A stretch of 64,000 bases of DNA from a virus, in IMG/VR virus record IMGVR_UViG_3300025012_000058, positions 24,302 through 88,301 of that record; one strand, 5' to 3'. Below, one piece after another: positions 1 through 64,000 of the stretch; the stretch's first letter is position 1; each line of letters begins with the position of its first letter. Under the pieces are notes generated by a model, which searched no databases, was not told where the DNA came from, and saw nothing but the letters and a program-made list of their open reading frames with translations. A program made the translations under genes and the position numbers.

Positions 1-2
1 TT

Positions 3-1907
3 ATATATGAGTTGACAGCTTATACAGTTGGGACTAAGACTTTAACTACAGCGACTAAACGAGTTTTATCATCTGGTCCAGAAGTCGATCCAATATGGAA
101 AGCTGATACAGCAAATGTCCCCAGACTAGGGACACAAAATATATTTACCAAATATAACGAATTTCAAGGTAATAATCTATTCTCCGATTCCGCAACATTT
201 CAAAGTAAAATTTGTTTGGGAACAGATTTGAATGGCTATAGGTCGTCAATATATGACGATGGAACATTACAACTATGGAGGACTGGAGTTATAAAAAGCT
301 CTTATGTTTATGTAGACACAAATTATGTAGGACTATATACGCAGAATTATGGAATCACTGTGAACGATACCTCTTCAATGATTTCTAACCCGACACCAAT
401 ACAGATGACAGGTGATGTGTTATTTAATAATAAAACTGTTCATTTAGACTCAATAAGTCTAATAGGAGGAAGTCTTCAAGACAGCATATATGTATATTCT
501 GACGGGAATTTACATATAGACAAATATGATGGTGCAGGAACAAATGGAACCATTACGGGTAATGGTGCATGGGTGTTGGAGTCAAATACAACCGCAATTA
601 CTGGTGCTTTGTTTCAGAGTTCATTGTCTATTAACGCAGGAGAGACCTATATGTTGGCAAAAAAAAATTATGCCGGCACTGAATATAGGCAGAACAAACT
701 AACAAGCAACATAAATGGTTTTATTTTTAACACGTCAACTAAAACAACATCAGTAGATGGATTAGTTGGTGATACATTAGGTAATGTTACTGTTGCTACA
801 GAATTAAGATCTAATAGATTAAACACAAACATAAATGACACTATGGAGTTTGTTGATGATGCTATATTTGACAGTACGGTAACAGTGAATGGAAATTTTT
901 ATGCAGGAAATTCTACAGATGACACAACAAATGTGTCAGGAGATATAAAAATTGCTGGAAAAACGGCAGTAGGGGCAACAACGTACTTTCATCAACTAAA
1001 TATTAACAGCAACCTTGCAACTAATTTAAACTCGATTTGTATTTATGACGGAGATATAAACAAAAATACTTCTTCGGCAGCTCAGCAAAGAGATACTGCC
1101 GCATTTTATATATATAAAACACTTTTAGGAAAAACAATTTTTGGCGCAAAATCTGTTCTCGGCGCAAATCTTTTTAGTATGGATTCTGTTGGAACGTGGA
1201 GAATAGGTGGTGGTACAAACGTAACGTCATATGTTAGTACATTAAATGTAACAAAAAGCAGTACAGGAGGAGCTATTGCAGCGGTATACACTGGCTCAAG
1301 CTCATCTACCGCAGGCGGAGAAATAATTATAGCACAAGACGATAATGTAAACACGTCAGTTGGAGACATGTTTGCAAAACTTACTTTAAAGGCCGCTCGA
1401 CAAGCTGGTGGAGGATTGTATGCTGGCGCAATGATAGCGGCAATTGCGGCTGAAACATTTGCAAATAGCAAATATGGGTCAAATCTATATTTTTACACAG
1501 TACCCATAAATACAGCCTCTCTACTGCCGGAATTTATAATTTATAATTCCGGCATTATTTCTCAAACATATAATTTATATGAATCAGATTCTTTAAAGTT
1601 ACAAAGAGAATCTTCAAGTTTAGCAGATGGTGGAACAATAACATTAGCTACAGGACAAAGTGGTTATGGCACATTATATGTTGATAGCGCTGGGTTTAGA
1701 AAAATATTAATTTATTTTTCTTTTCAAGACGATGGAACAACATGGTTAGATGCTTCATATAATACTGGCAGTGGCTGGACAACTGCTGCAACAACGGATA
1801 CACCTGGGAATGTATGTGTTTATGATGCCGGTGCGGGTGTAGCAATTAAAATAAATTTAAATTATCGGACAGGAGTTAGACTTAATGTAAATTATGCAAC
1901 GAATTAA
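3..1907 (+). CDS. Tail fibre-like virion protein, 5' end cut by window
   Basis: The reading frame is open to the left edge. The first possible start inside the window is a TTG at position 12, so the gene probably begins upstream and is annotated as partial. The visible 630 residues are rich in Gly, Thr, Ser and Asn, poor in Cys, and lack transmembrane segments. Short recurring beta-strand units such as NGTITGNGAWVL and GGTITLATGQSGYGTLYVD suggest a trimeric fibre or spike shaft with a beta-rich tip. Lysine is nearly always AAA and Ile often ATA, unlike the AAG-rich genes after 3600, which suggests an exchanged host-range segment. It overlaps the next gene by one base. The fibre role is inferred from composition and neighbours, not from a recognised domain. 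Confidence 0.6.
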   Translation: MYELTAYTVGTKTLTTATKRVLSSGPEVDPIWKADTANVPRLGTQNIFTKYNEFQGNNLFSDSATFQSKICLGTDLNGYRSSIYDDGTLQLWRTGVIKSSYVYVDTNYVGLYTQNYGITVNDTSSMISNPTPIQMTGDVLFNNKTVHLDSISLIGGSLQDSIYVYSDGNLHIDKYDGAGTNGTITGNGAWVLESNTTAITGALFQSSLSINAGETYMLAKKNYAGTEYRQNKLTSNINGFIFNTSTKTTSVDGLVGDTLGNVTVATELRSNRLNTNINDTMEFVDDAIFDSTVTVNGNFYAGNSTDDTTNVSGDIKIAGKTAVGATTYFHQLNINSNLATNLNSICIYDGDINKNTSSAAQQRDTAAFYIYKTLLGKTIFGAKSVLGANLFSMDSVGTWRIGGGTNVTSYVSTLNVTKSSTGGAIAAVYTGSSSSTAGGEIIIAQDDNVNTSVGDMFAKLTLKAARQAGGGLYAGAMIAAIAAETFANSKYGSNLYFYTVPINTASLLPEFIIYNSGIISQTYNLYESDSLKLQRESSSLADGGTITLATGQSGYGTLYVDSAGFRKILIYFSFQDDGTTWLDASYNTGSGWTTAATTDTPGNVCVYDAGAGVAIKINLNYRTGVRLNVNYATN

Positions 1908-3025
1908 TGAGACAATTATTATTTATATTATTAGTGTGTTATTCTTTCTCTTGTAAAGGTCAAATGGTAATAGATGGGTCAGTTTCTTACAACCCAGAAT
2001 CTATAACAACAAATACTGGAATAACAATATCTGGAAATCCTACAATAGTAGGATACGGCGATTCAAATACAAAACATTATTCTTCAGAACCAAGTATAAC
2101 CGTAGAAGGATGGGAGCCATATTCAGATGGCTATATGAATGTGTTGATGGGTGGTTATCCTTTTTTTTATGGTTCAACTATCGTTAATTCTGGCACTCCT
2201 GGAATGACATCCACTACAGCAATCACTAACTTTACTACAAAAGTTAGAGCATATTCTCCTAGAATTGTTGTGATGGGATTTGGAACTAATGACCTGGGTG
2301 TTGTTAGCTACAATACTTATATAACTAACATGGGCATATTGATAGATTCGATATTATCAATACAAGCACAGCCTGTTTTGTTAAACATACCGTGGCGGGA
2401 AAACGCAAATGCAAGTACGTTGGCGCAATTTAATGCGGGTTTAGATAGCATTGTTATAGCAAATAATTTGTCTGAATTATTAGATGTTTACACGGTAACA
2501 AATAGTACCCCTATTTATAATTTGATGGAAACCGGATTACCGGGCAACGAGAAAAGACATTGGACATATTTTATTAGTAATTATATTTCTCACAAATTTA
2601 AAGAAACATGGACAGTATATACAAGTTTAGATACGGCCGATTATATAACTACATTTAATTCTGGAAATATATTAACAACATTTAATTCAATATATGACAC
2701 TACCGGAGTGTCTGAATATTTTAAGTCTTACCATATTGGGCACTATGTTAGTGTTAATGGAGATTCTATAAAAAATGATTTTGAAACATTTTTAGTGCCA
2801 AAAGATAGCACAATTGGTATTTCTTTTTTAGGGAAATTATGTATAGGATTTTATACACTATCCGCAAGTACTACGGTAGTGGTATCGGGAACAATTAATA
2901 GAAGTTGGCTGATGAATACAGCTACAACCTGCAATCAAAGACAATCAATAATGAGCGATAAAGTTGAAATTATTTTTCTAACACCAAATAAAGATATTAG
3001 AATAAGAACAATTAGCAAAGAATAA
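1907..3025 (+). CDS. Secreted SGNH/GDSL-family hydrolase
   Basis: This 372-residue protein opens with a hydrophobic signal peptide (residues 1-18) ending in SFSCKGQ, where Cys16 could be lipidated. SGNH blocks follow: the nucleophile motif GDSN at 51-54, a Gly in NSGTPG near 95-99, and GTND at 126-129. ExxH ending at His218 may stand in for the usual DxxH. The family contains esterases and glycan deacetylases. The start overlaps the stop of the fibre gene, so the two are co-translated. Possible roles are deacetylating host surface polysaccharide during adsorption or altering the envelope of the infected cell. The signal peptide is unusual for a virion tail enzyme and favours export. The family call is fairly sure; substrate and location are inference. 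Confidence 0.7.
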   Translation: MRQLLFILLVCYSFSCKGQMVIDGSVSYNPESITTNTGITISGNPTIVGYGDSNTKHYSSEPSITVEGWEPYSDGYMNVLMGGYPFFYGSTIVNSGTPGMTSTTAITNFTTKVRAYSPRIVVMGFGTNDLGVVSYNTYITNMGILIDSILSIQAQPVLLNIPWRENANASTLAQFNAGLDSIVIANNLSELLDVYTVTNSTPIYNLMETGLPGNEKRHWTYFISNYISHKFKETWTVYTSLDTADYITTFNSGNILTTFNSIYDTTGVSEYFKSYHIGHYVSVNGDSIKNDFETFLVPKDSTIGISFLGKLCIGFYTLSASTTVVVSGTINRSWLMNTATTCNQRQSIMSDKVEIIFLTPNKDIRIRTISKE

Positions 3026-3141
3026 TGAGACAAATATTATTTATATTATTAATATTATTATTGTTAAGTAATACTGTATTTTATTCAGATACAGACGATA
3101 TAACAGTAAAAACACTTACACTGTTTGGAATGGGAATGTAA
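3025..3141 (+). CDS. Tiny membrane or leader-like protein, 38 aa
   Basis: An ATG overlapping the previous TAA opens a 38-codon frame ending at TAA 3139-3141. Residues 1-20 are almost entirely hydrophobic (MRQILFILLILLLL), followed by a short polar tail. The first 27 bases nearly repeat the start of the SGNH hydrolase gene at 1907, so this looks like a duplicated signal-peptide coding segment that has lost or exchanged its cargo. It could be a small membrane peptide or a decayed remnant. No function is recognised. Confidence 0.4.
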   Translation: MRQILFILLILLLLSNTVFYSDTDDITVKTLTLFGMGM

Positions 3142-3151
3142 AATTTTAGAT

Positions 3152-3571
3152 ATGAAACTATTAAACAATAAGTTCACATTAGCTGTAATAGGCACAATTA
3201 TAGGAGGTGTTGTTACATGGCTTGTAATAGGTATGTTAACTTCATATAAAGACCGCGAAGCAAATATTGATTCTATTCCAAACGTAAAACAAAAGGTCGA
3301 AAATCTGGAGCAATTTCACATAAGCAACAAGGCAGAAATAGCAGAAGCCCGCAAGTCATTGCAACAACAAATTGACACCCTGCGGGATAAATCCTTAACA
3401 ACTAATGGCAACTTTAATGAATTCCTCGAAACGTATAAGCAAGACCAGAAGATGAACAGAATTATACTTATTGAAATTTGTAAAACACAAAAAGAATTAA
3501 GTAAGTTGATTCCAATTCTCGATAATTTAAAAACCGTTAATAATAATCAAACATCAAATAATCTTAAGTAA
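3152..3571 (+). CDS. Membrane-anchored coiled-coil protein (holin or spanin-like position)
   Basis: The ATG at 3152 is preferred over an upstream in-frame ATG at 3125 because it begins a typical short charged lead (MKLLNNK) before one transmembrane helix at residues 9-29. The rest is charged and helical with a likely coiled coil (about 45-80) and an Asn-rich tail. One N-terminal membrane helix with a long coiled-coil tail, placed just before a DUF5675 gene, fits a lysis-module or fibre-associated membrane protein. No family is recognised. Lysine usage still resembles the left segment (mostly AAA), so the compositional border lies just after this gene. Confidence 0.55.
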   Translation: MKLLNNKFTLAVIGTIIGGVVTWLVIGMLTSYKDREANIDSIPNVKQKVENLEQFHISNKAEIAEARKSLQQQIDTLRDKSLTTNGNFNEFLETYKQDQKMNRIILIEICKTQKELSKLIPILDNLKTVNNNQTSNNLK

Positions 3572-3573
3572 AG

Positions 3574-3601
3574 TTTGAAGAATTTTTAATATCTTTATGC
3601 C
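3574..3601 (+). promoter_or_regulatory. Candidate promoter, AATTTTTAATATCTTTAT type
   Basis: The block GAATTTTTAATATCTTTAT ends four bases before the ATG at 3602. Near copies occur before 15605, 24524, 26282, 36616 and 38022. TATCTTTA matches the Bacteroidota -7 element TAnnTTTG in all but the last base. The short distance to the ATG implies a very short or absent leader. Confidence 0.45.
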
Positions 3602-4015
3602 ATGAGAGTAATTATAATTCGTACTTATCTAGAGAAGGAGACTGTAGGTCATCTTTCTGTTATTGATGATTGTAAAGAAGAGGTTTATACTTGTCATACA
3701 GTTGAGCTCCCGAATAAGGATAACCAGAGAAATATTAGTTGTATTCTTGAAGGTATTTACGATGTCCAGAAAGAAAAGCCAAATGCTCACTTCAAGTATG
3801 TTCACTTTAGTATATTGAATGTGCCAAATAGATCAGGGATAATGATACACATTACCAATTATGTTTCTCAGTTAAGAGGTTGTATTGCTCCTGGAAGAGA
3901 CTTAGTTGATATGAATGGTGATCGCTTACCAGATGTTAATTATTCAAATGTAGTAATGAAAGAGTTAGCCAAGTTACTTCCAGATAAGTTTAAGTTAGAG
4001 ATTAAATCAAAATAA
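3602..4015 (+). CDS. DUF5675-family protein, possible lysis enzyme
   Basis: This 137-residue soluble protein has features I associate with DUF5675: a TVELPNKDNQRNISCI block near residues 36-52, VPNRSGIMIHITNYVSQL at about 77-95, then RGCIAPGRD and DMNGDRLPDV. The conserved His in MIHI and the Cys in RGC resemble the catalytic pair of L,D-transpeptidase-like folds, and such genes are often seen near phage lysis or tail genes. The family call rests on motif memory; a peptidoglycan-related role is inference. The ATG follows a promoter-like block by four bases. Confidence 0.6.
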   Translation: MRVIIIRTYLEKETVGHLSVIDDCKEEVYTCHTVELPNKDNQRNISCILEGIYDVQKEKPNAHFKYVHFSILNVPNRSGIMIHITNYVSQLRGCIAPGRDLVDMNGDRLPDVNYSNVVMKELAKLLPDKFKLEIKSK

Positions 4016-4018
4016 AGA

Positions 4019-5779
4019 ATGGGTTTGTTCACTTTGTTTCATTATTCAGATTCTCAGCTTCAACGTTATAAAGAACTTGAAGATCAGATAGTTATTGTGA
4101 AAGCAGAAGCTGGAAAAGAGTTTGAGTTGTTTACTACATTTCAGAAGAATTGTCAAGATAGGCTAAGAGTAATTTTTTTACAGTTAGAGAAGGCAAAGTC
4201 ACTGGAATTGGTTGAAACTAGAGAATTTATTCAGAAAGGTTATAGATCAGCTTGGTCAAAGTATTTACAAAAGATTTCTAGTCTTAGAGTTAGCCTCCAG
4301 AAGACACAAGAAGCACAAGTCAGTTTATTGAAGCACAAGTCAGTTCGTAGTTATGTGTCTTTTAAGAATGAAGATCAGACTGAGTTAAAGAAAGCTATAA
4401 ACTCTCTTGTTCTTGGTTATTCAGCTAATCAAATTGAAAGAGAAGAGTTCTCAAAGGGATTCTCCAGAGTGTTATCTCTGGATATTGAAAATCCGGGAAT
4501 AATAGACTATTTTGGTGTAATTTTAGAGAAGGCAGAAAAGAGAGCTCTATTCCAGGACTTTATTGATGTTATCAAGGAAGCTATTGGTAAAGGTAAGAAG
4601 AAGACTAAATATGCTGATGGTATTATCTTCAATGATAAAGGAGAAATACTTTTTCTTCGAAGAAAGCCAGATGCTGAATTTGCCCCTTATGAATATGGTC
4701 TTCCTGGAGGGCATGTTGATTTTGGTGAAAATCCACAAGATGCAGTTAAGAGAGAGATTAGTGAAGAGTGTGGTGTTACAGTAAAGACTTGTGAACTAAA
4801 AGAAAGATATGAAGATGACAAAGTAATCATCTTCTATTTCCAGTGTACTCTTCAAGAGCCCTATGAAGTTGTTTTAACTAGAGATGAACACTTTAATTAT
4901 GAATGGCTATCTCATGAAGTCCGTCAGACAAAGTCTTTGATATCTAACTTGAATGACAATCTTAATAGAATTTATGGAATTGAAGGCAAGAGAGATTTTG
5001 AGAAAGCAGAAGTAGAGAGAGTTGATGATGACATCTTGAAGCCTTTTACTGAAGAACAGATAGCCAAGAAGTATGAAATTACTGAAGAAGAAGCTAAAAT
5101 TTTTCTAGATGAAGGCAAGAAAGTAGAAAAAGAACATACTAAGAATAAAGAAGTGGCTAGAACAATAGCCTCTCATCATATTTACAAAGAGTCAAAAGAC
5201 TATTACCCGGAACTTAAGAAGCTGGAAGATAAGTTTAAGGAAGATGGGATTGAGAAAGCTATGTCAGATGTTTTATTATCTGTTGAAGATAGTGATGATG
5301 AAGAGCAAATAATTGAAAAAGCTGGAAGAGTATTTAGTAAACTAACAAAGAATATGACTGTAAATAAGAAAGGTTTTTTGCAGACTGTATATCGGTCCCA
5401 TCCAAATCAGAGTAGTGTTACTAACTCTAACAGGATGAAAGTTAATCAAAAGGTTAAGACTGGTGGTGACAGTGAAATGGATGTTGATACTTTTGTGAAG
5501 AAGTTTGGACATAGAGTTCATTATACAGTAAAACAACACCCAGAAACAAAAAAGACCTATACTTATATGGGTGGTGAAGATAAGAAGGGTGGAGTAGTAA
5601 GAGAGATTCAACTTAAACCATTTACTCTTTCTCATGAGTTTGATGAAGATACCATGGAGCATTTAAGATCTTATGCTGATGGTAAAGAGATTTCAAAAGA
5701 AGAAGGGATTAACCATGAAAAAGAGCTGAAACAAATGGGTTTCAAATTAATTAGAGAACGAGAACAATCAGAAGAATAA
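4019..5779 (+). CDS. Chimeric virion-region protein with Nudix and DUF5661-like domains
   Basis: Three parts are visible in 586 residues. Residues 1-190 are helical and probably coiled coil. Residues 197-320 hold a Nudix hydrolase domain with an intact box starting near 230 (GGHVDFGEN, then REISEECGV), so the metal-binding glutamates are present. Around 340-400 is a charged helical segment with KKVEKEHTKNKEVARTIASH and YYPELKKLE, resembling DUF5661. The C-terminal 120 residues are basic and unassigned. Nudix enzymes hydrolyse nucleoside-diphosphate derivatives. The gene lies four bases from its neighbours on both sides, directly before the prohead protease, so the protein may be packaged in the head. 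The Nudix call is firm; substrate and virion location are not. Confidence 0.65.
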   Translation: MGLFTLFHYSDSQLQRYKELEDQIVIVKAEAGKEFELFTTFQKNCQDRLRVIFLQLEKAKSLELVETREFIQKGYRSAWSKYLQKISSLRVSLQKTQEAQVSLLKHKSVRSYVSFKNEDQTELKKAINSLVLGYSANQIEREEFSKGFSRVLSLDIENPGIIDYFGVILEKAEKRALFQDFIDVIKEAIGKGKKKTKYADGIIFNDKGEILFLRRKPDAEFAPYEYGLPGGHVDFGENPQDAVKREISEECGVTVKTCELKERYEDDKVIIFYFQCTLQEPYEVVLTRDEHFNYEWLSHEVRQTKSLISNLNDNLNRIYGIEGKRDFEKAEVERVDDDILKPFTEEQIAKKYEITEEEAKIFLDEGKKVEKEHTKNKEVARTIASHHIYKESKDYYPELKKLEDKFKEDGIEKAMSDVLLSVEDSDDEEQIIEKAGRVFSKLTKNMTVNKKGFLQTVYRSHPNQSSVTNSNRMKVNQKVKTGGDSEMDVDTFVKKFGHRVHYTVKQHPETKKTYTYMGGEDKKGGVVREIQLKPFTLSHEFDEDTMEHLRSYADGKEISKEEGINHEKELKQMGFKLIREREQSEE

Positions 5780-5784
5780 AAGAT

Positions 5785-6981
5785 ATGAACCAAAAAAGAA
5801 TTAATTTCTTTATCCCATTAGAGATAGAGAAGTCAGCAGATGAAAAGGGCAAAAAGAAGATGCTTGTCAAAGGTGTTGCTTCTACTAAAGATAAGGATAC
5901 TGATGATGAAGAACTTGATACTTCAGGGTTTGATCTATCTTATCTAAATAGATATGGTTTTTTAAATTGGCATCACCAAGCTAAAGGTACTCCAGCAGCC
6001 GTTATTGGTGAGCCTACAAAAGCTGAACTGACTCCAAAGGGTTTGTACATCGAAGGTGAACTTTATGCTGATTCAAAGCTTGCAAAGGAAGTCTATCAGT
6101 TAGCTGAACTCTTGGAAAAGTCAGGTTCAACAAGACATCTTGGTTTTTCTATTGAAGGTAATGTAGTAGAAAGAGGTTCAAAAGATGAGAAACATCCAGA
6201 CTTTAAAAAGATTCTTAAGTCACAAATCACGGGAGTAGCCATAACTCACATGCCAAAGAATAACAATACTCTCCTTTCCATTATGAAGGGGCAGGCTGAG
6301 AACCTTTACGAAGAAGTTGAGTTTGAAGTTATTGAAAAGGGTCAGAAGGGTGAAACAAATCTTATTATTGATATCACAGATGATTTATTAGATCAAAGAA
6401 TTACTGTTGATAAAGATCTGAATCTGAAGATCGAAAAAGCTGGTGAAGGTAGTAGAGGTGGGAAAATCATCGGCCATACAAAATCTGGTAAACCTATATA
6501 CAGTAGTACTGTTAATTATCATGATTTACATAAAAACTTCACTGCTAAAGATCATGAAGATGCTAAACAGCATCATTTAGGTGTAGCTAAAAAACATTTT
6601 CAGGAAGCTGAGGAGCATGAGAAGAGATCTGAAGACAAGACTTTGAGCAGTGAACAAAGAAAAGAACATGAAGTGAAAATGAATGAATCATCTAAACTTT
6701 CAGGTGTACATAGTAGTCTAGCTGACTATCATCGTTCAGAAAAATTTAAGGCACCAGAAAAAGAGATAGAAAAATCTATTGATACATCAAATGCTGGAGC
6801 CATAATTCGTGAAGATCTAGAACATGCAGTTCACATCTCTCCAGAGGAGAAGAAGAAAAAAGAACAAGCAATCTGTACTATTACTAAGGCATTCACATCT
6901 GGTCAGATTGATGAAAGAGAATTTGAGAATATAAAAAGACAGTTAATTGAAAAGAGAAAGAGTAATAACCAAAATCAATAA
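5785..6981 (+). CDS. Prohead protease (HK97/S78-like) with charged C-terminal extension
   Basis: The first 170 residues carry the pattern of phage prohead serine proteases: a VKGVAST strand, NWHHQ near residue 61 (candidate catalytic His), LGFSIEG near 118-124 (candidate Ser) and the terminal signature ITGVAITHMPKNNNT. These enzymes cleave scaffold and capsid precursors inside the procapsid. Residues 200-398 are highly charged, rich in His, Glu and Lys, with HEDAKQHHLGVAKKHFQEAE-type helices, possibly a built-in scaffold segment. The position three genes before the scaffold and capsid fits. The protease call is fairly strong; the function of the extension is inference. Confidence 0.7.
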   Translation: MNQKRINFFIPLEIEKSADEKGKKKMLVKGVASTKDKDTDDEELDTSGFDLSYLNRYGFLNWHHQAKGTPAAVIGEPTKAELTPKGLYIEGELYADSKLAKEVYQLAELLEKSGSTRHLGFSIEGNVVERGSKDEKHPDFKKILKSQITGVAITHMPKNNNTLLSIMKGQAENLYEEVEFEVIEKGQKGETNLIIDITDDLLDQRITVDKDLNLKIEKAGEGSRGGKIIGHTKSGKPIYSSTVNYHDLHKNFTAKDHEDAKQHHLGVAKKHFQEAEEHEKRSEDKTLSSEQRKEHEVKMNESSKLSGVHSSLADYHRSEKFKAPEKEIEKSIDTSNAGAIIREDLEHAVHISPEEKKKKEQAICTITKAFTSGQIDEREFENIKRQLIEKRKSNNQNQ

Positions 6982-6983
6982 TT

Positions 6984-7595
6984 ATGAAAAAGTTCTTAAT
7001 GTTTTTAGTATTAAGTGTGATGTTTATTATGACAGGAGTGTCAGCAGAGAAGTTAAATGATCGAAATGGAGATCTAACTCTCAAACCTTTACATCAAACT
7101 GAATTGATTGTTCAAGATAGCTTACATCAGCTTCAAGTCTGCCCAGATGTAGTAGAGGTGATGAAAGATTCACTCCAAGTAACTACAACATCTCTGGAGA
7201 TTGCCAGAGTAAGAACTAGTCAACTTCAAGAGTTTAAAGAGTTAGTACTTGGTGGTCTGACTCCAGCAACATATTGGGCTGGATTCCTTTTCTGCTTTAT
7301 CGGGATGTTTATAAGATGGGGTATCAAGACTAGAAAGTCAGTAAAGAATAATCTTACAACCCCAAGTAAGTTTAAATTTTGGTTTTGGGTAAAAGATAAC
7401 TTAAAAGACAAGATTCTCCAAGCTCTCTTTGTCTTTGCAGTAATATTTATCTGTTTAAGATTCCCTTATGAGTTATTGGGTTGGACATTCTCAATGGTGA
7501 TGTGTTTAGGAGTAGGTTTATTGTTTGACTGGGTTGTTGATATGATTGACAACTGGAAACCCATAAGAAAGATTGATGCTAATGCTAAGATTTAA
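6984..7595 (+). CDS. Signal-peptide membrane protein, three or more TM segments
   Basis: The 203-residue protein has an N-terminal signal peptide (residues 1-21, ending TGVSAEK) and a polar region to about residue 85. Hydrophobic helices follow near 92-110, 135-155 and 157-175, with a charged C-terminus. The long extracytoplasmic segment followed by a helix bundle could be a holin or another envelope protein acting late in infection. It starts three bases after the protease gene and ends three bases before the GIY-YIG gene. No family is recognised. Confidence 0.55.
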   Translation: MKKFLMFLVLSVMFIMTGVSAEKLNDRNGDLTLKPLHQTELIVQDSLHQLQVCPDVVEVMKDSLQVTTTSLEIARVRTSQLQEFKELVLGGLTPATYWAGFLFCFIGMFIRWGIKTRKSVKNNLTTPSKFKFWFWVKDNLKDKILQALFVFAVIFICLRFPYELLGWTFSMVMCLGVGLLFDWVVDMIDNWKPIRKIDANAKI

Positions 7596-7598
7596 AAG

Positions 7599-8333
7599 AT
7601 GAGTCAGATTAGTCGAATTTATATTGGCCAAAGCGTTGATATTCACTTTCGATGGAGGGACTATAAGAATTTAGACTGTAAAGAGCAGCGTAAGTTATAT
7701 TACTCTTTTAAGAAACATGGTTTAGAAAGCCATATTTTCGAAATTATTCATCAATGTGAACGAAGTGAACTGAACAGATGGGAGAAACATTATGTAGATC
7801 TTTTCCAAACTTTCAATACAGAACATGGGATGAATCTAAGGGATGGTGGAGGTAGTCATGGGAAGTTGTCTGAAGAACATAAAGAGAAGTTAAGAAAGTT
7901 TAATTTAGGCAAAAAACTTTCTGAAGAAACTAGGCAGAGAATTTCAGAGTCTACTAAAGGGAGAGAGTTTTCAGAAGAGACTAGAAAAAGAATTTCAGAG
8001 TCTAAGATGGGGCATCCCATGTCTCCAGAGACTTTAAGAAAGATGTCAGAAGCTCTTTCTGGAAGAAAACGGTTTGAAGAAACTAAAAAGAAGATCTCAG
8101 AAAATGGCAAAGGGAAACATTTTCATGTCTGTTCTAAAGAAACTAAACAAAAGCTTTCAGAAGCTAATAAAGGAAGAAGACTTTCTGAAGAACACAAGAA
8201 GAAGATCGGACTGACCAGTAAAGGTAGAGTTGTATCTGAAGCAACCAGAAAGAAACTTTCTGACGGAATGAAAGCTGTTTATCAAGAAAGAAGATTAAAA
8301 GAAAATTTATTAAAACAAATTGAAAATGCTTAA
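7599..8333 (+). CDS. GIY-YIG/NUMOD3 homing-endonuclease-like protein, short N-terminus
   Basis: Residues 6-20 (RIYIGQSVDIHFRWRDY) match the second half of a GIY-YIG nuclease core, with the catalytic-type Arg in RWRDY and a Glu in NRWEKHYVD. The usual first strand containing GIY is missing because the gene starts at the ATG right after the previous stop. Residues 85-225 contain about seven DNA-binding NUMOD3 units such as LSEETRQRISESTKGREF. Free-standing enzymes of this kind cut DNA at specific sites and spread themselves between phages. The gene interrupts an otherwise tightly packed head operon, which is typical. The short N-terminus raises the question of whether it still cuts. Confidence 0.75.
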   Translation: MSQISRIYIGQSVDIHFRWRDYKNLDCKEQRKLYYSFKKHGLESHIFEIIHQCERSELNRWEKHYVDLFQTFNTEHGMNLRDGGGSHGKLSEEHKEKLRKFNLGKKLSEETRQRISESTKGREFSEETRKRISESKMGHPMSPETLRKMSEALSGRKRFEETKKKISENGKGKHFHVCSKETKQKLSEANKGRRLSEEHKKKIGLTSKGRVVSEATRKKLSDGMKAVYQERRLKENLLKQIENA

Positions 8334-8973
8334 AAAGTACATATATATAATAATAGGTGTAGTAGTGATTTTTTTGTGGGGGCTATCTTTATATTTCATT
8401 TCTAGCCATTACAGAACCACTATTGATAATCAGGAGGTTGCAATCGACTTTTATCAAGAAGGTGTAACTCAAATACTTACAAAGATTAATGATAGTACAA
8501 AGGTTTGGGTAGCTAAGACTCATGTAATGAAAATGGAGAGAGATGATCTGATACATACCAGAGACTCTATCACAAAAGCTAACTTAGCCCTATTAAAAGC
8601 TATTGGAGTTAAGGAGAATAAGATTCAGAGTTTGTCATCTTTTAATGCTGTACTTGACAGACAGTATCTACTGAAACTCGATTCAGCTTTAAAGGATAGT
8701 GTAGAAATATTAAGAGGTGTGTATGAAGATATCTATAATTCTCTTGTCATAGACTTTAACCCAATAGATTCATCTCTTCAAGTTACTTTTCATTCAGAAA
8801 TCCCAATAGTACAGTCAGTAGTGAAGATAAAGTACAGGTATCTTGAAAAGAAGTTCTTTATCTCTCGTTGGTGGTCAAGATTGTGGGAGAAGCCATCATT
8901 GGAACAAATCCTCACTTCTCCAGTGGAGAATATAAAGTTTCTCTATCCTCAGTATATTCAGATTAATGAATAA
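8326..8973 (+). CDS. Membrane-anchored coiled-coil protein, inner-membrane spanin-like
   Basis: I chose the ATG at 8326, overlapping the previous stop by eight bases, over a TTG six bases earlier. The 215-residue product has one N-terminal transmembrane helix (about residues 4-27), then a helical region rich in KINDSTKV, RDSITKAN and LDSALKDSVEIL patterns, and a beta-rich end with basic and aromatic residues (RWWSRLW). This single-helix-plus-coiled-coil layout is common for i-spanin-like proteins in Bacteroidota phages. A lysis role is inference from topology. Confidence 0.5.
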   Translation: MLKKYIYIIIGVVVIFLWGLSLYFISSHYRTTIDNQEVAIDFYQEGVTQILTKINDSTKVWVAKTHVMKMERDDLIHTRDSITKANLALLKAIGVKENKIQSLSSFNAVLDRQYLLKLDSALKDSVEILRGVYEDIYNSLVIDFNPIDSSLQVTFHSEIPIVQSVVKIKYRYLEKKFFISRWWSRLWEKPSLEQILTSPVENIKFLYPQYIQINE

Positions 8974-9036
8974 TCTTTAGTAATATTTTTTTTGTAGAAA
9001 AATAAATTTTAAATTTATTCCATCAGTAGACAAGAA

Positions 9037-9065
9037 TTGAAATAAATAAACAAATTATAATTTTT
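9037..9065 (+). promoter_or_regulatory. Candidate promoter before scaffold gene
   Basis: TTG near 9037 is followed after about 18 bases by TATAATTTTT, which runs straight into the ATG at 9066. This matches the TTG-spacer-TAnnTTT layout of Bacteroidota promoters. If used, the mRNA would have almost no leader. The 92-base gap before the scaffold gene is otherwise AT-rich and featureless. Confidence 0.4.
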
Positions 9066-9794
9066 ATGGCCAGAGAAGAATTGCAAATCACCCAGTCAGA
9101 AATCGAAGAAGCTTATAAAGTTCTTGGAATTTCTAAAGCTAAGGAAGAACCTGAAAATAAGGAAGAACCTGATGAAGATGAAGAAAAAGAGGGTGGTTCT
9201 GAAGAAGTGAAAGCTGAGAAGAGAGCTAAACGTGAGAAGAAGGAAAAGAAAGAGAAAATTGAAAAAGCTCTTGCTGATAATCAAACAGCAAGTGATCTTT
9301 TGAAGAAAGAACTCGACATTCTTGAAAATAAAGGTGACCAGGTTCAGCCTACAGAAGGTCTGGGAGTTTTATTAAAAGCTCAGTCTGAAGAAATTTCTTC
9401 TCTTCGTAAAGTGAACACTGAACTTCGTTCTGAACTTGGTGGAGTGAATACGAAACTTGAAACTATTACCAAATCTCTAACTGATGTTACAGCATTGGTT
9501 GAAAAAATTGGTGACCAGCCACAAGGTCGTAGATCAATTCAGCCAGGGTCTTTTCTAGAAAAAGCTTTTCAGGAAGAAGAAGGCGAAGCTGGTAAAACTG
9601 GTAAAAAAATGCTTTCTTTATCGGGTCATAAAAAGGAGATCAGAAACTTCTTGATGGAAGAGTCAGGAATTCAAAAAGGCAAAAAGGATGGTTTTTATTC
9701 TGATGGTCTTGAATTCTTTGAAGCCACAGGCAAGTTAACAGAGAAAGTGATTGTAGCTTTATTTAAAGATAAGAACATTAAAATTGTCCCTTAG
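9066..9794 (+). CDS. Capsid scaffold or assembly protein
   Basis: The 242-residue protein is strongly charged. Residues 20-80 are nearly all Glu, Lys, Asp and Arg (KAEKRAKREKKEKKEKIEKA), followed by a coiled coil (about 100-150, LRKVNTELRSELGGVNTKL) and a C-terminal helical domain. High charge, coiled coil and a place directly before the major capsid gene are typical of internal scaffolds removed by the prohead protease. No specific family motif is seen; the role is inferred from context. Confidence 0.6.
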   Translation: MAREELQITQSEIEEAYKVLGISKAKEEPENKEEPDEDEEKEGGSEEVKAEKRAKREKKEKKEKIEKALADNQTASDLLKKELDILENKGDQVQPTEGLGVLLKAQSEEISSLRKVNTELRSELGGVNTKLETITKSLTDVTALVEKIGDQPQGRRSIQPGSFLEKAFQEEEGEAGKTGKKMLSLSGHKKEIRNFLMEESGIQKGKKDGFYSDGLEFFEATGKLTEKVIVALFKDKNIKIVP

Positions 9795-9863
9795 TCTTTA
9801 ATAGTAAGACTGTATCTTAAGATTGTGAAGTTGATTGGTAGTTGTTTTTAAAAAATTGAAAAA

Positions 9864-11345
9864 ATGAATCACTTAGGGATACGTCTTGAAGATTATGAAT
9901 CAATCGGTAACGGTTTTGGTGTTACCAACCAGAAAGATGTCGATCAGCTGTTAAAAGCTCTCGAGTCTGGTCAGACAACTGGTCGTGAGACGACCAATTC
10001 GTTAACTGCCTCTGGTGCCCCTTTAAAAGTGGAAGACCTTGAAGGTACTCTCCACTCTGTAACTTTTGATGAACAGGACATTAAGTTCTGGAAACGGGTT
10101 ACAAAAATGCCTGCATATAATACTGTTGTTGAGTATTTGAGACTTGTCAGTCCAGGTGCTGAACGTGGTGGTTTCGTAACTGAAACTGAATTACCAGAAG
10201 AAGAAGATTCAGTATACCAACGTGCTGCTGAGTTAGTTAAATTTACTGCTGTAACAAAGAGTGTATCTTTAGCAATGGAGATGGTAAACACTTTCGAAGG
10301 AGTAGGTAAGATTATCCAACGTTCAGTACGTGAAGGCACACTTTGGATTCTCAGAAAAAATGATCGTGCTCTTGCCTTCGGTAATGCCAATGTTATTCCA
10401 CAAGAATACAATGGTCTCTATCGTCAGCACATTAATGGTTTCACAACTCTTAATGATTGGCATAATTCTGATAACGTTGTTGACATGAGAGATCATCGTC
10501 TGTCAGAAACCGGTATTGAAGATGCTGCTCTTGGGATCAGAAAGAATTACGGGTTTGGTAACTTACTGATGACATCTCCAGTAGTTGTATCAGATTTTGT
10601 TAAAAACTTCCATGAGTCTAAACTTATCCAACCTAATACAGTCCAGGTATCTGCTGGTGAAATGGGTCAGAAAGTTACGACTTTCAATTCCCAGTTTGGG
10701 AGAATTGAATTGGATGATGATATCTTTTTAGCAGAGAACCCTCCACGTAGAACTGGAGATGTTGCCACTTTTTCTAAAGCTCCTGCAAATATTGTCCCAG
10801 TTGCTGTAGCAGCTGTAGCAGACGTTGCTGGTAGCAGATTTGGTGCTGCTTTTGATGGTGATTACTTTGTTGGAGTAGCTGCTATTAATCGTTATGGTGA
10901 ATCTCAAGTTACAGCTTTGCAAGCTGGTTTATTAACTGTAGCTGCTACAGAATCTATTGCTTGTCAGTTTACTGCTGGTGGTGGAGCTTATGCTCCTACA
11001 GGTTATGTAATCTATCGTAGTAAGTTAAACCCTACTACTACTCTTGCTAATACCGACTTATATCCAGTGTTCATGGTTTCAACAGCTGAATTGGCTGCTG
11101 GTTATGATGGTGGTGGTGCCGGTATTGTTTGGGATCGTAATAGGTTCATTCCTGGTACTGAAAAAGCCATCCTGATTCAGAATGATTCTCAGGTTTATAG
11201 CTTTAAACAGCTTGCACCTTTGATGAAACTTGATCTTGCCTTACTTGCCCAGGCTCGTAGATTCGTAGTTATGCTGTATGGGACACCAGTTCTTTACACT
11301 CCAAAGAAAATGACTGTTGTCATTAATATTGGGAAACAAGTTTAA
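9864..11345 (+). CDS. Major capsid protein with inserted surface domain
   Basis: At 493 residues, following protease and scaffold and preceding connector genes, this is the best capsid candidate. Residues 60-290 show an HK97-like pattern: a flexible N-terminus, a long VVEYLRLVSPGAERGGFVTET arm, a helical segment around VGKIIQRSVREGTLW, and QFGRIELDDDIFL. Residues about 305-400 (after TFSKAPANIVPVAV to YRSKLNP) are Ala/Gly/Thr-rich and look like an inserted fibronectin/Ig-type beta domain, with the fold resuming at EKAILIQNDSQVYSFK. Such insertions decorate capsids. A strong hairpin terminator follows the gene, as expected for a highly expressed product. Confidence 0.7.
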   Translation: MNHLGIRLEDYESIGNGFGVTNQKDVDQLLKALESGQTTGRETTNSLTASGAPLKVEDLEGTLHSVTFDEQDIKFWKRVTKMPAYNTVVEYLRLVSPGAERGGFVTETELPEEEDSVYQRAAELVKFTAVTKSVSLAMEMVNTFEGVGKIIQRSVREGTLWILRKNDRALAFGNANVIPQEYNGLYRQHINGFTTLNDWHNSDNVVDMRDHRLSETGIEDAALGIRKNYGFGNLLMTSPVVVSDFVKNFHESKLIQPNTVQVSAGEMGQKVTTFNSQFGRIELDDDIFLAENPPRRTGDVATFSKAPANIVPVAVAAVADVAGSRFGAAFDGDYFVGVAAINRYGESQVTALQAGLLTVAATESIACQFTAGGGAYAPTGYVIYRSKLNPTTTLANTDLYPVFMVSTAELAAGYDGGGAGIVWDRNRFIPGTEKAILIQNDSQVYSFKQLAPLMKLDLALLAQARRFVVMLYGTPVLYTPKKMTVVINIGKQV

Positions 11346-11370
11346 TCAACCATCTCCCTTATATTTTAAG

Positions 11371-11397
11371 AGCAGACCTTATGGTCTGTTTTTTTTG
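11371..11397 (+). terminator. Intrinsic terminator after capsid gene
   Basis: CAGACC-TTAT-GGTCTG forms a perfect six-pair stem with a four-base loop (11373-11388), extended by weaker pairs, and is followed at once by eight T residues. This is the clearest rho-independent terminator in the window. Confidence 0.85.
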
Positions 11398-11420
11398 TTT
11401 AGAGAAATTTTATATATTTA
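11394..11420 (+). promoter_or_regulatory. Candidate promoter after capsid terminator
   Basis: TTTG near 11394 is followed after roughly 17 bases by TATATTTATTG, within the recurring GAGAAATTTT-TATATTTA block. It lies about 30 bases before the ATG at 11450 and just after the terminator, so it would restart transcription for the connector and tail genes. Confidence 0.45.
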
Positions 11421-11449
11421 TTGTCTAGTATTAACTAAAAAGCAATTAT

Positions 11450-12154
11450 ATGAATGTAACTTTAAAGACTGATTTACCACATCGATTTGGTAAGACTGTA
11501 AAGACTTCAGTATGTGATCTTACCTATGACTCAAAAGGTGAAGTTTCTGTGTCCCTGGTTCAGGCTGCCAAGATTCTTCAGCTCGGATTAGGGCTAGTGG
11601 CTGTAGACCCAAAAGACTATGAACAGAAAGTCAGAGAGTTTGAAAAAACAGCTGGAAGACCTATTGAAAAGGTTCTTGACCAGATAGAAGAAACTAGATC
11701 GTCTATAAGTCTGGATGCTCTCCAGGAATTGTTAATAAAAGAAAGAGAAGATAAAGTCTCTCTTCTTAGCAGGATACAAGATCTTGAAGCACAAATTGCT
11801 GAAAGTGGAGACGGAGCTTCTGATGTTGCCATTAAAGGCTTGAAGAAGCAGGTGTCTGAACTTCAAGAAGAGAACAAAGCCCTTGTTAAAGCTAACAAGC
11901 TTCTTACAGAAGAGAATGTTGTACTGAATCAAAAAGCCCCTGCTACTGATGAAAAAGAAGAGGCAAATGAAAACAAAGAAGAAGATGAAACTAAGAAAGC
12001 TGAAGAAAGAGCTGAACTGGTTACTAAATTGACTTCTTATAATATGGCTGCTTTACAGAAGTTAGCCACTGAATCTCAACTACCAAAAGAGCAATGGGAG
12101 AATTTAAAGAAAAAGAAAGACTTGGTTGAATACTTAGCTGACAATATTGAATAA
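11450..12154 (+). CDS. Coiled-coil virion-region protein with C-terminal HeH/SAP-like motif
   Basis: The 234-residue product starts with a small globular part (residues 1-60, ending GLVAVDPKDYEQ), which resembles short head or tail assembly proteins. A long coiled coil follows (about 95-155, KKQVSELQEENKALVKANKL), then a Glu/Lys-rich linker. The C-terminal 45 residues (LVTKLTSYNMAALQKLATE and KKKKDLVEYLAD) look like a helix-extended-loop-helix or SAP-type nucleic-acid-binding motif. It sits between capsid and connector genes. Function is unknown; head completion is a guess from location. Confidence 0.5.
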   Translation: MNVTLKTDLPHRFGKTVKTSVCDLTYDSKGEVSVSLVQAAKILQLGLGLVAVDPKDYEQKVREFEKTAGRPIEKVLDQIEETRSSISLDALQELLIKEREDKVSLLSRIQDLEAQIAESGDGASDVAIKGLKKQVSELQEENKALVKANKLLTEENVVLNQKAPATDEKEEANENKEEDETKKAEERAELVTKLTSYNMAALQKLATESQLPKEQWENLKKKKDLVEYLADNIE

Positions 12155-12157
12155 AGA

Positions 12158-12928
12158 ATGAATCTTTCGTTTAACTTCTCTTATGGTATAAATGATGGGC
12201 TGGTACTTTCTCCAGACAATCTAAAGAAGCTGTATTTTTATGGTGTCCCATTAGTGGAGAGAAATGGGACAGAGATGTCTGACTCTACTATTTCATCATT
12301 TATTCAATCTGCTCAAGATCAGATAGAAAGTCTTTTGTCTATTAAAGTTTGGAAGCAGTTACTAGAAGAGAAGTTAAATTTTACTCGTTCAGATTTTGAC
12401 CAATTTGGTTATGTTAAGACTTCTTATCCAGTTGCATCACCATATTCAATGGAGGGATGGATTGGAATAACCCAACAAATTATCTTTCCAGAGCCTTGGT
12501 TATCAAGTAGAACAACTTCAGATGGTCAAACTTATCATAGAAATATTTGGATAGTGCCTTCTGGAGCCGAAGCATCTCCACAACCTATTATCTTTGGTAC
12601 AACCCATCCTTATCTTGGTTACTATGGATTGAAACATATTCCAAATTACTGGAAGGTAAAGTATGTTACTGGGTTTGACAAGTTCCCAATGGATATTGTA
12701 ACATTAATTGGGAAGCTGGCAGCTATTTTTGTTTTCCAGCAACTTGGAGATATTATTCTTGGACCTGGTTTGTCTTCTACTAATCTTAGTATTGATGGTC
12801 TCTCTCAATCTGTTCAAACTATTCAGGGTGGTTATAAGAATAGAATAGAGAGTTATTTGAAAGATCTTGAACGTGAAGGACCAATGTTAATTGGTAAGTA
12901 TAAAGGAATGAGATTAACTGTGCTTTAA
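12158..12928 (+). CDS. Head-tail connector (adaptor-like) protein
   Basis: The 256-residue protein has an N-terminal segment with LSPDNLKKLYFYG, then a helix of the DSTISSFIQSAQDQIESLLSIKV type. That pattern is common in phage gp6-like adaptors, where an early helix with IESLLxxxV precedes a beta region. The middle is rich in aromatic and Pro residues (YLGYYGLKHIPNYWKVKYVTGF), and a helical C-terminus includes IGKLAAIFVFQQLGD. It lies between capsid and tail genes, two or three bases from its neighbours. The role comes from pattern and order. Confidence 0.5.
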   Translation: MNLSFNFSYGINDGLVLSPDNLKKLYFYGVPLVERNGTEMSDSTISSFIQSAQDQIESLLSIKVWKQLLEEKLNFTRSDFDQFGYVKTSYPVASPYSMEGWIGITQQIIFPEPWLSSRTTSDGQTYHRNIWIVPSGAEASPQPIIFGTTHPYLGYYGLKHIPNYWKVKYVTGFDKFPMDIVTLIGKLAAIFVFQQLGDIILGPGLSSTNLSIDGLSQSVQTIQGGYKNRIESYLKDLEREGPMLIGKYKGMRLTVL

Positions 12929-12930
12929 GA

Positions 12931-13713
12931 ATGTCAAAGAATAAGAGCATATTAACAGAGACAGGTCCATCTAGGTTGTCCCAACCTGACATCAAGTTTA
13001 GACCTGATGATTTTGATTTTGCAGTCTTTGACAAGGGACTGGAAGTAGTTTGGGAAAAGGCTGTACCATGTCCTTGTAAAACAAAAGGTACACAAGCAGC
13101 TCTAAGTGCATGTAAGAATTGTGGAGGTATTGGGTGGGTGTTTATCAATCCAATTTCTACAAGAATGATGGTGCAAGCTTTAGGTATTAAGGCTCAGTTT
13201 AAGATTTGGGGAGAAGAAAGTCCTGGTACAGTTGCAATAACAACTAGAAATGATGTGAAGTTGAGTTACATGGATAGACTGATTGTAACAGATTCAGAAA
13301 CCTTATTTAAACAAGTTCTCTACCCAGTTAAGAACCCTTCTGGTAATTATATTGGGATTACAGTATATCCATTGATTTCAATTGAGAGCCTGTTCTTATT
13401 TCAGTTTTCTAATCAGAAGTTAAAGAGATTGGTTGAAGATACGGATTATACTTTTGATTATAATGTTATTACGTTAAGTAGTGCTTATAGTTCACTTGGT
13501 TCAGTTAATCTGTCTGTAAACTACACTCACAATATTCAATATCATGTGATTGAGAATATGAAAGATGTTCGTAATTCATATGTATTTGACCCTACTGGAA
13601 AAGATTTGTTAGCCAAACTCCCAATTCACGCATTAGGCAGAAGAGCCCACAATGTATTGGATGTGGAGAACATCCAGGGAGATCGACTTTTTGATAATTC
13701 TTTTACCATATGA
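12931..13713 (+). CDS. Head-tail joining region protein with four-Cys zinc-type motif
   Basis: Residues 49-70 contain PCPCKTKG, then after a spacer CKNCGG, a four-cysteine arrangement likely to bind zinc, followed by GWVFINPIS. The remaining 190 residues are beta-rich (YPVKNPSGNYIGITVYPL, DTDYTFDYNVITL) with no membrane segment. The gene overlaps the next by four bases (ATGA) inside the connector cluster. A virion connector role is inferred from position; the family is not identified. Confidence 0.45.
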   Translation: MSKNKSILTETGPSRLSQPDIKFRPDDFDFAVFDKGLEVVWEKAVPCPCKTKGTQAALSACKNCGGIGWVFINPISTRMMVQALGIKAQFKIWGEESPGTVAITTRNDVKLSYMDRLIVTDSETLFKQVLYPVKNPSGNYIGITVYPLISIESLFLFQFSNQKLKRLVEDTDYTFDYNVITLSSAYSSLGSVNLSVNYTHNIQYHVIENMKDVRNSYVFDPTGKDLLAKLPIHALGRRAHNVLDVENIQGDRLFDNSFTI

Positions 13714-14483
13714 TTATTCCTATAAATATATACTCTCAAGATCTTATCAGTCAGTTCACCCTTTCACAGAGAGATATCGATGATCTTATAGCTGGTGTCA
13801 TAGGTAGTTTGTCCAAGAGACTTTATGTGGAGTGGGAAAATGAAGCAAGGCAGAGACTGAAAGGCACAAGAAATGAATATATTCGTTCTTTGAAGTATTT
13901 CACAGAAGGTCCATTAAAGGGAGGTGTAATGTTGGTGGGTGTGCTCCCAAACATGATAGAGTCTGGAGCCGAGCTTTTTGATGAAAAACCTGGATTTTTA
14001 GCCTCTTCCAAAGTCAAGATGAGCAAGGGTGGAGGAGTATACTTGACTATACCCTTTAGATATGCTTCATCTCCAGCCTTAGGAGAATCTTCAGCATTTT
14101 CTGGTGTTTTACCAGCAGCAGTGGAGAAAGCTATTAAGTCTGTAGAAGGTCAAAGAAAGAAGATTCTCTTACCCAGTCCTTATGATGTGAAAAAGACCAG
14201 AACAAGAATTGAAACTCCCAAAGGACGGGTATTTGAGGCTTATACTCATAAACATAGTATTTATGAAGGTGTAACAAGAGAGAAGAAGTCATATGCTCAA
14301 GCTACTCAGTCACAGTACATGGTGTTTAGAAGAGTATCAAGTAAGACAGATTCAAATGCCTTTATCCATCCAGGTTTTATAGCCTATAATCTTGCGGAAG
14401 TGGCTGTAGGTAAAATAAATATTCCCGAAGAGATTGGCTATGCAATTGATCAAATGTTATTAAAAATGAATTTATCAGATTAG
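13710..14483 (+). CDS. Head-tail joining protein, gp10-like
   Basis: The 257-residue protein begins with a helical region (residues 15-55) containing VEWENEARQRLKGTRNEYIRSL, a pattern typical of phage neck proteins related to HK97 gp10, followed by a beta-rich middle with VYLTIPFRYASSP. Its C-terminal part (FRRVSSKTDSNAFIHPGF) matches how many such proteins end, with a His/Pro/Gly motif. Together with genes on either side it would build the neck. Identification is from pattern and gene order only. Confidence 0.5.
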   Translation: MIIPINIYSQDLISQFTLSQRDIDDLIAGVIGSLSKRLYVEWENEARQRLKGTRNEYIRSLKYFTEGPLKGGVMLVGVLPNMIESGAELFDEKPGFLASSKVKMSKGGGVYLTIPFRYASSPALGESSAFSGVLPAAVEKAIKSVEGQRKKILLPSPYDVKKTRTRIETPKGRVFEAYTHKHSIYEGVTREKKSYAQATQSQYMVFRRVSSKTDSNAFIHPGFIAYNLAEVAVGKINIPEEIGYAIDQMLLKMNLSD

Positions 14484-14484
14484 T

Positions 14485-15165
14485 ATGATAGTTATTCCAG
14501 AAGTGATCATAAAGAGAATGTTGGATTCAGGTATTCTGTTCTTCAAGAATGACTGGGTGGATGCTATAGATAAGTCAAAGAGTTACCTCTTTATGCTTTT
14601 TAGTACGCTTTCATTAGGTGATTTTAATTTTTATGATCAATTAGTTGATCTTTTGACCAGAGATGAAACTGACCCAAGACATTTAGAAGTGAATTATTTC
14701 TATAATAGTGAGAGGCAACAATTCCCTACCATACACATAACCTTGCCCAATGAAAACCCTAGTGCTGATAATGGCTTAGGCCAGGACGAAGGTTACAGAA
14801 GTCCTATTATTGCTAGTCTTGACTATGATGAAATCCCTGTTTATAACAGGTCTTTTGCCTCCACCTATAACATTGTTATTACTAGTGAAAACTCATTAGA
14901 AGTGGTGGGTCTATATCACTTAGTTAGATCACTTTTGGTGAGTATGTTTATCGACATGGAAAACCAATACCTTTCCAACCCAAAGATTTCTGGTGGTGAT
15001 TTAACTGCAATGTCACACCTTATTCCAGAGAACATATTTGTTAGAAATATAGCTCTCTCATTTAATTATAGTGTACCAGCCTTGAAGCTGTCAACAATAC
15101 AATCATTTAGAGATGTTGTTTTTCATGGTGTAATTGATGGTGAAGATGAATCAAGTAGTAGTTAA
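14485..15165 (+). CDS. Tail terminator/completion-like protein with acidic poly-Ser tail
   Basis: The position just before a small gene and the sheath fits a tail terminator, which caps the tail tube. The protein has an N-terminal helical region and the segment FNYDIVITSENSL-like (YNIVITSENSLEVVGLYHL, about residues 130-149), seen in completion proteins as a strand followed by a helix. It ends in DGEDESSSS, an acidic poly-serine tail also found on the product at 31986. No direct family motif is recognised. Confidence 0.45.
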   Translation: MIVIPEVIIKRMLDSGILFFKNDWVDAIDKSKSYLFMLFSTLSLGDFNFYDQLVDLLTRDETDPRHLEVNYFYNSERQQFPTIHITLPNENPSADNGLGQDEGYRSPIIASLDYDEIPVYNRSFASTYNIVITSENSLEVVGLYHLVRSLLVSMFIDMENQYLSNPKISGGDLTAMSHLIPENIFVRNIALSFNYSVPALKLSTIQSFRDVVFHGVIDGEDESSSS

Positions 15166-15184
15166 TTAAATAAATATATAGATT

Positions 15185-15556
15185 ATGGAAAAGATCGTGT
15201 ATTCTCAAGAATCAGTAAAAAAAGTTCTCATAGAAGAATGTAAAGACAAAGTTTTTCTTACAGGAGGAGAAACTCGTAAAGAAATTATTGTACTTATCGA
15301 GGATTATAATTCCAAGATTGAGTCTTTAGAAAAAGAAGTTGAATCTTATGTCCCGAAGTCTGGTGATGGGATAATACTATCATCTCCAATTATTAAAGAG
15401 AAGACTATTTTTTCCGAAGCAGAAATGACAGCTCAACAGTATCTTAATTCTAAGAGTGCTTCAAGCAGAACAAAATTTTTCATTTCAAAGAAGTACGGAT
15501 TAGGTTCACGTCCAAAGGACGAATGGGAGAATATTTTTAGAGAAGAGAAGTTATAA
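15185..15556 (+). CDS. Small protein of unknown function before the sheath gene
   Basis: This 123-residue protein has a helical N-terminus rich in Lys and Glu (VKKVLIEECKDKVFLTG, EVESYVPKSGD), then a segment with MTAQQYLNSKSASSRTKFF and FISKKYGLGSRPKDEWENIF. It lies 19 bases after the completion protein and 48 bases before the sheath, with a promoter-like block behind it. The tidy gene context argues that it is real. I do not recognise a family; a small tail or regulatory protein is possible. Confidence 0.5.
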   Translation: MEKIVYSQESVKKVLIEECKDKVFLTGGETRKEIIVLIEDYNSKIESLEKEVESYVPKSGDGIILSSPIIKEKTIFSEAEMTAQQYLNSKSASSRTKFFISKKYGLGSRPKDEWENIFREEKL

Positions 15557-15569
15557 TTTTTTTTCTTTA

Positions 15570-15593
15570 GAACTTTTTAATATCTTTATAAAA
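15570..15593 (+). promoter_or_regulatory. Candidate promoter before sheath gene
   Basis: GAACTTTTTAATATCTTTAT is nearly identical to the block before 3602. TATCTTTA would be the -7 element, leaving about 18 bases to the ATG at 15605. A strong promoter here fits the need for many sheath and tube copies. Confidence 0.45.
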
Positions 15594-15604
15594 AATAAGA
15601 ATAT

Positions 15605-17266
15605 ATGGCAACTTCAGTTATGTTCAATGGGAAGATTGAATCCTTACCTGGATCTTATGGAGAAATTAAGTCAGGTGTACAGAATCAGTCACCCCCAACT
15701 TCATATGGTCGTCTATTGATTATAGATACTGGTCTCGGAGCTGGATTTGGTGGAGGTTCTGGTGTTGCTGGTACTTTGAAAGAAAAGAAAGATTCTATTT
15801 ATTCTTTTGACAATATTATTGATTTTCAGAATTTTGTTAAGGGAAGTAAGTGGTGGCATTTAGCTGAACCATTGTTTAGACCTAATGGGTTTAATGGAGT
15901 TGGTGTAAGTCAAATTGACATTATTCGGGCTTGTGCAACAGTTCCAGCTGAAGTTGTCTTGACTTTTGGTCCTGATTCAAGTTCAGTGTCTGGTGGTATT
16001 CCAGCAGACGGAGGGACAATGACTATTCAGTGTGCTGATGAAGGGGTGATTGGGAATGGTTTGTTAACTGGATTAGTTTTGTATAAGGGATTTGCAGTGA
16101 AGATGGTTCGTGGAGAAGCAGATAATACTAAGTATGCTCTTGAATTCTGGGTTGGCTCCTGGAAAGGCTTACATTCTGATGGTTATGCTTATGACTTTAT
16201 TGAACAGGCAGACTCAGAAGTCAAATTATATATAACTTCTGATGAGTTTGATAATTTTGATGATCTAGTTGCCTGGATGAAAAGGGATGTTACTTTTGGT
16301 GCCAAATTTAAATTGAAGAGTTATACAAAGAATGGTACTGGTGGGATTGATGACTCAGACTTGAATACTTATTCAGACTATACATTGTTTACTGGAGGTG
16401 CTGAAACTTATAATACTACTCATCTAGAATCGGTTCTAGATGCCATTCTTGAGTTACCATATAATGCAACTCTTTGCAATGACTTTGGTCTGAATGCTAT
16501 GAGTGCCAATAATGGTAAGATTCTCTCACACATTTTAACCGAAGCTAAGTACAGAAAGTATATGTATGTTGGAGGTGGGAAAGATCGTAATGAATTCAAT
16601 ACTCCAACAGGCTCAGTAGGCATAGCAGAATACTATAATACAGGGAGATGTATTGTTGTTCATGGTGCATCAAAGAAAACTTCAGTAAACTTAGCTACTG
16701 GTTTCAGAGAAGAGACAGATTCTCAGTATCAAGCAGCAGCTGCTGTTGGTCGTATTCTTGGCTTCTCTCCTCAAATTCCAGCAACATTCAAGCCGATTGC
16801 TGTTGATGGTGAAGTTCATGACTTAACTGAAAAAGAAAAGAAGTTAGCTTTAAAGAAAGGAATTCTTGTAGTTACTCTTGATGATGATGGTCAGTATTGT
16901 ATACTTCAAGATGTTAATACCCTCCAAAAAAATTCAAACTTTATTAATGAAGATGGACAATCTCACTCAATTCAAGTTGAAAGAATTTCATCTATTGTTG
17001 ATACAACCTTGATTGTTAATTCTAAGAAAGATCTTTTGAAGAGAGATGATGGAGTTAATAGGTTTACACTCTCTGACAAACTACTTCGTGACTGGACTAT
17101 TAACCAGTTAAAGGCAATGTCTATTACAGAGACGGAAGATAATTATCTGTTATCTTTTCAGAATGTAACTGTAGTTACAGTTTCAGATACTAAGAGAGTT
17201 AATTATGGTTTTACTCCAAATTCAGAGATCACCAAGTTGTTTTTTACAGGCACAATTTTAAGTTAA
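15605..17266 (+). CDS. Contractile tail sheath protein
   Basis: The 553-residue protein shows the sheath pattern: an early SPPTSYGRLLIIDTG-type segment, a beta-rich variable middle, then a conserved helical and beta C-terminal half. The latter includes QYQAAAAVGRILGFSPQIPA near residue 380, EKKLALKKGILVVTLDDDG with YCILQDVNTLQ near 420-445, and a final domain ending in a beta strand. Sheath subunits polymerise around the tail tube and contract to drive it through the envelope. The gene is followed directly by the tube gene, as in most myoviruses. This is the main evidence that the phage is a myovirus. Confidence 0.85.
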   Translation: MATSVMFNGKIESLPGSYGEIKSGVQNQSPPTSYGRLLIIDTGLGAGFGGGSGVAGTLKEKKDSIYSFDNIIDFQNFVKGSKWWHLAEPLFRPNGFNGVGVSQIDIIRACATVPAEVVLTFGPDSSSVSGGIPADGGTMTIQCADEGVIGNGLLTGLVLYKGFAVKMVRGEADNTKYALEFWVGSWKGLHSDGYAYDFIEQADSEVKLYITSDEFDNFDDLVAWMKRDVTFGAKFKLKSYTKNGTGGIDDSDLNTYSDYTLFTGGAETYNTTHLESVLDAILELPYNATLCNDFGLNAMSANNGKILSHILTEAKYRKYMYVGGGKDRNEFNTPTGSVGIAEYYNTGRCIVVHGASKKTSVNLATGFREETDSQYQAAAAVGRILGFSPQIPATFKPIAVDGEVHDLTEKEKKLALKKGILVVTLDDDGQYCILQDVNTLQKNSNFINEDGQSHSIQVERISSIVDTTLIVNSKKDLLKRDDGVNRFTLSDKLLRDWTINQLKAMSITETEDNYLLSFQNVTVVTVSDTKRVNYGFTPNSEITKLFFTGTILS

Positions 17267-17287
17267 ACTTTTAATAAGTAAGATTAT

Positions 17288-17779
17288 ATGGTAGCTCAAC
17301 AGAGAACAATGACATCACCTCTTGCCATCGTAAAGATGGGTAACAAGATCATAGGCAAGATGAAGAACATTCGTGTTACTGAAACATTTCGTAGAGGAGA
17401 TGTTAGAGGTCTTGGCAACTTGATTTCTACTGAGAAGCCTCTTCTTGGTATTGATTGTACTCTTTCTTGTTCTTATGTCTTAATTGACTTAAAACAAGCT
17501 GGTATTAAAGATGCTGTAAAGAGAGATGTTGGAACTGTCCAGAAGTTTGTCAATACTGTTCTCTTAAATGAACAAGGTGTTGATATTTATATCTATAAAA
17601 AAGAAGCTACTTTGATTGACCAGACAACGGGAATTGTTCTTGATACAGGAGAGGGTGACTTTGCTGTAATTCGTCAAGCATTTGTAGAATCTCAAGGTTT
17701 TGATATCTCAGAAGGTGCAATCGCTGGTAGTGATTGTTCGTTCTCTTACTTAGAACCGATTCTCTATCCAGGACAATAA
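17288..17779 (+). CDS. Tail tube protein
   Basis: At 163 residues and directly after the sheath gene, this fits a myoviral tail tube subunit. The sequence begins with a short beta-rich region containing IVKMGNKIIGKMKNIRVTE, an LLGIDCTLSCSYVLI strand, a long loop, and a C-terminal pair of strands around GFDISEGAIAGSDCSFSY. That order of strands is typical of tube proteins that stack as hexamers. The identification relies on size, strand pattern and order. Confidence 0.7.
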   Translation: MVAQQRTMTSPLAIVKMGNKIIGKMKNIRVTETFRRGDVRGLGNLISTEKPLLGIDCTLSCSYVLIDLKQAGIKDAVKRDVGTVQKFVNTVLLNEQGVDIYIYKKEATLIDQTTGIVLDTGEGDFAVIRQAFVESQGFDISEGAIAGSDCSFSYLEPILYPGQ

Positions 17780-17808
17780 GATTGTTAAACCTTAATTGAT
17801 TGTATATT

Positions 17809-18171
17809 ATGAATGAAAAACCGTTATCTCGTGAATTAACATTGACTGTAAAGAATCAGTCCTACCCTATTCACTTTCCAAAAGTCAGTCAGCTTTTTGA
17901 TGTTGAGTCTGAAAAGGCTTTACTTTCAAGAGGGCAGTATGGTGCTATATTAGAGGCAGGGACAATGGACTCAAGCTTGGTTATTGCTTTAATTAATACT
18001 GTTGCAACTTTTAAAGTTCTTTGTCCGAAGTTAATAGAAGATATGAGAATCTCTATTATGGACTTAGATCTTCAAGATGCAATGGAGATTGTACAAATCT
18101 ATTCCAAACAATACTTCCCATGGTATAAAGAGTGGAGAGAGAAGATGGCAAGTTTAGCTGGTTTAGAGTAG
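17809..18171 (+). CDS. Tail assembly chaperone-like protein
   Basis: I use the ATG at 17809 rather than the in-frame TTG nine bases earlier. The 120-residue helical protein (SQLFDVESEKALLSRGQYG, MRISIMDLDLQDAMEIVQIY) lies between tube and tape-measure genes, where tail assembly chaperones occur. These bind the tape measure during tail assembly and are absent from the finished virion. Many phages make a second, frameshifted product, but here the next gene has its own start and a stop codon between the frames. The role comes from position, size and helical content. Confidence 0.55.
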   Translation: MNEKPLSRELTLTVKNQSYPIHFPKVSQLFDVESEKALLSRGQYGAILEAGTMDSSLVIALINTVATFKVLCPKLIEDMRISIMDLDLQDAMEIVQIYSKQYFPWYKEWREKMASLAGLE

Positions 18172-18194
18172 AGTATGGTTGTAAGGCTTAAGAT

Positions 18195-18524
18195 GTGTAC
18201 AGAAATGATAGTTTAAAAGACTTTGTCTGTTCGTGGAACAATAAATTCCCTATTGACAGGTGGTGGAGGCAAAAACATCAAGTAGCTTTCAATTCATCAG
18301 TTCATAGGGATTCTTGTTTTATAGACATGTACTTTGAATTTCTAGAAGATAGACTTTGGGAGAAAGCTGTAAGACAACAGGAGAAAGATGAAGATCCTTA
18401 TATTCCAGGTAGAGGTAATTTTTTGAAGAAGAGAGAGTACACACAGAAAGAAATTGATGAGATATTTGACAGGATTGATGTTTCAAAGATGAATGAGAAC
18501 ATAGAAGCTAGTAAGACTAAATGA
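18195..18524 (+). CDS. Second tail-assembly-chaperone-region protein, GTG start
   Basis: The frame opens with GTG at 18195, as no ATG exists at the 5' end. The product of 109 residues includes NNKFPIDRWWRQKH, then FEFLEDRLWEKAV, and a conserved-looking end EDPYIPGRGNFLKKREYT followed by EIDEIF. A stop in the same frame at 18189-18191 and the upstream stop at 18169 exclude a simple ribosomal frameshift from the preceding gene. It overlaps the tape measure start by four bases. It probably works with the preceding protein in tail assembly. Confidence 0.5.
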   Translation: MYRNDSLKDFVCSWNNKFPIDRWWRQKHQVAFNSSVHRDSCFIDMYFEFLEDRLWEKAVRQQEKDEDPYIPGRGNFLKKREYTQKEIDEIFDRIDVSKMNENIEASKTK

Positions 18525-20323
18525 GTGATACAACAAAAAGAGTAGTATTTGAAGGTGTAGACATGGTGTCTGGTGCCTTGAAGTCTATGACTAAGAATGA
18601 AAGAGAGTTTTTCCAGACATCTCTCGATCTTGGTGCTAAGTTTTCTCAGACATCTAGTGGAGTTCTTAAGTTTGTTAATCAAGAAATTGAAGCCAGAAAG
18701 CAATTACTTGAGATTACCAAGAAGCAGAAGATTGCAACTACTGAAGCTTATTATGAGAGTGAAAAGAAAGGTCGGAAGGGTTCAGTATTAGATGAAATTG
18801 AAGCTACAAAAAGAGGCAAGATATCAGGAATTGAAGCTGGTACCAAGAAAGAGCAAGATCAGCTTGAAGCTCTCAAGAAAATAAATGAAACTCTAGTTAC
18901 TGGGTTTCAGAGAACTATAGCTGAAGATAGAGATACAGCCAAAAAATGGTTTGAAACTATTCAAAAGAAAGGTGGAGCAGGACTTTCTGCTGAAGATAAG
19001 CTTAAGTTTAAAGTTTATCAAGAGTATTTTGATAAAGAGAAGAAGCCAGAAGATGAAAAGAAGAAGAGTAATTTCTGGCCAACTCTTTGGGGCACGATGG
19101 GTGGCAACATGATTGCTAAAGCTCTTGATAGAGCTGGTGGGATGGCCGGAGCCCAGACAGGAGAGTTTGCTTTAGCTCAACTTATGAGTGCCCTCCCAAT
19201 TGGTGGAGGTTTGTTGAGTACTGTCTATGGTGCTCATTTTTCAGCAGCCATGGCAGGCCAGATAGGCAGAAAGAGATATCAGTCAATTGCAGGTCGTGGA
19301 CAAGATGTAAGCGGAGTTCCTTATGGAATGGCAAGTAGTGAAACCGGTCAGCTTGGAGCTGAACTAGCTTTACAAAGAGGCTCATCAACGAATCTTGGAG
19401 GGAGATTGTTAGACCAGATGGCTTTGGAGAAAGCTTTTGGTCTGGATAGAGGTACGTTGTTTAAGTTGTCAAAAGGAGAGAGATTTGGTGGCGGTACCGC
19501 CATGTCTGGTGTTACTGGGTTAATAAAAGATTTTGGTAAAGAAGTTTTCAAAGGTGGTGATATGGCAAGAATGCCTGAATTACTTGAACTTCAAATACAG
19601 ATACAAGAACAACAACTTGATGCACTTGGACGTATTGATTCAAAGTCAGCAAGAGGCATTCTTGGGTCAATGGTGGAGCTTGGACAGAAGTATTCTATGA
19701 ACCCTAAGTATATGCAAGGGTTACAAGGAGCTCTTGAATCTCCTGGAAATGAGTGGCAAAGAGCAAGGCAGTTATCAGTGTTATCAAGACTAAGACCTGG
19801 GTCAAGTCTGTGGGAGCTGAATACTATGATGCAAGGTGGGCTTTCAACTCCAGGTTATATGACTGGTGTGATGAAGTCTATTACTCAGACGGCTGGTTCA
19901 GGAGAAGGCAGAAAGTGGTTATTATCAAATATGTTAAGTGGTAGAGGTTGGAAGAATACTGATATTGATAATCTGATTTCAAAGATGGATAAGGATCCAA
20001 ACTTGTTTAACAAAGTGGGTTTTGGAGATGTTGAAAAAGATATTCTTAATGTAAGAGGTAAAGGGAGAGATTTAACTTCACCTTATGCTGTAAAGGCAGC
20101 AGCTATTCAAGGAGCTTATGAAGCCGGGCCATGGACAGGTTTTGGGGAAGTTATGTCACAGGCTGGAGATGCTTTTTCTACTGCTGTTGCTGATTTTACT
20201 GTTGCTATTGCTCAATTAGTTTCTGGTAAAGGTGGTAATAAGTATGATGAAGAGATTGCTGAAAAGAAGAGAAAGATTGCTGAAATTAAAGCTAAGATTG
20301 CAGCAGCAAAGATAAACGAATAA
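18521..20323 (+). CDS. Tail tape measure protein
   Basis: The 600-residue protein follows the chaperone genes and has the composition of a tape measure. Residues 1-190 form long charged helices (KFVNQEIEARKQLLEITKKQ, EIEATKRGKISGIEAGTKK). A Gly/Ala-rich hydrophobic middle follows at about 195-260 (GTMGGNMIAKALDRAGGMAG, LPIGGGLLSTVYGAHFSAA), which could reach the host membrane. The rest is helical, ending in a repetitive KKRKIAEIKAKIAAAKINE tail. Such proteins set tail length and help DNA entry. 600 residues would predict a medium-length tail. Confidence 0.7.
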   Translation: MSDTTKRVVFEGVDMVSGALKSMTKNEREFFQTSLDLGAKFSQTSSGVLKFVNQEIEARKQLLEITKKQKIATTEAYYESEKKGRKGSVLDEIEATKRGKISGIEAGTKKEQDQLEALKKINETLVTGFQRTIAEDRDTAKKWFETIQKKGGAGLSAEDKLKFKVYQEYFDKEKKPEDEKKKSNFWPTLWGTMGGNMIAKALDRAGGMAGAQTGEFALAQLMSALPIGGGLLSTVYGAHFSAAMAGQIGRKRYQSIAGRGQDVSGVPYGMASSETGQLGAELALQRGSSTNLGGRLLDQMALEKAFGLDRGTLFKLSKGERFGGGTAMSGVTGLIKDFGKEVFKGGDMARMPELLELQIQIQEQQLDALGRIDSKSARGILGSMVELGQKYSMNPKYMQGLQGALESPGNEWQRARQLSVLSRLRPGSSLWELNTMMQGGLSTPGYMTGVMKSITQTAGSGEGRKWLLSNMLSGRGWKNTDIDNLISKMDKDPNLFNKVGFGDVEKDILNVRGKGRDLTSPYAVKAAAIQGAYEAGPWTGFGEVMSQAGDAFSTAVADFTVAIAQLVSGKGGNKYDEEIAEKKRKIAEIKAKIAAAKINE

Positions 20324-23300
20324 TGAAGACTTTAACATATACTCATCGTGATTCATCTATTCCAGATATAAGAAATTTTTTATATCCAGATAGTTTTGTT
20401 GGTGTAGTTAAGGGTTGGAGTTATTATGGTTTTCTTACATTTAAAGGAGAGACTGAAATTTCTAATCTCCAGAGAGTCTGGACTGCTTATGCCTCTTTTG
20501 AGAAGGGAGATAATAAAGAGTTATATGATGATCTAGTTAGTCATATTACAGATGAAAGTTATTTGAATTCAAAAGGTGGAGATTTGCCATTAAGAGTGGG
20601 TACAACTCTTTTACTTGACTTACAGTATCTTGACAGAGAAGTGATGATTACAGAATCTAATCAAGAAGTAAGACAAGAAACATTTCAAGAATTCTGGATT
20701 GATGGACTAAGAAAGTTACAGTTTGATAAGAGATATCAAAAAGTAAGTGAACTATCTCTTACGAAACTTGGGCTTACTCAAAACATATTTCCAAAAGTTA
20801 CAGTATGGGTATGGTGTAAGAAGCTTTCAACTTCTAAGCTTAATCCTGTTACTGGTATTAATGAAGTAACTAACTTAGACGGTCAGATTTTTAATCTTAC
20901 ACCATTTGTTCAAGAGATGTCGACTACAGTTGGTGGAGATGGAGGGAGTTTTAATCTTAGTCTTTCACCTATTGTTGGTAAATGGGAGAATGGGTTATGG
21001 CAAGTTGATCAAGACTTTCTAAAGACAGTAAATTCAGATCAGTTACAGTTTGTAGCAACATCTTCATTACACAAAAGGAGTGAAAAGTTTGAACGACAGA
21101 ATTACTTTTTTGAAAAAGCTATCTCCGCCAATGATGTTATTTTTATTCGTTTTGAGACTCTTGAAATGGAGATTCAAGATAGAGTGAAGAATGTGAAAGA
21201 CTTTTATATAGATAAGTCATCTCTTCCAAATAAGGTGTATGACATGATTGGATTGATTGATACAGTAAAGTCCACAGTAACTCCATCAAGTCATGATGTA
21301 AAGATAGATGTTACTGGGAGAGACATGATGAAGTTGTTAGTAGAAGATGGGATTTATTATTATTTATCTGATATGTTAGCTGGATTTTTTGGGAATCAGC
21401 AAGATCCAGAAAGTATAGAAAGATTTGATGGTAAGGTTGTGATGTTAACTCAAGACTTAGTTAAGTCTATTGGGTATTCTTTAAAGTTTGTGATTAATGG
21501 GATGTCTACTATTGGTGTCTGTCCAGATAATTTGTTTGATGCTTATTCCAGATCTTATGAAGGCAATGTGAATGATGTAACTTCAATTCAAATTACACAA
21601 CCAGGAGCACCAATACTAGGGCTGACTCCTAAAGACAGAAGAAGCAAGAAGTTTGTACTTCATTCAAATCGTCAGGAAGTTACTGCTTTACAACAAAAGA
21701 CTAATAATGAAGTTAGTGAATTAAAGACAACAGCCTTATCAAAGATCTCAGAAGTCAAGGGAGTGAATGATAAGACAGGTGACCCTGAAGAAGCTTTGAA
21801 TAAGATTGTACCTTTTTTAGAAGCTCTTGATAAAGCAGGAGTTTTAAATAAGACAAACGGGATAGTTAGTGGATGGGAAGATTCTGATTTAGCTGGAAAA
21901 GATGAGGTACCAGATGAAATTTATGATGATTTGTTTAAGAAGAATGTTCTTGTTTCTTATACTTCTCCAAAACCTTTAAAGAGTGTAACAAGAGATAATA
22001 ATGGTGTTGTTCATACATCAACTTATTATCCACAAGGTCAAACTACTCAGCTTGATAGATTAAAAGAAGAGTTAAGTATAAGACAGTCTATTCTTAACAG
22101 TAGGCAGACTAAGTTGGCTCAAATGCAGAAGAGAACAACTACCACAAACCCTTTCAAGAGACAGAGAGATGGGCTACAGAATATAGTAGATAAGGAGGTC
22201 CAGGTAGCCTTGATTGAGATTGAGATCTTTAATAAAGAGAATCCAGGAGCTGCTGTAGATACTGACTATAGTCAAGTTGTACAGAGTGTTGACCACTATA
22301 GTGATCTTCAGGAAGCTATTGATAATTATGACCAATATGATCAAGATCATGCCAGAATAACTGGTGGTTATACTGAAGATGAAGTGACACAAGCTAAGGC
22401 TGATGTCCAGTCATCTAAGGCTGATATAGCTGAAACAAATCAAAAGATAAAGGCTCTTTCAAAAACTACTTATACAAAGAAGGTGTTTTCACAACTAATT
22501 CCAAAAGAACAATCTGTCGTCCAGTCTGCCTATAACTATTTGTTAAAGAAGGGCATTACTTATCCAGAAGTAATAAAAGATGTAGAAGAGAAAGTAATGA
22601 GAGGTGTTTGGCAGATAATTAAGTTAGTGGTTGATAGTAATGTTGAGAATAAGAGACTGGTTGATAACACTCTTGGGAATGAGATGGGAAGTTTAGTGAA
22701 TGCTATTCATAAGATTTGTCAAGACCCATTTGTTGAGTTTTTTGGAGATACTTATTATGATCAATATCATTTTGTAGTCAGAAAACCTCCTACAGACTAT
22801 GTAGGCTATAGACAGTTGAAAGATGTAGCTGTCACTATAGAACCTCATGATGTTGTTAGTGAAGAGTTGGAGATGGGAGCAGAAGAGATTTATTCTTGGT
22901 ATCGACTAACTCCACAAGCCTTGATTGATGGAATGTCTGATGAAATGGTAAGAATGTATATTAAAGCTATTAGATTTTCTGAGTATGCCTATATTTGGGG
23001 AGAGAAGTCCCTGGATCAAGTTACAAATTATCAAGACTATCAACCAGCACTTGGAGCTAATCAATCACTACCAGCAGCCTATATTGTTCGTTCTGCTGTT
23101 GAAGCTTTGAAGTATTTGATTGAAAGTCATGCCTATATGCCTTTTGTAAGAAAGGGATCTATTCAGATTATCGGTAATAGAACAATAAAGAGAGGGACAG
23201 TGATTCGTTACAAAGGGACAGGTGAAGTGTTTTATGTAGAGTCTGTAACAAATAGTTATACAGTATCAGGTTCAGGTATTAACCGAATTACAACTCTCGA

Positions 23301-23568
23301 AGTTTCAAGAGGGATGGTGGAACAGTACTTTGAAAAGTACTTCAACATTATCAATCTTGAGTTTGATAGAAGAGTGTCTTTTACTGAAGGGTTTGGTTAT
23401 CAAGATTGGGTTACAAGAGTGTTTCATAACTGGGTTGTAAATTCTCCAGAAAATAATGGTAAGTTTTCAAATTTTAATTTTTTCTTAGCTGGCCTACAAT
23501 TCACGGATGAGAAATTTTTAGTAAAAGATGATGTTAAGTCTAAAATTGATGAAGAAAACATAGTATAA
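20323..23568 (+). CDS. Large baseplate hub-type protein
   Basis: This 1081-residue protein starts on the last base of the tape measure stop region. The N-terminal 350 residues are beta-rich (QEMSTTVGGDGGSFNLSLSP, VKIDVTGRDMMKLLVEDG). The middle, about 460-760, is Lys/Glu-rich and helical (KEELSIRQSILNSRQTKLAQ). The C-terminal 250 residues contain AVEALKYLIESHAYMPFVRK, then GSIQIIGNRTIKRGTVIRYK and VESVTNSYTVSGSGINRITT, a pattern typical of hub domains ending in a short OB-like fold. It lies before the spike gene, so a gp27-like or gpD-like hub is likely. The long helical insert is unusual in length. Confidence 0.6.
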   Translation: MKTLTYTHRDSSIPDIRNFLYPDSFVGVVKGWSYYGFLTFKGETEISNLQRVWTAYASFEKGDNKELYDDLVSHITDESYLNSKGGDLPLRVGTTLLLDLQYLDREVMITESNQEVRQETFQEFWIDGLRKLQFDKRYQKVSELSLTKLGLTQNIFPKVTVWVWCKKLSTSKLNPVTGINEVTNLDGQIFNLTPFVQEMSTTVGGDGGSFNLSLSPIVGKWENGLWQVDQDFLKTVNSDQLQFVATSSLHKRSEKFERQNYFFEKAISANDVIFIRFETLEMEIQDRVKNVKDFYIDKSSLPNKVYDMIGLIDTVKSTVTPSSHDVKIDVTGRDMMKLLVEDGIYYYLSDMLAGFFGNQQDPESIERFDGKVVMLTQDLVKSIGYSLKFVINGMSTIGVCPDNLFDAYSRSYEGNVNDVTSIQITQPGAPILGLTPKDRRSKKFVLHSNRQEVTALQQKTNNEVSELKTTALSKISEVKGVNDKTGDPEEALNKIVPFLEALDKAGVLNKTNGIVSGWEDSDLAGKDEVPDEIYDDLFKKNVLVSYTSPKPLKSVTRDNNGVVHTSTYYPQGQTTQLDRLKEELSIRQSILNSRQTKLAQMQKRTTTTNPFKRQRDGLQNIVDKEVQVALIEIEIFNKENPGAAVDTDYSQVVQSVDHYSDLQEAIDNYDQYDQDHARITGGYTEDEVTQAKADVQSSKADIAETNQKIKALSKTTYTKKVFSQLIPKEQSVVQSAYNYLLKKGITYPEVIKDVEEKVMRGVWQIIKLVVDSNVENKRLVDNTLGNEMGSLVNAIHKICQDPFVEFFGDTYYDQYHFVVRKPPTDYVGYRQLKDVAVTIEPHDVVSEELEMGAEEIYSWYRLTPQALIDGMSDEMVRMYIKAIRFSEYAYIWGEKSLDQVTNYQDYQPALGANQSLPAAYIVRSAVEALKYLIESHAYMPFVRKGSIQIIGNRTIKRGTVIRYKGTGEVFYVESVTNSYTVSGSGINRITTLEVSRGMVEQYFEKYFNIINLEFDRRVSFTEGFGYQDWVTRVFHNWVVNSPENNGKFSNFNFFLAGLQFTDEKFLVKDDVKSKIDEENIV

Positions 23569-23569
23569 G

Positions 23570-24499
23570 ATGCAGGTAAGTAAATTAGGAGTTCCTGGAA
23601 ATAGATTGACTGCTGGAGTAGGTTTTTTGTATATACCAAAAGATTTGGCAAGAGAGAAGTTTGTTACTGCATGTTATAAAAATGGGACTGTAAGTTTTGT
23701 TACAGAACATGGAGAACGTTTTGATAATGTTAAAGTTTCTAAGAATCTTTTTAAAGAATTAGAATTTCCAGATAGTACAGACGTTCTAGGTTCTGAAGTT
23801 TTTTGGGTCTTGACTCCAAAGTATAAGCAGCCAGTTATTGTAGGGATTTTGATGAGAAATGGAGAGTTCTTGAATCTGGCTGAAGGGCAATTCCTTTTAA
23901 GTAAGAAGACTTCTGCAGGTTATGTAGAGGTGTTTGGTAGTGTTAAAGATGGGAGTAATTTAGTTCTCAAGTTAGAGTCTGAAATCCCAAATGGGAAGAT
24001 TTTGATAGCTTCCACTTCTCGTGATAATTCAGGAGAAATTGAATTATATGCTGATGGAAAGACAAAGATTGATTCAAGTGGGCAAGTTGAAGTTCATTCT
24101 TCTCAAGAAGTCTTAATGGATGTAACTGATTATGAGAATACCCCGAATGACCAATTGAGCTTAAGTCTCTCAAAAGATAATGGGTTTACTTATACAGATG
24201 CTTTCTCAAATAGGATTTCTTGTGATAAGGATGGGACAATAACTTTATTTCCAGCTGTGAAATTGATGATTCAAGAAGGGACTGAACCAATTCCTTTAGG
24301 GACTACTCTAAAAGAGAACTTGAACAAAGAAAAGTCAGTCTTAACAGATCTTTTAGATACTCTGAAGAATGTCACTCCAGTAAGTGTTGTATCAGGAAGT
24401 CCTGATGCAACTTGGTCAGCTTTAATACTTCAACTTCAAACGATAGTGAATAGAGGAGATTATTCAAATATTAATTCTGAAGTTTCATTTACAAAGTAG
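23570..24499 (+). CDS. Baseplate spike (gpV/gp5-like) protein
   Basis: The 309-residue protein has an N-terminal OB-like region (residues 1-110, ending TPKYKQPVIVGILM). A run of short beta repeats follows (SGEIELYADGKTKIDSSGQ, VEVHSSQEVLMDVTDYE), as in a trimeric beta-helix or prism. Its C-terminus has EPIPLGTTLKENLNKEKSVL then VSGSPDATWSALILQLQ, a pattern common at the end of gpV-type spikes. It follows the hub, as expected for the tip that pierces the outer membrane. No lysozyme domain is seen. Confidence 0.6.
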   Translation: MQVSKLGVPGNRLTAGVGFLYIPKDLAREKFVTACYKNGTVSFVTEHGERFDNVKVSKNLFKELEFPDSTDVLGSEVFWVLTPKYKQPVIVGILMRNGEFLNLAEGQFLLSKKTSAGYVEVFGSVKDGSNLVLKLESEIPNGKILIASTSRDNSGEIELYADGKTKIDSSGQVEVHSSQEVLMDVTDYENTPNDQLSLSLSKDNGFTYTDAFSNRISCDKDGTITLFPAVKLMIQEGTEPIPLGTTLKENLNKEKSVLTDLLDTLKNVTPVSVVSGSPDATWSALILQLQTIVNRGDYSNINSEVSFTK

Positions 24500-24500
24500 A

Positions 24501-24523
24501 GAAATTTTTATTATTTTTATGAA
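24501..24523 (+). promoter_or_regulatory. Candidate promoter before 24524
   Basis: GAAATTTTTATTATTTTTAT ends three bases before the ATG at 24524. It belongs to the same family as the blocks at 3574 and 36564. No clear -33 TTG element is visible, so confidence is modest. Confidence 0.35.
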
Positions 24524-25339
24524 ATGTTAGCCAAAGATAGAGCAGAGCAGTTAATTGCCAGTATTGGCAGATCAGGGTTGAATACTCTCTTTCCTAATGA
24601 CTTTGAGTATTATTTTATGGCTTTAGAGTTAGTAAATAGTCAAGATGAAGTGATTGATTACTTTGCTTTCCCAATTATACCAGATATAAGACAAGAAGAA
24701 CCAAAGATTAAGTCAATGACACAAACAGATGGAGGTTTAGTTATTATTTCTTCTTCTACAGTATTTGTGCCAAAGCCCATTACGTTAACTGGAGACTTTG
24801 GGAGAAAGCTAAGAATTTTGTTTAGAGGTGGAGAAGCCTTAACATTTTCAGCTCTCAGATTTTCTGGAGTAAAGACTAAAGAAGATCTTGTTCAAAATTT
24901 TGTTACTTTAAGAAAAGCTGCTTTTGACCCATCAATCAAGACAGGGTATGGTTGTATCAAGATTTTACAGTCTATTTGTGACAAATCTGATGGACTAGAT
25001 GATCTTGGTAAGCCTTTTAAGTTGAATTTGTATAATATGGCTCTTGGAGAAGCTTATTGGGTTAAAGTTGATCGATTGACCTTGAATCAAGAGAAGACTA
25101 AGAACATGATTTGGGGGTTTAGTCTACAATTAAGTGCCATAGCTAGACTAGAACATGTTATTGGGAATATTCAGGGTTCTATGGCAAAAAGACTAGGCTT
25201 AAGCCTTTTACAGTCAGAGGTAAATGTATTGGCAGGAAGTCTATTAAGAAATCTCTCTCAGGATGATATTCAGAATAAGGGAATTGACAAGTTACAAGGG
25301 ACATTAAAGAAGTTCAAATCAATTTATAGTAAAAAATGA
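24524..25339 (+). CDS. Baseplate/tail protein of unknown subtype
   Basis: The 271-residue protein has a segment FAFPIIPDIRQEEPKIKSM with ITLTGDFGRKLRILFRGGE (about residues 45-105). This pattern is known from baseplate proteins that bind hub or tube and have a Pro-rich N-terminal strand pair. The middle contains a small helical unit (SALRFSGVKTKEDLVQNFV) and the C-terminus is hydrophobic helices. It lies between spike and baseplate J genes, overlapping the next gene by four bases. The specific function is not known. Confidence 0.5.
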   Translation: MLAKDRAEQLIASIGRSGLNTLFPNDFEYYFMALELVNSQDEVIDYFAFPIIPDIRQEEPKIKSMTQTDGGLVIISSSTVFVPKPITLTGDFGRKLRILFRGGEALTFSALRFSGVKTKEDLVQNFVTLRKAAFDPSIKTGYGCIKILQSICDKSDGLDDLGKPFKLNLYNMALGEAYWVKVDRLTLNQEKTKNMIWGFSLQLSAIARLEHVIGNIQGSMAKRLGLSLLQSEVNVLAGSLLRNLSQDDIQNKGIDKLQGTLKKFKSIYSKK

Positions 25340-26256
25340 AACCAGAAATTATAGAGAGATTTGGTGATATCTTACAATACCCTGTTCAGGAGTTTATGTC
25401 TGGGTTTGTAAACTTTACAAGAATTTATGCAAACAATATTCTTGACTATTATCAAGGGAATACTGCTGTCCCTGATATGGAGTCTTTTACACAATTAGCT
25501 TATCTTCTACAACAATCTCATGTAATTGAAGAGTTAGTTGTACAGAAACAATATCAGTTCGATTCTTATGGGTATTATGAATTGTGTGAGCAACTAGATG
25601 ATATTAAGACTAAGCTTGAAGGGTTTGATAATGCTTCAAGATGGTGCAGAAGCTCTATCACTAAGAATAGTTACTCCTCAGTTGTTCAACAAGATTTTGT
25701 TTTGAGAAGTCAACAGACTATTGAAAGTTTGAGTAGAGAAGTTGGCCAGCCTGATTGGGATAATCAATGGGTTGATATTGCTACAAAGAATGATCTAACC
25801 GAAGAAGAGTATACACCAGCTGGAGGGAACATATTGAAGTATTCTTTTCAAAGTAATTTGAAATTGTTTATTGAGACAGTAGTTGATAATATTGCAGGTC
25901 AGACCGTTTATGGGAAAGATTTTGATAAGAAAATTACTTTTGAAGATGATGACTTAAAGGTTCTTTCATATAGAAAGACTATTGAACAGGCTGTATATAT
26001 TCTACTTAATCTGAGAAAAGGGGATAGTCCAGAGTTTCCACAAGATGGGATCCAGAGTAATTTGGTAGTAGGTGGAAATATGGGCAATGTTACTTTACCA
26101 GTTATTTTCAAACAAATAGCCCAGACTTTTAGTAAAGATGATACACTGAAGTCATTACAGATTTTGGATTTTAAAAAAGAAGAAGATAAGATTAGTTTAA
26201 GTTGCCAGATAGAAACTAGATTAGGAGAAGTTGTTCCACAATTAGTTGTTTTATAG
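25336..26256 (+). CDS. Baseplate-region protein of unknown function
   Basis: This 306-residue protein is helical in its N-terminal half (SFTQLAYLLQQSHVIEELVV, YYELCEQLDDIKTKLEGF) and mixed thereafter, ending in beta strands (ISLSCQIETRLGEVVPQLVV). There is no signal peptide and no metal motif. It overlaps the upstream baseplate gene by the ATGA arrangement and precedes the baseplate J gene. That arrangement suggests a wedge component of the baseplate. I do not recognise a family. Confidence 0.45.
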   Translation: MKPEIIERFGDILQYPVQEFMSGFVNFTRIYANNILDYYQGNTAVPDMESFTQLAYLLQQSHVIEELVVQKQYQFDSYGYYELCEQLDDIKTKLEGFDNASRWCRSSITKNSYSSVVQQDFVLRSQQTIESLSREVGQPDWDNQWVDIATKNDLTEEEYTPAGGNILKYSFQSNLKLFIETVVDNIAGQTVYGKDFDKKITFEDDDLKVLSYRKTIEQAVYILLNLRKGDSPEFPQDGIQSNLVVGGNMGNVTLPVIFKQIAQTFSKDDTLKSLQILDFKKEEDKISLSCQIETRLGEVVPQLVVL

Positions 26257-26280
26257 CAAGAATTTTTATAATTTTAGAAA
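26243..26280 (+). promoter_or_regulatory. Candidate promoter before baseplate J gene
   Basis: TTG at about 26246 and TAATTTTAG are separated by about 20 bases, with the recurring AAGAATTTTTATAATTTTAG block (26258-26277) between them and the ATG at 26282. It overlaps the end of the preceding gene. Confidence 0.45.
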
Positions 26281-26281
26281 A

Positions 26282-27481
26282 ATGTTTACAAAACCACAAA
26301 CAGTAGTAGATCTTAAGACTTTGTTTCTTGAAGGGTTGATTAATCATACAACTAAAGTGACAAAGATTTCTGATGATAGTGTGTTATCAGGAGTAGGTTA
26401 TGGGATTGCTAAAGTGGCTCAAAAAGCCATGAAAGACATAGCCTTAATTGAATCTCATTTGTTTGTCGAATCAGCTTATGGAGATCATTTAGATTTAATA
26501 GCTGACAGACTAGGGATTAGCCCTAGATTTACAGCAGCTGGAAGTTCTACTTACTTAAGATTAGTAGCTGACCCTGGAACTTTCTATCAAAGAACAATAC
26601 ACTCTTTTACAGGAGCTCATGGGATTGAGTTTGAATTAGAAAATGATGTAACTATTGGAGTCCACGGGTTTAATTATGTAAAAGTTCGAAGTACAACGAC
26701 AGGGAAGAAGACTAATGTAGATCCTGTTTCAGTTAATCAAGTTACTCCAATTCCAACAGGTCATCAGTATGTGATTAATGAAGTTATGCCTTATAATGGG
26801 AGAGATGCTGAAAGCGATGATTTGTTTAGAAAAAGAATTAAAGAAACCCCCAATCTTTGTGCTAGATCTACTATCAGTTATATTGAGCAAGTGTTAATGA
26901 AGCTTCAACCAGATGTATTAAGAGTTATTTATGCTGGTGTAGATGATAATGGGAAAGATACTTTGATGGTTGTAACTCAAAGTGGAATAGATTTAACTGT
27001 AGTTGAACTCAATACATTGGCTGCTAGTTCAGCCGACTTCTTGGCAGTATCAGAGCTTAAGCCTTGGGGGTATACAGTTTATGGAGTTAAGTACATCAAC
27101 CCAACCTGGGATTATGTAGATGTAGATATGAGAGTTGATATTGATAATACTGCAAACCCAGATGACATAAGAAGAGATATTCAGATTGGTTTTTTGAAAT
27201 ATCTAGATTTTCGTTATTGGGATTATAGTAAGAAAGTTGAATGGGATGATTTGTTACAGATAGCAAAGTCAACAAAAGGAGTCAAGTATGTACCTGATCA
27301 GATGTTTAACCCTCAAGTAGACAAGATAATTCCCACTAACAAGTTACCTAGAATGAGAAGCTTTATTTTAAGAAATTTGGCTGGGACAATCATTTCTAAT
27401 GTTTCTGGGACAATTCAACCTATTTTTTATCCAAATTCTCAAGATGAGAGTTATAGAACAACTGTTCTTTATTCTATTTAA
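26282..27481 (+). CDS. Baseplate J-like wedge protein
   Basis: The ATG at 26282 is preferred over an upstream in-frame TTG at 26246, which lies within the preceding gene. The 399-residue product fits baseplate J proteins. Near residues 50-80 it has DIALIESHLFVESAYGDHLD followed by IADRLGISPRFTAAGSS, the usual 'close to the start' motif. A beta-rich middle follows (FELENDVTIG, VRSTTTGKKTNV), then NGRDAESDDLFRKRIKE near 170 and a C-terminal half of repeating domains. Wedge proteins surround the hub and trigger sheath contraction. Confidence 0.7.
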   Translation: MFTKPQTVVDLKTLFLEGLINHTTKVTKISDDSVLSGVGYGIAKVAQKAMKDIALIESHLFVESAYGDHLDLIADRLGISPRFTAAGSSTYLRLVADPGTFYQRTIHSFTGAHGIEFELENDVTIGVHGFNYVKVRSTTTGKKTNVDPVSVNQVTPIPTGHQYVINEVMPYNGRDAESDDLFRKRIKETPNLCARSTISYIEQVLMKLQPDVLRVIYAGVDDNGKDTLMVVTQSGIDLTVVELNTLAASSADFLAVSELKPWGYTVYGVKYINPTWDYVDVDMRVDIDNTANPDDIRRDIQIGFLKYLDFRYWDYSKKVEWDDLLQIAKSTKGVKYVPDQMFNPQVDKIIPTNKLPRMRSFILRNLAGTIISNVSGTIQPIFYPNSQDESYRTTVLYSI

Positions 27482-27484
27482 GTT

Positions 27485-29125
27485 ATGGTGACTGGGAACA
27501 ATACTACTGAAATTGGAGATGTTATAGTTATACATACAACTACACCTTTAGTAGGGTTAGTTGCTATTAGTGGCTTCATTGACAGTATACTTGGTTTATC
27601 TGGAACTCGTTTTTTTACTAAACAATTTAGATACTCAGTAGATGGGATTAATTGGTCTTTGTATCAAGATCTTACTTCAGCTAACTTACAGGCAATAGTT
27701 GTAGCTCCAGCTTATCCATTTAAGATAGATTATCGTTATACAAGAGCTGGTACAGATACAACAGGTAATTTAGAGTTACAGAGTGTAAGCTTATTAGATA
27801 TAATAGTCCCTCCATCAGCTTCTATAGCTTATGATTCGAGTTTATTTGCCCAGTACTTTTCTTATTATTCTGTAGATGTTCTGAATTGGTGTTTGAATGT
27901 TTTAGAGAAACTCTACAAAAAAGGGATTATCCCAAAGTTTATTGAAAGAGGTGGGAATGAAAACTTTAATTGGGAAGATCAAGACTTTATTGATTTTTGG
28001 AGAAGTATTTGCACATATTTTGCTTTAGTGGTGAATTATGGGAGACAGTTTCAAGACTTTCCAGACTATCATGATTTCTTAGTTAAGTATATTGAAAGTA
28101 AAGGGTTACATGTAAGTGAGACAGAGACTGATGAAGATCTTTTATATTTGATGGAATATTTTTGGGATGAAACTAGAAAGAGAGGTACTCTAAAAATTGC
28201 TGAACAATATCAAGTTGTTGATATAGATCAAAGTAGTTCATCTTCAGGGACTCCAGTTACAAATTTATTGAATGGAGAGTTATTACGACTAATTACAAAG
28301 GGTGAACTAGATGAATTTATTTTTTGTTATGTTGAATCTTGGAAGGTGGGCTGGAACATAAGTAATTCAAGTCCTTTATATAGAGGGATTAATTTTTATT
28401 ATAATGCAATTAAAGGGTGGGAGAGATCTCAGGATGTACTTAATCTAAGTAATTATCCAGTTATTGATCTTGCTGCTGTTTCTGTTGCTACTGATAGTGG
28501 TAAACAAGTTATAAAAATAACAGATCCTGTGGTACAAGCTGGTATTGGGAGTATTACTTGGGATTCTACGAAAGCCATCTTAATTGATGAAACTTTGAGT
28601 TACGAAGTTACTTTTATGATGAAGCTAGATCGTGATTTAGCCCATCCAGCCAAGTTAAAGTTCGGTTCACTTGGATTTGATGAAACAGGAAACTTTTCAA
28701 GTCATGAAAATATTGTTACTGGAGTTGTGGAGACTACTTTTTTTAAAAATCAACAATTTAATAGAGTTGATAAGTATTACTTTGTAAGAGGGATAATCTA
28801 TAAGATGAATCATCCTTTGTTATCTGTTGCTCAAGCTACATTAAATATAGGTTTTGGAGAACAACTTAGATTTGGGAAGGTTACAAAATATATTATCCCA
28901 TTTGTAGGTCTCGCTCATAGTGGGTTCTTTCAAGAAGCTTATCTTTGGGACTTTAAAGTAAGGCCATTAGCTACAGATGGAGAAATGTGCTTTATTGGAA
29001 ACAAGAATTTTCTTTGGACATGGATGAAGAACAATACTAAGAAATATACAGAAGATCAGATTGAAAACATAATGAGAACACAACTTTTACCATATAATTT
29101 GCCTTTTAGAAATAAATATTTATAA
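27485..29125 (+). CDS. Baseplate/tail protein, tail-fibre-connector position
   Basis: The 546-residue protein lies between baseplate J and a distal fibre-like gene, where tail protein I or other wedge-to-fibre connectors are found. The first 110 residues are beta-rich (FRYSVDGINWSLYQDLTS looks like an FN3 or Ig-type strand pattern). Residues 115-250 are helical (VDVLNWCLNVLEKLYKKGI, LLYLMEYFWDETRKRGTL). A DQSSSSSG linker near 250 leads to a beta-rich C-terminal half that resembles a carbohydrate-binding fold. Role inferred from location; no specific family seen. Confidence 0.45.
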   Translation: MVTGNNTTEIGDVIVIHTTTPLVGLVAISGFIDSILGLSGTRFFTKQFRYSVDGINWSLYQDLTSANLQAIVVAPAYPFKIDYRYTRAGTDTTGNLELQSVSLLDIIVPPSASIAYDSSLFAQYFSYYSVDVLNWCLNVLEKLYKKGIIPKFIERGGNENFNWEDQDFIDFWRSICTYFALVVNYGRQFQDFPDYHDFLVKYIESKGLHVSETETDEDLLYLMEYFWDETRKRGTLKIAEQYQVVDIDQSSSSSGTPVTNLLNGELLRLITKGELDEFIFCYVESWKVGWNISNSSPLYRGINFYYNAIKGWERSQDVLNLSNYPVIDLAAVSVATDSGKQVIKITDPVVQAGIGSITWDSTKAILIDETLSYEVTFMMKLDRDLAHPAKLKFGSLGFDETGNFSSHENIVTGVVETTFFKNQQFNRVDKYYFVRGIIYKMNHPLLSVAQATLNIGFGEQLRFGKVTKYIIPFVGLAHSGFFQEAYLWDFKVRPLATDGEMCFIGNKNFLWTWMKNNTKKYTEDQIENIMRTQLLPYNLPFRNKYL

Positions 29126-29126
29126 T

Positions 29127-31577
29127 ATGTCAGCCGTAAAAACTTCAAACGATTTGTTTCTTGGAAAGCAAGAACTCGACAGAATAATTCAGTGCCTCTG
29201 GACTGATGGAGCAGTAAGAAATCTTCAGTTTCAGACTCATAGTTTTGGGATAGTAAAATTTATATTGGATACTACCTTGTCTTATTTTAAGGTTGAAGCA
29301 GGAACTAACCCTGGTACTGTCAAGGTGCCTTTGTCTTATGCTATTGATTTTTATGGAAGAACGATTGTCAAGGCAGCTCAAGATAATATAGCGATACCAA
29401 ATGATAATACCTGGTATTGGATGAAGATAATTTATGAAACTAATCCAGAAGAGGTTGGTTCTGTATCAATAGATACAGCTGGTAACTTGACATCTCCAGG
29501 GGGAGATACTAAGTTTCAGCAAGTTTTAAGAGGAGCTCCTAATCATCCTGCTGTAATCAAGTTTACAGATTCAGTTCTTAATACTTCTGAATATGAAGTG
29601 GTAGAAGTTACTTCTGATACAGTAGCTATATTAGCTGGTGTTTTTGCCAATGAAACTCCTCTAAAGTACAAAGTTATTGGAACTTTTACTCCAGGTGTTC
29701 AACCATCAGCAGGTGAAAAAGATATCTTTCAGTATGATTCTTGTAAAGCCTTTACAGTAGCAGCTGGAGGCCTAGTTCAATCAGATCCACAGCCAGGATA
29801 TACTCCAAATTTTGAATTCTTCTGTGCCAGAGTAAAGAACAATGGTGGGGTGGTGATTATCGAAGACAAGAGGACAGAATTCTTTTACTTAAGAGCTGAC
29901 CAGTTACTTTCTTATATAGATCGGACTAAGAATAACCCAATTTTGGCTGTAGAGTCCGTGAAATGGGATAATGAGTTTTCAACTAGAGATAAGAATCAAA
30001 TTATAGTAGGTTGGGGATTGAGAAGTGTAAACTGGACAGTTTCAACATCACTAAGACAAGTTACTTTTTCTGGTGGAGAGGGTGGAATATTGAAGTCAGG
30101 GACTCTTACCCAAGGGTTCACTGACAATGATTTTAATGGTTGGAGACTCTACTTCAAGAATGGTAAATATTCAAAAGTTTTAACTTCATTAATTGATGGT
30201 ACAAACATTAAGATTACTGTAGATGTTCTTAACCCTGATGATTATACATCAGGAGATGAACTAGTTGTAGTTCCTGATGTTGAAGAAGTAGAAATAAAAG
30301 TTACGAGTGATTCAGTTCATAGAGTGATTGAGCAGATTGAATCACAAATTAGTTTCAATGTTCGTTCTGGTTTTGGAAAGATTTGGCAATTAATTCCAGT
30401 TTCAAACGAAGATGAAAGTACTTCTGATAGTATTTCAGTTTTGAATTCATACTTCTTTAATCTCCAGTATCGTTATAAAGTTTTTGGAGATTATACAGAA
30501 TGGAAAGAGTTTCCAGATGCTAATATTTCAGGGCTTACTGGTACTGGTTATTATGACGAATCAAGTTATGATGAATATGGTGTGTTAAAGACTAACCCTG
30601 GGGACAGAACAAGAAAGACTTATTCAGGTTCAATATCAATCGGTTTTGTTGAATGTGTACCTAGTACTTTTAGTTATTGGAATAGAATTAATGCTCTTGA
30701 TATTGGTGATCTTAAAGGAGTTCAACATACAACGATTAATGCCTCTACATCTCTAATTGATTTACAGATAGGGTTGAAGAGGCAATGTCAGGTAATTGAC
30801 TTAGATGGATTTACTCTTACTCAGAATATCTGGGTTAATCTCAACAAGTTAGATGGTAGAAATGGGAATTCTTTCATTATTCAGTTTGAAACAGGTTTAC
30901 TTGCCTATGCAGGACAAACATTGAAGATTGTAACTGATTATGTAGTTGGTGGAGGACCTCCGACTGTAGTCTTACTAGATATTACTTCAGATATTAATGA
31001 TACAATTATTAATAAGGGTAAATTTGCTGTACTTTGTACTTATGATGGAGTTGACTGGGTATTGAAAGATTTGAGTGAATATCAAGCTACTGAGTTAATG
31101 ATGGGCATTGCTATGAAGGCATCTTCTGCGGAAGCTATTGCTTGTGTTAATAGTACTAAGATGTTGACACCCTTAGAATTAGATGAAGTTGGATTTAAGG
31201 CATTAATTAATGGGACTATTACAACATCACCTGGAGCTTTGACAATTACTTCTGATGCTGGCGTTGTTACTGTAGTTTCTGCATATATTAAGTTTACTAA
31301 ATTGTCGAATAAGTTAGTGTTTATTCAGATTTACGCTCATGTAACTACCGCCACAATAGGTCCAAGATTTTATATAGATTTAACAGGTTCAGGGATTGTT
31401 TTGAGTAGTTTTGAAGCTAACGGTAGTGGAATTGTTTATAATGGTGCTTATACTCTCACACCCGTTTCAACTTTTAAAAGTCTAGGGAATGGGATTACTT
31501 TTTTAAAGACTGGTGGTGCTGTCTTTGCAGATGACACTTATTATCTTGGAGGACAATTTATAGCTTATATTAATTAA
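29127..31577 (+). CDS. Distal tail fibre/receptor-binding-like protein
   Basis: This 816-residue protein follows the baseplate genes. The N-terminal 280 residues include KTSNDLFLGKQELDRIIQCL and many beta strands. A middle region holds repeated short beta units (SVHRVIEQIESQISFNVRSG, then FGKIWQLIPVSNEDESTSDS). The last 100 residues (ATIGPRFYIDLTGSG, FADDTYYLGGQFIAYIN) look like a small beta-sandwich tip of the kind at the end of fibres. No chaperone domain or depolymerase motif is seen. It is the last gene of the tail block; the next promoter is the first of the second promoter family. Confidence 0.5.
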   Translation: MSAVKTSNDLFLGKQELDRIIQCLWTDGAVRNLQFQTHSFGIVKFILDTTLSYFKVEAGTNPGTVKVPLSYAIDFYGRTIVKAAQDNIAIPNDNTWYWMKIIYETNPEEVGSVSIDTAGNLTSPGGDTKFQQVLRGAPNHPAVIKFTDSVLNTSEYEVVEVTSDTVAILAGVFANETPLKYKVIGTFTPGVQPSAGEKDIFQYDSCKAFTVAAGGLVQSDPQPGYTPNFEFFCARVKNNGGVVIIEDKRTEFFYLRADQLLSYIDRTKNNPILAVESVKWDNEFSTRDKNQIIVGWGLRSVNWTVSTSLRQVTFSGGEGGILKSGTLTQGFTDNDFNGWRLYFKNGKYSKVLTSLIDGTNIKITVDVLNPDDYTSGDELVVVPDVEEVEIKVTSDSVHRVIEQIESQISFNVRSGFGKIWQLIPVSNEDESTSDSISVLNSYFFNLQYRYKVFGDYTEWKEFPDANISGLTGTGYYDESSYDEYGVLKTNPGDRTRKTYSGSISIGFVECVPSTFSYWNRINALDIGDLKGVQHTTINASTSLIDLQIGLKRQCQVIDLDGFTLTQNIWVNLNKLDGRNGNSFIIQFETGLLAYAGQTLKIVTDYVVGGGPPTVVLLDITSDINDTIINKGKFAVLCTYDGVDWVLKDLSEYQATELMMGIAMKASSAEAIACVNSTKMLTPLELDEVGFKALINGTITTSPGALTITSDAGVVTVVSAYIKFTKLSNKLVFIQIYAHVTTATIGPRFYIDLTGSGIVLSSFEANGSGIVYNGAYTLTPVSTFKSLGNGITFLKTGGAVFADDTYYLGGQFIAYIN

Positions 31578-31578
31578 A

Positions 31579-31613
31579 GTTGTTTATTACATATAATTAT
31601 TATATTTTTATAC
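31579..31613 (+). promoter_or_regulatory. Candidate promoter, GTTG-TATAATTATTATATTTTTATACC type
   Basis: GTTGTTTATTACATATAATTATTATATTTTTATACC carries TTG and TATATTTT with about 18-19 bases between them, close to the Bacteroidota consensus. It is one of six similar blocks (also 42401, 44083, 49802, 59243, 63952) that precede the lipoprotein and replication-region genes. It sits about 17 bases before the ATG at 31630. Confidence 0.6.
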
Positions 31614-31629
31614 CCTAAAATATATCTCT

Positions 31630-31983
31630 ATGAAAAAGATTGTAGTTTTAATGATTGTAATTCTCTTTTTTGGTTGTAAGAAAGAGGAGATTGAAGAACC
31701 CGTAATAGAGGATTGTGAATTAAGTAGTTATTGTCTGGTTACAATTAAGACTCAAGACAAGATAATGTGTGTTATGTATACTGGTGTGAATAGTGACTGG
31801 TACAAGCTTATTGGGCCAAATGGACAAGCAGACTTGAAGATGAGAGTTGATAGTTTGATAAATGTAAGAATTTATGAAAACATAGCAGACAATATTCCAG
31901 TTTTAACTTCTGAATTTTTTTATACTGAGTCTTGTACTAACCATACTATCACTCAGATTGGTGATTCAATTATTAATAATTAA
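31630..31983 (+). CDS. Phage-encoded lipoprotein
   Basis: The 117-residue product has a short hydrophobic signal (residues 4-14) followed by FFGCKKEE, a Bacteroidota-type lipobox with Cys16. The acidic-basic residues after the Cys would anchor it in the outer or inner membrane. The rest is beta-rich with four further Cys (CELSSYC and SCTNH regions), maybe disulfide bonded. It is the first gene after a strong promoter-like block, outside the tail transcription unit. Superinfection exclusion, spanin function or receptor masking are possible; none is shown by the sequence. Confidence 0.6.
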   Translation: MKKIVVLMIVILFFGCKKEEIEEPVIEDCELSSYCLVTIKTQDKIMCVMYTGVNSDWYKLIGPNGQADLKMRVDSLINVRIYENIADNIPVLTSEFFYTESCTNHTITQIGDSIINN

Positions 31984-31985
31984 GT

Positions 31986-32558
31986 ATGTATTTCTACTAT
32001 ACAGGAGCTAAACAGTACCTTGGTCAACAAGGTAAAAAAGAATACAGCCTTGGAGGCTTTGTTTCTCAAAACAGAATTTCTAATAATGAAATAGGAAATC
32101 TATTCTCTCAAGTCTCTCTATATGATATTGAGAAGAAATTGAGAAACATAATTGGGATTGTTTTGAAGAATGAATCTGGAGTAGATATTTCTGACTTAAG
32201 ACTATGGTTCGAATCTCCAGCTAATGCTTATTGTAAGTTTGAAGTAGCAGCTGTAGCTCTAGCCAAAGATTCAAAGAACCAGTATTATATGGAGGAATTG
32301 GCAAATAATGAGTCCTTACCATATAATGCTACTTTTCATTCAGCAAATGGCCAAAGCAGCTCAGTTCTAATAGGAGATCTTGTAGCAGATGGTATGATTG
32401 GTCTGTGGATTAAGAGAACTGTTGATAAGGATGGGATTACGGCCTTGTTTACGGATTCTGCTATTAAGACAAGAACTACTTCCTTACCAGTTCAAGAAGA
32501 TGTAATGTTACAACTATCTTGGAATGATGATGATAGTAGTAGTTCAAGTTCAGTATGA
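31986..32558 (+). CDS. Virion-like protein with acidic poly-Ser C-terminus
   Basis: The 190-residue protein begins YFYYTGAKQYLGQQGKKEYS and has a strand-rich middle (DLRLWFESPANAYCKFEVAAV). It ends in NDDDSSSSSSV, an acidic stretch followed by poly-serine. The gene at 14485 also ends in an acidic poly-Ser tail. It starts three bases after the lipoprotein and overlaps the next gene. A small structural or accessory virion protein is possible; I do not know the family. Confidence 0.45.
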   Translation: MYFYYTGAKQYLGQQGKKEYSLGGFVSQNRISNNEIGNLFSQVSLYDIEKKLRNIIGIVLKNESGVDISDLRLWFESPANAYCKFEVAAVALAKDSKNQYYMEELANNESLPYNATFHSANGQSSSVLIGDLVADGMIGLWIKRTVDKDGITALFTDSAIKTRTTSLPVQEDVMLQLSWNDDDSSSSSSV

Positions 32559-33136
32559 TTCTTGGAGAGTTCATATTAGATTCATTCGAATATCTTTATA
32601 AAAGATTAAGAGAGAATAATCAATATGAACATATTCTTACAGATAAAGATGGTTCTTTGATAAGTAATTTTCTTTCTAAGTTAGACAAACAGTATGGTCT
32701 AGAGAGTATCGGGAAAAAATTTATATTTGAGTATCTTGTTTGGCAGTTTGATTACTGGAAAGACAAAGATTTCAAGAGTATGAAAGGTATTCCATTGAAT
32801 TGGGTTCTTGGAGATAAGGCTGTTGAAAGATGGGAGAAGAAAGAGAACTTTGAAGGTCAGTGGTTTCACATTTTTACTTGGGCTACAAGTCTTGGAGTTA
32901 AGTGGGAGGAGTTTGAAGATTGTTATAAGTCAGATTTGATTGGACTAAGAGAGTTTGAAGAAGATGAGAAGATAAGATTTTGGGGTTCAGAACAGGGTCT
33001 AGGGAATTGTATAAATTCTACAACTCTCTTCAATCCAAAGTCAAAGTGGTGTAATATTTGTGTTTTTGGGTCAGATTGTAAAGAGTTATTGAAAAGCATG
33101 TATTTAGGATTGTATAACAAAAGATTGTTAGGATGA
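32555..33136 (+). CDS. Protein of unknown function with C-terminal Cys cluster
   Basis: The 193-residue protein is mostly helical and rich in Trp and aromatic residues (WQFDYWKDKDFKSMKGIPL, WFHIFTWATSLGVKWEEFE). Four Cys lie near residues 149-178, in GNCINSTTLF, WCNICVFG and DCKELL, a spacing that could bind a metal or iron-sulfur cluster. It overlaps both neighbours by four bases and sits upstream of the terminase block. I do not recognise it. Confidence 0.45.
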   Translation: MILGEFILDSFEYLYKRLRENNQYEHILTDKDGSLISNFLSKLDKQYGLESIGKKFIFEYLVWQFDYWKDKDFKSMKGIPLNWVLGDKAVERWEKKENFEGQWFHIFTWATSLGVKWEEFEDCYKSDLIGLREFEEDEKIRFWGSEQGLGNCINSTTLFNPKSKWCNICVFGSDCKELLKSMYLGLYNKRLLG

Positions 33137-33588
33137 AGTGGAGTGATTGTGTAAAGTGTGGTCATAAAAATCGACCGTTAAATGCCAAGGGAGTTTGTAG
33201 TGATTGTGTATGGACTAAGAACCATCCTGGGCAAATAAGAACTAATTTTATTAGTCCTGTAAGTAAGAAGAAGTCTAAAGAGCTTAATCTTCGAAATAAG
33301 ACTTATGAAGAGATTGACAAAACTAGAGAGCATGTTTGTTCTGGCTGTGGTAGTTCTACTAAGCCTCTTTCACATTCACATCTTATTCCAGTTTCATTTG
33401 ACAAGAGATTTGAATCAGACCCAAGAAATATAAAGTTTCATTGTATGGAGACTCCTGGTGATGAAGGGTGTCATAGAAGATGGGAGAGTCACAATCTCAG
33501 TAAGATGATGACTTTACTTGACTTTGAAGAGAATATGAAATATGTTCAGGAAGTTTGTTTTAAGTATTATAATAAGATTGTAAATTGA
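33133..33588 (+). CDS. HNH-type nuclease-like protein near terminase
   Basis: The 151-residue protein has two zinc-type pairs: CVKCGHKN and CSDC near the N-terminus, then CSGCGSS near 73. The nuclease-like segment SHSHLIPVSFDKRF, DPRNIKFHC and GCHRRWES follows at about 85-120. His residues in SHLIPV and CHRRWE are arranged as in HNH/McrA-type nucleases. HNH proteins adjacent to terminases are known to act in DNA packaging of cos phages. The position, four genes before the large terminase, fits this. The nuclease call is moderate. Confidence 0.6.
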   Translation: MKWSDCVKCGHKNRPLNAKGVCSDCVWTKNHPGQIRTNFISPVSKKKSKELNLRNKTYEEIDKTREHVCSGCGSSTKPLSHSHLIPVSFDKRFESDPRNIKFHCMETPGDEGCHRRWESHNLSKMMTLLDFEENMKYVQEVCFKYYNKIVN

Positions 33589-34058
33589 TGACAGAGTCAT
33601 TAAGAGAGGCAACGAAAGAGTACCCAATTAAGGGTGTAGAAATAGCCCCTATTTCAGTAGTTGATGCTGAAATTATTAGTGAAGTTGTTGAAGTAGCTGA
33701 GAAGTTTGGAGTTAAGATCTTTAGGGACATAGTAAGGGAGTGGAAGAACTATAGTGATTCTGATATTCGAGATTTGCTAAGAGCCTTTAATTTTAAGTTT
33801 AAAGGATTCAAGGCAGATGAAATGGTTAGGATTGGAGAATATACTTTAAAGGTGAGATTCTTAGTCTCATTAAAGTTAGAAGAAGGGTATGATGGGATTA
33901 GAGGGAAGAGGTGTTATGATATCGTAGTTAATGAAGATCCTTCGGAGAGAATGATGATGTGCAATACACATGTTAATTTTGTTTCTAGAAAAGAAAGAGA
34001 CATGGAGTACAAAAGATTGGAAGAAAGATTGGAAGATTGTAATATAACGTTTTTATGA
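33588..34058 (+). CDS. Protein of unknown function
   Basis: The ATG at 33588 overlaps the preceding TGA by one base and is preferred over a TTG three bases earlier. The 156 residues are helical at the start (SEVVEVAEKFGVKIFRDIVR), then beta-rich (YTLKVRFLVSLKLEEGYDG), with CNTHVNFVSRKERD at the C-terminal end. It lies between the HNH gene and a small gene before the exonuclease. A packaging-related role, perhaps the small terminase, could be guessed from location, but no terminase motif is visible. Confidence 0.4.
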   Translation: MTESLREATKEYPIKGVEIAPISVVDAEIISEVVEVAEKFGVKIFRDIVREWKNYSDSDIRDLLRAFNFKFKGFKADEMVRIGEYTLKVRFLVSLKLEEGYDGIRGKRCYDIVVNEDPSERMMMCNTHVNFVSRKERDMEYKRLEERLEDCNITFL

Positions 34059-34288
34059 GTAATTTTGAATTTGATGCAAAGAGTACATTTACTCTAGTAA
34101 GTTTAATGGGTCATTTGACTGATATAGTCAAACTTAAGAAGTCTGGTGAGCCATTTACTCCACAAGATGTACAAGCCTACATTAGCAGAGGCTATTTACC
34201 AAAGTATATGGGTGACTGGAAGATTTATACTCAGGCATCCAGAGCTATTGGTGGGAAGAAGGAGTATAAACTTATAAAGGGTAAATAA
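34055..34288 (+). CDS. Small basic protein, possibly DNA-binding
   Basis: This 77-residue protein overlaps both neighbours (ATGA at 34055, TAATG at 34286). The second half is basic (QAYISRGYLPKYMGDWKIYT, GGKKEYKLIKGK). A helical first half with FTLVSLMGHLTDIVKLKKSG could be a small helix-turn-helix. Too short for a firm call; it may be a packaging or exonuclease accessory protein. Confidence 0.4.
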   Translation: MSNFEFDAKSTFTLVSLMGHLTDIVKLKKSGEPFTPQDVQAYISRGYLPKYMGDWKIYTQASRAIGGKKEYKLIKGK

Positions 34289-34911
34289 TGTACGAATGTA
34301 ACTATTTTGTCATGGACTTTGAGACTGGAGGTTTCACAGCTGACAAGAACCCTATTACAGAGATTGCTGCAGTAGTCTTAAACCATAAGATGGAGACTGT
34401 AGACAAGTGGTCAAGCTTTGTGTATCCTTATAATGATCTAAGAATTGACAAAGGAGCTCTAGATGCTACTGGATTAACAATGACTGAGATCATGACTGGG
34501 ATAGATCAACGAGAAGTCTATAAGAAGATGTCTGATTGGTTAAAGAAGGCTAAGTGTGGTAAGTTTTCTAAGCCACAATTAGTTGGCCATAACTTTTACA
34601 AGTTTGACATGCCCTTCCTTAGATATTTATTTAAGTTGAACGGAGATGATGCTGACACTTATATTGACTATCTTTGGGATACAATGAGAATGTCTCAGTT
34701 GATCTGGTCTACTGATACTATCCCAAACTATCAACTTGGTACTTGTTGTAAGAGAGCTGGTGTAGAATTAGTAGAAGCTCATAGAGCCTTACCAGATACT
34801 GAAGCAACAGCTGGTTTGTTTAAGTATCTTCGATCTTCTGGTAATCAGCAAGTAGCTGTCCAGACCGTGCCTACTACTATAAAGAGATTTAGAGATGCCT
34901 TTAGGTTCTAA
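34288..34911 (+). CDS. DnaQ-like DEDDh 3'-5' exonuclease
   Basis: In 207 residues the exonuclease motifs are in order: MDFETGG with Asp10 and Glu12, GHNFYKFDMPFL near 99-110 with the second Asp, and HRALPDTEAT near 165-174 with catalytic His and the last Asp. This is the layout of the DNA polymerase III epsilon subunit. The DnaE-type polymerase encoded at 46306 lacks an internal proofreading domain, so this enzyme is a natural partner, though it is coded 11 kb upstream, next to the terminase. Cytoplasmic, magnesium-dependent. Confidence 0.85.
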   Translation: MYECNYFVMDFETGGFTADKNPITEIAAVVLNHKMETVDKWSSFVYPYNDLRIDKGALDATGLTMTEIMTGIDQREVYKKMSDWLKKAKCGKFSKPQLVGHNFYKFDMPFLRYLFKLNGDDADTYIDYLWDTMRMSQLIWSTDTIPNYQLGTCCKRAGVELVEAHRALPDTEATAGLFKYLRSSGNQQVAVQTVPTTIKRFRDAFRF

Positions 34912-36565
34912 GATTCTTGATACAAGTAAGACCATTTATTCTCTTGATCAACTAAGTACTATTTATAGAACAGTTGATGAGTTGATAGATGGTCTTGATT
35001 TGGTTGGGATAAAAGAATTGTCTGGTGGGAATAAGAATGATCTTGACAATTTAATGAATACTATAGTTCAGGAAACTGGAAGAGTATTGTTTAGTGATCA
35101 AACACCTATTAAGAATGGAACTCTTGGGTATTTAGAAAAGTTATCTGAATCTCTTGATAAGACTCTAAAGAGAACAAATCTTAATTACTTTACTGCCAAT
35201 GTTCTTGCAGAATTTGATATAAACTGGCATCATATTGAATGGGGGAATCTTGTTCAATTATATAAACGATTGTTAATTGAAGCAGCCAGAGATCATAGTA
35301 AGTCTTATCATCTTAGCCATGTAGTCCCTATCTGGAATATGTACCGTTATCAGTTAAATCCTTCTTTCTTTCAAAAGAAAGAGAATGCACTCCTAAAGAA
35401 AGGGATGATTGTAACGAATGAATATACTTTAGGTAAGACTCTGTTAGGGATCATTAGAGAGACAATTGAAGGCAATTCAGAACTAAGAGAAATTTTGTAC
35501 CCAGGTTCAGGAGAAGGTTGGGGCAAGGAGGAGATTACTTGTAGAAATGGGTGTAACTTGATGATCAAATCTTACGGCTCAAGAATGAGAGGTTTTCATC
35601 CAGGATGGATGATTATTGATGATTTCTTAAATGACTCAGTCTTGTATTCGTTTGAACAAAGAGAGAAGTATTGGAATATCTTTACAGGTGTTATCTTGAG
35701 CATGATCTTACCAGGAGGGCAAATTATTGTTACTGGTACTCCATTTGTTGATGGAGATATGTATGACAATATCAAGAAAGATCCTACTTTTAAGTGTTTT
35801 GAGTATCCTGGAATATTCCCAGATGGGCGTGTCTTATGGCCAGGACGATATACTTACAAAGACTTGATGGACAAGAAATACTCTCTTGGGTCCATGAGAT
35901 TTTCAAGAGAAATTCTTTGTAAGCCTATTTCGGATACTTCATCTATCTTCCCGTATGAGATATTGAAGAGAGGTTATATGACTTCTTATGCATTGGCTAA
36001 GAACATCAATTCATTCCCAAAGAAGTTTGAAAGAATTATTGTTGGAACTGACTTTGGTATTTCTTCAAATATTGGGAGTGATTATAGTGCCTTTGTTGTT
36101 GTTGGAGTTGATGGGTTAGATTTCTGGTTATTGAATATTTTTAGACAAGCTGGAATGAGTTATGATTATCAGATAGCCACCTTGAAAGCTATTAATGAAA
36201 ACTTTAGACCTGATCTATTTATGATTGAAACAAATCAGATGCAGAAGATTTTTGCCCAAATGGGAAGAGATGCAGGTCTACCAATAGCAGAACATGCAAC
36301 AGGAGTAGATAAATATTCATTTACTCAAGGTCTTCCAGCCATGGCAGTATTGTTTGAACAGGGACATATAAAGATCCCTAGAGGAGATCAAGAGAGTGTT
36401 GATTTGACTGATATGTTAGCCATGGAGCTGAATTCTTTTACTTTTGACCCAGACAAAAAGAAGTTGACTTCAGTAGTTGATCATGATGATATTGGGATGG
36501 CTCTATGGCAAGCTATTAGAGGTTGTAAGTATGTTAGTGAAAGATTCTCATTCAGTTTTGTTTGA
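34895..36565 (+). CDS. terL: Terminase large subunit
   Basis: The 556-residue protein carries an ATPase with a deviant Walker A, AARDHSKS near residues 129-136, a Walker B WMIIDDF near 238-243, and coupling motif IIVTGTPF near 275. The C-terminal nuclease follows: GTDFGIS near 383 (first Asp), FMIETNQ near 440 (second acid), and VDHDDIGMALWQAI near 528-541. It powers DNA packaging into the procapsid and cuts the concatemer. The start overlaps the exonuclease gene by 17 bases. The gene lies behind the tail genes rather than before the portal, an uncommon order. Confidence 0.85.
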   Translation: MPLGSKILDTSKTIYSLDQLSTIYRTVDELIDGLDLVGIKELSGGNKNDLDNLMNTIVQETGRVLFSDQTPIKNGTLGYLEKLSESLDKTLKRTNLNYFTANVLAEFDINWHHIEWGNLVQLYKRLLIEAARDHSKSYHLSHVVPIWNMYRYQLNPSFFQKKENALLKKGMIVTNEYTLGKTLLGIIRETIEGNSELREILYPGSGEGWGKEEITCRNGCNLMIKSYGSRMRGFHPGWMIIDDFLNDSVLYSFEQREKYWNIFTGVILSMILPGGQIIVTGTPFVDGDMYDNIKKDPTFKCFEYPGIFPDGRVLWPGRYTYKDLMDKKYSLGSMRFSREILCKPISDTSSIFPYEILKRGYMTSYALAKNINSFPKKFERIIVGTDFGISSNIGSDYSAFVVVGVDGLDFWLLNIFRQAGMSYDYQIATLKAINENFRPDLFMIETNQMQKIFAQMGRDAGLPIAEHATGVDKYSFTQGLPAMAVLFEQGHIKIPRGDQESVDLTDMLAMELNSFTFDPDKKKLTSVVDHDDIGMALWQAIRGCKYVSERFSFSFV

Positions 36566-36588
36566 GAAATTTTTATTATATTTAGAAG
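36557..36588 (+). promoter_or_regulatory. Candidate promoter before helicase gene
   Basis: GAGAAATTTTTATTATATTTAGAAG (36564-36588), preceded by TTTTG, matches the AATTTTT-type family. TATATTTA is the likely -7 element. It leaves about 30 bases before the ATG at 36616. Confidence 0.45.
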
Positions 36589-36615
36589 AAGATTGTAAAC
36601 AAAGATTGAGTAAAG

Positions 36616-37968
36616 ATGAGCCAACTATCACCGACTTTCCTTTTTGAACTATTCCGATTATTGTTTAAGAGAACAGACTTAGTTGAGATCGGGATACAAC
36701 ATCTAGAATATCATTATTTACCAACTGAAGCCTGGAAAAAGATATGGAAGGGGGTTAACTCCTATTATCAGTTAAACAAGAAGCTTTCTACATTTGGTTC
36801 TGTATCAGAACAAAATACTTCTGATACAGAAGTTCAAGATTTACTAGTAAAGATAAGAGAAACTGATATTCCAGATTACGAAGTAGTAGTTCAACAATTC
36901 CAAGAATTTTTGAAAGACAGTTTGTCCGTAGACTGTTATAATCAGTTTTCAGAAGTCTATAATAAAGGAGATAAAGATGGGGCTAAGAAGCTCTTAGTTG
37001 ATACTGGGAATAAACTAGTAAACTTTAATCTCTCCAATTCAGTATATCTAAAGAAGATTTTTACAGGTTTTGAGGATAGAAATAGAGCTAGAATTTTAGC
37101 TTCTAAGGTCCAGAAGTTTAAGAGAAAGATTCCATTCTCTATAGATGAATTAGATGCTTTGACTTATGGAGGGATGGATAGGGAAAATAAAGACACTGCT
37201 TGCTTTATAGCTAAGTCTGGAGCTGGCAAAACAAAATTATTAAGATGGATTGGGGTGGGAGCAGCCAGAAGAGGGATACCTGTAATTCATATACAAGCAG
37301 AAAGTTCTGAAGAAGAGTGTTTGTTAGGTTATGATGCTACATGGTCAGCCGTGATGTTAAGAGACTTAAAAGAAGGGAATATACAGTCAAAAACTTATGA
37401 TAAGCTTCAAAAAGTAGTTAGTGATATTAAGTTTTCTGGAGGAGAGATTTTTGTTCATGCGTTTGAACAATTTAATTCTGGGTCTATGTCTGATGTAAGA
37501 GCCCTCTGTCAAGACTTTCTTAAGGGTCATGGCGAATTTGGGATTGTGTTGATTGACTATCTTGAAAAACTTTCTCCTGGTGATGGTCGAAAATATGCTG
37601 TAAGTGAAGAAAAAGAAAGAAGAGAAGCTATTGCAGATAAGATGAAGAATTTGGCTTTAGAATTTGATTGTTGTCTGGCAACAGCCACCCAAGCCTCTGA
37701 CATCCCACCCGATCTTTGGAATAATCCAAACTTTGTAATGGATAGACATAATGTCAGTCATACTAAGAACCTTTCTAATTCATTCTCATACTTTATTTCA
37801 TTGAATCAAACAAAAGATGAATATCAAGAAGGCATAATGAGACTATATAATGATAAGTTAAGACACTTTAAGGCTCACCAGACTATTAAGATTTACCAAT
37901 CTTATAATCAGGATAGATTTTATGATCGTGGAAGAACTTTATCAGAATTTTATCAAATTGAAGAGTAA
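36616..37968 (+). CDS. DnaB-like replicative helicase
   Basis: The 450-residue protein has an N-terminal helical domain (about 1-150) and a RecA-type ATPase. Walker A is AKSGAGKTK near 198-206, followed by IPVIHIQAESSEEECLLGYD. Walker B is GIVLIDYLEKLSP near 309, with ATATQASD behind it where DnaB has its sensor. Family members unwind the fork as hexamers ahead of primase and polymerase. The primase gene follows after one small gene, forming the usual helicase-primase pair. The sequence is divergent from bacterial DnaB, as in many phages. Confidence 0.8.
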   Translation: MSQLSPTFLFELFRLLFKRTDLVEIGIQHLEYHYLPTEAWKKIWKGVNSYYQLNKKLSTFGSVSEQNTSDTEVQDLLVKIRETDIPDYEVVVQQFQEFLKDSLSVDCYNQFSEVYNKGDKDGAKKLLVDTGNKLVNFNLSNSVYLKKIFTGFEDRNRARILASKVQKFKRKIPFSIDELDALTYGGMDRENKDTACFIAKSGAGKTKLLRWIGVGAARRGIPVIHIQAESSEEECLLGYDATWSAVMLRDLKEGNIQSKTYDKLQKVVSDIKFSGGEIFVHAFEQFNSGSMSDVRALCQDFLKGHGEFGIVLIDYLEKLSPGDGRKYAVSEEKERREAIADKMKNLALEFDCCLATATQASDIPPDLWNNPNFVMDRHNVSHTKNLSNSFSYFISLNQTKDEYQEGIMRLYNDKLRHFKAHQTIKIYQSYNQDRFYDRGRTLSEFYQIEE

Positions 37969-37969
37969 T

Positions 37970-38003
37970 TTTGAAGATATGAAAAATTTTTTTATCTTTA
38001 AAC
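37970..38003 (+). promoter_or_regulatory. Candidate promoter before 38022
   Basis: TTTTG near 37970 is followed after about 20 bases by TATCTTTA within GAAAAATTTTTTTATCTTTAAAC (37981-38003). The ATG lies about 20 bases downstream at 38022. Confidence 0.45.
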
Positions 38004-38021
38004 AATTAAAAACTAGAAATA

Positions 38022-38582
38022 ATGATATTTATAGATTCAGTTGAAAAAGGCTCAAATATAATGCACCTTAGTACTGGTGATAACATTAAGAAGTCACTAG
38101 AAAAAGCTCACTTAAGTATGAGTTTTGAGTCAGCTAATGATCTTCCGATTTATAAGACAGGGAGAGAAGTAAAAGAGAAGTTGGTTATTGTCTTGAATAA
38201 AGAAGAAGCTGAACTTGAAGACTTAAGAGGTGAAATTCAAGAACAACTTGAAGAAGCTGGTATTATCCCAACTGAATGTGTTAGTGAATGGCAGAGAAGA
38301 GAACTTGAAGAGAATGAAGTACCAAAACTGATTTCTTATGATTTTCTTTGTAATGGGATGTGTGATGTTAAACAAGAACAGGGTGGAGTTGCAATTGAAC
38401 AAGGTGAAAAGATTCAGTTAACTGAAGAGCAAAAGAAAGCTGCCAGAGAATATAACCGATTAGTAGATAAGTTGGTTGGTTGTACACTAGAAGTGAAGAG
38501 AATAATGACTGTTCTTGAAAACTTAAAAGATGAACAAAAAGTAACCTTATCTCCAGCCATGGCATCGAGCTTAGGTTTTTAA
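38022..38582 (+). CDS. Acidic helical protein of unknown function between helicase and primase
   Basis: The 186-residue protein is mostly charged helices (NKEEAELEDLRGEIQEQLEE, KAAREYNRLVDKLVGCTLEV). Three Cys are near the middle (TECVSEW, LCNGMCDVK). The helix-rich acidic make-up and location between helicase and primase suggest a replication accessory such as a helicase loader or primase partner, but no ATPase or zinc motif is present. It has its own promoter-like block. Family unknown. Confidence 0.45.
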   Translation: MIFIDSVEKGSNIMHLSTGDNIKKSLEKAHLSMSFESANDLPIYKTGREVKEKLVIVLNKEEAELEDLRGEIQEQLEEAGIIPTECVSEWQRRELEENEVPKLISYDFLCNGMCDVKQEQGGVAIEQGEKIQLTEEQKKAAREYNRLVDKLVGCTLEVKRIMTVLENLKDEQKVTLSPAMASSLGF

Positions 38583-38597
38583 ATATTTTAGTTACCA

Positions 38598-39599
38598 ATG
38601 ATTGTACAGAAAGATCGGTTAATAGAAATTTTAAATCTACGTAGAGTAGGTAGTAAAGGGTGGTATTCAGGAGATTGCCCTTTTTGTGGTAAGCAAGACA
38701 AATTTGGAGTTAACTTTGGTGAAGTGCCAACTGATTCAGATAAGAGAGGTCCTTCTTTTAATTGTTTTGCCGGAGGCTGTAAGAAACACGGGCCAATTTC
38801 TACATTACTAAGACATATTGGTCGTCTTGACTTATTATATAAAGAGAGTCTCAAGTTTGTTGGACTTGAAGATAAGTTAAAGAAGATTGTGTTAGACATT
38901 GATACAACAATTCTAGACAAAGCCCCTCCGATTGGTTTTCGAAGAACTTATTCTAATGACTATTTGGACTCAAGAGGGTTCACACCAGAAGAATATGAAA
39001 GATATGTAGTTGGAGTTACAAGCTTCTCTTCTGAGTATGTTTACTTCTTGATTCTTGATGAAAAAGAGAAGATAAAGGGTTGGGTTGGTCGATCTCTAAG
39101 GACAAAGAAAGAGATACAGCAAATCAATGAAAAAAGAAAAGAAAGTGGCAGAGAGCCCTATTTGAGATATCAAAACTCTCCTAATACTGATTTTGAAAAG
39201 TTACTTGGGAATTCAAACAGAATTACTGATGAGACCAGGGTGGTTATTTTGGTTGAAGGATGGTTTGATGTTGTGAATATTGAAAAGCTATTGAAAACAT
39301 CTCCACAGATAGTAGTTTGTTGCACTTTTGGAAAGAAGGCATCTCTATTTCAAATGAAAAGTCTTCAAGATAAAGGCATAAGAAATGTAATTGTGTTGTG
39401 GGATTCAGTAGATGCTATAGAAGAGATGAAGAAGATTTCTAATCGATGGTCAAGCTACTTCAATGTCAAAGTTGGTTATACTCCAGATAATAGAGATCCT
39501 GGAGACTTTACTATGAAAGATTTGGATGGAGTATTGGAGAACTTGATGGACCCGTTTTCATTCTCAATGTCAAAAGTTCAGAAGAAAGAATTAGTATGA
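38598..39599 (+). CDS. DnaG-like DNA primase
   Basis: The 333-residue protein has an N-terminal zinc-binding domain (CPFCGKQDKFGV near 26-37 and NCFAGGCKKHGPI near 54-66) as in DnaG. A TOPRIM catalytic domain carries VVILVEGWFDVVN (about 214-226, catalytic Glu) and VLWDSVDA (about 266-273, Asp). DPGDFTMKDLD near 300 resembles the final metal-binding DPDE element. It lays down RNA primers for lagging-strand synthesis and is shorter than bacterial DnaG (about 580), lacking the C-terminal helicase-binding domain. Adjacent to the helicase. Confidence 0.8.
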   Translation: MIVQKDRLIEILNLRRVGSKGWYSGDCPFCGKQDKFGVNFGEVPTDSDKRGPSFNCFAGGCKKHGPISTLLRHIGRLDLLYKESLKFVGLEDKLKKIVLDIDTTILDKAPPIGFRRTYSNDYLDSRGFTPEEYERYVVGVTSFSSEYVYFLILDEKEKIKGWVGRSLRTKKEIQQINEKRKESGREPYLRYQNSPNTDFEKLLGNSNRITDETRVVILVEGWFDVVNIEKLLKTSPQIVVCCTFGKKASLFQMKSLQDKGIRNVIVLWDSVDAIEEMKKISNRWSSYFNVKVGYTPDNRDPGDFTMKDLDGVLENLMDPFSFSMSKVQKKELV

Positions 39600-40075
39600 T
39601 AGATAAGACCCGAAACTTAAGTGTTTATGAATATCTTAAGGAGTTACAAATTGAATATATTGTTTTTGAGTTAAGAAAGAAGATTTACTCTTCATCTAAG
39701 GATAAGAATTACTTTGACAAAGTTCTTGGGTTTAAGAAGCCTAAGATTGAAGATATTGCTTTACGAAATAGTCTTAAGACTATTTTTGAAAATCTGGAAA
39801 TGAAGAAGTCTTATTCACAAAAAGTTTACAGAGAAGGTTATCCAGACTTTCATTATAAAACTGAAGAACAAAGAGAAGAATTTGAAAATAAAGATCTTCA
39901 ATATTACTACGCCATTGGGAGTGATGTAAGGTTTTTTGTTGAAGGTGAGGCTCATGTAGGTAAAGTTAAAAGTTTTGATCTTGAAGTCCATGTCTTACAA
40001 GTTAGTGAAGATGGTGCAGAAGATGTATGGGAATTTGATGAAAGTGATTACCAAACTATAATACGTATATTATGA
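39596..40075 (+). CDS. Protein of unknown function
   Basis: The 159-residue product overlaps the primase end (ATGA) and the QueD start (ATGA). The first 90 residues are helical and basic, and the last 60 look like a small beta-barrel (YYAIGSDVRFFVEGEAHVGK, VKSFDLEVHVLQVSEDG) such as a Tudor- or SH3-like fold. Tight overlap with primase and QueD puts it in one transcription unit with replication and base-modification genes. No family recognised. Confidence 0.45.
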   Translation: MIDKTRNLSVYEYLKELQIEYIVFELRKKIYSSSKDKNYFDKVLGFKKPKIEDIALRNSLKTIFENLEMKKSYSQKVYREGYPDFHYKTEEQREEFENKDLQYYYAIGSDVRFFVEGEAHVGKVKSFDLEVHVLQVSEDGAEDVWEFDESDYQTIIRIL

Positions 40076-40530
40076 AGATTGTAAAAAGTTTTGAAACAGA
40101 GACAGCTCATATTGTAAGAGGTGCTACATCAAATCGTTGCAAACGTAGTGTTCATGGTCATTCTTATAAATGGGATGTTGAAATATTTGGGGTAATTAAT
40201 CCAGTTGGGATGGTAGTTGATTTTATAGAATTGAAGCCAATAAGAGAGTTTATAGATCAACTTGATCATGCAATGGTCTTGTGGGAGAGAGATGATGTTG
40301 ACTTTATGAATTTTTTTAAGAATTCTTGTGAAAGAGTTGTGATAATGAAACAGAATACAACAGCTGAAAACATGGCAAGATTAGTTCATAAGTTTGTAAA
40401 TGACTGGTTGTCTAAGAATGATCATCATTTTCATTCTTGTCTAGAAGTAAGAGTTCATGAAACTAGAACAGGTTGTGGAATTGCTAATGATTCAGATGAG
40501 AATGATGTTTTAGTCCATGTACAAAGTTAA
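40072..40530 (+). CDS. queD: QueD, 6-carboxy-5,6,7,8-tetrahydropterin synthase
   Basis: The 152-residue protein has the T-fold signature: ETAH with His13, then CKRSVHGHSY with catalytic-type Cys23 and zinc ligands His28 and His30. VVDFIELK, QLDHAMVL and TTAENMARLV follow, and VRVHETRTGCGI ends the active site. The enzyme converts dihydroneopterin triphosphate, the product of FolE encoded 1.2 kb away, to 6-carboxytetrahydropterin, the first committed preQ0 intermediate. It overlaps the preceding gene and lies 15 bases before QueE. Distinction from eukaryotic-type PTPS rests on the QueE, FolE and QueC neighbours. Confidence 0.85.
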   Translation: MKIVKSFETETAHIVRGATSNRCKRSVHGHSYKWDVEIFGVINPVGMVVDFIELKPIREFIDQLDHAMVLWERDDVDFMNFFKNSCERVVIMKQNTTAENMARLVHKFVNDWLSKNDHHFHSCLEVRVHETRTGCGIANDSDENDVLVHVQS

Positions 40531-40545
40531 GACTAGATTGCAAAA

Positions 40546-41247
40546 ATGACTGTATTACCGATTGTAGATCTTCATACTTGTATACAAGGTGAAGGCAAAT
40601 TTTCTGGAGTTCCACATATCTTGATTAGATTTACAGGTTGTGTTCTAAGATGTAAATGGTGTGATACACCCTATTCTTCTGTATCTCCTGAAAGAGGCAA
40701 GTATACTTTTGAACAGATAGAAGAATTTATTAATGATAACCCTAAGGTGAGACATGCCATGATAACTGGTGGCTCTCCTACTCTTTATCCAAATCATCTA
40801 AATAGAATAGTTGACTTATTAAAAAAGAAGGGGCTTCACGTAACCATAGAAACTGAAGGCACAAAGTTTGTGCAGACAAATGCTGACTTTATTTCACTAT
40901 CTCCAAAGTTTGAGTCTTCAGCTCCTGATAAGATTACCCAGTCAGATGCTTGGTTACATCATTGTTGTTTAATTAATAACTATACAGTGATGAAGAGGAT
41001 GATTGCTTGCCATCAAGATTATCAAGTTAAGCCAGTTATATCTTGTATCGAAGATTTGATGGAGGTGTTTACTCTGAAAGTTAATCTTAATGTACCAGCT
41101 TCTAAGATCTACCTTATGCCCCAAGGCACAACTTCAGAAGAAATTATAAAAGTTAGCCCAAAACTTATAGAGTTTTGTATTGAGCATGGTTTTAATTATT
41201 GTCCACGAATTCATACAATTATATATGGGAATAAAAGGGATGTCTGA
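40546..41247 (+). CDS. queE: QueE, 7-carboxy-7-deazaguanine synthase
   Basis: This radical-SAM protein of 233 residues carries the cluster motif CVLRCKWC with Cys32, Cys36 and Cys39, preceded by the family's IQGEGKFSGVPHILIRF signature. ITGGSPTLYP near 75 is the SAM-binding GGE-type element. LSPKFESSAPDK near 124 is also in QueE. The enzyme rearranges QueD's product to 7-carboxy-7-deazaguanine. It overlaps folE by eight bases (ATGTCTGA), so translation of the two is coupled. Confidence 0.9.
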   Translation: MTVLPIVDLHTCIQGEGKFSGVPHILIRFTGCVLRCKWCDTPYSSVSPERGKYTFEQIEEFINDNPKVRHAMITGGSPTLYPNHLNRIVDLLKKKGLHVTIETEGTKFVQTNADFISLSPKFESSAPDKITQSDAWLHHCCLINNYTVMKRMIACHQDYQVKPVISCIEDLMEVFTLKVNLNVPASKIYLMPQGTTSEEIIKVSPKLIEFCIEHGFNYCPRIHTIIYGNKRDV

Positions 41248-41845
41248 AAAAGAAAGAGAGACTGTTAATAGTAAGATTATTGACAAGGCTGCTGAAAAGT
41301 ATGGTGAGTTTCTGGAAGCTCTAGGTTTTAACTGGAAGAAAAGCTTGGATATGAAAGATACCCCAAAAAGAGTGGCTAAGATGATGGTAAATGATATTTT
41401 TAAAAGTTGTTATAACTCTCCACCAGATGTTACTACTTTTAAAAATAAAGGGTATGATGGGATGGTATTTGAAGGAGACATAGAAATAAAGTCAATGTGT
41501 GAACATCACATTTTACCCTTCTTTGGACGATGTTTTTTGGCATATATTCCAACCAAGAAAGGGAGAATAATTGGGCTTTCAAAGCTGAATCGTTTAGTTG
41601 AGTATTGTTGCAGAAAGCCTCAGGTTCAAGAAAATCTTACAATGGAGATTCATGATCTTGTTAATAAATTATGTAAGCCAAACCTTGGAGTAGCCGTCGT
41701 TATTGAGGCATCACATACTTGTGTGAGCCATCGAGGGATTAGACAGAATTCAGTAATGAAAACTAGTAAATTATCCAAAGACTTTCTTGATAGTGTTTCA
41801 ACACGGGAAGAATTTTATAACTTTATAAAAGATTTGAAGAAATGA
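41240..41845 (+). CDS. folE: FolE, GTP cyclohydrolase I
   Basis: I place the start at ATG 41240, overlapping the queE stop, because upstream in-frame codons read only shadow sequence of queE. The 201-residue protein shows zinc ligands Cys87 and His90 in CEHHILPFFGR, IIGLSKLNRLVEY, PQVQENLT and the third ligand Cys161 in HTCVSHRGI. It opens GTP to dihydroneopterin triphosphate, feeding QueD. The usual VMRG after the third ligand is VSHRG here. Having its own FolE makes the phage pathway start from GTP, independent of host pterin supply. Confidence 0.9.
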   Translation: MSEKERETVNSKIIDKAAEKYGEFLEALGFNWKKSLDMKDTPKRVAKMMVNDIFKSCYNSPPDVTTFKNKGYDGMVFEGDIEIKSMCEHHILPFFGRCFLAYIPTKKGRIIGLSKLNRLVEYCCRKPQVQENLTMEIHDLVNKLCKPNLGVAVVIEASHTCVSHRGIRQNSVMKTSKLSKDFLDSVSTREEFYNFIKDLKK

Positions 41846-42342
41846 TACTGACTGGAAGACATGCATACGATTATATAATAGACCCCTTCAAACTTGGCAA
41901 GATTCAGCAAGTAGGAGTGGACTTAACAGTAAAAGAGATTTATATTGTAAAAAGAAGCTCTAAGTATGTTGGAGGCTTATATCAAGATGGCTCAGTTGAA
42001 ACAGATATAGTATGGGAAGAGTTGTTAAGTAATGATTCTGGTTTCTGGAAGTTACTGAATGGTGTTTATTCTATAGTGTTTGACCAAGGAGTAGAGATTC
42101 CTGCCACTTTAAATGGTATTATTCATTCCAGATCATCTTTGCTTAGACTTGGCTCAAGTTGTGAAGGTGGACGGTATGACCCAGGCTATTCATCTAAGAA
42201 TTTAGGAGCTATGTTATTTGTTAATCAGTTTATTTTAGAAATTGAAAGACATGCCCCAATAGCTCAATTTGTTTTGTATGAAAATGAAGAGGTGGATAAG
42301 AAAGACTTATATCATGGACAATATCAGGGCAAATGCCTATAG
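41842..42342 (+). CDS. dCTP deaminase / dUTPase-superfamily protein
   Basis: The 166-residue protein has the core of this family: VGVDLTVKEIYIV near residue 25-37, HSRSSLLRLGSSC near 94-106 (the RSS phosphate-binding motif) and GGRYDPGYSSKNLGAML near 108-124. It probably deaminates dCTP or hydrolyses dUTP, adjusting the pyrimidine nucleotide pool during replication. The start overlaps folE by four bases, so it belongs to the same transcript. Whether it is a deaminase, a bifunctional enzyme or a dUTPase cannot be decided by reading. Confidence 0.75.
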   Translation: MILTGRHAYDYIIDPFKLGKIQQVGVDLTVKEIYIVKRSSKYVGGLYQDGSVETDIVWEELLSNDSGFWKLLNGVYSIVFDQGVEIPATLNGIIHSRSSLLRLGSSCEGGRYDPGYSSKNLGAMLFVNQFILEIERHAPIAQFVLYENEEVDKKDLYHGQYQGKCL

Positions 42343-42346
42343 TTTG

Positions 42347-42449
42347 TTATTTATAATGAATATAAATTATGGGTATAACTAAAAAATAACTTAAGAAAAA
42401 GTTGTTTTAGAAATATAATTATTATATCTTTATACCAGTTTAAAATTAA
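42347..42449 (+). repeat. 103-bp direct repeat, copy 1
   Basis: This stretch recurs at 63898-64000 with a single difference (A at 42445, G at 63996). It contains a palindrome ATTTATA-N5-TATAAAT (42349-42367), the segment GGGTATAACTAAAAAATAAC, and a promoter-like block at 42401-42436. It fills the 122-base gap before the gene at 42465. The second copy touches the window end, so the repeat may be longer there. Confidence 0.9.
42401..42436 (+). promoter_or_regulatory. Candidate promoter inside repeat copy 1
   Basis: GTTGTTTTAGAAATATAATTATTATATCTTTATACC has TTG and TATATCTTTAT spaced about 18-19 bases. The same block recurs at 63952. It would start transcription about 25 bases before the ATG at 42465. 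The palindrome at 42349-42367 lies just upstream, where an activator or repressor could bind. Confidence 0.6.
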
Positions 42450-42464
42450 AAATCAATCAATAAA

Positions 42465-43226
42465 ATGAAAAAAGAACAAATTATCCTCACTCCAATTGAA
42501 TATAGAATATTCAATGAAATTCAGACATCTCTGAAAGGGTTGGAGTTCTCAACTTCAAACGTGAATATTAATTCACTTCATGTGAAGTTAAAGATCACAG
42601 AAGGCTTGACAGCTGATGCCGTGATGAAACTAACTAAGACTCACAATCTCTTGGATGTAGAAATGGAAGAAGATGAAATTGACAGTCTCGAGTTCATCTA
42701 TTTGAATGACAAAAAAGTGAAAAAGATTGAGATTATTCAGGAAGAAGATGCCAAAGTTCGTGCCGAAATCAGGAAAAAGTACACTAAGTACACCACGAAT
42801 CAACTTCAGATTAAGTATCCAACCTTGAAGGGCACAGAGAAGATTGTTTGTGCTGAAGTTCTTGAAAAAAGAGGGATGGCTCCAAAACCACATGAAATGA
42901 TTGATACTGATGTTGAAATGTCGGGAGCTGATCTGAAGAAGATTGAAAAGTCTGAAAAGGCTGGTAAGGGCAAAGTAAAAGAAGCAAAGCTCCCTGTCTC
43001 CCCAAAAGAAAAGACTGATGTAGGTAAAGTTCTTAATCTTACAGCCACTCCAGAACAGAAAGCCATAATTGCCATGGATGCTTCAAAAGCGGAAAAAATA
43101 AGAAGATTATTCGATACCGGATTATCAGTGAATGTGATATCTAAACTTGCCGTCATCGACTACGTACACGTATATGACACAATAAAGGCATATCAAAAGA
43201 AGGGTGAATTGGCAGCCAAGAAGTAG
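42465..43226 (+). CDS. Unknown protein with C-terminal helix-turn-helix-like segment
   Basis: The 253-residue protein has an N-terminal alpha/beta part (LTPIEYRIFNEIQTSLKGLE), an acidic-basic linker rich in Lys and Glu (about 150-190), and a C-terminal helical unit. In that unit KAEKIRRLFDTGLSVNVISK followed by LAVIDYVHVYDTIKAYQKKG looks like a resolvase/Mor-type helix-turn-helix. It follows the promoter-bearing repeat, so it may be abundant or regulatory. A -1 frame past its stop stays open for 26 more sense codons. Function unknown; a DNA-binding role is inference. Confidence 0.5.
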   Translation: MKKEQIILTPIEYRIFNEIQTSLKGLEFSTSNVNINSLHVKLKITEGLTADAVMKLTKTHNLLDVEMEEDEIDSLEFIYLNDKKVKKIEIIQEEDAKVRAEIRKKYTKYTTNQLQIKYPTLKGTEKIVCAEVLEKRGMAPKPHEMIDTDVEMSGADLKKIEKSEKAGKGKVKEAKLPVSPKEKTDVGKVLNLTATPEQKAIIAMDASKAEKIRRLFDTGLSVNVISKLAVIDYVHVYDTIKAYQKKGELAAKK

Positions 43227-43292
43227 AGAAGTATAATGAAGTTCTGGATAAAGAAGCTGAAGATATTAAGAAAATTAAGTCAATTTTAAAAG

Positions 43293-44081
43293 ATGATGAG
43301 AGTTAGCCATGAAGTGCCCCTGTCACTCCTAGAACAAAGTCGAAGCTTTAATAGCTTCGACTATTGTTTGTCATTTCTGTTAGACAAGTACCCAGTCTAT
43401 AAAGACTTCTTTATTAAGTCCAGAGAGTTAGGTAGAACTGTGTTCTTAGATAATTCTGTGTTTGAGCTTGAAAAAGCTGCTTTACTCGAAGACTTTTACA
43501 AAGCCATATTATTAATTAAGCCTACTTATTACATCATTCCAGATGTTCTTGAGAATTGTGAAGCTACAATCAAGAACATTGAAGATTGGTGCTTCAAGTA
43601 TGGCTCGATTAATGGACTAAAGATTGGTGTTGTTCAAGGGAAGACTTTTGAAGAGCTTGTCCAGTGTTACAGAGCATGTGATAAACTTTGTGATGTTGTA
43701 GCTATTAGTTTTGACTATAGCTATTATTTAACAACTGTCCCTGAATCAGTTGGCACAATAGAAGAGAGATATAGCAGAGGGCGAATAAAGTTTATACAAG
43801 CTCTTGTCAGGTTGGGTATAATAAATCATAATAAATGGCATCATTGCCTTGGTTGTTACACTCCACAAGAAATGCTTTCATATAAAACTTACACTTTTAT
43901 AAAGTCTGTAGACACTTCTAATCCCATTGTTCATGCTATTAAAGGGATTAGATATACTCCATATGGGTTGAAGATAAAAGAGAAGATGAAGATGTGTGAC
44001 TTGATGGGAGTTCTCCCTGAACAGATTAATCAAGAGCTCTTGAATTATAATATTAGTATGTTTAAAGAATTCTGTAGTTAA
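43293..44081 (+). CDS. DpdA-like tRNA-guanine-transglycosylase-family protein
   Basis: The 262-residue protein matches features of phage TGT-like DpdA proteins: VFLDNSVFELEKA near residue 49-61, IPDVLENCEAT near 88-98, LKIGVVQGKTFEELV near 112-126, VVAISFDYSYY near 140-150, HCLGCYTPQEML near 182-193 and SVDTSNPIVHAIKG near 203-216. In this family the enzyme exchanges guanine in DNA for a 7-deazaguanine base. It is shorter than bacterial TGT (about 375) and lacks the usual CxCxxC zinc site. All base-supply enzymes (folE, queD, queE, queC, queF) are within 6 kb. An ATG at 43296 is also possible. The call combines motifs and strong context. Confidence 0.75.
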   Translation: MMRVSHEVPLSLLEQSRSFNSFDYCLSFLLDKYPVYKDFFIKSRELGRTVFLDNSVFELEKAALLEDFYKAILLIKPTYYIIPDVLENCEATIKNIEDWCFKYGSINGLKIGVVQGKTFEELVQCYRACDKLCDVVAISFDYSYYLTTVPESVGTIEERYSRGRIKFIQALVRLGIINHNKWHHCLGCYTPQEMLSYKTYTFIKSVDTSNPIVHAIKGIRYTPYGLKIKEKMKMCDLMGVLPEQINQELLNYNISMFKEFCS

Positions 44082-44082
44082 C

Positions 44083-44119
44083 TATTGTTTATTTCATATA
44101 ATTATTATATTTTTACTCT
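44083..44119 (+). promoter_or_regulatory. Candidate promoter before kinase-queF-queC-polymerase operon
   Basis: TATTGTTTATTTCATATAATTATTATATTTTTACTCT runs directly into the ATG at 44120. TTG and TATATTTT are about 18-19 bases apart. Transcription from here would give a leader of only a few bases and could continue through queF, queC and the polymerase gene. Confidence 0.55.
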
Positions 44120-44704
44120 ATGATAAAGTCATGTCTCGTTGGTACACATTCAACCGGAAAGTCCACATTACTTGAAGCTCTCAGAAAAGAGACTCTTATT
44201 CAAGTGAGAGATCAGACCCCCCCTGAGACTCTTGAACTAATCTCATCTCCAACAAGAATGTTGAGAGAGAAAGGTTTTAAGATCAACGATGATGCTAAGA
44301 ATTATGACCAGACTCAGCTTTTATGTGCTACATATGATGTACAGAACTTCTACCTCAAAAAGAGTTTTATTTCAGACAGAGGGGCTCTAGATACTCTCAT
44401 CTATACTAAATATCTCTTTGAAGAAAAGAAAGTGAGTGAGAGAGTTTACAGATTTGTAGAGATGCTTGGGCAAGAAGTTATTACTGGCTATACTCATATT
44501 TTCTATCTTGAGTCTGAAATTCCTTTAGTTGGAGATAGTGTCAGGAGTACTGACACTAAGTTTAGAGAGAAGATTGACATGATGTTCCAAGATAAGTTTT
44601 TATTCTGGAATAGAAATTTTATGCCAATTTTTGAAAGAGTATACAGTATTCATGGTACAATAGAGGAGAGAGTAGTTCAAATCAAAGAATATTTAATGAG
44701 ATGA
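44120..44704 (+). CDS. P-loop kinase-like protein (AAA_28/NadR-type)
   Basis: The 194-residue protein has Walker A GTHSTGKST (residues 8-16), an FISDRGALDTLIYTKY segment near 82-97 (DRG-type kinase motif with YT) and an Arg-containing lid (VRSTDTKFREKIDMM). This resembles small P-loop NTPases with kinase folds, such as NadR or deoxynucleotide kinases. It overlaps queF by four bases, inside the 7-deazaguanine cluster. It could phosphorylate a nucleoside related to the pathway, or have an independent nucleotide-pool role. Substrate unknown. Confidence 0.6.
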   Translation: MIKSCLVGTHSTGKSTLLEALRKETLIQVRDQTPPETLELISSPTRMLREKGFKINDDAKNYDQTQLLCATYDVQNFYLKKSFISDRGALDTLIYTKYLFEEKKVSERVYRFVEMLGQEVITGYTHIFYLESEIPLVGDSVRSTDTKFREKIDMMFQDKFLFWNRNFMPIFERVYSIHGTIEERVVQIKEYLMR

Positions 44705-45579
44705 TAGAAAGACATCTTGGTCAGAAGACTGACTATCCACAACAATATGACTCATCAGTATTGGTTGTAGAACCAAGATCTACAAACAGAGAGAAGTATG
44801 GTCTTAGAGGCTCAGAGTTTGTAGGGTTTGATATTTGGAGTTGTTATGAAGTATCTTTCCTTAGAGAGAATGGCATACCCGTATCTTGTTTAGCCAAGAT
44901 TGTCTACCCAAGTTCAAGTAAGAATATTGTAGAGAGTAAAAGCTTGAAGCTTTATCTTAATTCATTCAATATGACTTATTTTAAAGGTACAGAAGCTGAA
45001 TGTTTAAGGGATGTTGAAAAAGTAATAAGAAGAGATCTTGAAGCAATCTTAGGTGTATCAAGAGTAAGAATTACTCTTTTCCAGGAAAGTCAAGAGAATC
45101 AGTTTCATGCTACTTATACCATGTTTGGTTTGCCAATCGAACAGGGATTGAGTCTAGATAAAGAAGATAAGATAGTTGATTTTAAAGAAAACCCTGATCT
45201 GTTAAAGGGAGATGAAGTGGATGAGTGGTCTTTTCAACAACTCTATACAACTCTGCTAAGAAGCAATTGTAAAGTTACTCATCAACCAGATTGGGGCAAC
45301 CTTTATGTTCACATTCGTTCTCATTATTTAGTGGATAGAGTAGCTTTTCTAAAGTATGTCATTTCATTCAGAAATGAATATCACTTTCATGAAGAAGTAG
45401 TAGAGATGATTTTTAAAAGACTTCTAGATAAGTTTAAGCCAGCAGAATTAATGGTTGGAGCTGTCTACACAAGACGTGGAGGGTGTGATATTTCACCCAT
45501 CAGATCTACACACCCTGAACTTATGGAGAATGCTCTTATTCAGTCATTTATTTTAAATGTAAAGAAACTAAGACAATAG
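44701..45579 (+). CDS. queF: QueF, NADPH-dependent preQ0 reductase (long, unimodular form)
   Basis: The 292-residue protein is close in length and motifs to E. coli QueF. Its N-terminal half contains VVEPRSTNREKYGL, FDIWSCYEVSFL, IVESKSLKLYLNSFN and the family's TYFKGTEAECL. The C-terminal half has the catalytic Cys190 in SNCKVTHQPDWGN, then FRNEYHFHEEVVEMIF with His and Glu of the active site, and TRRGGCDISPIRST. It reduces the nitrile preQ0 to the aminomethyl base preQ1. It overlaps the kinase gene by four bases and precedes queC by 22. This enzyme is what would steer the phage modification to dPreQ1. Confidence 0.92.
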   Translation: MIERHLGQKTDYPQQYDSSVLVVEPRSTNREKYGLRGSEFVGFDIWSCYEVSFLRENGIPVSCLAKIVYPSSSKNIVESKSLKLYLNSFNMTYFKGTEAECLRDVEKVIRRDLEAILGVSRVRITLFQESQENQFHATYTMFGLPIEQGLSLDKEDKIVDFKENPDLLKGDEVDEWSFQQLYTTLLRSNCKVTHQPDWGNLYVHIRSHYLVDRVAFLKYVISFRNEYHFHEEVVEMIFKRLLDKFKPAELMVGAVYTRRGGCDISPIRSTHPELMENALIQSFILNVKKLRQ

Positions 45580-45601
45580 TATATAACTAACTAAGTATTA
45601 A

Positions 45602-46309
45602 ATGAAAGCATTAGTAATTGCATCTGGGGGTGCTGATTCAACCACATGTTTGGCATGGACTTTAAGTATGTTCAAAGAGGTTGAAGCTATTACTTTTTTT
45701 TATGGGCAGAAACATCAAATCGAAGTTGAACAGAGTAAGATAATTTGTAAGAAGCTTAGAGTGAAACAAACTATAGTTGATCTCTCCTTCTTACCAGCCT
45801 TGGTTGACTCAGCCTTAACTTCAGATGGTAATGTGAATATGCAACATGAAAGAATGAAAGAACTTCCAGCTTCCTGGGTTCCTAATAGAAATGGGTTGTT
45901 CATAGTCATTGCTCATGCTTATGCCCAGAAGATTGGAGCTTTGAGACTGGTTACAGGTGTGTGTCAGACCGATTTTTCTGGATATTTAGATTGCCGTGAT
46001 GAATTTATTAAGTCAATTGAAAAATCATTAAATTTAGGTTCTGGTGCTACAATTTCAATTGTTACACCATTAATGTGGTTGACTAAAGTCCAGACCTGGA
46101 AGTTGGCTGAAGAGTTAGGAGTGTTAGATATAGTGACCAGAGAAAGCCACACTTGCTATAATGGTGATCGTAAGATTCTGCACCCTTGGGGCTATGGTTG
46201 TTCAGTAAAGATTGATGATGACATCTGGGAAGAGTGCCCTGCTTGTAAATTAAGAAGATTAAGTTATCTTGAATTCATAGAACAAAAGAAGATTGTAAAG
46301 ACAGAATGA
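45602..46309 (+). CDS. queC: QueC, 7-cyano-7-deazaguanine synthase
   Basis: The 235-residue protein has the PP-loop SGGADSTT at residues 8-15 (normally SGGxDS), ITFFYGQKHQIEVEQ near 31-45 and PNRNGLFIVIAHAYA near 95-109. The C-terminal zinc cluster is CYNG, GYGC and ECPACKLRR, split by a slightly longer loop than in E. coli. The enzyme turns 7-carboxy-7-deazaguanine into preQ0 using ATP and ammonia. It overlaps the polymerase start by four bases (ATGA), so base-modification enzymes and polymerase share one transcript. Confidence 0.9.
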   Translation: MKALVIASGGADSTTCLAWTLSMFKEVEAITFFYGQKHQIEVEQSKIICKKLRVKQTIVDLSFLPALVDSALTSDGNVNMQHERMKELPASWVPNRNGLFIVIAHAYAQKIGALRLVTGVCQTDFSGYLDCRDEFIKSIEKSLNLGSGATISIVTPLMWLTKVQTWKLAEELGVLDIVTRESHTCYNGDRKILHPWGYGCSVKIDDDIWEECPACKLRRLSYLEFIEQKKIVKTE

Positions 46310-49300
46310 GTAATTTTGTTAAGTGGATTAAGGAGTATTCCTTAGATTGTAAGTCATTAGATAGTGAGAATCTGAATTATTTCCAGATAGACGGTGTTGG
46401 CCGATTCTTGTTAATAAAAGAGAAGCCAGACAGAGTCTTTTCTGAATCTTTAGCACTCCAATTCTCATCTACTGAAAAAGCTTTAGTTGATGTTGATTAT
46501 TATGTCTATCCATTTGGAGGCCAATTCTATTATACACCAAAAGGCACAATCAACCCACCACAATTCAAGTTGTTCAAGTATCTTGGAAAGTTTCAGGATA
46601 AGACAGAGATAGAAATGGCTTATCTTGGGATTCATGGAGAGTATGAACTATTGAATGGCTCAAGAATGTATGATGACTGGGTTCAGAAAGCAGTCTTTCT
46701 TGGCTATAAAACTCTTGGACTTTGTGAGAGAAATACCTTAGCTGGTACACTTCCCTTCCAGTTAGTTTGTAAGTCAGTAAATATTAAGTCTATTCTTGGT
46801 GAAGAAGTTACTGTGAAACTTGATGAAACAACTTTTGTTGACTGTAAGTTATATGTACAAACGAAGACAGGTTGGGAAAACCTTTTATTGATTAATTCCC
46901 AGATTCTTGTTTTTAATGAAAAGAAATTTGTTGATCTGGTGAAATTGAAAGAGTATTCAGAAGGGCTTGTCTTAGTAGTAGGTCATAACTGGTCATTTAG
47001 CAAACACCTTCTAATACTTAAAGACTTGTTAAGATTCTTCACAGTCTATTATCAGATTGATACAGTAGAGTATTCTGATAATGAGAAGGATGAGCAGTAC
47101 TTGTTAAAGATGAAAGAGTATCTAGATAATTACTATAATCTGATTAAGCCTGTATTGATCAATGATACATATTATCTAGATAAGGTTGATGCTTTTATAA
47201 AAGATGAGTTGAATACTATCTCTGGACACAAGATTCAGCCAAGTTCAGAATCACAGTATTTTAAATCTGTACAAGATAATTTTTATACTTTTGATTCTCT
47301 ATTTCAGTCTGAAGATGAGAGATTCCTCAATATTTTTTCAGAAGCCATTGAGAATGTTAATAAGATAGCCAATGATTGTGACTTTGTAATTGAGACAGGC
47401 AAAAGATTACTACCCAAGTTTTCATTAGAGGGCTTGAAAGAAGAATATCAGCAGTGTGAAACAACTGAAGACTTGTTTTGGTACTTGATTGAGAAAGGGA
47501 TTGAGACTAGATTGAAGGGCAAAGATTTACAACCTTATGTTGAACGAATTGAGAAAGAGTACAAAGTAATCAAAAGTGGAGATGTAGTAGATTACTTTCT
47601 TATATTGTGGGACATTGTTCAGTTCTGTAAAGATAGTAATATTTTAGTTGGTATTGGCAGAGGGAGTTCAGGAGGTTCACTTTTAGCTTATTTACTGAAT
47701 ATTACTAATTTAGATCCTCTTAGATTTGGCTTATTATTTGAGAGATTTCTTAATGAAGGCCGTGTCCAGACTACACCTCCAGATATTGATCAAGACATAG
47801 AGAGTTCCAGAAAAGAAGAAGTAAAGAGGTATGTTTCACAGAGATATGGTGAAGATTATTTTTGTTCTGTAGGGACATATACAAGACTTCAGATGAAAGC
47901 CTCCATCAAAGATCTTGGTAAAGTAAGAGGGATACCTCAACAGATCTTAAACTATCTAAATAAGCTGATTAATAGTGGGACAAGAAGATATGGTATTAGT
48001 GATTGGGAGTTTATATTCACTGAGGCTGTGGAGAAGCCTCAAATAAAAGCTTTTATTCAGAATAATCCAGAATTTATAAATGATATTCACTTAATCATTG
48101 GTCAAGCCAGATCAGCTTCTATTCATCCTTGTGCTACTATTATTTTACCTCAAATAAGAGTGGAAGGTGATAAGTATCCTGTGAAAGACCTCTTCAATAC
48201 GATCCCAATTAAAATGGTTGATGGAGCTCTGGTTGCAGAATGGGAAGGAGAGTATCTGGAAAAAGTAGGTTATTTAAAAGAAGACTTACTTGGTCTTATT
48301 CAATTAGATAAGTTTCATAAAATTCTTGATCTTATTAAGGGTTCAGAGAATATAGATATTGATATCTATTCAATTTCACTTGATGATCGAAGAGTATTTA
48401 GTTACTTTAAGAAAGGGTGGAATGGAGATGTCTTTCAATTCAATACTCCAGGGTTGACTGGCTATTGTCTTGATGTGAAACCAGAGACCATTGAAGATTT
48501 ATTTGCGATATTGGCAGTCTATCGTCCAGGTCCTATGTATGTTAAGGCTCATCTTGACTATGTAGAGTTAAAACATGGTAAGAAGCAGCCTCACTATGAC
48601 TTTGGATTGAAGGAAGTTACTAAGAGTACTTATGGTCTTTATATTTATCAAGAACAGATCATGCAAGCTACAGTAACTCTTGGTGGTTTTAGTTTAGTAG
48701 AAGCTGATAACATTAGAAAGGCGATGGGAAAGATGGATTCAGTTTTAATTGCTAAGTCTGAGAAGAAGTTTGTTCAAGGTGCTATGGTTAGAGGGTGCCC
48801 TGAAGACGAAGCAAAAGAGATCTGGCATAAGTTGGAAGTGTTTGCTGATTATGGGTTCAATTTAAGTCACTCTGCTGCTTATGCCATAACGGCATACATT
48901 TGTCAGTATCTGAAAGTCTATTATCCAATTCAATATTGGACAGCAGCTCTTCAATTGAGCAGTGAAGAAGATATACCGAAATATATTTCAGAACTTTCTA
49001 GATCAAACAGTAAAGTTAAGTTACGTCCACCATCAGTCAACTTTTCAGGGTTTGATTTTTTTACTGACTTTAAGACTGAGACTATTTATTGGTCACTTAC
49101 AAAAATTAAAAACGTAGGTCAAGTAGCTGGTAAATCTATTGTTGAAGATAGAGAAAAGACCGGGAGTTATTATTCATTCTCAGAATTTTTAACAAGATCA
49201 AATAAGACGGCAGTAGATAAGACGGTTGTAACTTGTCTAGTTCTGTCTGGAGTGTTTGATGAAATGGAGTTTCTCGAACATCCTCATCAACGTTATAAGC

Positions 49301-49791
49301 TTCTTGACCAGTATTATACTTTTAGTAAAAGAAAGAAGACTGAAGGGCTTGACACTTATGAAAAGTTTGCCTCTTCTAAATATGATTATTGGTGGACCTT
49401 GAAGCAAAAAGAGTTGTGTGGACTTGGTTATATTGATTTTCATAATGTTTTGAAGAATATTTCTAAGACTTTCAAAGATAGACAGAATGAGTTTATTGAT
49501 GTTGTTGATTTATATACAAGTACTGGTATTGGTAAGAAAGGCATAGTTGGTGGAGTTGTATTGTCAGTAAAAGAGAAGACTAGTAAGAAAGGCCAGTTTG
49601 GAGAAGTTTCACTTCAATGTAATGATGATACAATTACAGTAACAATCTGGACTGAAACCTGGAACAAGTATAGAACAGAAGTAGTAAAGTCAACAGACAA
49701 AATTTTACTAGTTACAGGTGAAATATCCAGATATCATGGAAATAATACTATTCAAACTATGAATAGTTCAAAAGTAGAAGTTTTAGACTAG
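46306..49791 (+). CDS. dnaE: DNA polymerase III alpha-type (DnaE-like) replicative polymerase
   Basis: The 1161-residue protein has an N-terminal PHP-like domain (LGIHGEYELLNGSRM near 107, then LGLCERNTLAGTLPF). The C-family palm carries GIGRGSSGGSLLAYLLN near 452 and PPDIDQDIESS near 491 with the two metal-binding Asp, then YRPGPMYVKAHLDYVELKHG near 743. The finger helix region is VFADYGFNLSHSAAYAITAY near 845, and a C-terminal OB fold follows (GGVVLSVKEKTSKKGQFGE). The first PHP metal ligands differ from the standard HxH, so PHP nuclease activity is doubtful. Proofreading would come from the DnaQ-like protein at 34288. Family C polymerases in phages are the minority type. Confidence 0.92.
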   Translation: MSNFVKWIKEYSLDCKSLDSENLNYFQIDGVGRFLLIKEKPDRVFSESLALQFSSTEKALVDVDYYVYPFGGQFYYTPKGTINPPQFKLFKYLGKFQDKTEIEMAYLGIHGEYELLNGSRMYDDWVQKAVFLGYKTLGLCERNTLAGTLPFQLVCKSVNIKSILGEEVTVKLDETTFVDCKLYVQTKTGWENLLLINSQILVFNEKKFVDLVKLKEYSEGLVLVVGHNWSFSKHLLILKDLLRFFTVYYQIDTVEYSDNEKDEQYLLKMKEYLDNYYNLIKPVLINDTYYLDKVDAFIKDELNTISGHKIQPSSESQYFKSVQDNFYTFDSLFQSEDERFLNIFSEAIENVNKIANDCDFVIETGKRLLPKFSLEGLKEEYQQCETTEDLFWYLIEKGIETRLKGKDLQPYVERIEKEYKVIKSGDVVDYFLILWDIVQFCKDSNILVGIGRGSSGGSLLAYLLNITNLDPLRFGLLFERFLNEGRVQTTPPDIDQDIESSRKEEVKRYVSQRYGEDYFCSVGTYTRLQMKASIKDLGKVRGIPQQILNYLNKLINSGTRRYGISDWEFIFTEAVEKPQIKAFIQNNPEFINDIHLIIGQARSASIHPCATIILPQIRVEGDKYPVKDLFNTIPIKMVDGALVAEWEGEYLEKVGYLKEDLLGLIQLDKFHKILDLIKGSENIDIDIYSISLDDRRVFSYFKKGWNGDVFQFNTPGLTGYCLDVKPETIEDLFAILAVYRPGPMYVKAHLDYVELKHGKKQPHYDFGLKEVTKSTYGLYIYQEQIMQATVTLGGFSLVEADNIRKAMGKMDSVLIAKSEKKFVQGAMVRGCPEDEAKEIWHKLEVFADYGFNLSHSAAYAITAYICQYLKVYYPIQYWTAALQLSSEEDIPKYISELSRSNSKVKLRPPSVNFSGFDFFTDFKTETIYWSLTKIKNVGQVAGKSIVEDREKTGSYYSFSEFLTRSNKTAVDKTVVTCLVLSGVFDEMEFLEHPHQRYKLLDQYYTFSKRKKTEGLDTYEKFASSKYDYWWTLKQKELCGLGYIDFHNVLKNISKTFKDRQNEFIDVVDLYTSTGIGKKGIVGGVVLSVKEKTSKKGQFGEVSLQCNDDTITVTIWTETWNKYRTEVVKSTDKILLVTGEISRYHGNNTIQTMNSSKVEVLD

Positions 49792-49801
49792 TAAAAATAA
49801 A

Positions 49802-49838
49802 GTTGTAGATTTCATATAATTATTATATTTTTATATTC
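49802..49838 (+). promoter_or_regulatory. Candidate promoter before 49869
   Basis: GTTGTAGATTTCATATAATTATTATATTTTTATATTC repeats the block at 31579 and 44083. TTG and TATATTTT lie about 18-19 bases apart. It leaves a leader of about 30 bases. Confidence 0.6.
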
Positions 49839-49868
49839 TTAAAGTTCATTAACCAATATTTCTGAAGA

Positions 49869-50390
49869 ATGGCAAAAGAGAAGGTTACTATAAATCTTAA
49901 AGAAAAGGTCATAGTTCTTAACTATGAAGAATTTGATCCTGATGTGGATGTTGATGACTTGACCAAAGTTCATTATGAGAATCTTTTTGGTGATATGGTT
50001 ACAGTTTCTACATTATTAAATAAGGTAGGGATCTTGAAAGCTGACTTCGAGAACAAACTTTCAGAAGAGAAGTTAGAGTTTGATATTTATGTAGCTAATC
50101 TTAGAAAGGTGTATCGTGGGAATGCTACTCAAAATAGTCAGAAACTTACTGTTCAGGAGTTAGATGACATGATCATGTTAGATCAAGGTTACAAGTTAAG
50201 AAAGAGACAGATCTTTAATTGGACAAAACAATATCAGTATCTTGACTCTATGTATTGGGCAGTTAAGAGTAAAGATGACAAGCTTTCAGTATTACTAAAA
50301 GGAGTTACACCAGCTGAATTTGAAGTTGGTATTGTTGAAGGTGTGATTAACGGAATTTTCATAAATAAAGTAGAAAAAGTAATTAAATAA
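49869..50390 (+). CDS. Protein of unknown function before SSB-like gene
   Basis: The 173-residue protein is mostly helical with a basic middle (IYVANLRKVYRGNATQNSQK, YKLRKRQIFNWTKQYQYLDS). The N-terminal 40 residues are acidic with strands (KVIVLNYEEFDPDVDVDDLT). It starts a new transcription unit containing the SSB-like, SbcCD and RecA genes. A recombination or replication accessory role is possible. No family recognised. Confidence 0.45.
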   Translation: MAKEKVTINLKEKVIVLNYEEFDPDVDVDDLTKVHYENLFGDMVTVSTLLNKVGILKADFENKLSEEKLEFDIYVANLRKVYRGNATQNSQKLTVQELDDMIMLDQGYKLRKRQIFNWTKQYQYLDSMYWAVKSKDDKLSVLLKGVTPAEFEVGIVEGVINGIFINKVEKVIK

Positions 50391-50395
50391 AGACT

Positions 50396-50698
50396 ATGGG
50401 ATCAGTAAATATTGAATGTAGAGAAGTAAACGACATTTCTACAAGAGTAGGGAAGGTTGTCTTTTCAAGAGAGATGTTGATGAAGTCTACAGAAGAAGAG
50501 CTTTTAGCTATTTTTTCTAATCTCTTCCCATTACTTATCCAAGATGACCATAGTAAAGGTTTGATGGAACAGAAAGCTTATTATGGTTATAGCCCTTATT
50601 TTCGTAAACTTGAACAGGGACAGAACCACCTGAATATACAATGTGGTTTAAGAGAACTGAAAGTGGTAAAGTCTTTTTTGATAGATTTGAAGAAGTGA
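50396..50698 (+). CDS. Small protein of unknown function
   Basis: The 100-residue protein lies six bases after the previous gene and 30 bases before the SSB-like gene. It has an alternating strand-helix pattern (VNIECREVNDISTRVGKVVF, EEELLAIFSNLFPLLIQDDH) and a basic tail. No motif is recognised. It is credible because it is in a tight operon with typical codon use. Confidence 0.45.
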   Translation: MGSVNIECREVNDISTRVGKVVFSREMLMKSTEEELLAIFSNLFPLLIQDDHSKGLMEQKAYYGYSPYFRKLEQGQNHLNIQCGLRELKVVKSFLIDLKK

Positions 50699-50727
50699 TA
50701 ATTTAGTAAAATTAAAATTGTAAAATT

Positions 50728-52104
50728 ATGGGAGATCGTAGTCAATTAAAGGGCACACCAGTAAGTGTGCTAAAGAATCAAGAAGCAGAACACAGGAAAC
50801 TTATTGGTCAGAATGACCGTCCTGGCTTCTTAACAATGTCACACGGAAGAAATAAGTTTCGAATCTTCCCTAAGCATCCTGATACTCAGTCATGGATTTA
50901 TCCAAAAGCTGTTCATTGGGTTCCTGCAGAAATTAAAGATGATAATGGTAAGGTTATTGAAATCAAGAATTTACCTGTCTTTAATTCTAGAGTTCATGGT
51001 GGCACAAAGAATGACATCATTGAAGAGTACATTGAAATGGTAAAGAAGACTTTAAAGGATGAAGCTCCTGATAAGGTTACTGAAAGACTGGCACCAATCT
51101 TAGATTGGAGAAAAGGGATGGTCATCAATAGTAATTGGGTTTGTTATGCTAAGAAGCTTGAGGCTGATGAGACTGGACTTATTGGCCGTCTAGAGTTGAC
51201 TTCTGGAACAAAAGAGAAACTTAATGCTCTGGCAGCTGTTGAAAGTCCCAATGAACCTATTGTAACAGACCCATTCACAGATGCTGATGATGGAGTTTGT
51301 ATCTTGGTCGACTATGACCCCGAAAAGAAAGATGCCAAAGGCCAGAAGGACATGAAGAACTTCTATATTGTATCTCTGGACCGTCAGAAAGTTGATAAGT
51401 TTACAACTCAACTCATCCCAACTCCCTTGACTGACCAGGATGTTGAGGAATTTTTCAAACTTGAGCCTCTTGAAAAGCTTTACAAAAATGTGTATACAAA
51501 GAAAGACTTCCAGAGAGCTGTTACTGGCCTCCAAATTGTTGATGAAAGAGAGAAGTATGGTGTCTTTCAGAGTTCAGAGTTTCTGGAATTAGTTGATGCC
51601 ATGTGTGATCTTTATCCTGAAGGAGAAGGAGTTGAAGAAGGTTCAGGAGTTGAAATTCCTGTAGGAGAAAAAGAAGTTGAGTTGCCTGCTAAACTAGCAC
51701 CTAAAACTCCCTCCAAATCTAATCTTAAAGAGGTGATAGCTAAGCCAGTAGTAGGAGATGAATTTGATAAAATGGATCGTACAGCCCTGAAAGCTTATAT
51801 TAAGACTGAATTGAAAGGTGAGATTACAGTTATGAAGTCTTACCTAGATCCACAAATTAGAGATCTCATTCGAGACTATATAAAGACTCATTCTCAAGCA
51901 GCTGATGAAGTTGAATCTGATGAAGTTGAATCAGATGAAGTAGATGACTCTCAAGCTTCTGCCGAACAAGTAGCTAATCTTACAAATAAGACTGTTGCTG
52001 AAGTTAAGGAGAAGACACCAGTTATAGTAAAAGAAAAAGGGAATACTACTCCTAAGACTAATGATCGTCTTGAAGCTTTAAAAAAGAAACATAATTTAGC
52101 ATAG
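50728..52104 (+). CDS. Probable single-stranded DNA-binding protein
   Basis: The 458-residue protein has an N-terminal segment with LTMSHGRNKFRIFPKHPDTQ then WIYPKAVHWVPAE, an aromatic-rich beta region like phage gp32-type ssDNA-binding proteins, and VINSNWVCYAKKL near 136. A long C-terminal tail is acidic, including three tandem DEVES units (near residues 393-407), the usual tail that recruits replication partners. No zinc-binding Cys cluster is seen. The gene sits between polymerase and SbcCD/RecA genes, as expected. The call is inference from pattern and context. Confidence 0.5.
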   Translation: MGDRSQLKGTPVSVLKNQEAEHRKLIGQNDRPGFLTMSHGRNKFRIFPKHPDTQSWIYPKAVHWVPAEIKDDNGKVIEIKNLPVFNSRVHGGTKNDIIEEYIEMVKKTLKDEAPDKVTERLAPILDWRKGMVINSNWVCYAKKLEADETGLIGRLELTSGTKEKLNALAAVESPNEPIVTDPFTDADDGVCILVDYDPEKKDAKGQKDMKNFYIVSLDRQKVDKFTTQLIPTPLTDQDVEEFFKLEPLEKLYKNVYTKKDFQRAVTGLQIVDEREKYGVFQSSEFLELVDAMCDLYPEGEGVEEGSGVEIPVGEKEVELPAKLAPKTPSKSNLKEVIAKPVVGDEFDKMDRTALKAYIKTELKGEITVMKSYLDPQIRDLIRDYIKTHSQAADEVESDEVESDEVDDSQASAEQVANLTNKTVAEVKEKTPVIVKEKGNTTPKTNDRLEALKKKHNLA

Positions 52105-52151
52105 ATTGAGAATGGCAGGTAGTCTCTGATGAAGAGCCCTGCCTCTCAATC
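52104..52151 (+). promoter_or_regulatory. Strong RNA hairpin before sbcD-like gene
   Basis: GATTGAG/CTCAATC and GGCAGG/CCTGCC form a two-part stem of 13 pairs with a small asymmetric bulge, closed by an 18-base loop. No T-run follows, so it is not a typical terminator. It begins at the stop of the SSB-like gene and may stabilise, process or regulate the transcript between SSB and sbcD. Confidence 0.65.
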
Positions 52152-52163
52152 ATTAATAATAAA

Positions 52164-52177
52164 AAGGAGAGAGTTTA
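52164..52177 (+). promoter_or_regulatory. Canonical Shine-Dalgarno before sbcD-like gene
   Basis: AAGGAG (52164-52169) lies eight bases before the ATG at 52178, a strong classical ribosome-binding site. Most genes of this window lack any such site, so this is an exception and supports the start chosen. Confidence 0.6.
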
Positions 52178-53209
52178 ATGGCTCAGATTGTAACAGCAGA
52201 TTGGCATATAGAGCAAGATAATCATGCTCTTATTGATAGCTTAACTACTCAGCTTATTTCTGGAGGTAAAGAGAGAGAGATTGATACTTTACTTATCTTA
52301 GGTGATATCTTTGAATCTCGAAGAGCTCAACCATTGGCAAACTTAAGTTTCTTTGGTTCCCAACTAGAGAAGTTTGCAGAACATGAAATGAAAGTTATAG
52401 CTATACCTGGAAACCATGATAAAATTGACCAAGAGTCAACTCTCTCCTATCTTAAAGAGTTTCAATACCACCCTAACTTTATAGTCATTCCAGACTATAA
52501 TTTTTTAGATATTGGGAAGAATAGACTTCACTTTATTCCATATTTTAAGGAGGAGACTGCATATTTAAGTCGGATTCCTCAGATCAAGATGGATAAGAAA
52601 AGAGAAAATGTATTGTTCACTCATGTTGCAGTAACTGGAGTTAAGAATAATGATAATACAGAAGTTGCTAATAGTTTGAAGCTTGGAATGTTTGTTGGCT
52701 TTCATTCAGTTTTTGTAGGTCATTACCATAACAAGTCTAGAGTTGGGAAGAATATCTATTATATGGGATCTCTCTATCCTAGAGCTTTTGGTGAAGATCA
52801 GGATAAAGGGTTTCTTGTGTTGAATGATGATCTTACATTTGATGAGTTTAATTTAGACTTTCCTAAGTTTTTGAAAGTGAGAATTGATGCAAATATTGTT
52901 TCAATTAAGGAGATTGATAAGCTAATTGGGCAATACAAGAACTCTAAAGATCATATCCGATTCTCATTCTCAGGCAAGCCTGTTAAACTAAAAGCTCTTG
53001 ACCCAAACAAGTTTGAAGAAGTTGGGATTGATGTTGAGTTTAAACAGGAGGAAGTTGAAAAAGCTATCTCTGATGTTGAATCTGGAGAGATAGTATACTT
53101 TGATAAACAACAAATTTATAAAGAGTTTGAAACATTTTGTGACCAAAATGAATTAGGCTCGAGACACATTGGTTTGAAATATTTAAAAACAATATTGAAA
53201 GATGGGTAA
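52178..53209 (+). CDS. sbcD: SbcD/Mre11-like nuclease subunit (gp47-like)
   Basis: The 343-residue metallophosphoesterase has the ordered metal ligands: TADWHIEQDN (residues 5-14), LLILGDIFESRR near 48-59, IPGNHDKID near 78-86, LFTHVAVTG near 147-155 and FVGHYHNKSR near 175-185. With the ATPase encoded two genes on it forms a DNA-end processing complex like T4 gp46/gp47 or SbcCD. Asp and His at the first site are arranged as DxH. A strong Shine-Dalgarno precedes it. It overlaps recA by eight bases. Confidence 0.85.
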   Translation: MAQIVTADWHIEQDNHALIDSLTTQLISGGKEREIDTLLILGDIFESRRAQPLANLSFFGSQLEKFAEHEMKVIAIPGNHDKIDQESTLSYLKEFQYHPNFIVIPDYNFLDIGKNRLHFIPYFKEETAYLSRIPQIKMDKKRENVLFTHVAVTGVKNNDNTEVANSLKLGMFVGFHSVFVGHYHNKSRVGKNIYYMGSLYPRAFGEDQDKGFLVLNDDLTFDEFNLDFPKFLKVRIDANIVSIKEIDKLIGQYKNSKDHIRFSFSGKPVKLKALDPNKFEEVGIDVEFKQEEVEKAISDVESGEIVYFDKQQIYKEFETFCDQNELGSRHIGLKYLKTILKDG

Positions 53210-54191
53210 AGCATTTGAGCTAGCATTAGTTGATATTGATAAGACATATGGTAAAGGCACCATTATGAAGTGTACTGAAAAGCCTCAGGTCATGGAGGTG
53301 GTTGCTTCTGGGTCACTGGCATTGGACATAGCTCTTGGAGTAGGAGGCTACCCTAAAGGTCGAATAGTTGAAATTATTGGGTGGGAAAGTTCAGGCAAGA
53401 CTACTTTAGCTTTACATGCTTTAGCTGAAGCTATGGCAACAAACAAAGAGTGTTTGTGTGCTTTTGTAGATGCTGAACATGCTCTAAATCTTGGATATGC
53501 TGAAGCTATCGGAGTTGATCTTGATCGTCTTTATATCTGTCAACCAGACAATGGAGAACAAGGGTTAGAAGTAACTGAGAAGTTGATTCGTAGTGGTGAA
53601 TGTGCTATGGTTATTGTTGATTCTGTAGCAGCCCTAACTCCACAAGCCGAAATTAATGGAGACATGGGAGATGCTCAGATGGGGCTTCAAGCAAGATTAA
53701 TGGGTCAAGCCATGAGAAAGTTAACAGGTATTACGAAAAAGTCTGAAACTATCCTGGTCTTTACTAATCAATTTAGGGATAAAATTGGTGTTACCTGGGG
53801 AGACTCACGAACGACACCAGGGGGTAATGCCCTGAAGTTTTATGCTTCAATAAGAATGGAGGTTACAAGAACCACTACTAACAAAGACGGAGACAACCAA
53901 GCCAAATCTAACAGAACTCGAGTCAAAGTTATAAAGAATAAAGTAGCTCCTCCATATAGAGAATGTGAATTTGATATACTCTATGGAGTTGGGATTGATA
54001 AGTTTTCAGAGATTGTAGATATGGGAGTGACTCACAATTTGATTAAGAAGTCTGGTTCATGGTTTTCTTATGGAGAGACTAAACTTGGCCAAGGCAAAGA
54101 TGCAGTTTGTGCATTATTAAAAGACAATCCAGAACTCGTTTCAGAGCTGGATATGAAGATAAAAGATATTTTGTTTGAAGTGGAAAATTAA
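53202..54191 (+). CDS. recA: RecA recombinase
   Basis: The 329-residue protein is a full-length RecA-type core: VVASGSLALDIALGVGGYPK, Walker A GWESSGKTT (residues 60-68, with Trp for the usual Pro), CAFVDAEHALNLGYAEAIGV, MVIVDSVAAL with the Walker B Asp, and the L2-region TNQFRDKIGVTWGDS with TPGGNALKFYASIRME. It pairs homologous DNA strands for recombination-dependent replication and repair. It overlaps sbcD and precedes sbcC, so all three act on DNA ends in one operon. It is shorter than E. coli RecA (353) at the C-terminal acidic tail. Confidence 0.95.
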   Translation: MGKAFELALVDIDKTYGKGTIMKCTEKPQVMEVVASGSLALDIALGVGGYPKGRIVEIIGWESSGKTTLALHALAEAMATNKECLCAFVDAEHALNLGYAEAIGVDLDRLYICQPDNGEQGLEVTEKLIRSGECAMVIVDSVAALTPQAEINGDMGDAQMGLQARLMGQAMRKLTGITKKSETILVFTNQFRDKIGVTWGDSRTTPGGNALKFYASIRMEVTRTTTNKDGDNQAKSNRTRVKVIKNKVAPPYRECEFDILYGVGIDKFSEIVDMGVTHNLIKKSGSWFSYGETKLGQGKDAVCALLKDNPELVSELDMKIKDILFEVEN

Positions 54192-54216
54192 TTATATTTA
54201 AGAAAGAGATTGTACC

Positions 54217-56298
54217 ATGTGGAAGCCACTAAGATTGTATGTCCAGAACCTTGGTTCACATCTTGAAACAGAATATAAATTTGTTTCAGGTAAACCTACT
54301 CTTATTCAAGGAGTAAATTTAGATGATCCAGAACAAGAGTCTAATGGCTCTGGTAAGTCAGTTCTGATCGATGCTTGTGCTTATGCTTTAACTGGTAGTT
54401 TTTTAAGAAAGGTGAGAGATGAAGAGATGATTAATGACAATGCCCAACAAGCCATTGTAGAGATGTCTCTTACTAATGCCAGACTGAAACAAGATCTTAC
54501 AATTCGTAGAACTTTATTCAGAAAAAAGACTTCTGAACTAGAAGTTATTATTAATGACATTCCACAAAAAGATAAGTTTCCTAGTATTAATGATGGTAAT
54601 ACTTTCTTAATCAAGCTTCTTGGAGTTAACCGAGAAGACTTACTAAACTTCTACTTAATTTCCAAAGAAAAGTATGTTTCTTTTTATCGTTCATCTGATA
54701 ATGACAAGAAGGGTGTCATATCTAGATTCTCTAATGCCAATCTTATTGAAGGTGTTGATACTATTATCCAGAGAGAAGTAGAAGAGATTGATGTAAGATT
54801 ACGAGGAATTGAAGTAAAGATTGAACATAATAAGTCTCAGATTGAGGTTTATGAGAATCTAATTAAAGAGACTTTGGTCAATCATGAAAGAGAGGCACAG
54901 ATTGCTGTTGATGAAATCAAAGGTAAGATAAAAAAGTTAGAAGAAGAGAATGTTGAACTTCTTGAATCTATTAATGTCTATAAAGCTGATATTCTCACTC
55001 TTCAAAAAGGAGAAGAGACATTTAAAAAACTTCTATCCCAACTCCAGACACAGATTGACTCTTTTAAGTCCTTATCTTTTGAAAAAGAGATGAATGAACT
55101 AGAAGAAATTCAGAAAGCTAATTTGTTGGAGCAAGAAGAAATTGGAAAGAAACAACAAGCTTTACGTGACAAGAAACAAGAACATCTTGATGAGATTAAA
55201 GATCTTGACAAGATCTATCTTGAACTGAATCATAAAAAGCAAGACTTATCTAATTTATTGGTTGGTAGAATTGCTTGCCCTAAGTGTACTCATGAATTTA
55301 TTCTTGGTAAAGATATAGACGTTAAAGTTTCTGAAAAGAAAATAAAAGAGTTTGAAGCTGATATGGCTATTATTACTGAAGAAAGAGAGAAGATCCATAA
55401 AAAGATAGAAATGTTAGGAGTTGCCTTTACTCAGCTTGATCTAGAAAAGAAAGAGAATCAAGCTGACTATCAAGTTCTTCTTCAAGAAAAGAAACAGTAT
55501 GATCTTAAGATCGAAGAACATGACAAACAGCTTAAAGGTTTAAGAACTAGCTATCAAAGTACTGAATCAGACATGTTCAAGATTCAAAGAACCATAAAAC
55601 AAAAAGAAAATGATATAATGTCTTTTGAATCGCAGATTGAAACAAACACTACTCTTATTGTTACACATACTAATTCAGCTGAATTTTTATCCAAAATTAC
55701 AGTAACTGAGAAGGTTGAGCCATACCAAGTCAAGATTGATAACTTGAAAGCTGAGTTTCCAGAAATGGACAAAGAAAAAGAAGAAATTGATCATGATAGA
55801 TTTGTAAAGAGTGAATGGGTTCAACACTTCAAACGATTCAGAACCCATCTTGCAAATAAGGCTATCAAAAATATTGAAGGTTATGTCAATCTCTTTCTAA
55901 AGAAGATGGGATCAAACCTCCAGGTTGAGATTGAAGGCTATAAAACACTGGCTGATGGTACAGTGAGAGAGAAAATAGCCCCTACAGTTCTAAGGAATGG
56001 AAGAGTGTTTGGTAATTTCTATAAATGTTCGGGAGGAGAGAAAGGGAGAATCGAGCTAGGTACTGTGCTTACTGAGCAAGCACTTATAAACTTGTCAAGT
56101 CCATCAGGAGGTTTAGATTTATTATTTGTCGATGAGATTCTAGACTCAGTGGATGGCAGAGGCTTTCAAAGTATGGCTAAGTCTCTAAATGGTTTGAAAA
56201 AGACCGTGATGTTAATCAGCCATGTAAACATTGCCAGCAATGAAGGCTATAATTTAATTACTGTAGAGAAACGAGATCGAAATTCTCGGATAGTATGA
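54217..56298 (+). CDS. sbcC: SbcC/Rad50-like ATPase (gp46-like)
   Basis: The 693-residue SMC-like protein has Walker A NGSGKSVLID near 44-53, long coiled coils (about 195-345 and 365-530) and a central zinc hook CPKC near 354-357. The ABC signature CSGGEKGRIELGTVL lies near 602-616, Walker B LLFVDEILDSVDG near 635-647, and the H-loop MLISHVN near 667. Partner of the SbcD-like nuclease. The coiled coils are of gp46 size, much shorter than bacterial SbcC (about 1050). It lies 25 bases after recA. Confidence 0.9.
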   Translation: MWKPLRLYVQNLGSHLETEYKFVSGKPTLIQGVNLDDPEQESNGSGKSVLIDACAYALTGSFLRKVRDEEMINDNAQQAIVEMSLTNARLKQDLTIRRTLFRKKTSELEVIINDIPQKDKFPSINDGNTFLIKLLGVNREDLLNFYLISKEKYVSFYRSSDNDKKGVISRFSNANLIEGVDTIIQREVEEIDVRLRGIEVKIEHNKSQIEVYENLIKETLVNHEREAQIAVDEIKGKIKKLEEENVELLESINVYKADILTLQKGEETFKKLLSQLQTQIDSFKSLSFEKEMNELEEIQKANLLEQEEIGKKQQALRDKKQEHLDEIKDLDKIYLELNHKKQDLSNLLVGRIACPKCTHEFILGKDIDVKVSEKKIKEFEADMAIITEEREKIHKKIEMLGVAFTQLDLEKKENQADYQVLLQEKKQYDLKIEEHDKQLKGLRTSYQSTESDMFKIQRTIKQKENDIMSFESQIETNTTLIVTHTNSAEFLSKITVTEKVEPYQVKIDNLKAEFPEMDKEKEEIDHDRFVKSEWVQHFKRFRTHLANKAIKNIEGYVNLFLKKMGSNLQVEIEGYKTLADGTVREKIAPTVLRNGRVFGNFYKCSGGEKGRIELGTVLTEQALINLSSPSGGLDLLFVDEILDSVDGRGFQSMAKSLNGLKKTVMLISHVNIASNEGYNLITVEKRDRNSRIV

Positions 56299-56450
56299 AT
56301 ACAAAAACCTTAGAACCTATTGGTTATTGTAAAGAATGTGGTCATTCTGTTTATGAAAGTGATGCTATGAAGCCAGATCATCCAGACTTATATGAATGCT
56401 CTTATTGTAGTCATCCACATACAAAAGAAGAATTAATACTAATAGATTGA
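56295..56450 (+). CDS. Tiny zinc-ribbon protein, 51 aa
   Basis: An ATG overlapping the sbcC stop (ATGA) starts a 51-codon frame ending at TGA 56448-56450. The product has two CxxC pairs, YCKECGHS near residues 11-18 and ECSYCSHP near 34-41, as in a rubredoxin-like zinc ribbon, and a helical C-terminus (TKEELILID). Its overlap with sbcC and spacing of two bases to the next gene argue that it is translated. Function unknown; it may bind DNA or a protein partner. Confidence 0.55.
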   Translation: MNTKTLEPIGYCKECGHSVYESDAMKPDHPDLYECSYCSHPHTKEELILID

Positions 56451-56452
56451 GT

Positions 56453-56950
56453 ATGAAATATTTCATAGGCTGTGACCCTGGCAAATTAGGTTCAATTGTA
56501 GTGATCTCAGAGGATCAAGAGATTATCTGGTCACCTATGCCACTTCTTGGTGAACTTTATGATTTTAAAAAATTAAGAGAGATATTAACTGACTTTAATA
56601 GTCTTGGTATTGTACATACAGTTCTAGAAGATGTTCACAGTCTTCCTGGAGTATCTGCCAAAGCAAATTTTAGTTTTGGTTATGGCTTATGTGCCATTGA
56701 ATCAGCTCTAAGTTTTCTTGATATGCCTTTTACTAAAGTGACTCCAAAAACCTGGCAAAAACTCATGCATCAAGGAGTCCCAGTTATTAAAAGAGAAGGT
56801 GGAAATGACACAAAGACAATGAGTCTTTTTGCAGTCCAGAGACTATTCCCAAATCAAAATTTGTTAAGAACAAAAAGATGTACAAAGCCCGACGAAGGCT
56901 TTGTTGATGGGTTATTAATGGCTGAGTACTGTAGACGTAATTTTAAATAA
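56453..56950 (+). CDS. RuvC-like Holliday junction resolvase
   Basis: I use ATG 56453 rather than a TTG six bases upstream. The 165-residue protein has the RNase-H-fold resolvase acids in order: Asp8 in IGCDPGKLGSIVV, Glu in TVLEDVHSLPG near 61-70, and the C-terminal Asp in EGFVDGLLMAEYCRR near 149-163. KVTPKTWQKLMHQG near 100-113 is also typical of RuvC-like phage proteins. It would resolve four-way junctions before packaging. Neighbours are recA, sbcC and RNase H. Confidence 0.8.
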   Translation: MKYFIGCDPGKLGSIVVISEDQEIIWSPMPLLGELYDFKKLREILTDFNSLGIVHTVLEDVHSLPGVSAKANFSFGYGLCAIESALSFLDMPFTKVTPKTWQKLMHQGVPVIKREGGNDTKTMSLFAVQRLFPNQNLLRTKRCTKPDEGFVDGLLMAEYCRRNFK

Positions 56951-56953
56951 CAT

Positions 56954-57313
56954 ATGAAAACTCAAACTAAAAAAGGTAGAGAGACTAAAGACTACATGTC
57001 TGAAGTTTCTCTTGATGGTGGAAAGAGAATGATATTTATTCTTTGTGGTAAGTTTGCTACAAAAACTGGTCTAAAAGCTTTTCATATTGGAGCTAGCAGA
57101 GACTTAACAGTAGAATCAGTAGCTCAAGCTAGACAGAAAGCTTCAACATTCATTGAGTTCAAGTTATCTAAAGCCTTAAAAGACCACTATTGGGAACAAG
57201 ATAGTAAAAGATTTGACATTGACACTTCAAAAAAGATTCAGTGTATCTTTACTAAGCCTCCGAAATCATTGATTGATAAATTAAGAAAGAATGTAGCTAA
57301 TGGCAAACTTTAA
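56954..57313 (+). CDS. Protein of unknown function
   Basis: The 119-residue basic protein begins with KTQTKKGRETKDYMSEVSLD and contains strands (RMIFILCGKFATKTGLKAFH) and a helix (SVAQARQKASTFIEFKLSKA). There are no Cys pairs or acidic catalytic sets. It follows the resolvase by three bases and overlaps the next gene by 14. Tight spacing and codon use support it as a gene; function is unknown. Confidence 0.45.
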   Translation: MKTQTKKGRETKDYMSEVSLDGGKRMIFILCGKFATKTGLKAFHIGASRDLTVESVAQARQKASTFIEFKLSKALKDHYWEQDSKRFDIDTSKKIQCIFTKPPKSLIDKLRKNVANGKL

Positions 57314-57614
57314 GTGTATAACTTGTCAAAGAGAATATGATCACTCTAACTTTTTTATGAAAGTAAACAAGCTAGGGGTATTAATTTATGAAAATAAGCT
57401 AGGAGAAGAATTACTTTGTGAATGTGGAGGTACTCTAGATCACATTGACATCTCAGGTCCAGTTGGTTTTAATTTCGGAAGCTTTGCTTCTATGCCAGTT
57501 GAACAAAAAGAGAAGTACTTCAAAGACATCTCAAAACAAGACTTCAAGAAACATGGTCAAGACTATATTAGAGAAGCAAAGAAAAGAGAAAACAAAAATA
57601 ATAACCCTATATGA
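57300..57614 (+). CDS. Small zinc-ribbon-like protein
   Basis: The 104-residue protein has CITCQREYDHSNF near residue 5-17 and CECGGTLDHID near 39-49, two CxxC-type knuckles separated by a hydrophobic hairpin, as in small zinc-ribbon proteins. The C-terminal half is charged and helical. It overlaps both neighbours by short stretches. A DNA- or RNA-binding accessory is possible; no family assigned. Confidence 0.5.
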   Translation: MANFKCITCQREYDHSNFFMKVNKLGVLIYENKLGEELLCECGGTLDHIDISGPVGFNFGSFASMPVEQKEKYFKDISKQDFKKHGQDYIREAKKRENKNNNPI

Positions 57615-57913
57615 TCAATAATCCAGAAACCTTGTATGCCTTCGTGGCATCTACAGGCATTTCATTAATTCATATCATTGACACTAATGAATTGTTTGCT
57701 TTTGACAAGTTTGTCCCAGCTGAAGGCTTACTCAAGAAACATACTCTTACAGGCAGAGATGTTTCAACTTACTTTCATCAACAATCAGCAATGTTAAATT
57801 ATGGGAACATTGAAGCTCAAAAACAAACAATCTTGACTAAGATCATGTCTCTCCCATTAATTCGGAGAGAGTATTCTCATGACATAAAGTGGTCTTCATA
57901 TTTGGCAGTGTGA
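57611..57913 (+). CDS. Small protein of unknown function
   Basis: The 100-residue protein overlaps the preceding gene by four bases (ATGA) and the next by 25. It has a strand-rich first half (LYAFVASTGISLIHIIDTNE) and a helical second half (NIEAQKQTILTKIMSLPLIR). No motif is recognised. Confidence 0.4.
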   Translation: MINNPETLYAFVASTGISLIHIIDTNELFAFDKFVPAEGLLKKHTLTGRDVSTYFHQQSAMLNYGNIEAQKQTILTKIMSLPLIRREYSHDIKWSSYLAV

Positions 57914-58704
57914 CTCTTAAGTTTCCACATGGACTTACTAAAGTATGTAGAGAGAAGAAACTCCTCACTCTAGTTAAGTTTTGGTACCAGCTCAAGAAAC
58001 AATCTACTAATGGCTACTTATCTAAAGGGAGTCTTTCTAGTTTAAATTGTCATCATTCTCAGTTTTGGCCAAAACTCAAGAAACTTTCCCAACTTGGTTA
58101 TATTCGACTTTATAAGAATGGATATGCACTAGTTTCATATGATTGTCTATGGAAAAGTCTTGGCTATACTTATTCATTTAAAAGAAAAGAAGAGACAATA
58201 GAGAGACGAAATAATTTTAGAATATTAAAAGTCTCAGATACAGAAATTGACTATGTCTGGGATGAACTAGATAGATTACTGGTCTTTAATTCATTTAAGA
58301 GGCAAGAAAAAGCTACTTCTACTGTTACAACCACTATGCCGAAGTACACCAAGGAGTACATTAATGGTTCTTTGAACCATGTGTATTCTGTGATCATAGA
58401 TGGCTCAATAGAACAAAAAGCTGAATCTGCCCTTAATCTCTTCAAATTTAAAAATGCTAATCTTGATGTTTCACTATCTTGTAAAGGGTTTGCTAGAATA
58501 CTAGGCTACAAATCTTCTTATTCTGGTCATCTGCACCAACACAAGTTCTATGAACCTGTTAAGAGATGTGTAAAAGTCATTACAGAATGGAATGATTACT
58601 TTGGTAAAGAAACTGTAAAACAGTTAAGATCTTTACATCATCGACCATTCTTCTATGATAAATCATCAGGAGGGATTTATCTTCAACTTTGTAATCAAAT
58701 TTAG
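57889..58704 (+). CDS. Possible winged-helix DNA-binding protein, GTG start
   Basis: No ATG opens this frame early, so I take GTG 57889, 25 bases inside the preceding gene; GTG 57910 is also possible. Residues 20-80 (TLVKFWYQLKKQSTNGYLSK, then QFWPKLKKLSQLGYIRLYKN) read like a winged helix in which an HTH helix is followed by a wing strand. The rest is unassigned and includes LDRLLVFNSFKRQEKATST and GHLHQHKFYEPVKRC near 215-229. The 16 bases coding KFYEP recur right after the insert at 62110-62125. A regulator or replication initiator is possible. Confidence 0.45.
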   Translation: MVFIFGSVTLKFPHGLTKVCREKKLLTLVKFWYQLKKQSTNGYLSKGSLSSLNCHHSQFWPKLKKLSQLGYIRLYKNGYALVSYDCLWKSLGYTYSFKRKEETIERRNNFRILKVSDTEIDYVWDELDRLLVFNSFKRQEKATSTVTTTMPKYTKEYINGSLNHVYSVIIDGSIEQKAESALNLFKFKNANLDVSLSCKGFARILGYKSSYSGHLHQHKFYEPVKRCVKVITEWNDYFGKETVKQLRSLHHRPFFYDKSSGGIYLQLCNQI

Positions 58705-58785
58705 TTTTATGTGTGTATTAGTTTTCAAATCTACATGTTACACGTATCTACGATATAGATAAATTATTTGGAATAGATAAAGAAG

Positions 58786-59235
58786 ATGATTGAAATTTGG
58801 ACAGATGGGTCTTGTAATTATAAACTTCAGAAAGGTGGAGTGGGCTGTTATATAAAAAGAGGAGAGAGTGAAATCTTCTTTCAGAAGGGTTATTATGGTA
58901 CTACTATTTCTAGAATGGAGCTTAGAGCAATCATTCATGCATTCCAGTTAATAGAAGACAAGATTGGTGTAGACATAATTGTCTATTGTGATTCTGAATA
59001 TACAGTTAATTCTATTAATTATGGCTGGGTTTGGCAATGGGAAGAAGATTGTTGGATTAGTAGAAAAAATGCTGATCTCTGGACTCGTTTTCTAGATGAA
59101 TATCGTAAGTTCTTTGGTGGTCATATTCAATTTAAGTGGTGTAAGTCTCATGCTGACTTGTATGGGAATGAAGTTGCAGATATTTTGGCTGATTATAAGA
59201 ATCAAGAAATATGGGATGAAGATATAAGAGATTAA
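58786..59235 (+). CDS. rnhA: Ribonuclease HI
   Basis: In 149 residues all four catalytic acids of RNase HI are present: Asp7 in IWTDGSCNY, Glu45 in SRMELRAII, Asp69 in VYCDSEYTV and Asp near 131 in GNEVADILA, plus the WCKSHADLYGN segment that carries the conserved His. It degrades RNA in RNA-DNA hybrids, such as Okazaki primers. The 81-base gap before it has no clear motif. Confidence 0.9.
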   Translation: MIEIWTDGSCNYKLQKGGVGCYIKRGESEIFFQKGYYGTTISRMELRAIIHAFQLIEDKIGVDIIVYCDSEYTVNSINYGWVWQWEEDCWISRKNADLWTRFLDEYRKFFGGHIQFKWCKSHADLYGNEVADILADYKNQEIWDEDIRD

Positions 59236-59242
59236 GTATTTA

Positions 59243-59276
59243 TTTGATAATAGAAATATAATAATTATATTTACCC
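59243..59276 (+). promoter_or_regulatory. Candidate promoter before the small-gene insert
   Basis: TTTGATAATAGAAATATAATAATTATATTTACCC resembles the phage promoter blocks at 42401 and 44083, with TTTG and TTATATTTA. Behind it the phage-like composition stops, and the inserted small genes begin. The insert therefore appears to be placed downstream of a phage promoter that may once have served a now lost gene. Confidence 0.5.
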
Positions 59277-59290
59277 ATTAGTTCTTTGAC

Positions 59291-59330
59291 AAGATCATCA
59301 ATAGTGAAAAATTTGAATTATTGATATCTT
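59291..59330 (+). repeat. Inverted repeat/hairpin in insert left end
   Basis: AAGAT-C-ATCAATA pairs with TATTGATATCTT (12 pairs, one bulged C) around a 15-base loop. No T-run follows. It sits between the phage-type promoter and the first insert gene. The rest of 59236-59406 shows no gene. Confidence 0.6.
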
Positions 59331-59406
59331 ATTGTTAGCAATAACGAAGTGGCGTTTTAATGTTTGTTAATGGTGAAAATAGCACTGTTTTAAACTAAAA
59401 GATGAA

Positions 59407-59619
59407 ATGAAAACAGAAAAATTCAAAAAGTTTTGGGTAGTAGAAGTAAACAACTACCTGTACGATGCTGCCTATGATGGGAAAGCGTTAAAAGAAAAGC
59501 ACCTATTCCCATCATTCAGAAAGTTCCATTTTATAAGAAGCTGGGACGAGTTGAAATACTTTACTAAACGAAAAGAAATAACGAATGAGGAACTTGTTAA
59601 GCGAGCGTTGGCGGGTTAA
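59407..59619 (+). CDS. Small insert protein 1, unknown
   Basis: The 70-residue protein is basic with many aromatic residues (KFWVVEVNNYLYDAAYDGKA, FRKFHFIRSWDELKYFTKRK). A short strand-strand-helix layout seems likely. It is the first gene of the insert, with the ATG about 130 bases behind the phage-type promoter. Its function is not known; small accessory proteins of mobile regions are often defence or counter-defence factors, but nothing in the sequence shows this. Confidence 0.5.
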   Translation: MKTEKFKKFWVVEVNNYLYDAAYDGKALKEKHLFPSFRKFHFIRSWDELKYFTKRKEITNEELVKRALAG

Positions 59620-59656
59620 TTTTATTACTTATATCGGTAGGGATTTTATCCGTATT

Positions 59657-59712
59657 ATGTTATGTGGTGTGTCAGCTTTGAGCGTGAAGCACGTTTTAAT
59701 GGCACATAACGT
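59657..59712 (+). repeat. Inverted repeat/hairpin between insert genes 1 and 2
   Basis: ATGTTATGTG (59657-59666) pairs with CACATAACGT (59703-59712), ten pairs with one G-U, around an inner weaker stem (GCTT/AAGC). It lies 37 bases after gene 1. The 161-base gap 59620-59780 contains no gene. The site lacks a clear GTTRRRY end, so it is not counted as attC-like with confidence. Confidence 0.6.
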
Positions 59713-59780
59713 TGCGGAATTTGATCCGTTTTTTTAGTGGCATTTGGAACACGAATTTTAATTAACAGATAAAAGTAAAT

Positions 59781-60254
59781 ATGGAAAACGAAATTAACAA
59801 CACAGCAGAAACCGCCACTAAAAATATGGTTTCAAATTTAGTGTTAGCGGATAGTAAAAATGGGCTAACTCCAATGCTCTTTGAATTGGGATGGGGATGG
59901 TATGAAGATTGGAGTTATCACCTATTTATCCATTTCGGAAAAACGCAAGAGCAATTCAAAGAAGATGTAAAATTGCTTCTTGTAAAATACGGAAAGGATT
60001 ATTTAAAAAGCGAAAAGAGCTGGGCGGGTGCGAATGGCTGGGTGGATTTCGTTGCCGATAAAATGTCTGAACTTGGCTACCAACCAATAAAGCCAATTAG
60101 TGAAAGTTTTTTTGGTGCATACATAATTGAAGGCAATGAAAGCGATGATAAGGAGTGGGGTAAAGTTGTTGGTGAGGAACTTTTACAAGAAGCAATTTTA
60201 CACAATAATAAAGTGCGTGAGGAAATGGATAATAGGAACGATGAAGCCCAATAG
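59781..60254 (+). CDS. Small insert protein 2, unknown
   Basis: The 157-residue protein is acidic and Trp-rich (ELGWGWYEDWSYHLFIHFGK, EKSWAGANGWVDFVADKMSE), probably alpha/beta, with no signal peptide or membrane segment. Its start follows an A-rich stretch and its stop lies 14 bases before an attC-like site, as expected for a cassette gene. Family unknown. Confidence 0.55.
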   Translation: MENEINNTAETATKNMVSNLVLADSKNGLTPMLFELGWGWYEDWSYHLFIHFGKTQEQFKEDVKLLLVKYGKDYLKSEKSWAGANGWVDFVADKMSELGYQPIKPISESFFGAYIIEGNESDDKEWGKVVGEELLQEAILHNNKVREEMDNRNDEAQ

Positions 60255-60268
60255 CCCATTTTTATTTC

Positions 60269-60353
60269 CGCTAACGGACGAGCATTGGCGATGTGCCTTT
60301 GCTTCCCTAAAAATAAAAACGGCAAAGGCATATTGACCAATGCTATGTTAAGT
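60269..60353 (+). other. attC-like site 1 (cassette recombination site candidate)
   Basis: The 85-base element has an outer pair CGCTAAC (60269) and GTTAAGT (60347), the latter matching GTTRRRY. Two inner stems are AGCATTGG/CCAATGCT and GTGCCTTTGC/GCAAAGGCAT (with one G-U), around a 19-base loop. Size, order and position between ORFs fit an attC. The first box matches RYYYAAC only partly. A plain hairpin cannot be excluded. Confidence 0.45.
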
Positions 60354-60390
60354 GTCAGTTTGATTTTGCCATTAATTAAAAAAATATGCT

Positions 60391-60687
60391 ATGAGTAAAA
60401 TGAAAAAACAAGCAATGTTATCAGCACTCGGAATTATGGGGGCAATGATGCTACCAGAAAATGAAAGAGAGGCACTAATGAATTTCGACCCAAAAGAAAA
60501 GCCGATACTTTATTTGCCCCCAAGAGAATATCAGCCAACAGGAACGAAAGCATATTTTTTTAATTCTTCTGGCGAATTTTCTACTACGAAAATGTTAAGG
60601 ACGGAGTGCATATTCAAATGTTACGCAATAAACGATAAGAATGCAAAACGCAAATTCGCCAAATGGCAAAAATCAAATTGCACTTAA
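60391..60687 (+). CDS. Small insert protein 3, unknown
   Basis: The 98-residue protein starts 37 bases after the attC-like site. It has a short helical N-terminus (MLSALGIMGAMMLPENEREA) and a strand-rich basic remainder (LYLPPREYQPTGTKAYFFNS, KFAKWQKSNCT). The N-terminal stretch is weakly hydrophobic but too polar for a clear membrane helix. No family recognised. Confidence 0.5.
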   Translation: MSKMKKQAMLSALGIMGAMMLPENEREALMNFDPKEKPILYLPPREYQPTGTKAYFFNSSGEFSTTKMLRTECIFKCYAINDKNAKRKFAKWQKSNCT

Positions 60688-60734
60688 CGTTGACTTGCTT
60701 TACTTAGTTTTTTAACCGATTAGATACCGAAAAT

Positions 60735-60992
60735 ATGAAAACAGAAATAGAATTTTTAGAACAAATAAAAAATGAGTTTGCAACTGCCGAATACGGAGAG
60801 GGAATATCATTTAACCTTAATGAAATAGTAGGAACGATAAATGATAGGATAAGGCAGGTTAAAAAATTGAGTAAAGCAAATGTTATAAAATCGGTTTGCG
60901 ACCAATGCCGATTTAAAGCAGAATGTAGATTTAAAGAGATGAATACCGAACAGAATTGCAAATATTTTATTGATGAGCAAACTGTTTTATAA
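60735..60992 (+). CDS. Small insert protein 4, Cys-rich C-terminus
   Basis: The 85-residue protein has a helical N-terminal half (EIEFLEQIKNEFATAEYGEG) and a C-terminal segment with SVCDQCRFKAECRF and NCKYFID, four Cys arranged as in a small zinc or iron-sulfur site. The ATG follows an A-rich leader typical of Bacteroidota genes. Function unknown. Confidence 0.5.
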   Translation: MKTEIEFLEQIKNEFATAEYGEGISFNLNEIVGTINDRIRQVKKLSKANVIKSVCDQCRFKAECRFKEMNTEQNCKYFIDEQTVL

Positions 60993-61069
60993 CGATGGCG
61001 GTGTAGTAACTGGTGCAAACGAAATGATGAAATGAAACACAACAGTAATAATTAATAAAACTTTTAGCG

Positions 61070-61420
61070 ATGGGATTAAGTCCGTTTTCAAGTTCTTGTT
61101 CTGATAGTTCAAGAACTATTATTCAAGAAAAAATTGTGTATAAACAATTACCAAATCCAAACCCAAATAATTACAAAATATTTAGGGAAAAATCAATTGG
61201 TAAATATTTATTAATTGCAGTAAATTACCCCGATTGCAAAAATTACGAGGGTAATAAAATTTTGCTTTTTGAAAATGTAACAATGCAACAACTAAAGAAA
61301 CAAAAATTAGTTGACCCGCATTTCTCTGACAATGCAAAATTTTACTCACCAATTGCAAGATTTGAACCTACTGAAAAAGGATGGGAAATGGCTTTAAAAT
61401 TAATCGAAACTAATAAATAA
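61070..61420 (+). CDS. Small insert protein 5, unknown
   Basis: The 116-residue product begins MGLSPFSSSCSDSSRTIIQE. A Cys at residue 10 after a short Ser-rich segment is reminiscent of a lipid-attachment site, but no hydrophobic stretch precedes it. The middle and end are strand-rich (YLLIAVNYPDCKNYEGNKIL). It overlaps nothing and lies four bases before the next gene, so both may be one unit. Confidence 0.45.
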   Translation: MGLSPFSSSCSDSSRTIIQEKIVYKQLPNPNPNNYKIFREKSIGKYLLIAVNYPDCKNYEGNKILLFENVTMQQLKKQKLVDPHFSDNAKFYSPIARFEPTEKGWEMALKLIETNK

Positions 61421-61424
61421 AAAT

Positions 61425-61793
61425 ATGGAACAATTATTATTACACTTATTCGGAGATTTCATAGTTCAAAATGACTATGTGGCTTTAAATAAAAAGAAAA
61501 ATACTTTAAAGGGATGGATTTACTGCACATTCCATTGTATAACCTATGCTTTACCATTTCTTTTAATAACGAATTGGAAAGCTGTAATTGGTATTGGAGC
61601 AAGCCATTTTCTTTTTGACAAAACTAATATTGTTGCATATTTTTTGAAATACAGAAACCGAGTTAAAGACATTTCAAATTTTGGGTTTTTACCTGAAAGA
61701 CCTTTTGCAATTACGATTTGGTTATTGATTTTTACCGATAACACATTTCATTTATTATGCAATTATTTTTTTATTTATTTTTTTAGAGCGTAG
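61425..61793 (+). CDS. DUF3307-like membrane protein
   Basis: The 122-residue protein starts with LLLHLFGDFIVQNDYVALNK and carries WIYCTFHCITYALPFLLITN, a layout I associate with DUF3307: an aspartate-containing first helix (HLFGDFIVQ), then hydrophobic helices near 29-48, 50-66 and 93-118. HFLFDKTNIVAYFLK near 65-79 is also typical. DUF3307 proteins are integral membrane proteins of unknown function found in Bacteroidota and phages. It lies inside the foreign insert, so it may act in the host membrane. Confidence 0.55.
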   Translation: MEQLLLHLFGDFIVQNDYVALNKKKNTLKGWIYCTFHCITYALPFLLITNWKAVIGIGASHFLFDKTNIVAYFLKYRNRVKDISNFGFLPERPFAITIWLLIFTDNTFHLLCNYFFIYFFRA

Positions 61794-61830
61794 GCAAAAA
61801 AGATTTTTTAATTAAAATAAAAGAATAACA

Positions 61831-61998
61831 ATGGAAACGAAATCAAAATGCTGCAATGCAACTTACAAGTTATCTGACGATATGATAATAAAAGGCATTC
61901 CAGTTTGCGATGAATGCCATAAAATATGTGTGATAATTGAAGGAGTTGTAAAATTAACAGAACCCCAAATATTAAAAGCAAGAGCAAATTTGCAATAA
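61831..61998 (+). CDS. Small Cys-rich insert protein 7, 55 aa
   Basis: This frame of 55 codons has three Cys groups: SKCCNATYK near residues 5-13, PVCDECHK near 24-31 and ICVIIEG near 32-38. The pattern CC...CxxC...C suggests a zinc knuckle. The ATG follows A-rich sequence and the stop is nine bases before the second attC-like site. Function unknown. Confidence 0.5.
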   Translation: METKSKCCNATYKLSDDMIIKGIPVCDECHKICVIIEGVVKLTEPQILKARANLQ

Positions 61999-62007
61999 TT
62001 ATTAATT

Positions 62008-62096
62008 TTTTAACTAAAAATTCGTATGCTTGTAAAAAGTGTAAAACTTGGTGGGCAAACTGATTGCTAACACATGCATAAACATAACTGTTAGGT
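62008..62096 (+). other. attC-like site 2 at right border of the insert
   Basis: The element has outer boxes TTTTAAC (62008) and GTTAGGT (62090), the latter a full GTTRRRY match, and inner arms TATGCTTGT and ACATGCATA (eight of nine paired). A shorter inverted repeat, CTAACA/TGTTAG, is nested nearby. Its 89 bases are close to site 1. Phage-like sequence resumes immediately after. The inner pairing is weaker than in site 1. Confidence 0.4.
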
Positions 62097-62121
62097 GAAT
62101 CTATTGAATTGTACAAGTTCT

Positions 62122-62202
62122 ATGAACCAGAATACTTCTAAGCCACAAGAGTTCAAAGACTACAGAAATCTATACTCATGTAACTCCAAGTTTGTTCAAT
62201 AA
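62122..62202 (+). CDS. Possible 26-aa peptide or gene remnant
   Basis: An ATG opens a 26-codon frame with phage-like codons (QEFKDYRNLYSCNSKFVQ at its end). It stops 12 bases before the helicase ATG. In another frame, the sequence just behind attC-like site 2 reads LLGESIELYKFYEPEYF then stop. Both could be the tail ends of phage genes cut by the insertion. It is too short to be sure. Confidence 0.25.
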   Translation: MNQNTSKPQEFKDYRNLYSCNSKFVQ

Positions 62203-62214
62203 AGTTAAGCCACC

Positions 62215-63891
62215 ATGTTGAAAACAGCCCTCGAACGAAAAAACAAACTTGTATTGTCATTCCCTTATGACAAGTTCATTGTTCAAGCTCTATCTCCAAT
62301 CAAGAGAAAAGAGTACAAGCCAGCAAAGAAAGAATGGGTTATAAGTTTATGTCAAGATAACCTAGAAGAAGTTTTAGACTTTCTTAAAGATCAAGAATTT
62401 GAAATACAAGAGTCTGCCTTAATTCTAATTGATTCAGTTAAGCAGCTATCTATTCAACAAGATAAGAATCTCCTCCTATCCCAAGCTCAGGATAGTGACT
62501 TTCAAGTCTTTGAACTCAAAGGAGAGTTAAGATCGTTTCAAAGAGCTGGAATAGAGTATGCTGTCATAAATAAACGTGTGTTGATTGGAGATGAACAAGG
62601 GTTAGGTAAAACCATTGAAGCTATTGGAGTAACTCAATCAACTCATGAACTTCCTGTACTTGTAATTTGTATCAATACTCTTATCCCAAACTGGGTTAGA
62701 GAGTTTCAGTCATGGGTGAACTTTGATGTTAAGCCTGTTTACTTTGATTCTGAGTTTCCAGAACAGTTTGAAGTGATTGTGATGAATTATAACAACACAA
62801 AGAAGTTTCTTGAAAAATTAATTACAATTCCGTGGAGAACAATCATAATAGATGAATCACATTTATTAAAATCTACTCAAGCACAAAGAACAAAGTGTGT
62901 TACAAAGATTGTTAACAAGACAGATCCACCTTACATAATGGAGTTAACAGGAACATCTTCACCTAATAAGCCCTCTGAACTTATCCCTCAGCTTTCTTTG
63001 CTTGGTGTGTTAGATAGAGACTTTGGAGGCTGGATGAACTTTGTAACTAGATATTGTGGAGCTTTCAGAGATCGTTTTGGTTGGAATATTTCAGGTTCAT
63101 CTAATTTAGAAGAACTTCATGAAAGAATGAGAAGAAGCTGTTACATAAGAAGAAGTAAGAAAGATGTACTTAAAGAACTACCTGACAAACAGTATCAGCT
63201 CCTTGAGATCAACCTTTCAAATAAGAAGAAGTACAAAGAGGCAGAACAAGACTTTCTTACGTATATTGAAAAGCTGGCACATCAAGATGTAGAAAAAAAG
63301 AAAGATTTAAAGGGTTTGTCTGAAGAAGAAAAGAAAAAGATTAAGAAGAGACATATTATTAATATACTAAGAACTGTAGAAAAGGCAGAACAGTTAGTAA
63401 AACTTGGTCATCTACGTAGGTTGAGTATAGAAGGGAAAGTAGATGATATTATAGAATGGGTAGAGAGTTTTCTTGAATCAGGTGAAAAATTAGTTCTCTT
63501 TGGAGTTCATACCAATGTTATTAATCTCATTTCAGAATACTTTCAATGTAACAAGATCACAGGAGATGTAAAAGTAGAAGAGAGACAAAAGACTGTTGAT
63601 GACTTCCAAACTAACCCAGACACAAAGCTGATAGTGTTGAATTATGAAGCTGGTGGGGTAGGAATTACATTGACTGCTTCCTCTCATGTTGGACTTCTGG
63701 AGCCTCCTTGGACACCCTCCTCCTTATCTCAAGGGGTTGATCGTCTTCACAGGATAGGACAAAAGAATTGTGTGAATGTTTACAGGTTTGTAGCCAAAGA
63801 TTCTATTGATGAATGGGTGTATGAATTACTTCAAATAAAGCAAGTTATTACTTCTCAAGTGAATGAAGGCGAACAGATTCTTCTATTCTAG
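62215..63891 (+). CDS. SNF2-family helicase (SMARCAL1/HARP-like layout)
   Basis: The 558-residue protein has an N-terminal region with YKPAKKEWVISLCQDNLEE, then the SF2 core. Motif I is IGDEQGLGKTIEAIG near 123-137, DESH (for DEAH) near 213-216, and motif III LTGTSSPNKPSELI near 242. A second RecA-like domain has NYEAGGVGITLTASSH near 477 and LSQGVDRLHRIGQKN near 503-517. SNF2-type helicases remodel DNA forks or displace proteins; phage versions act in replication or repair. The N-terminal segment resembles the HARP-like beta region. It follows the insert by about 120 bases, without a clear promoter. Confidence 0.85.
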   Translation: MLKTALERKNKLVLSFPYDKFIVQALSPIKRKEYKPAKKEWVISLCQDNLEEVLDFLKDQEFEIQESALILIDSVKQLSIQQDKNLLLSQAQDSDFQVFELKGELRSFQRAGIEYAVINKRVLIGDEQGLGKTIEAIGVTQSTHELPVLVICINTLIPNWVREFQSWVNFDVKPVYFDSEFPEQFEVIVMNYNNTKKFLEKLITIPWRTIIIDESHLLKSTQAQRTKCVTKIVNKTDPPYIMELTGTSSPNKPSELIPQLSLLGVLDRDFGGWMNFVTRYCGAFRDRFGWNISGSSNLEELHERMRRSCYIRRSKKDVLKELPDKQYQLLEINLSNKKKYKEAEQDFLTYIEKLAHQDVEKKKDLKGLSEEEKKKIKKRHIINILRTVEKAEQLVKLGHLRRLSIEGKVDDIIEWVESFLESGEKLVLFGVHTNVINLISEYFQCNKITGDVKVEERQKTVDDFQTNPDTKLIVLNYEAGGVGITLTASSHVGLLEPPWTPSSLSQGVDRLHRIGQKNCVNVYRFVAKDSIDEWVYELLQIKQVITSQVNEGEQILLF

Positions 63892-63897
63892 CCTTTC

Positions 63898-64000
63898 TTA
63901 TTTATAATGAATATAAATTATGGGTATAACTAAAAAATAACTTAAGAAAAAGTTGTTTTAGAAATATAATTATTATATCTTTATACCAGTTTAAAGTTAA
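63898..64000 (+). repeat. 103-bp direct repeat, copy 2, at window end
   Basis: It is identical to 42347-42449 except for one base. The palindrome at 63900-63918 and the promoter-like block at 63952-63987 are conserved. The repeat runs to the last base of the window, so its right end is not visible. By analogy with copy 1, a gene probably starts just beyond. Confidence 0.9.
63952..63987 (+). promoter_or_regulatory. Candidate promoter inside repeat copy 2
   Basis: Same block as at 42401-42436 (GTTG, then TATATCTTTATACC). It points out of the window to the right and probably drives the next gene. Confidence 0.6.

Follow-up and report, generated by a model that had tools for sequence, protein, structure and literature searches.

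Seven small genes, all on the plus strand, lie between positions 59407 and 61998 of a 64 kb stretch of phage DNA, referred to here as the window, which comprises bases 24302–88301 of an 88.3 kb virus record (IMGVR_UViG_3300025012_000058). The window encodes a portal-like protein, a head protease, a major head protein, a tail sheath, a terminase, a DNA polymerase and UvsX, as in a tailed phage, and its long ORFs all share one strand. The record has both its ends in common with a 28.8 kb contig (99.99–100% identity over the overlaps), which leaves ~6 kb in between, and the genome size is therefore probably near 94 kb. Close relatives lacking the insert were not found; apart from the overlapping contig, which is from the same phage, the relatives of its RNase H and helicase are only ~30% identical. 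Here and throughout, contigs are called viral on the basis of their IMG/VR assignment.

No function has been assigned to orf1 (59407..59619, 70 aa), orf2 (59781..60254, 157 aa), orf3 (60391..60687, 98 aa), orf4 (60735..60992, 85 aa) or orf7 (61831..61998, 55 aa), and searches of Pfam and NCBIfam returned no function for orf1–orf5 or orf7. The product of orf5 (61070..61420, 116 aa) belongs to the phrog_13501 family, with relatives in huge phages, and that of orf6 (61425..61793, 122 aa) is a DUF3307 membrane-type protein that is common in phages. Among the cassette loci that we collected, a relative was found for only one of the window genes, orf2, and the huge-phage loci that carry homologues of orf2 and orf5 had no nearby array and at most one weak site.

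The gaps between the first four genes carry long hairpins. An unbiased scan of the entire 64 kb, on both strands, for a stem enclosed by TAAC and GTTA placed three distinct plus-strand sites at the top, namely hairpin 1 (59707..59846, stem score 42.5), hairpin 2 (60272..60350, score 48) and hairpin 3 (60685..60885, score 48). The next site scored 31.5, and the best stem in 40 dinucleotide shuffles of the entire window scored 34.5. Hairpin 2 ends with GTTAAGT at 60347. Hairpin 3 is an inverted repeat with a 23-bp stem and a 139-nt loop that contains the start of orf4, and the loop of hairpin 1 likewise contains the start codon of orf2. Both orf2 and orf4 read from the loop through the 3' boundary of their hairpin into the cassette that follows. 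Further upstream, a degenerate hairpin-like leader, GTTAGCAATAACGAAGTGGCGTTTTAATGTTTGTTAATGG (59335..59372, plus strand), was read by eye and received no site score in the scan; compared by eye with the 49-bp cores of other sites, it has the CGTTTTAATG loop in common with the commonest phage attC.

The original prediction, made from the letters alone, had proposed that the phage contains a small array of cassettes, and in this it was right: the short same-strand ORFs, the hairpin-bearing gaps and the cassette-like ends are all confirmed. Of the two attC-like sites that it named, the one at 60347 does mark the 3' boundary of a hairpin, while the other, GTTAGGT at 62090, lies outside any hairpin, just 5' of the recombinase remnant described below. 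Two further hairpins were overlooked because their loops contain the start codons of orf2 and orf4. It had also held that the sites needed a proper attC model, and such a model recovers part of the array. Trained on 33 sites from other phages and run over the 64 kb, our covariance model ranked 60268–60354 first (31.7 bits, E=3.4e-4) and 59703–59850 second, the latter being marginal (19.7 bits, E=0.12) and followed by a noise-like match at 19.1 bits; hairpin 3, with its 139-nt loop, was missed. Folding as single-stranded DNA gave z=-4.4 for 60265–60357 and z=-2.6 for 60681–60889, and z=-0.8 for 59703–59850, which by energy alone is not significant. A search of Rfam with the insert region reached no family threshold.

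Four units on the plus strand can be delimited in the window: an ORF-less mini-unit (59659..59710, ends GTTATGTG and CACATAAC), the orf2 cassette (59843..60275, GTTAGCGGA and TCCGCTAAC), the orf3 cassette (60347..60688, GTTAAGTG and CACTTAAC) and a unit with the 3' part of orf4 (60882..60993, GTTATAAAA and TTTTATAAC). The two ends of each unit are reverse-complementary over 8–9 nt, as expected if each had formerly been a circle sealed at the site that it carries, and the strict GTTRRRY consensus is kept only in part. No hairpins are recognisable at orf5–orf7, which follow the last clear cassette end (60993) and precede the recombinase remnant, and these three may be ordinary phage genes.

The orf2 cassette provides an apparent instance of exchange between phages. 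Only one close relative of orf2 was found in the viral collection (89% amino acid identity), in locus L006, which belongs to a 31.8 kb contig; in this locus, about a dozen small genes with hairpins of the same type between them are followed by the gene for a 267-aa tyrosine recombinase. The two sequences share an ungapped block of 436 bp at 92% DNA identity (window 59842–60277, L006 2450–2885), running from TGTTAGCGG to CTAACGG. Homology stops at both cassette boundaries; the flanks are unrelated and the contigs otherwise different, so the unit appears to have been exchanged as one block. Since the pair has no flanking hairpin in common, units can also turn up without their hairpin.

The absence of an integrase, on which the original prediction relied, has to be revised. 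A profile of phage recombinases, run against all six frames of the phage, gave a single significant match, at 62126..62218 on the plus strand (hmmsearch E=2.2e-8; next match 0.9). It covers the last 27 residues of the recombinase (LLSHKSSKTTEIYTHVTPSLFNKVKPP), including the catalytic-Tyr motif, most of the gene being lost, and is also detected by tblastn (63% over 27 aa, E=5e-5). Just upstream lies a putative degenerate attI, ATTGCTAACACATGCATAAACATAACTG (62063..62090, plus strand). Its position fits, and the spacing between it (62063) and a start codon (62122) is correct, but its alignment to intact loci is no better than that of a random control, and we regard it as a weak candidate. With three hairpins and only a remnant of a recombinase, the insert qualifies as a CALIN, that is, at least two attC sites with no functional integrase nearby. 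The remnant follows the array immediately and shares its strand, which is the order seen in intact phage loci, and the insert is thus best interpreted as a dead representative of a phage system. We consider it highly probable, from these comparisons, that the insert derives, through decay, from an integron-like platform encoded by phages and its cassette array.

Intact members of this system are found in other phages. Our recombinase search yielded 242 viral loci; we kept 80 and scanned 78 for sites. On the recombinase strand, 358 hairpin sites lay upstream of the recombinase and 14 downstream, with more sequence scanned downstream than upstream. A conserved attI-like site, nnTAACTATTATATAT, was present in ~70 of the 78 loci, usually 47–57 bp before the recombinase gene, where it would mark the point of cassette entry. 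Recombinase-bearing contigs reach ~464–465 kb, and a terminase occurs on the same contig as the recombinase in four records of 100–464 kb. The recombinase itself is broken in several contigs, so decay of the kind seen here is not exceptional.

The sites of these phages resemble integron attC sites, with conserved structure and varied sequence. In the hairpin family, 96.4% of cells are paired, double changes occur at 15 of 17 stem pairs, and covariation is 0.636 versus 0.158. The cassettes have matched ends of the RYYYAAC/GTTRRRY type around a TAAC/GTTA core; beyond the core, the 4-nt ends are fully matched in 214 of 286 cassettes (mean 3.2, versus 0.95 when shuffled), and the same comparison made within hairpins gives a mean of about 1, like shuffled ends. 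Exchange at attI is visible in pairs of loci whose identity is 95% or more over the stretch that spans attI and the recombinase. Of the 19 such pairs, nine, belonging to five separate groups, have unrelated DNA directly 5' of attI, with the break no more than 2 bases from TAAC. Because loci that match at 95–100% across attI and the recombinase have cassettes that are unrelated and start precisely at attI, the phage system looks active and cassettes still seem to be exchanged.

The gene and its hairpin are inherited in a polarity of their own. Among 435 distinct cassettes, we compared homologous pairs that lie in differing surroundings; the upstream hairpin alone was kept in ten cases, the downstream one alone in one, both in two and neither in five, against a background of like hairpins of 5%. 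The upstream hairpin is therefore inherited with the gene, which makes the cassette a hairpin plus the gene that follows, and the side that joins attI is the 3' end of the gene. In 413 of 419 phage cassettes, the gene is sense to the hairpin pattern, and 34% of the genes start within the hairpin. Phage cassette genes thus read toward attI, whereas integron cassettes read away from it and have attC at the gene's 3' end. A Pc promoter at attI would face away from the phage cassette genes. The TATATTTG and TACCTTTG motifs of the hairpins and leaders are strand-biased.

The architecture, the conserved attI, the boundaries, the exchange at attI, the linkage of hairpin to gene and the remnant can all be read directly from the comparison of loci, and they suggest how the platform would work. 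In its working form, tandem cassette genes, each preceded by a hairpin (attC), share one strand with attI and the recombinase, and the array ends at an attI-like site, usually 47–57 bp 5' of the gene for a Xer-like tyrosine recombinase. We infer that this recombinase is the catalyst and that single-stranded DNA is the substrate: folded hairpins would be joined to attI and to one another, and cassettes could be captured beside the recombinase, lost, or swapped between phages within one cell. The window phage would have lost its recombinase gene except for approximately the last 27 codons, and with this near-total loss its array would be frozen.

The R, K, HxxR, H and Y positions that are conserved among tyrosine recombinases are all retained in the phage recombinase, which resembles XerA, XerD and IntI, with XerA/XerD-type proteins as the best curated family and fold matches. 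From the K to the HxxRH motif, it has 59 residues, compared with 64–65 in its Bacteroidota relatives, 70–73 in XerD types and 106 in two integron integrases. The additional domain near patch III that is the defining mark of IntI (PMC9668308), an insert of 36–47 residues, is missing from the phage enzyme; this insertion is incompletely conserved within the integron-like subgroup (PMC8138268). In our tree, the phage recombinases form one group (support 99/100) together with a single bacterial sequence, L218, in whose genome a phage-type attI adjoins the recombinase. Across 396 Bacteroidota genomes, the attI pattern was roughly as frequent as in the control, except beside a single phage-type recombinase.

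The alternative that fares best among those we weighed is the origin favored by the original prediction, in which a chromosomal integron of the host put the cassettes in at a secondary site and the phage never had a system of its own. Bacteroidota chromosomes do carry the same hairpin pattern beside related recombinases (~40% identity), and no intact tyrosine recombinase was found in either the record or the overlapping 28.8 kb contig. Against such an origin stands the remnant of a phage-type recombinase in the expected place and orientation. Moreover, the exact pattern of the commonest hairpin is mainly viral, with 94 viral stretches against 8 in 84,980 bacterial and archaeal genomes, and the nearest relative of a window cassette is on a viral contig that has a recombinase too. 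Genes in the Bacteroidota chromosomal arrays are antisense to the hairpin in 15 of 17 intervals; compared with them, the phage genes, which are sense, are flipped with respect to the att sites. We therefore consider a host origin unlikely. The related recombinases and chromosomal arrays would, in turn, point to Bacteroidota as the hosts of these phages.

It could also be argued that the insert is an ordinary accessory region, with hairpins that are terminators or due to chance and a recombinase match that is the leftover of an unrelated integrase. One hairpin is indeed weak by energy, and relatives of orf5 and orf6 occur in ordinary phages. Yet stems like those of the array are absent from shuffled sequence, and the matched ends, the block exchanged with L006 and the geometry of sites and recombinase are left unexplained, which makes this reading very improbable. 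Equally improbable is that the cassettes are dif-like modules moved by the host XerC/XerD while the phage recombinase has another role: attI has a short, AT-rich core, the recombinase is Xer-like and the pdif modules of Acinetobacter offer a precedent (PMC7399989), but the phage arrays strictly track the phage recombinase, and their sites are long hairpins, varied in sequence but conserved in pairing (48–250 nt, directly oriented on one strand, 405 versus 15) rather than the short, conserved, inversely oriented duplex pairs of pdif/Xer modules.

Integrons have been regarded as a bacterial device and, recently, as an archaeal one too, and the phage integron cases reported to date are, to our knowledge, captured pieces. 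The phage platform shares with integrons the tandem small genes, the covarying hairpin sites between them, the matched ends and a tyrosine recombinase beside the attI at which new cassettes appear. It differs in the recombinase without the IntI insert (59 versus 106 residues from K to HxxRH), in genes that read toward attI with the hairpin 5' of its gene, and in being phage-borne. It differs from XerA/XerD-type recombinases in that the phage enzyme goes with hairpin cassette arrays and not with a chromosomal dif site. The atypical integrons of Treponema (PMC3607928) and the Bacteroidota arrays likewise have recombinase and cassette genes on one strand, and the Bacteroidota chromosomal recombinases also lack the IntI insert. 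There, however, intI is transcribed toward attI and the genes away from it, whereas in the phages the recombinase is transcribed away and the genes toward.

Attachment-site arrays in virulent phages have been described before. Qi et al. (2023, PMC9892861) report 17 CALINs in phages, with attC sites usable by IntI1, including one site of the Polaribacter phage P12002L that recombines with IntI1 in Escherichia coli. We find that P12002L carries sites of the hairpin family seen in our phages. The phage CALINs are described there as captured host pieces, and a dedicated phage recombinase, an attI and inverted cassette polarity are not among the features reported in the parts of the paper accessible to us. 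Nor did we find a description of a phage-owned recombinase with attI and inverted cassettes in the literature searched, in which preprints and subscription journals were thinly covered. From the comparison of loci, we think it likely that a distinct class of integron belongs to phages, among them huge ones, and has a Xer-like recombinase lacking the IntI insert, its own attI, inverted cassettes, start codons and perhaps promoters in the hairpin, and a gene pool exchanged among phages.

If this is true, a phage-owned platform would explain how small accessory genes are swapped one by one, with base-pair precision, among large phages, and the IntI-specific domain would seem dispensable for an integron-like array. 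Methods that require this domain would be expected to overlook the phage system. Whether a short Xer-like enzyme is able to act on hairpin sites could now be tested directly. The attI and hairpin together also offer a search handle for a large pool of uncharacterised phage genes, DNA methyltransferases among them. In a sample of 100 cassette proteins, most are uncharacterised; ~5 matched DNA methyltransferase families, which suggests that the pool may include anti-restriction functions and that cassettes may help phages to adapt. Single matches in the same sample were to exonuclease, RNA ligase, PARP, acetyltransferase and phosphatase families.

A relative of the phage recombinase, an Xer-like tyrosine recombinase without the IntI-specific insert, is present in 75 of the 297 genomes covered by the Bacteroidota search. 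One Bacteroidota genome carries a recombinase of the phage type (G154:C1:249132-249911; L218/L248), with a phage-type attI, the conserved site that precedes the recombinase gene in viral loci, 41 bp upstream. No hairpins were detected at this locus, which is perhaps a prophage. On Bacteroidota chromosomes, integron-like arrays adjoin recombinases lacking the IntI insert at loci L103, L252, L255, L262 and L263. Further afield, Acinetobacter plasmids encode a tyrosine recombinase (search matches H102-H111) that is approximately 50% identical to the phage enzyme, over 82% of the length, and a 635 kb uncultured huge phage contains four consecutive attC-like hairpin sites of the same family (L272; LR745206.1, 584403-596452).

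Among the viral loci, the Bacteroidota promoter-like motifs TATATTTG and TACCTTTG show a gene-strand bias in the hairpins and cassette leaders. The gene orf2 (59781-60254) contains a perfect 22-nt inverted repeat (59966-59987 and 60181-60202), with its arms 193 nt apart, which is retained in the relative at the viral locus L006. A perfect 17-nt inverted repeat (60374-60390 and 60549-60565) spans the start of orf3 (60391-60687). Read by eye, GTTAGCAAT (59335-59343) and ATTGCTAAC (62063-62071) form matched ends around the entire 2.7 kb array; these may reflect chance or a nested insertion.

The final 126 bp of the record (window 63875-64000) are repeated approximately 6 kb further along the overlapping 28.8 kb contig of the same phage, and the assembly of the record probably broke at this repeat. 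A 110-bp portion of it is also found near 42343-42452.
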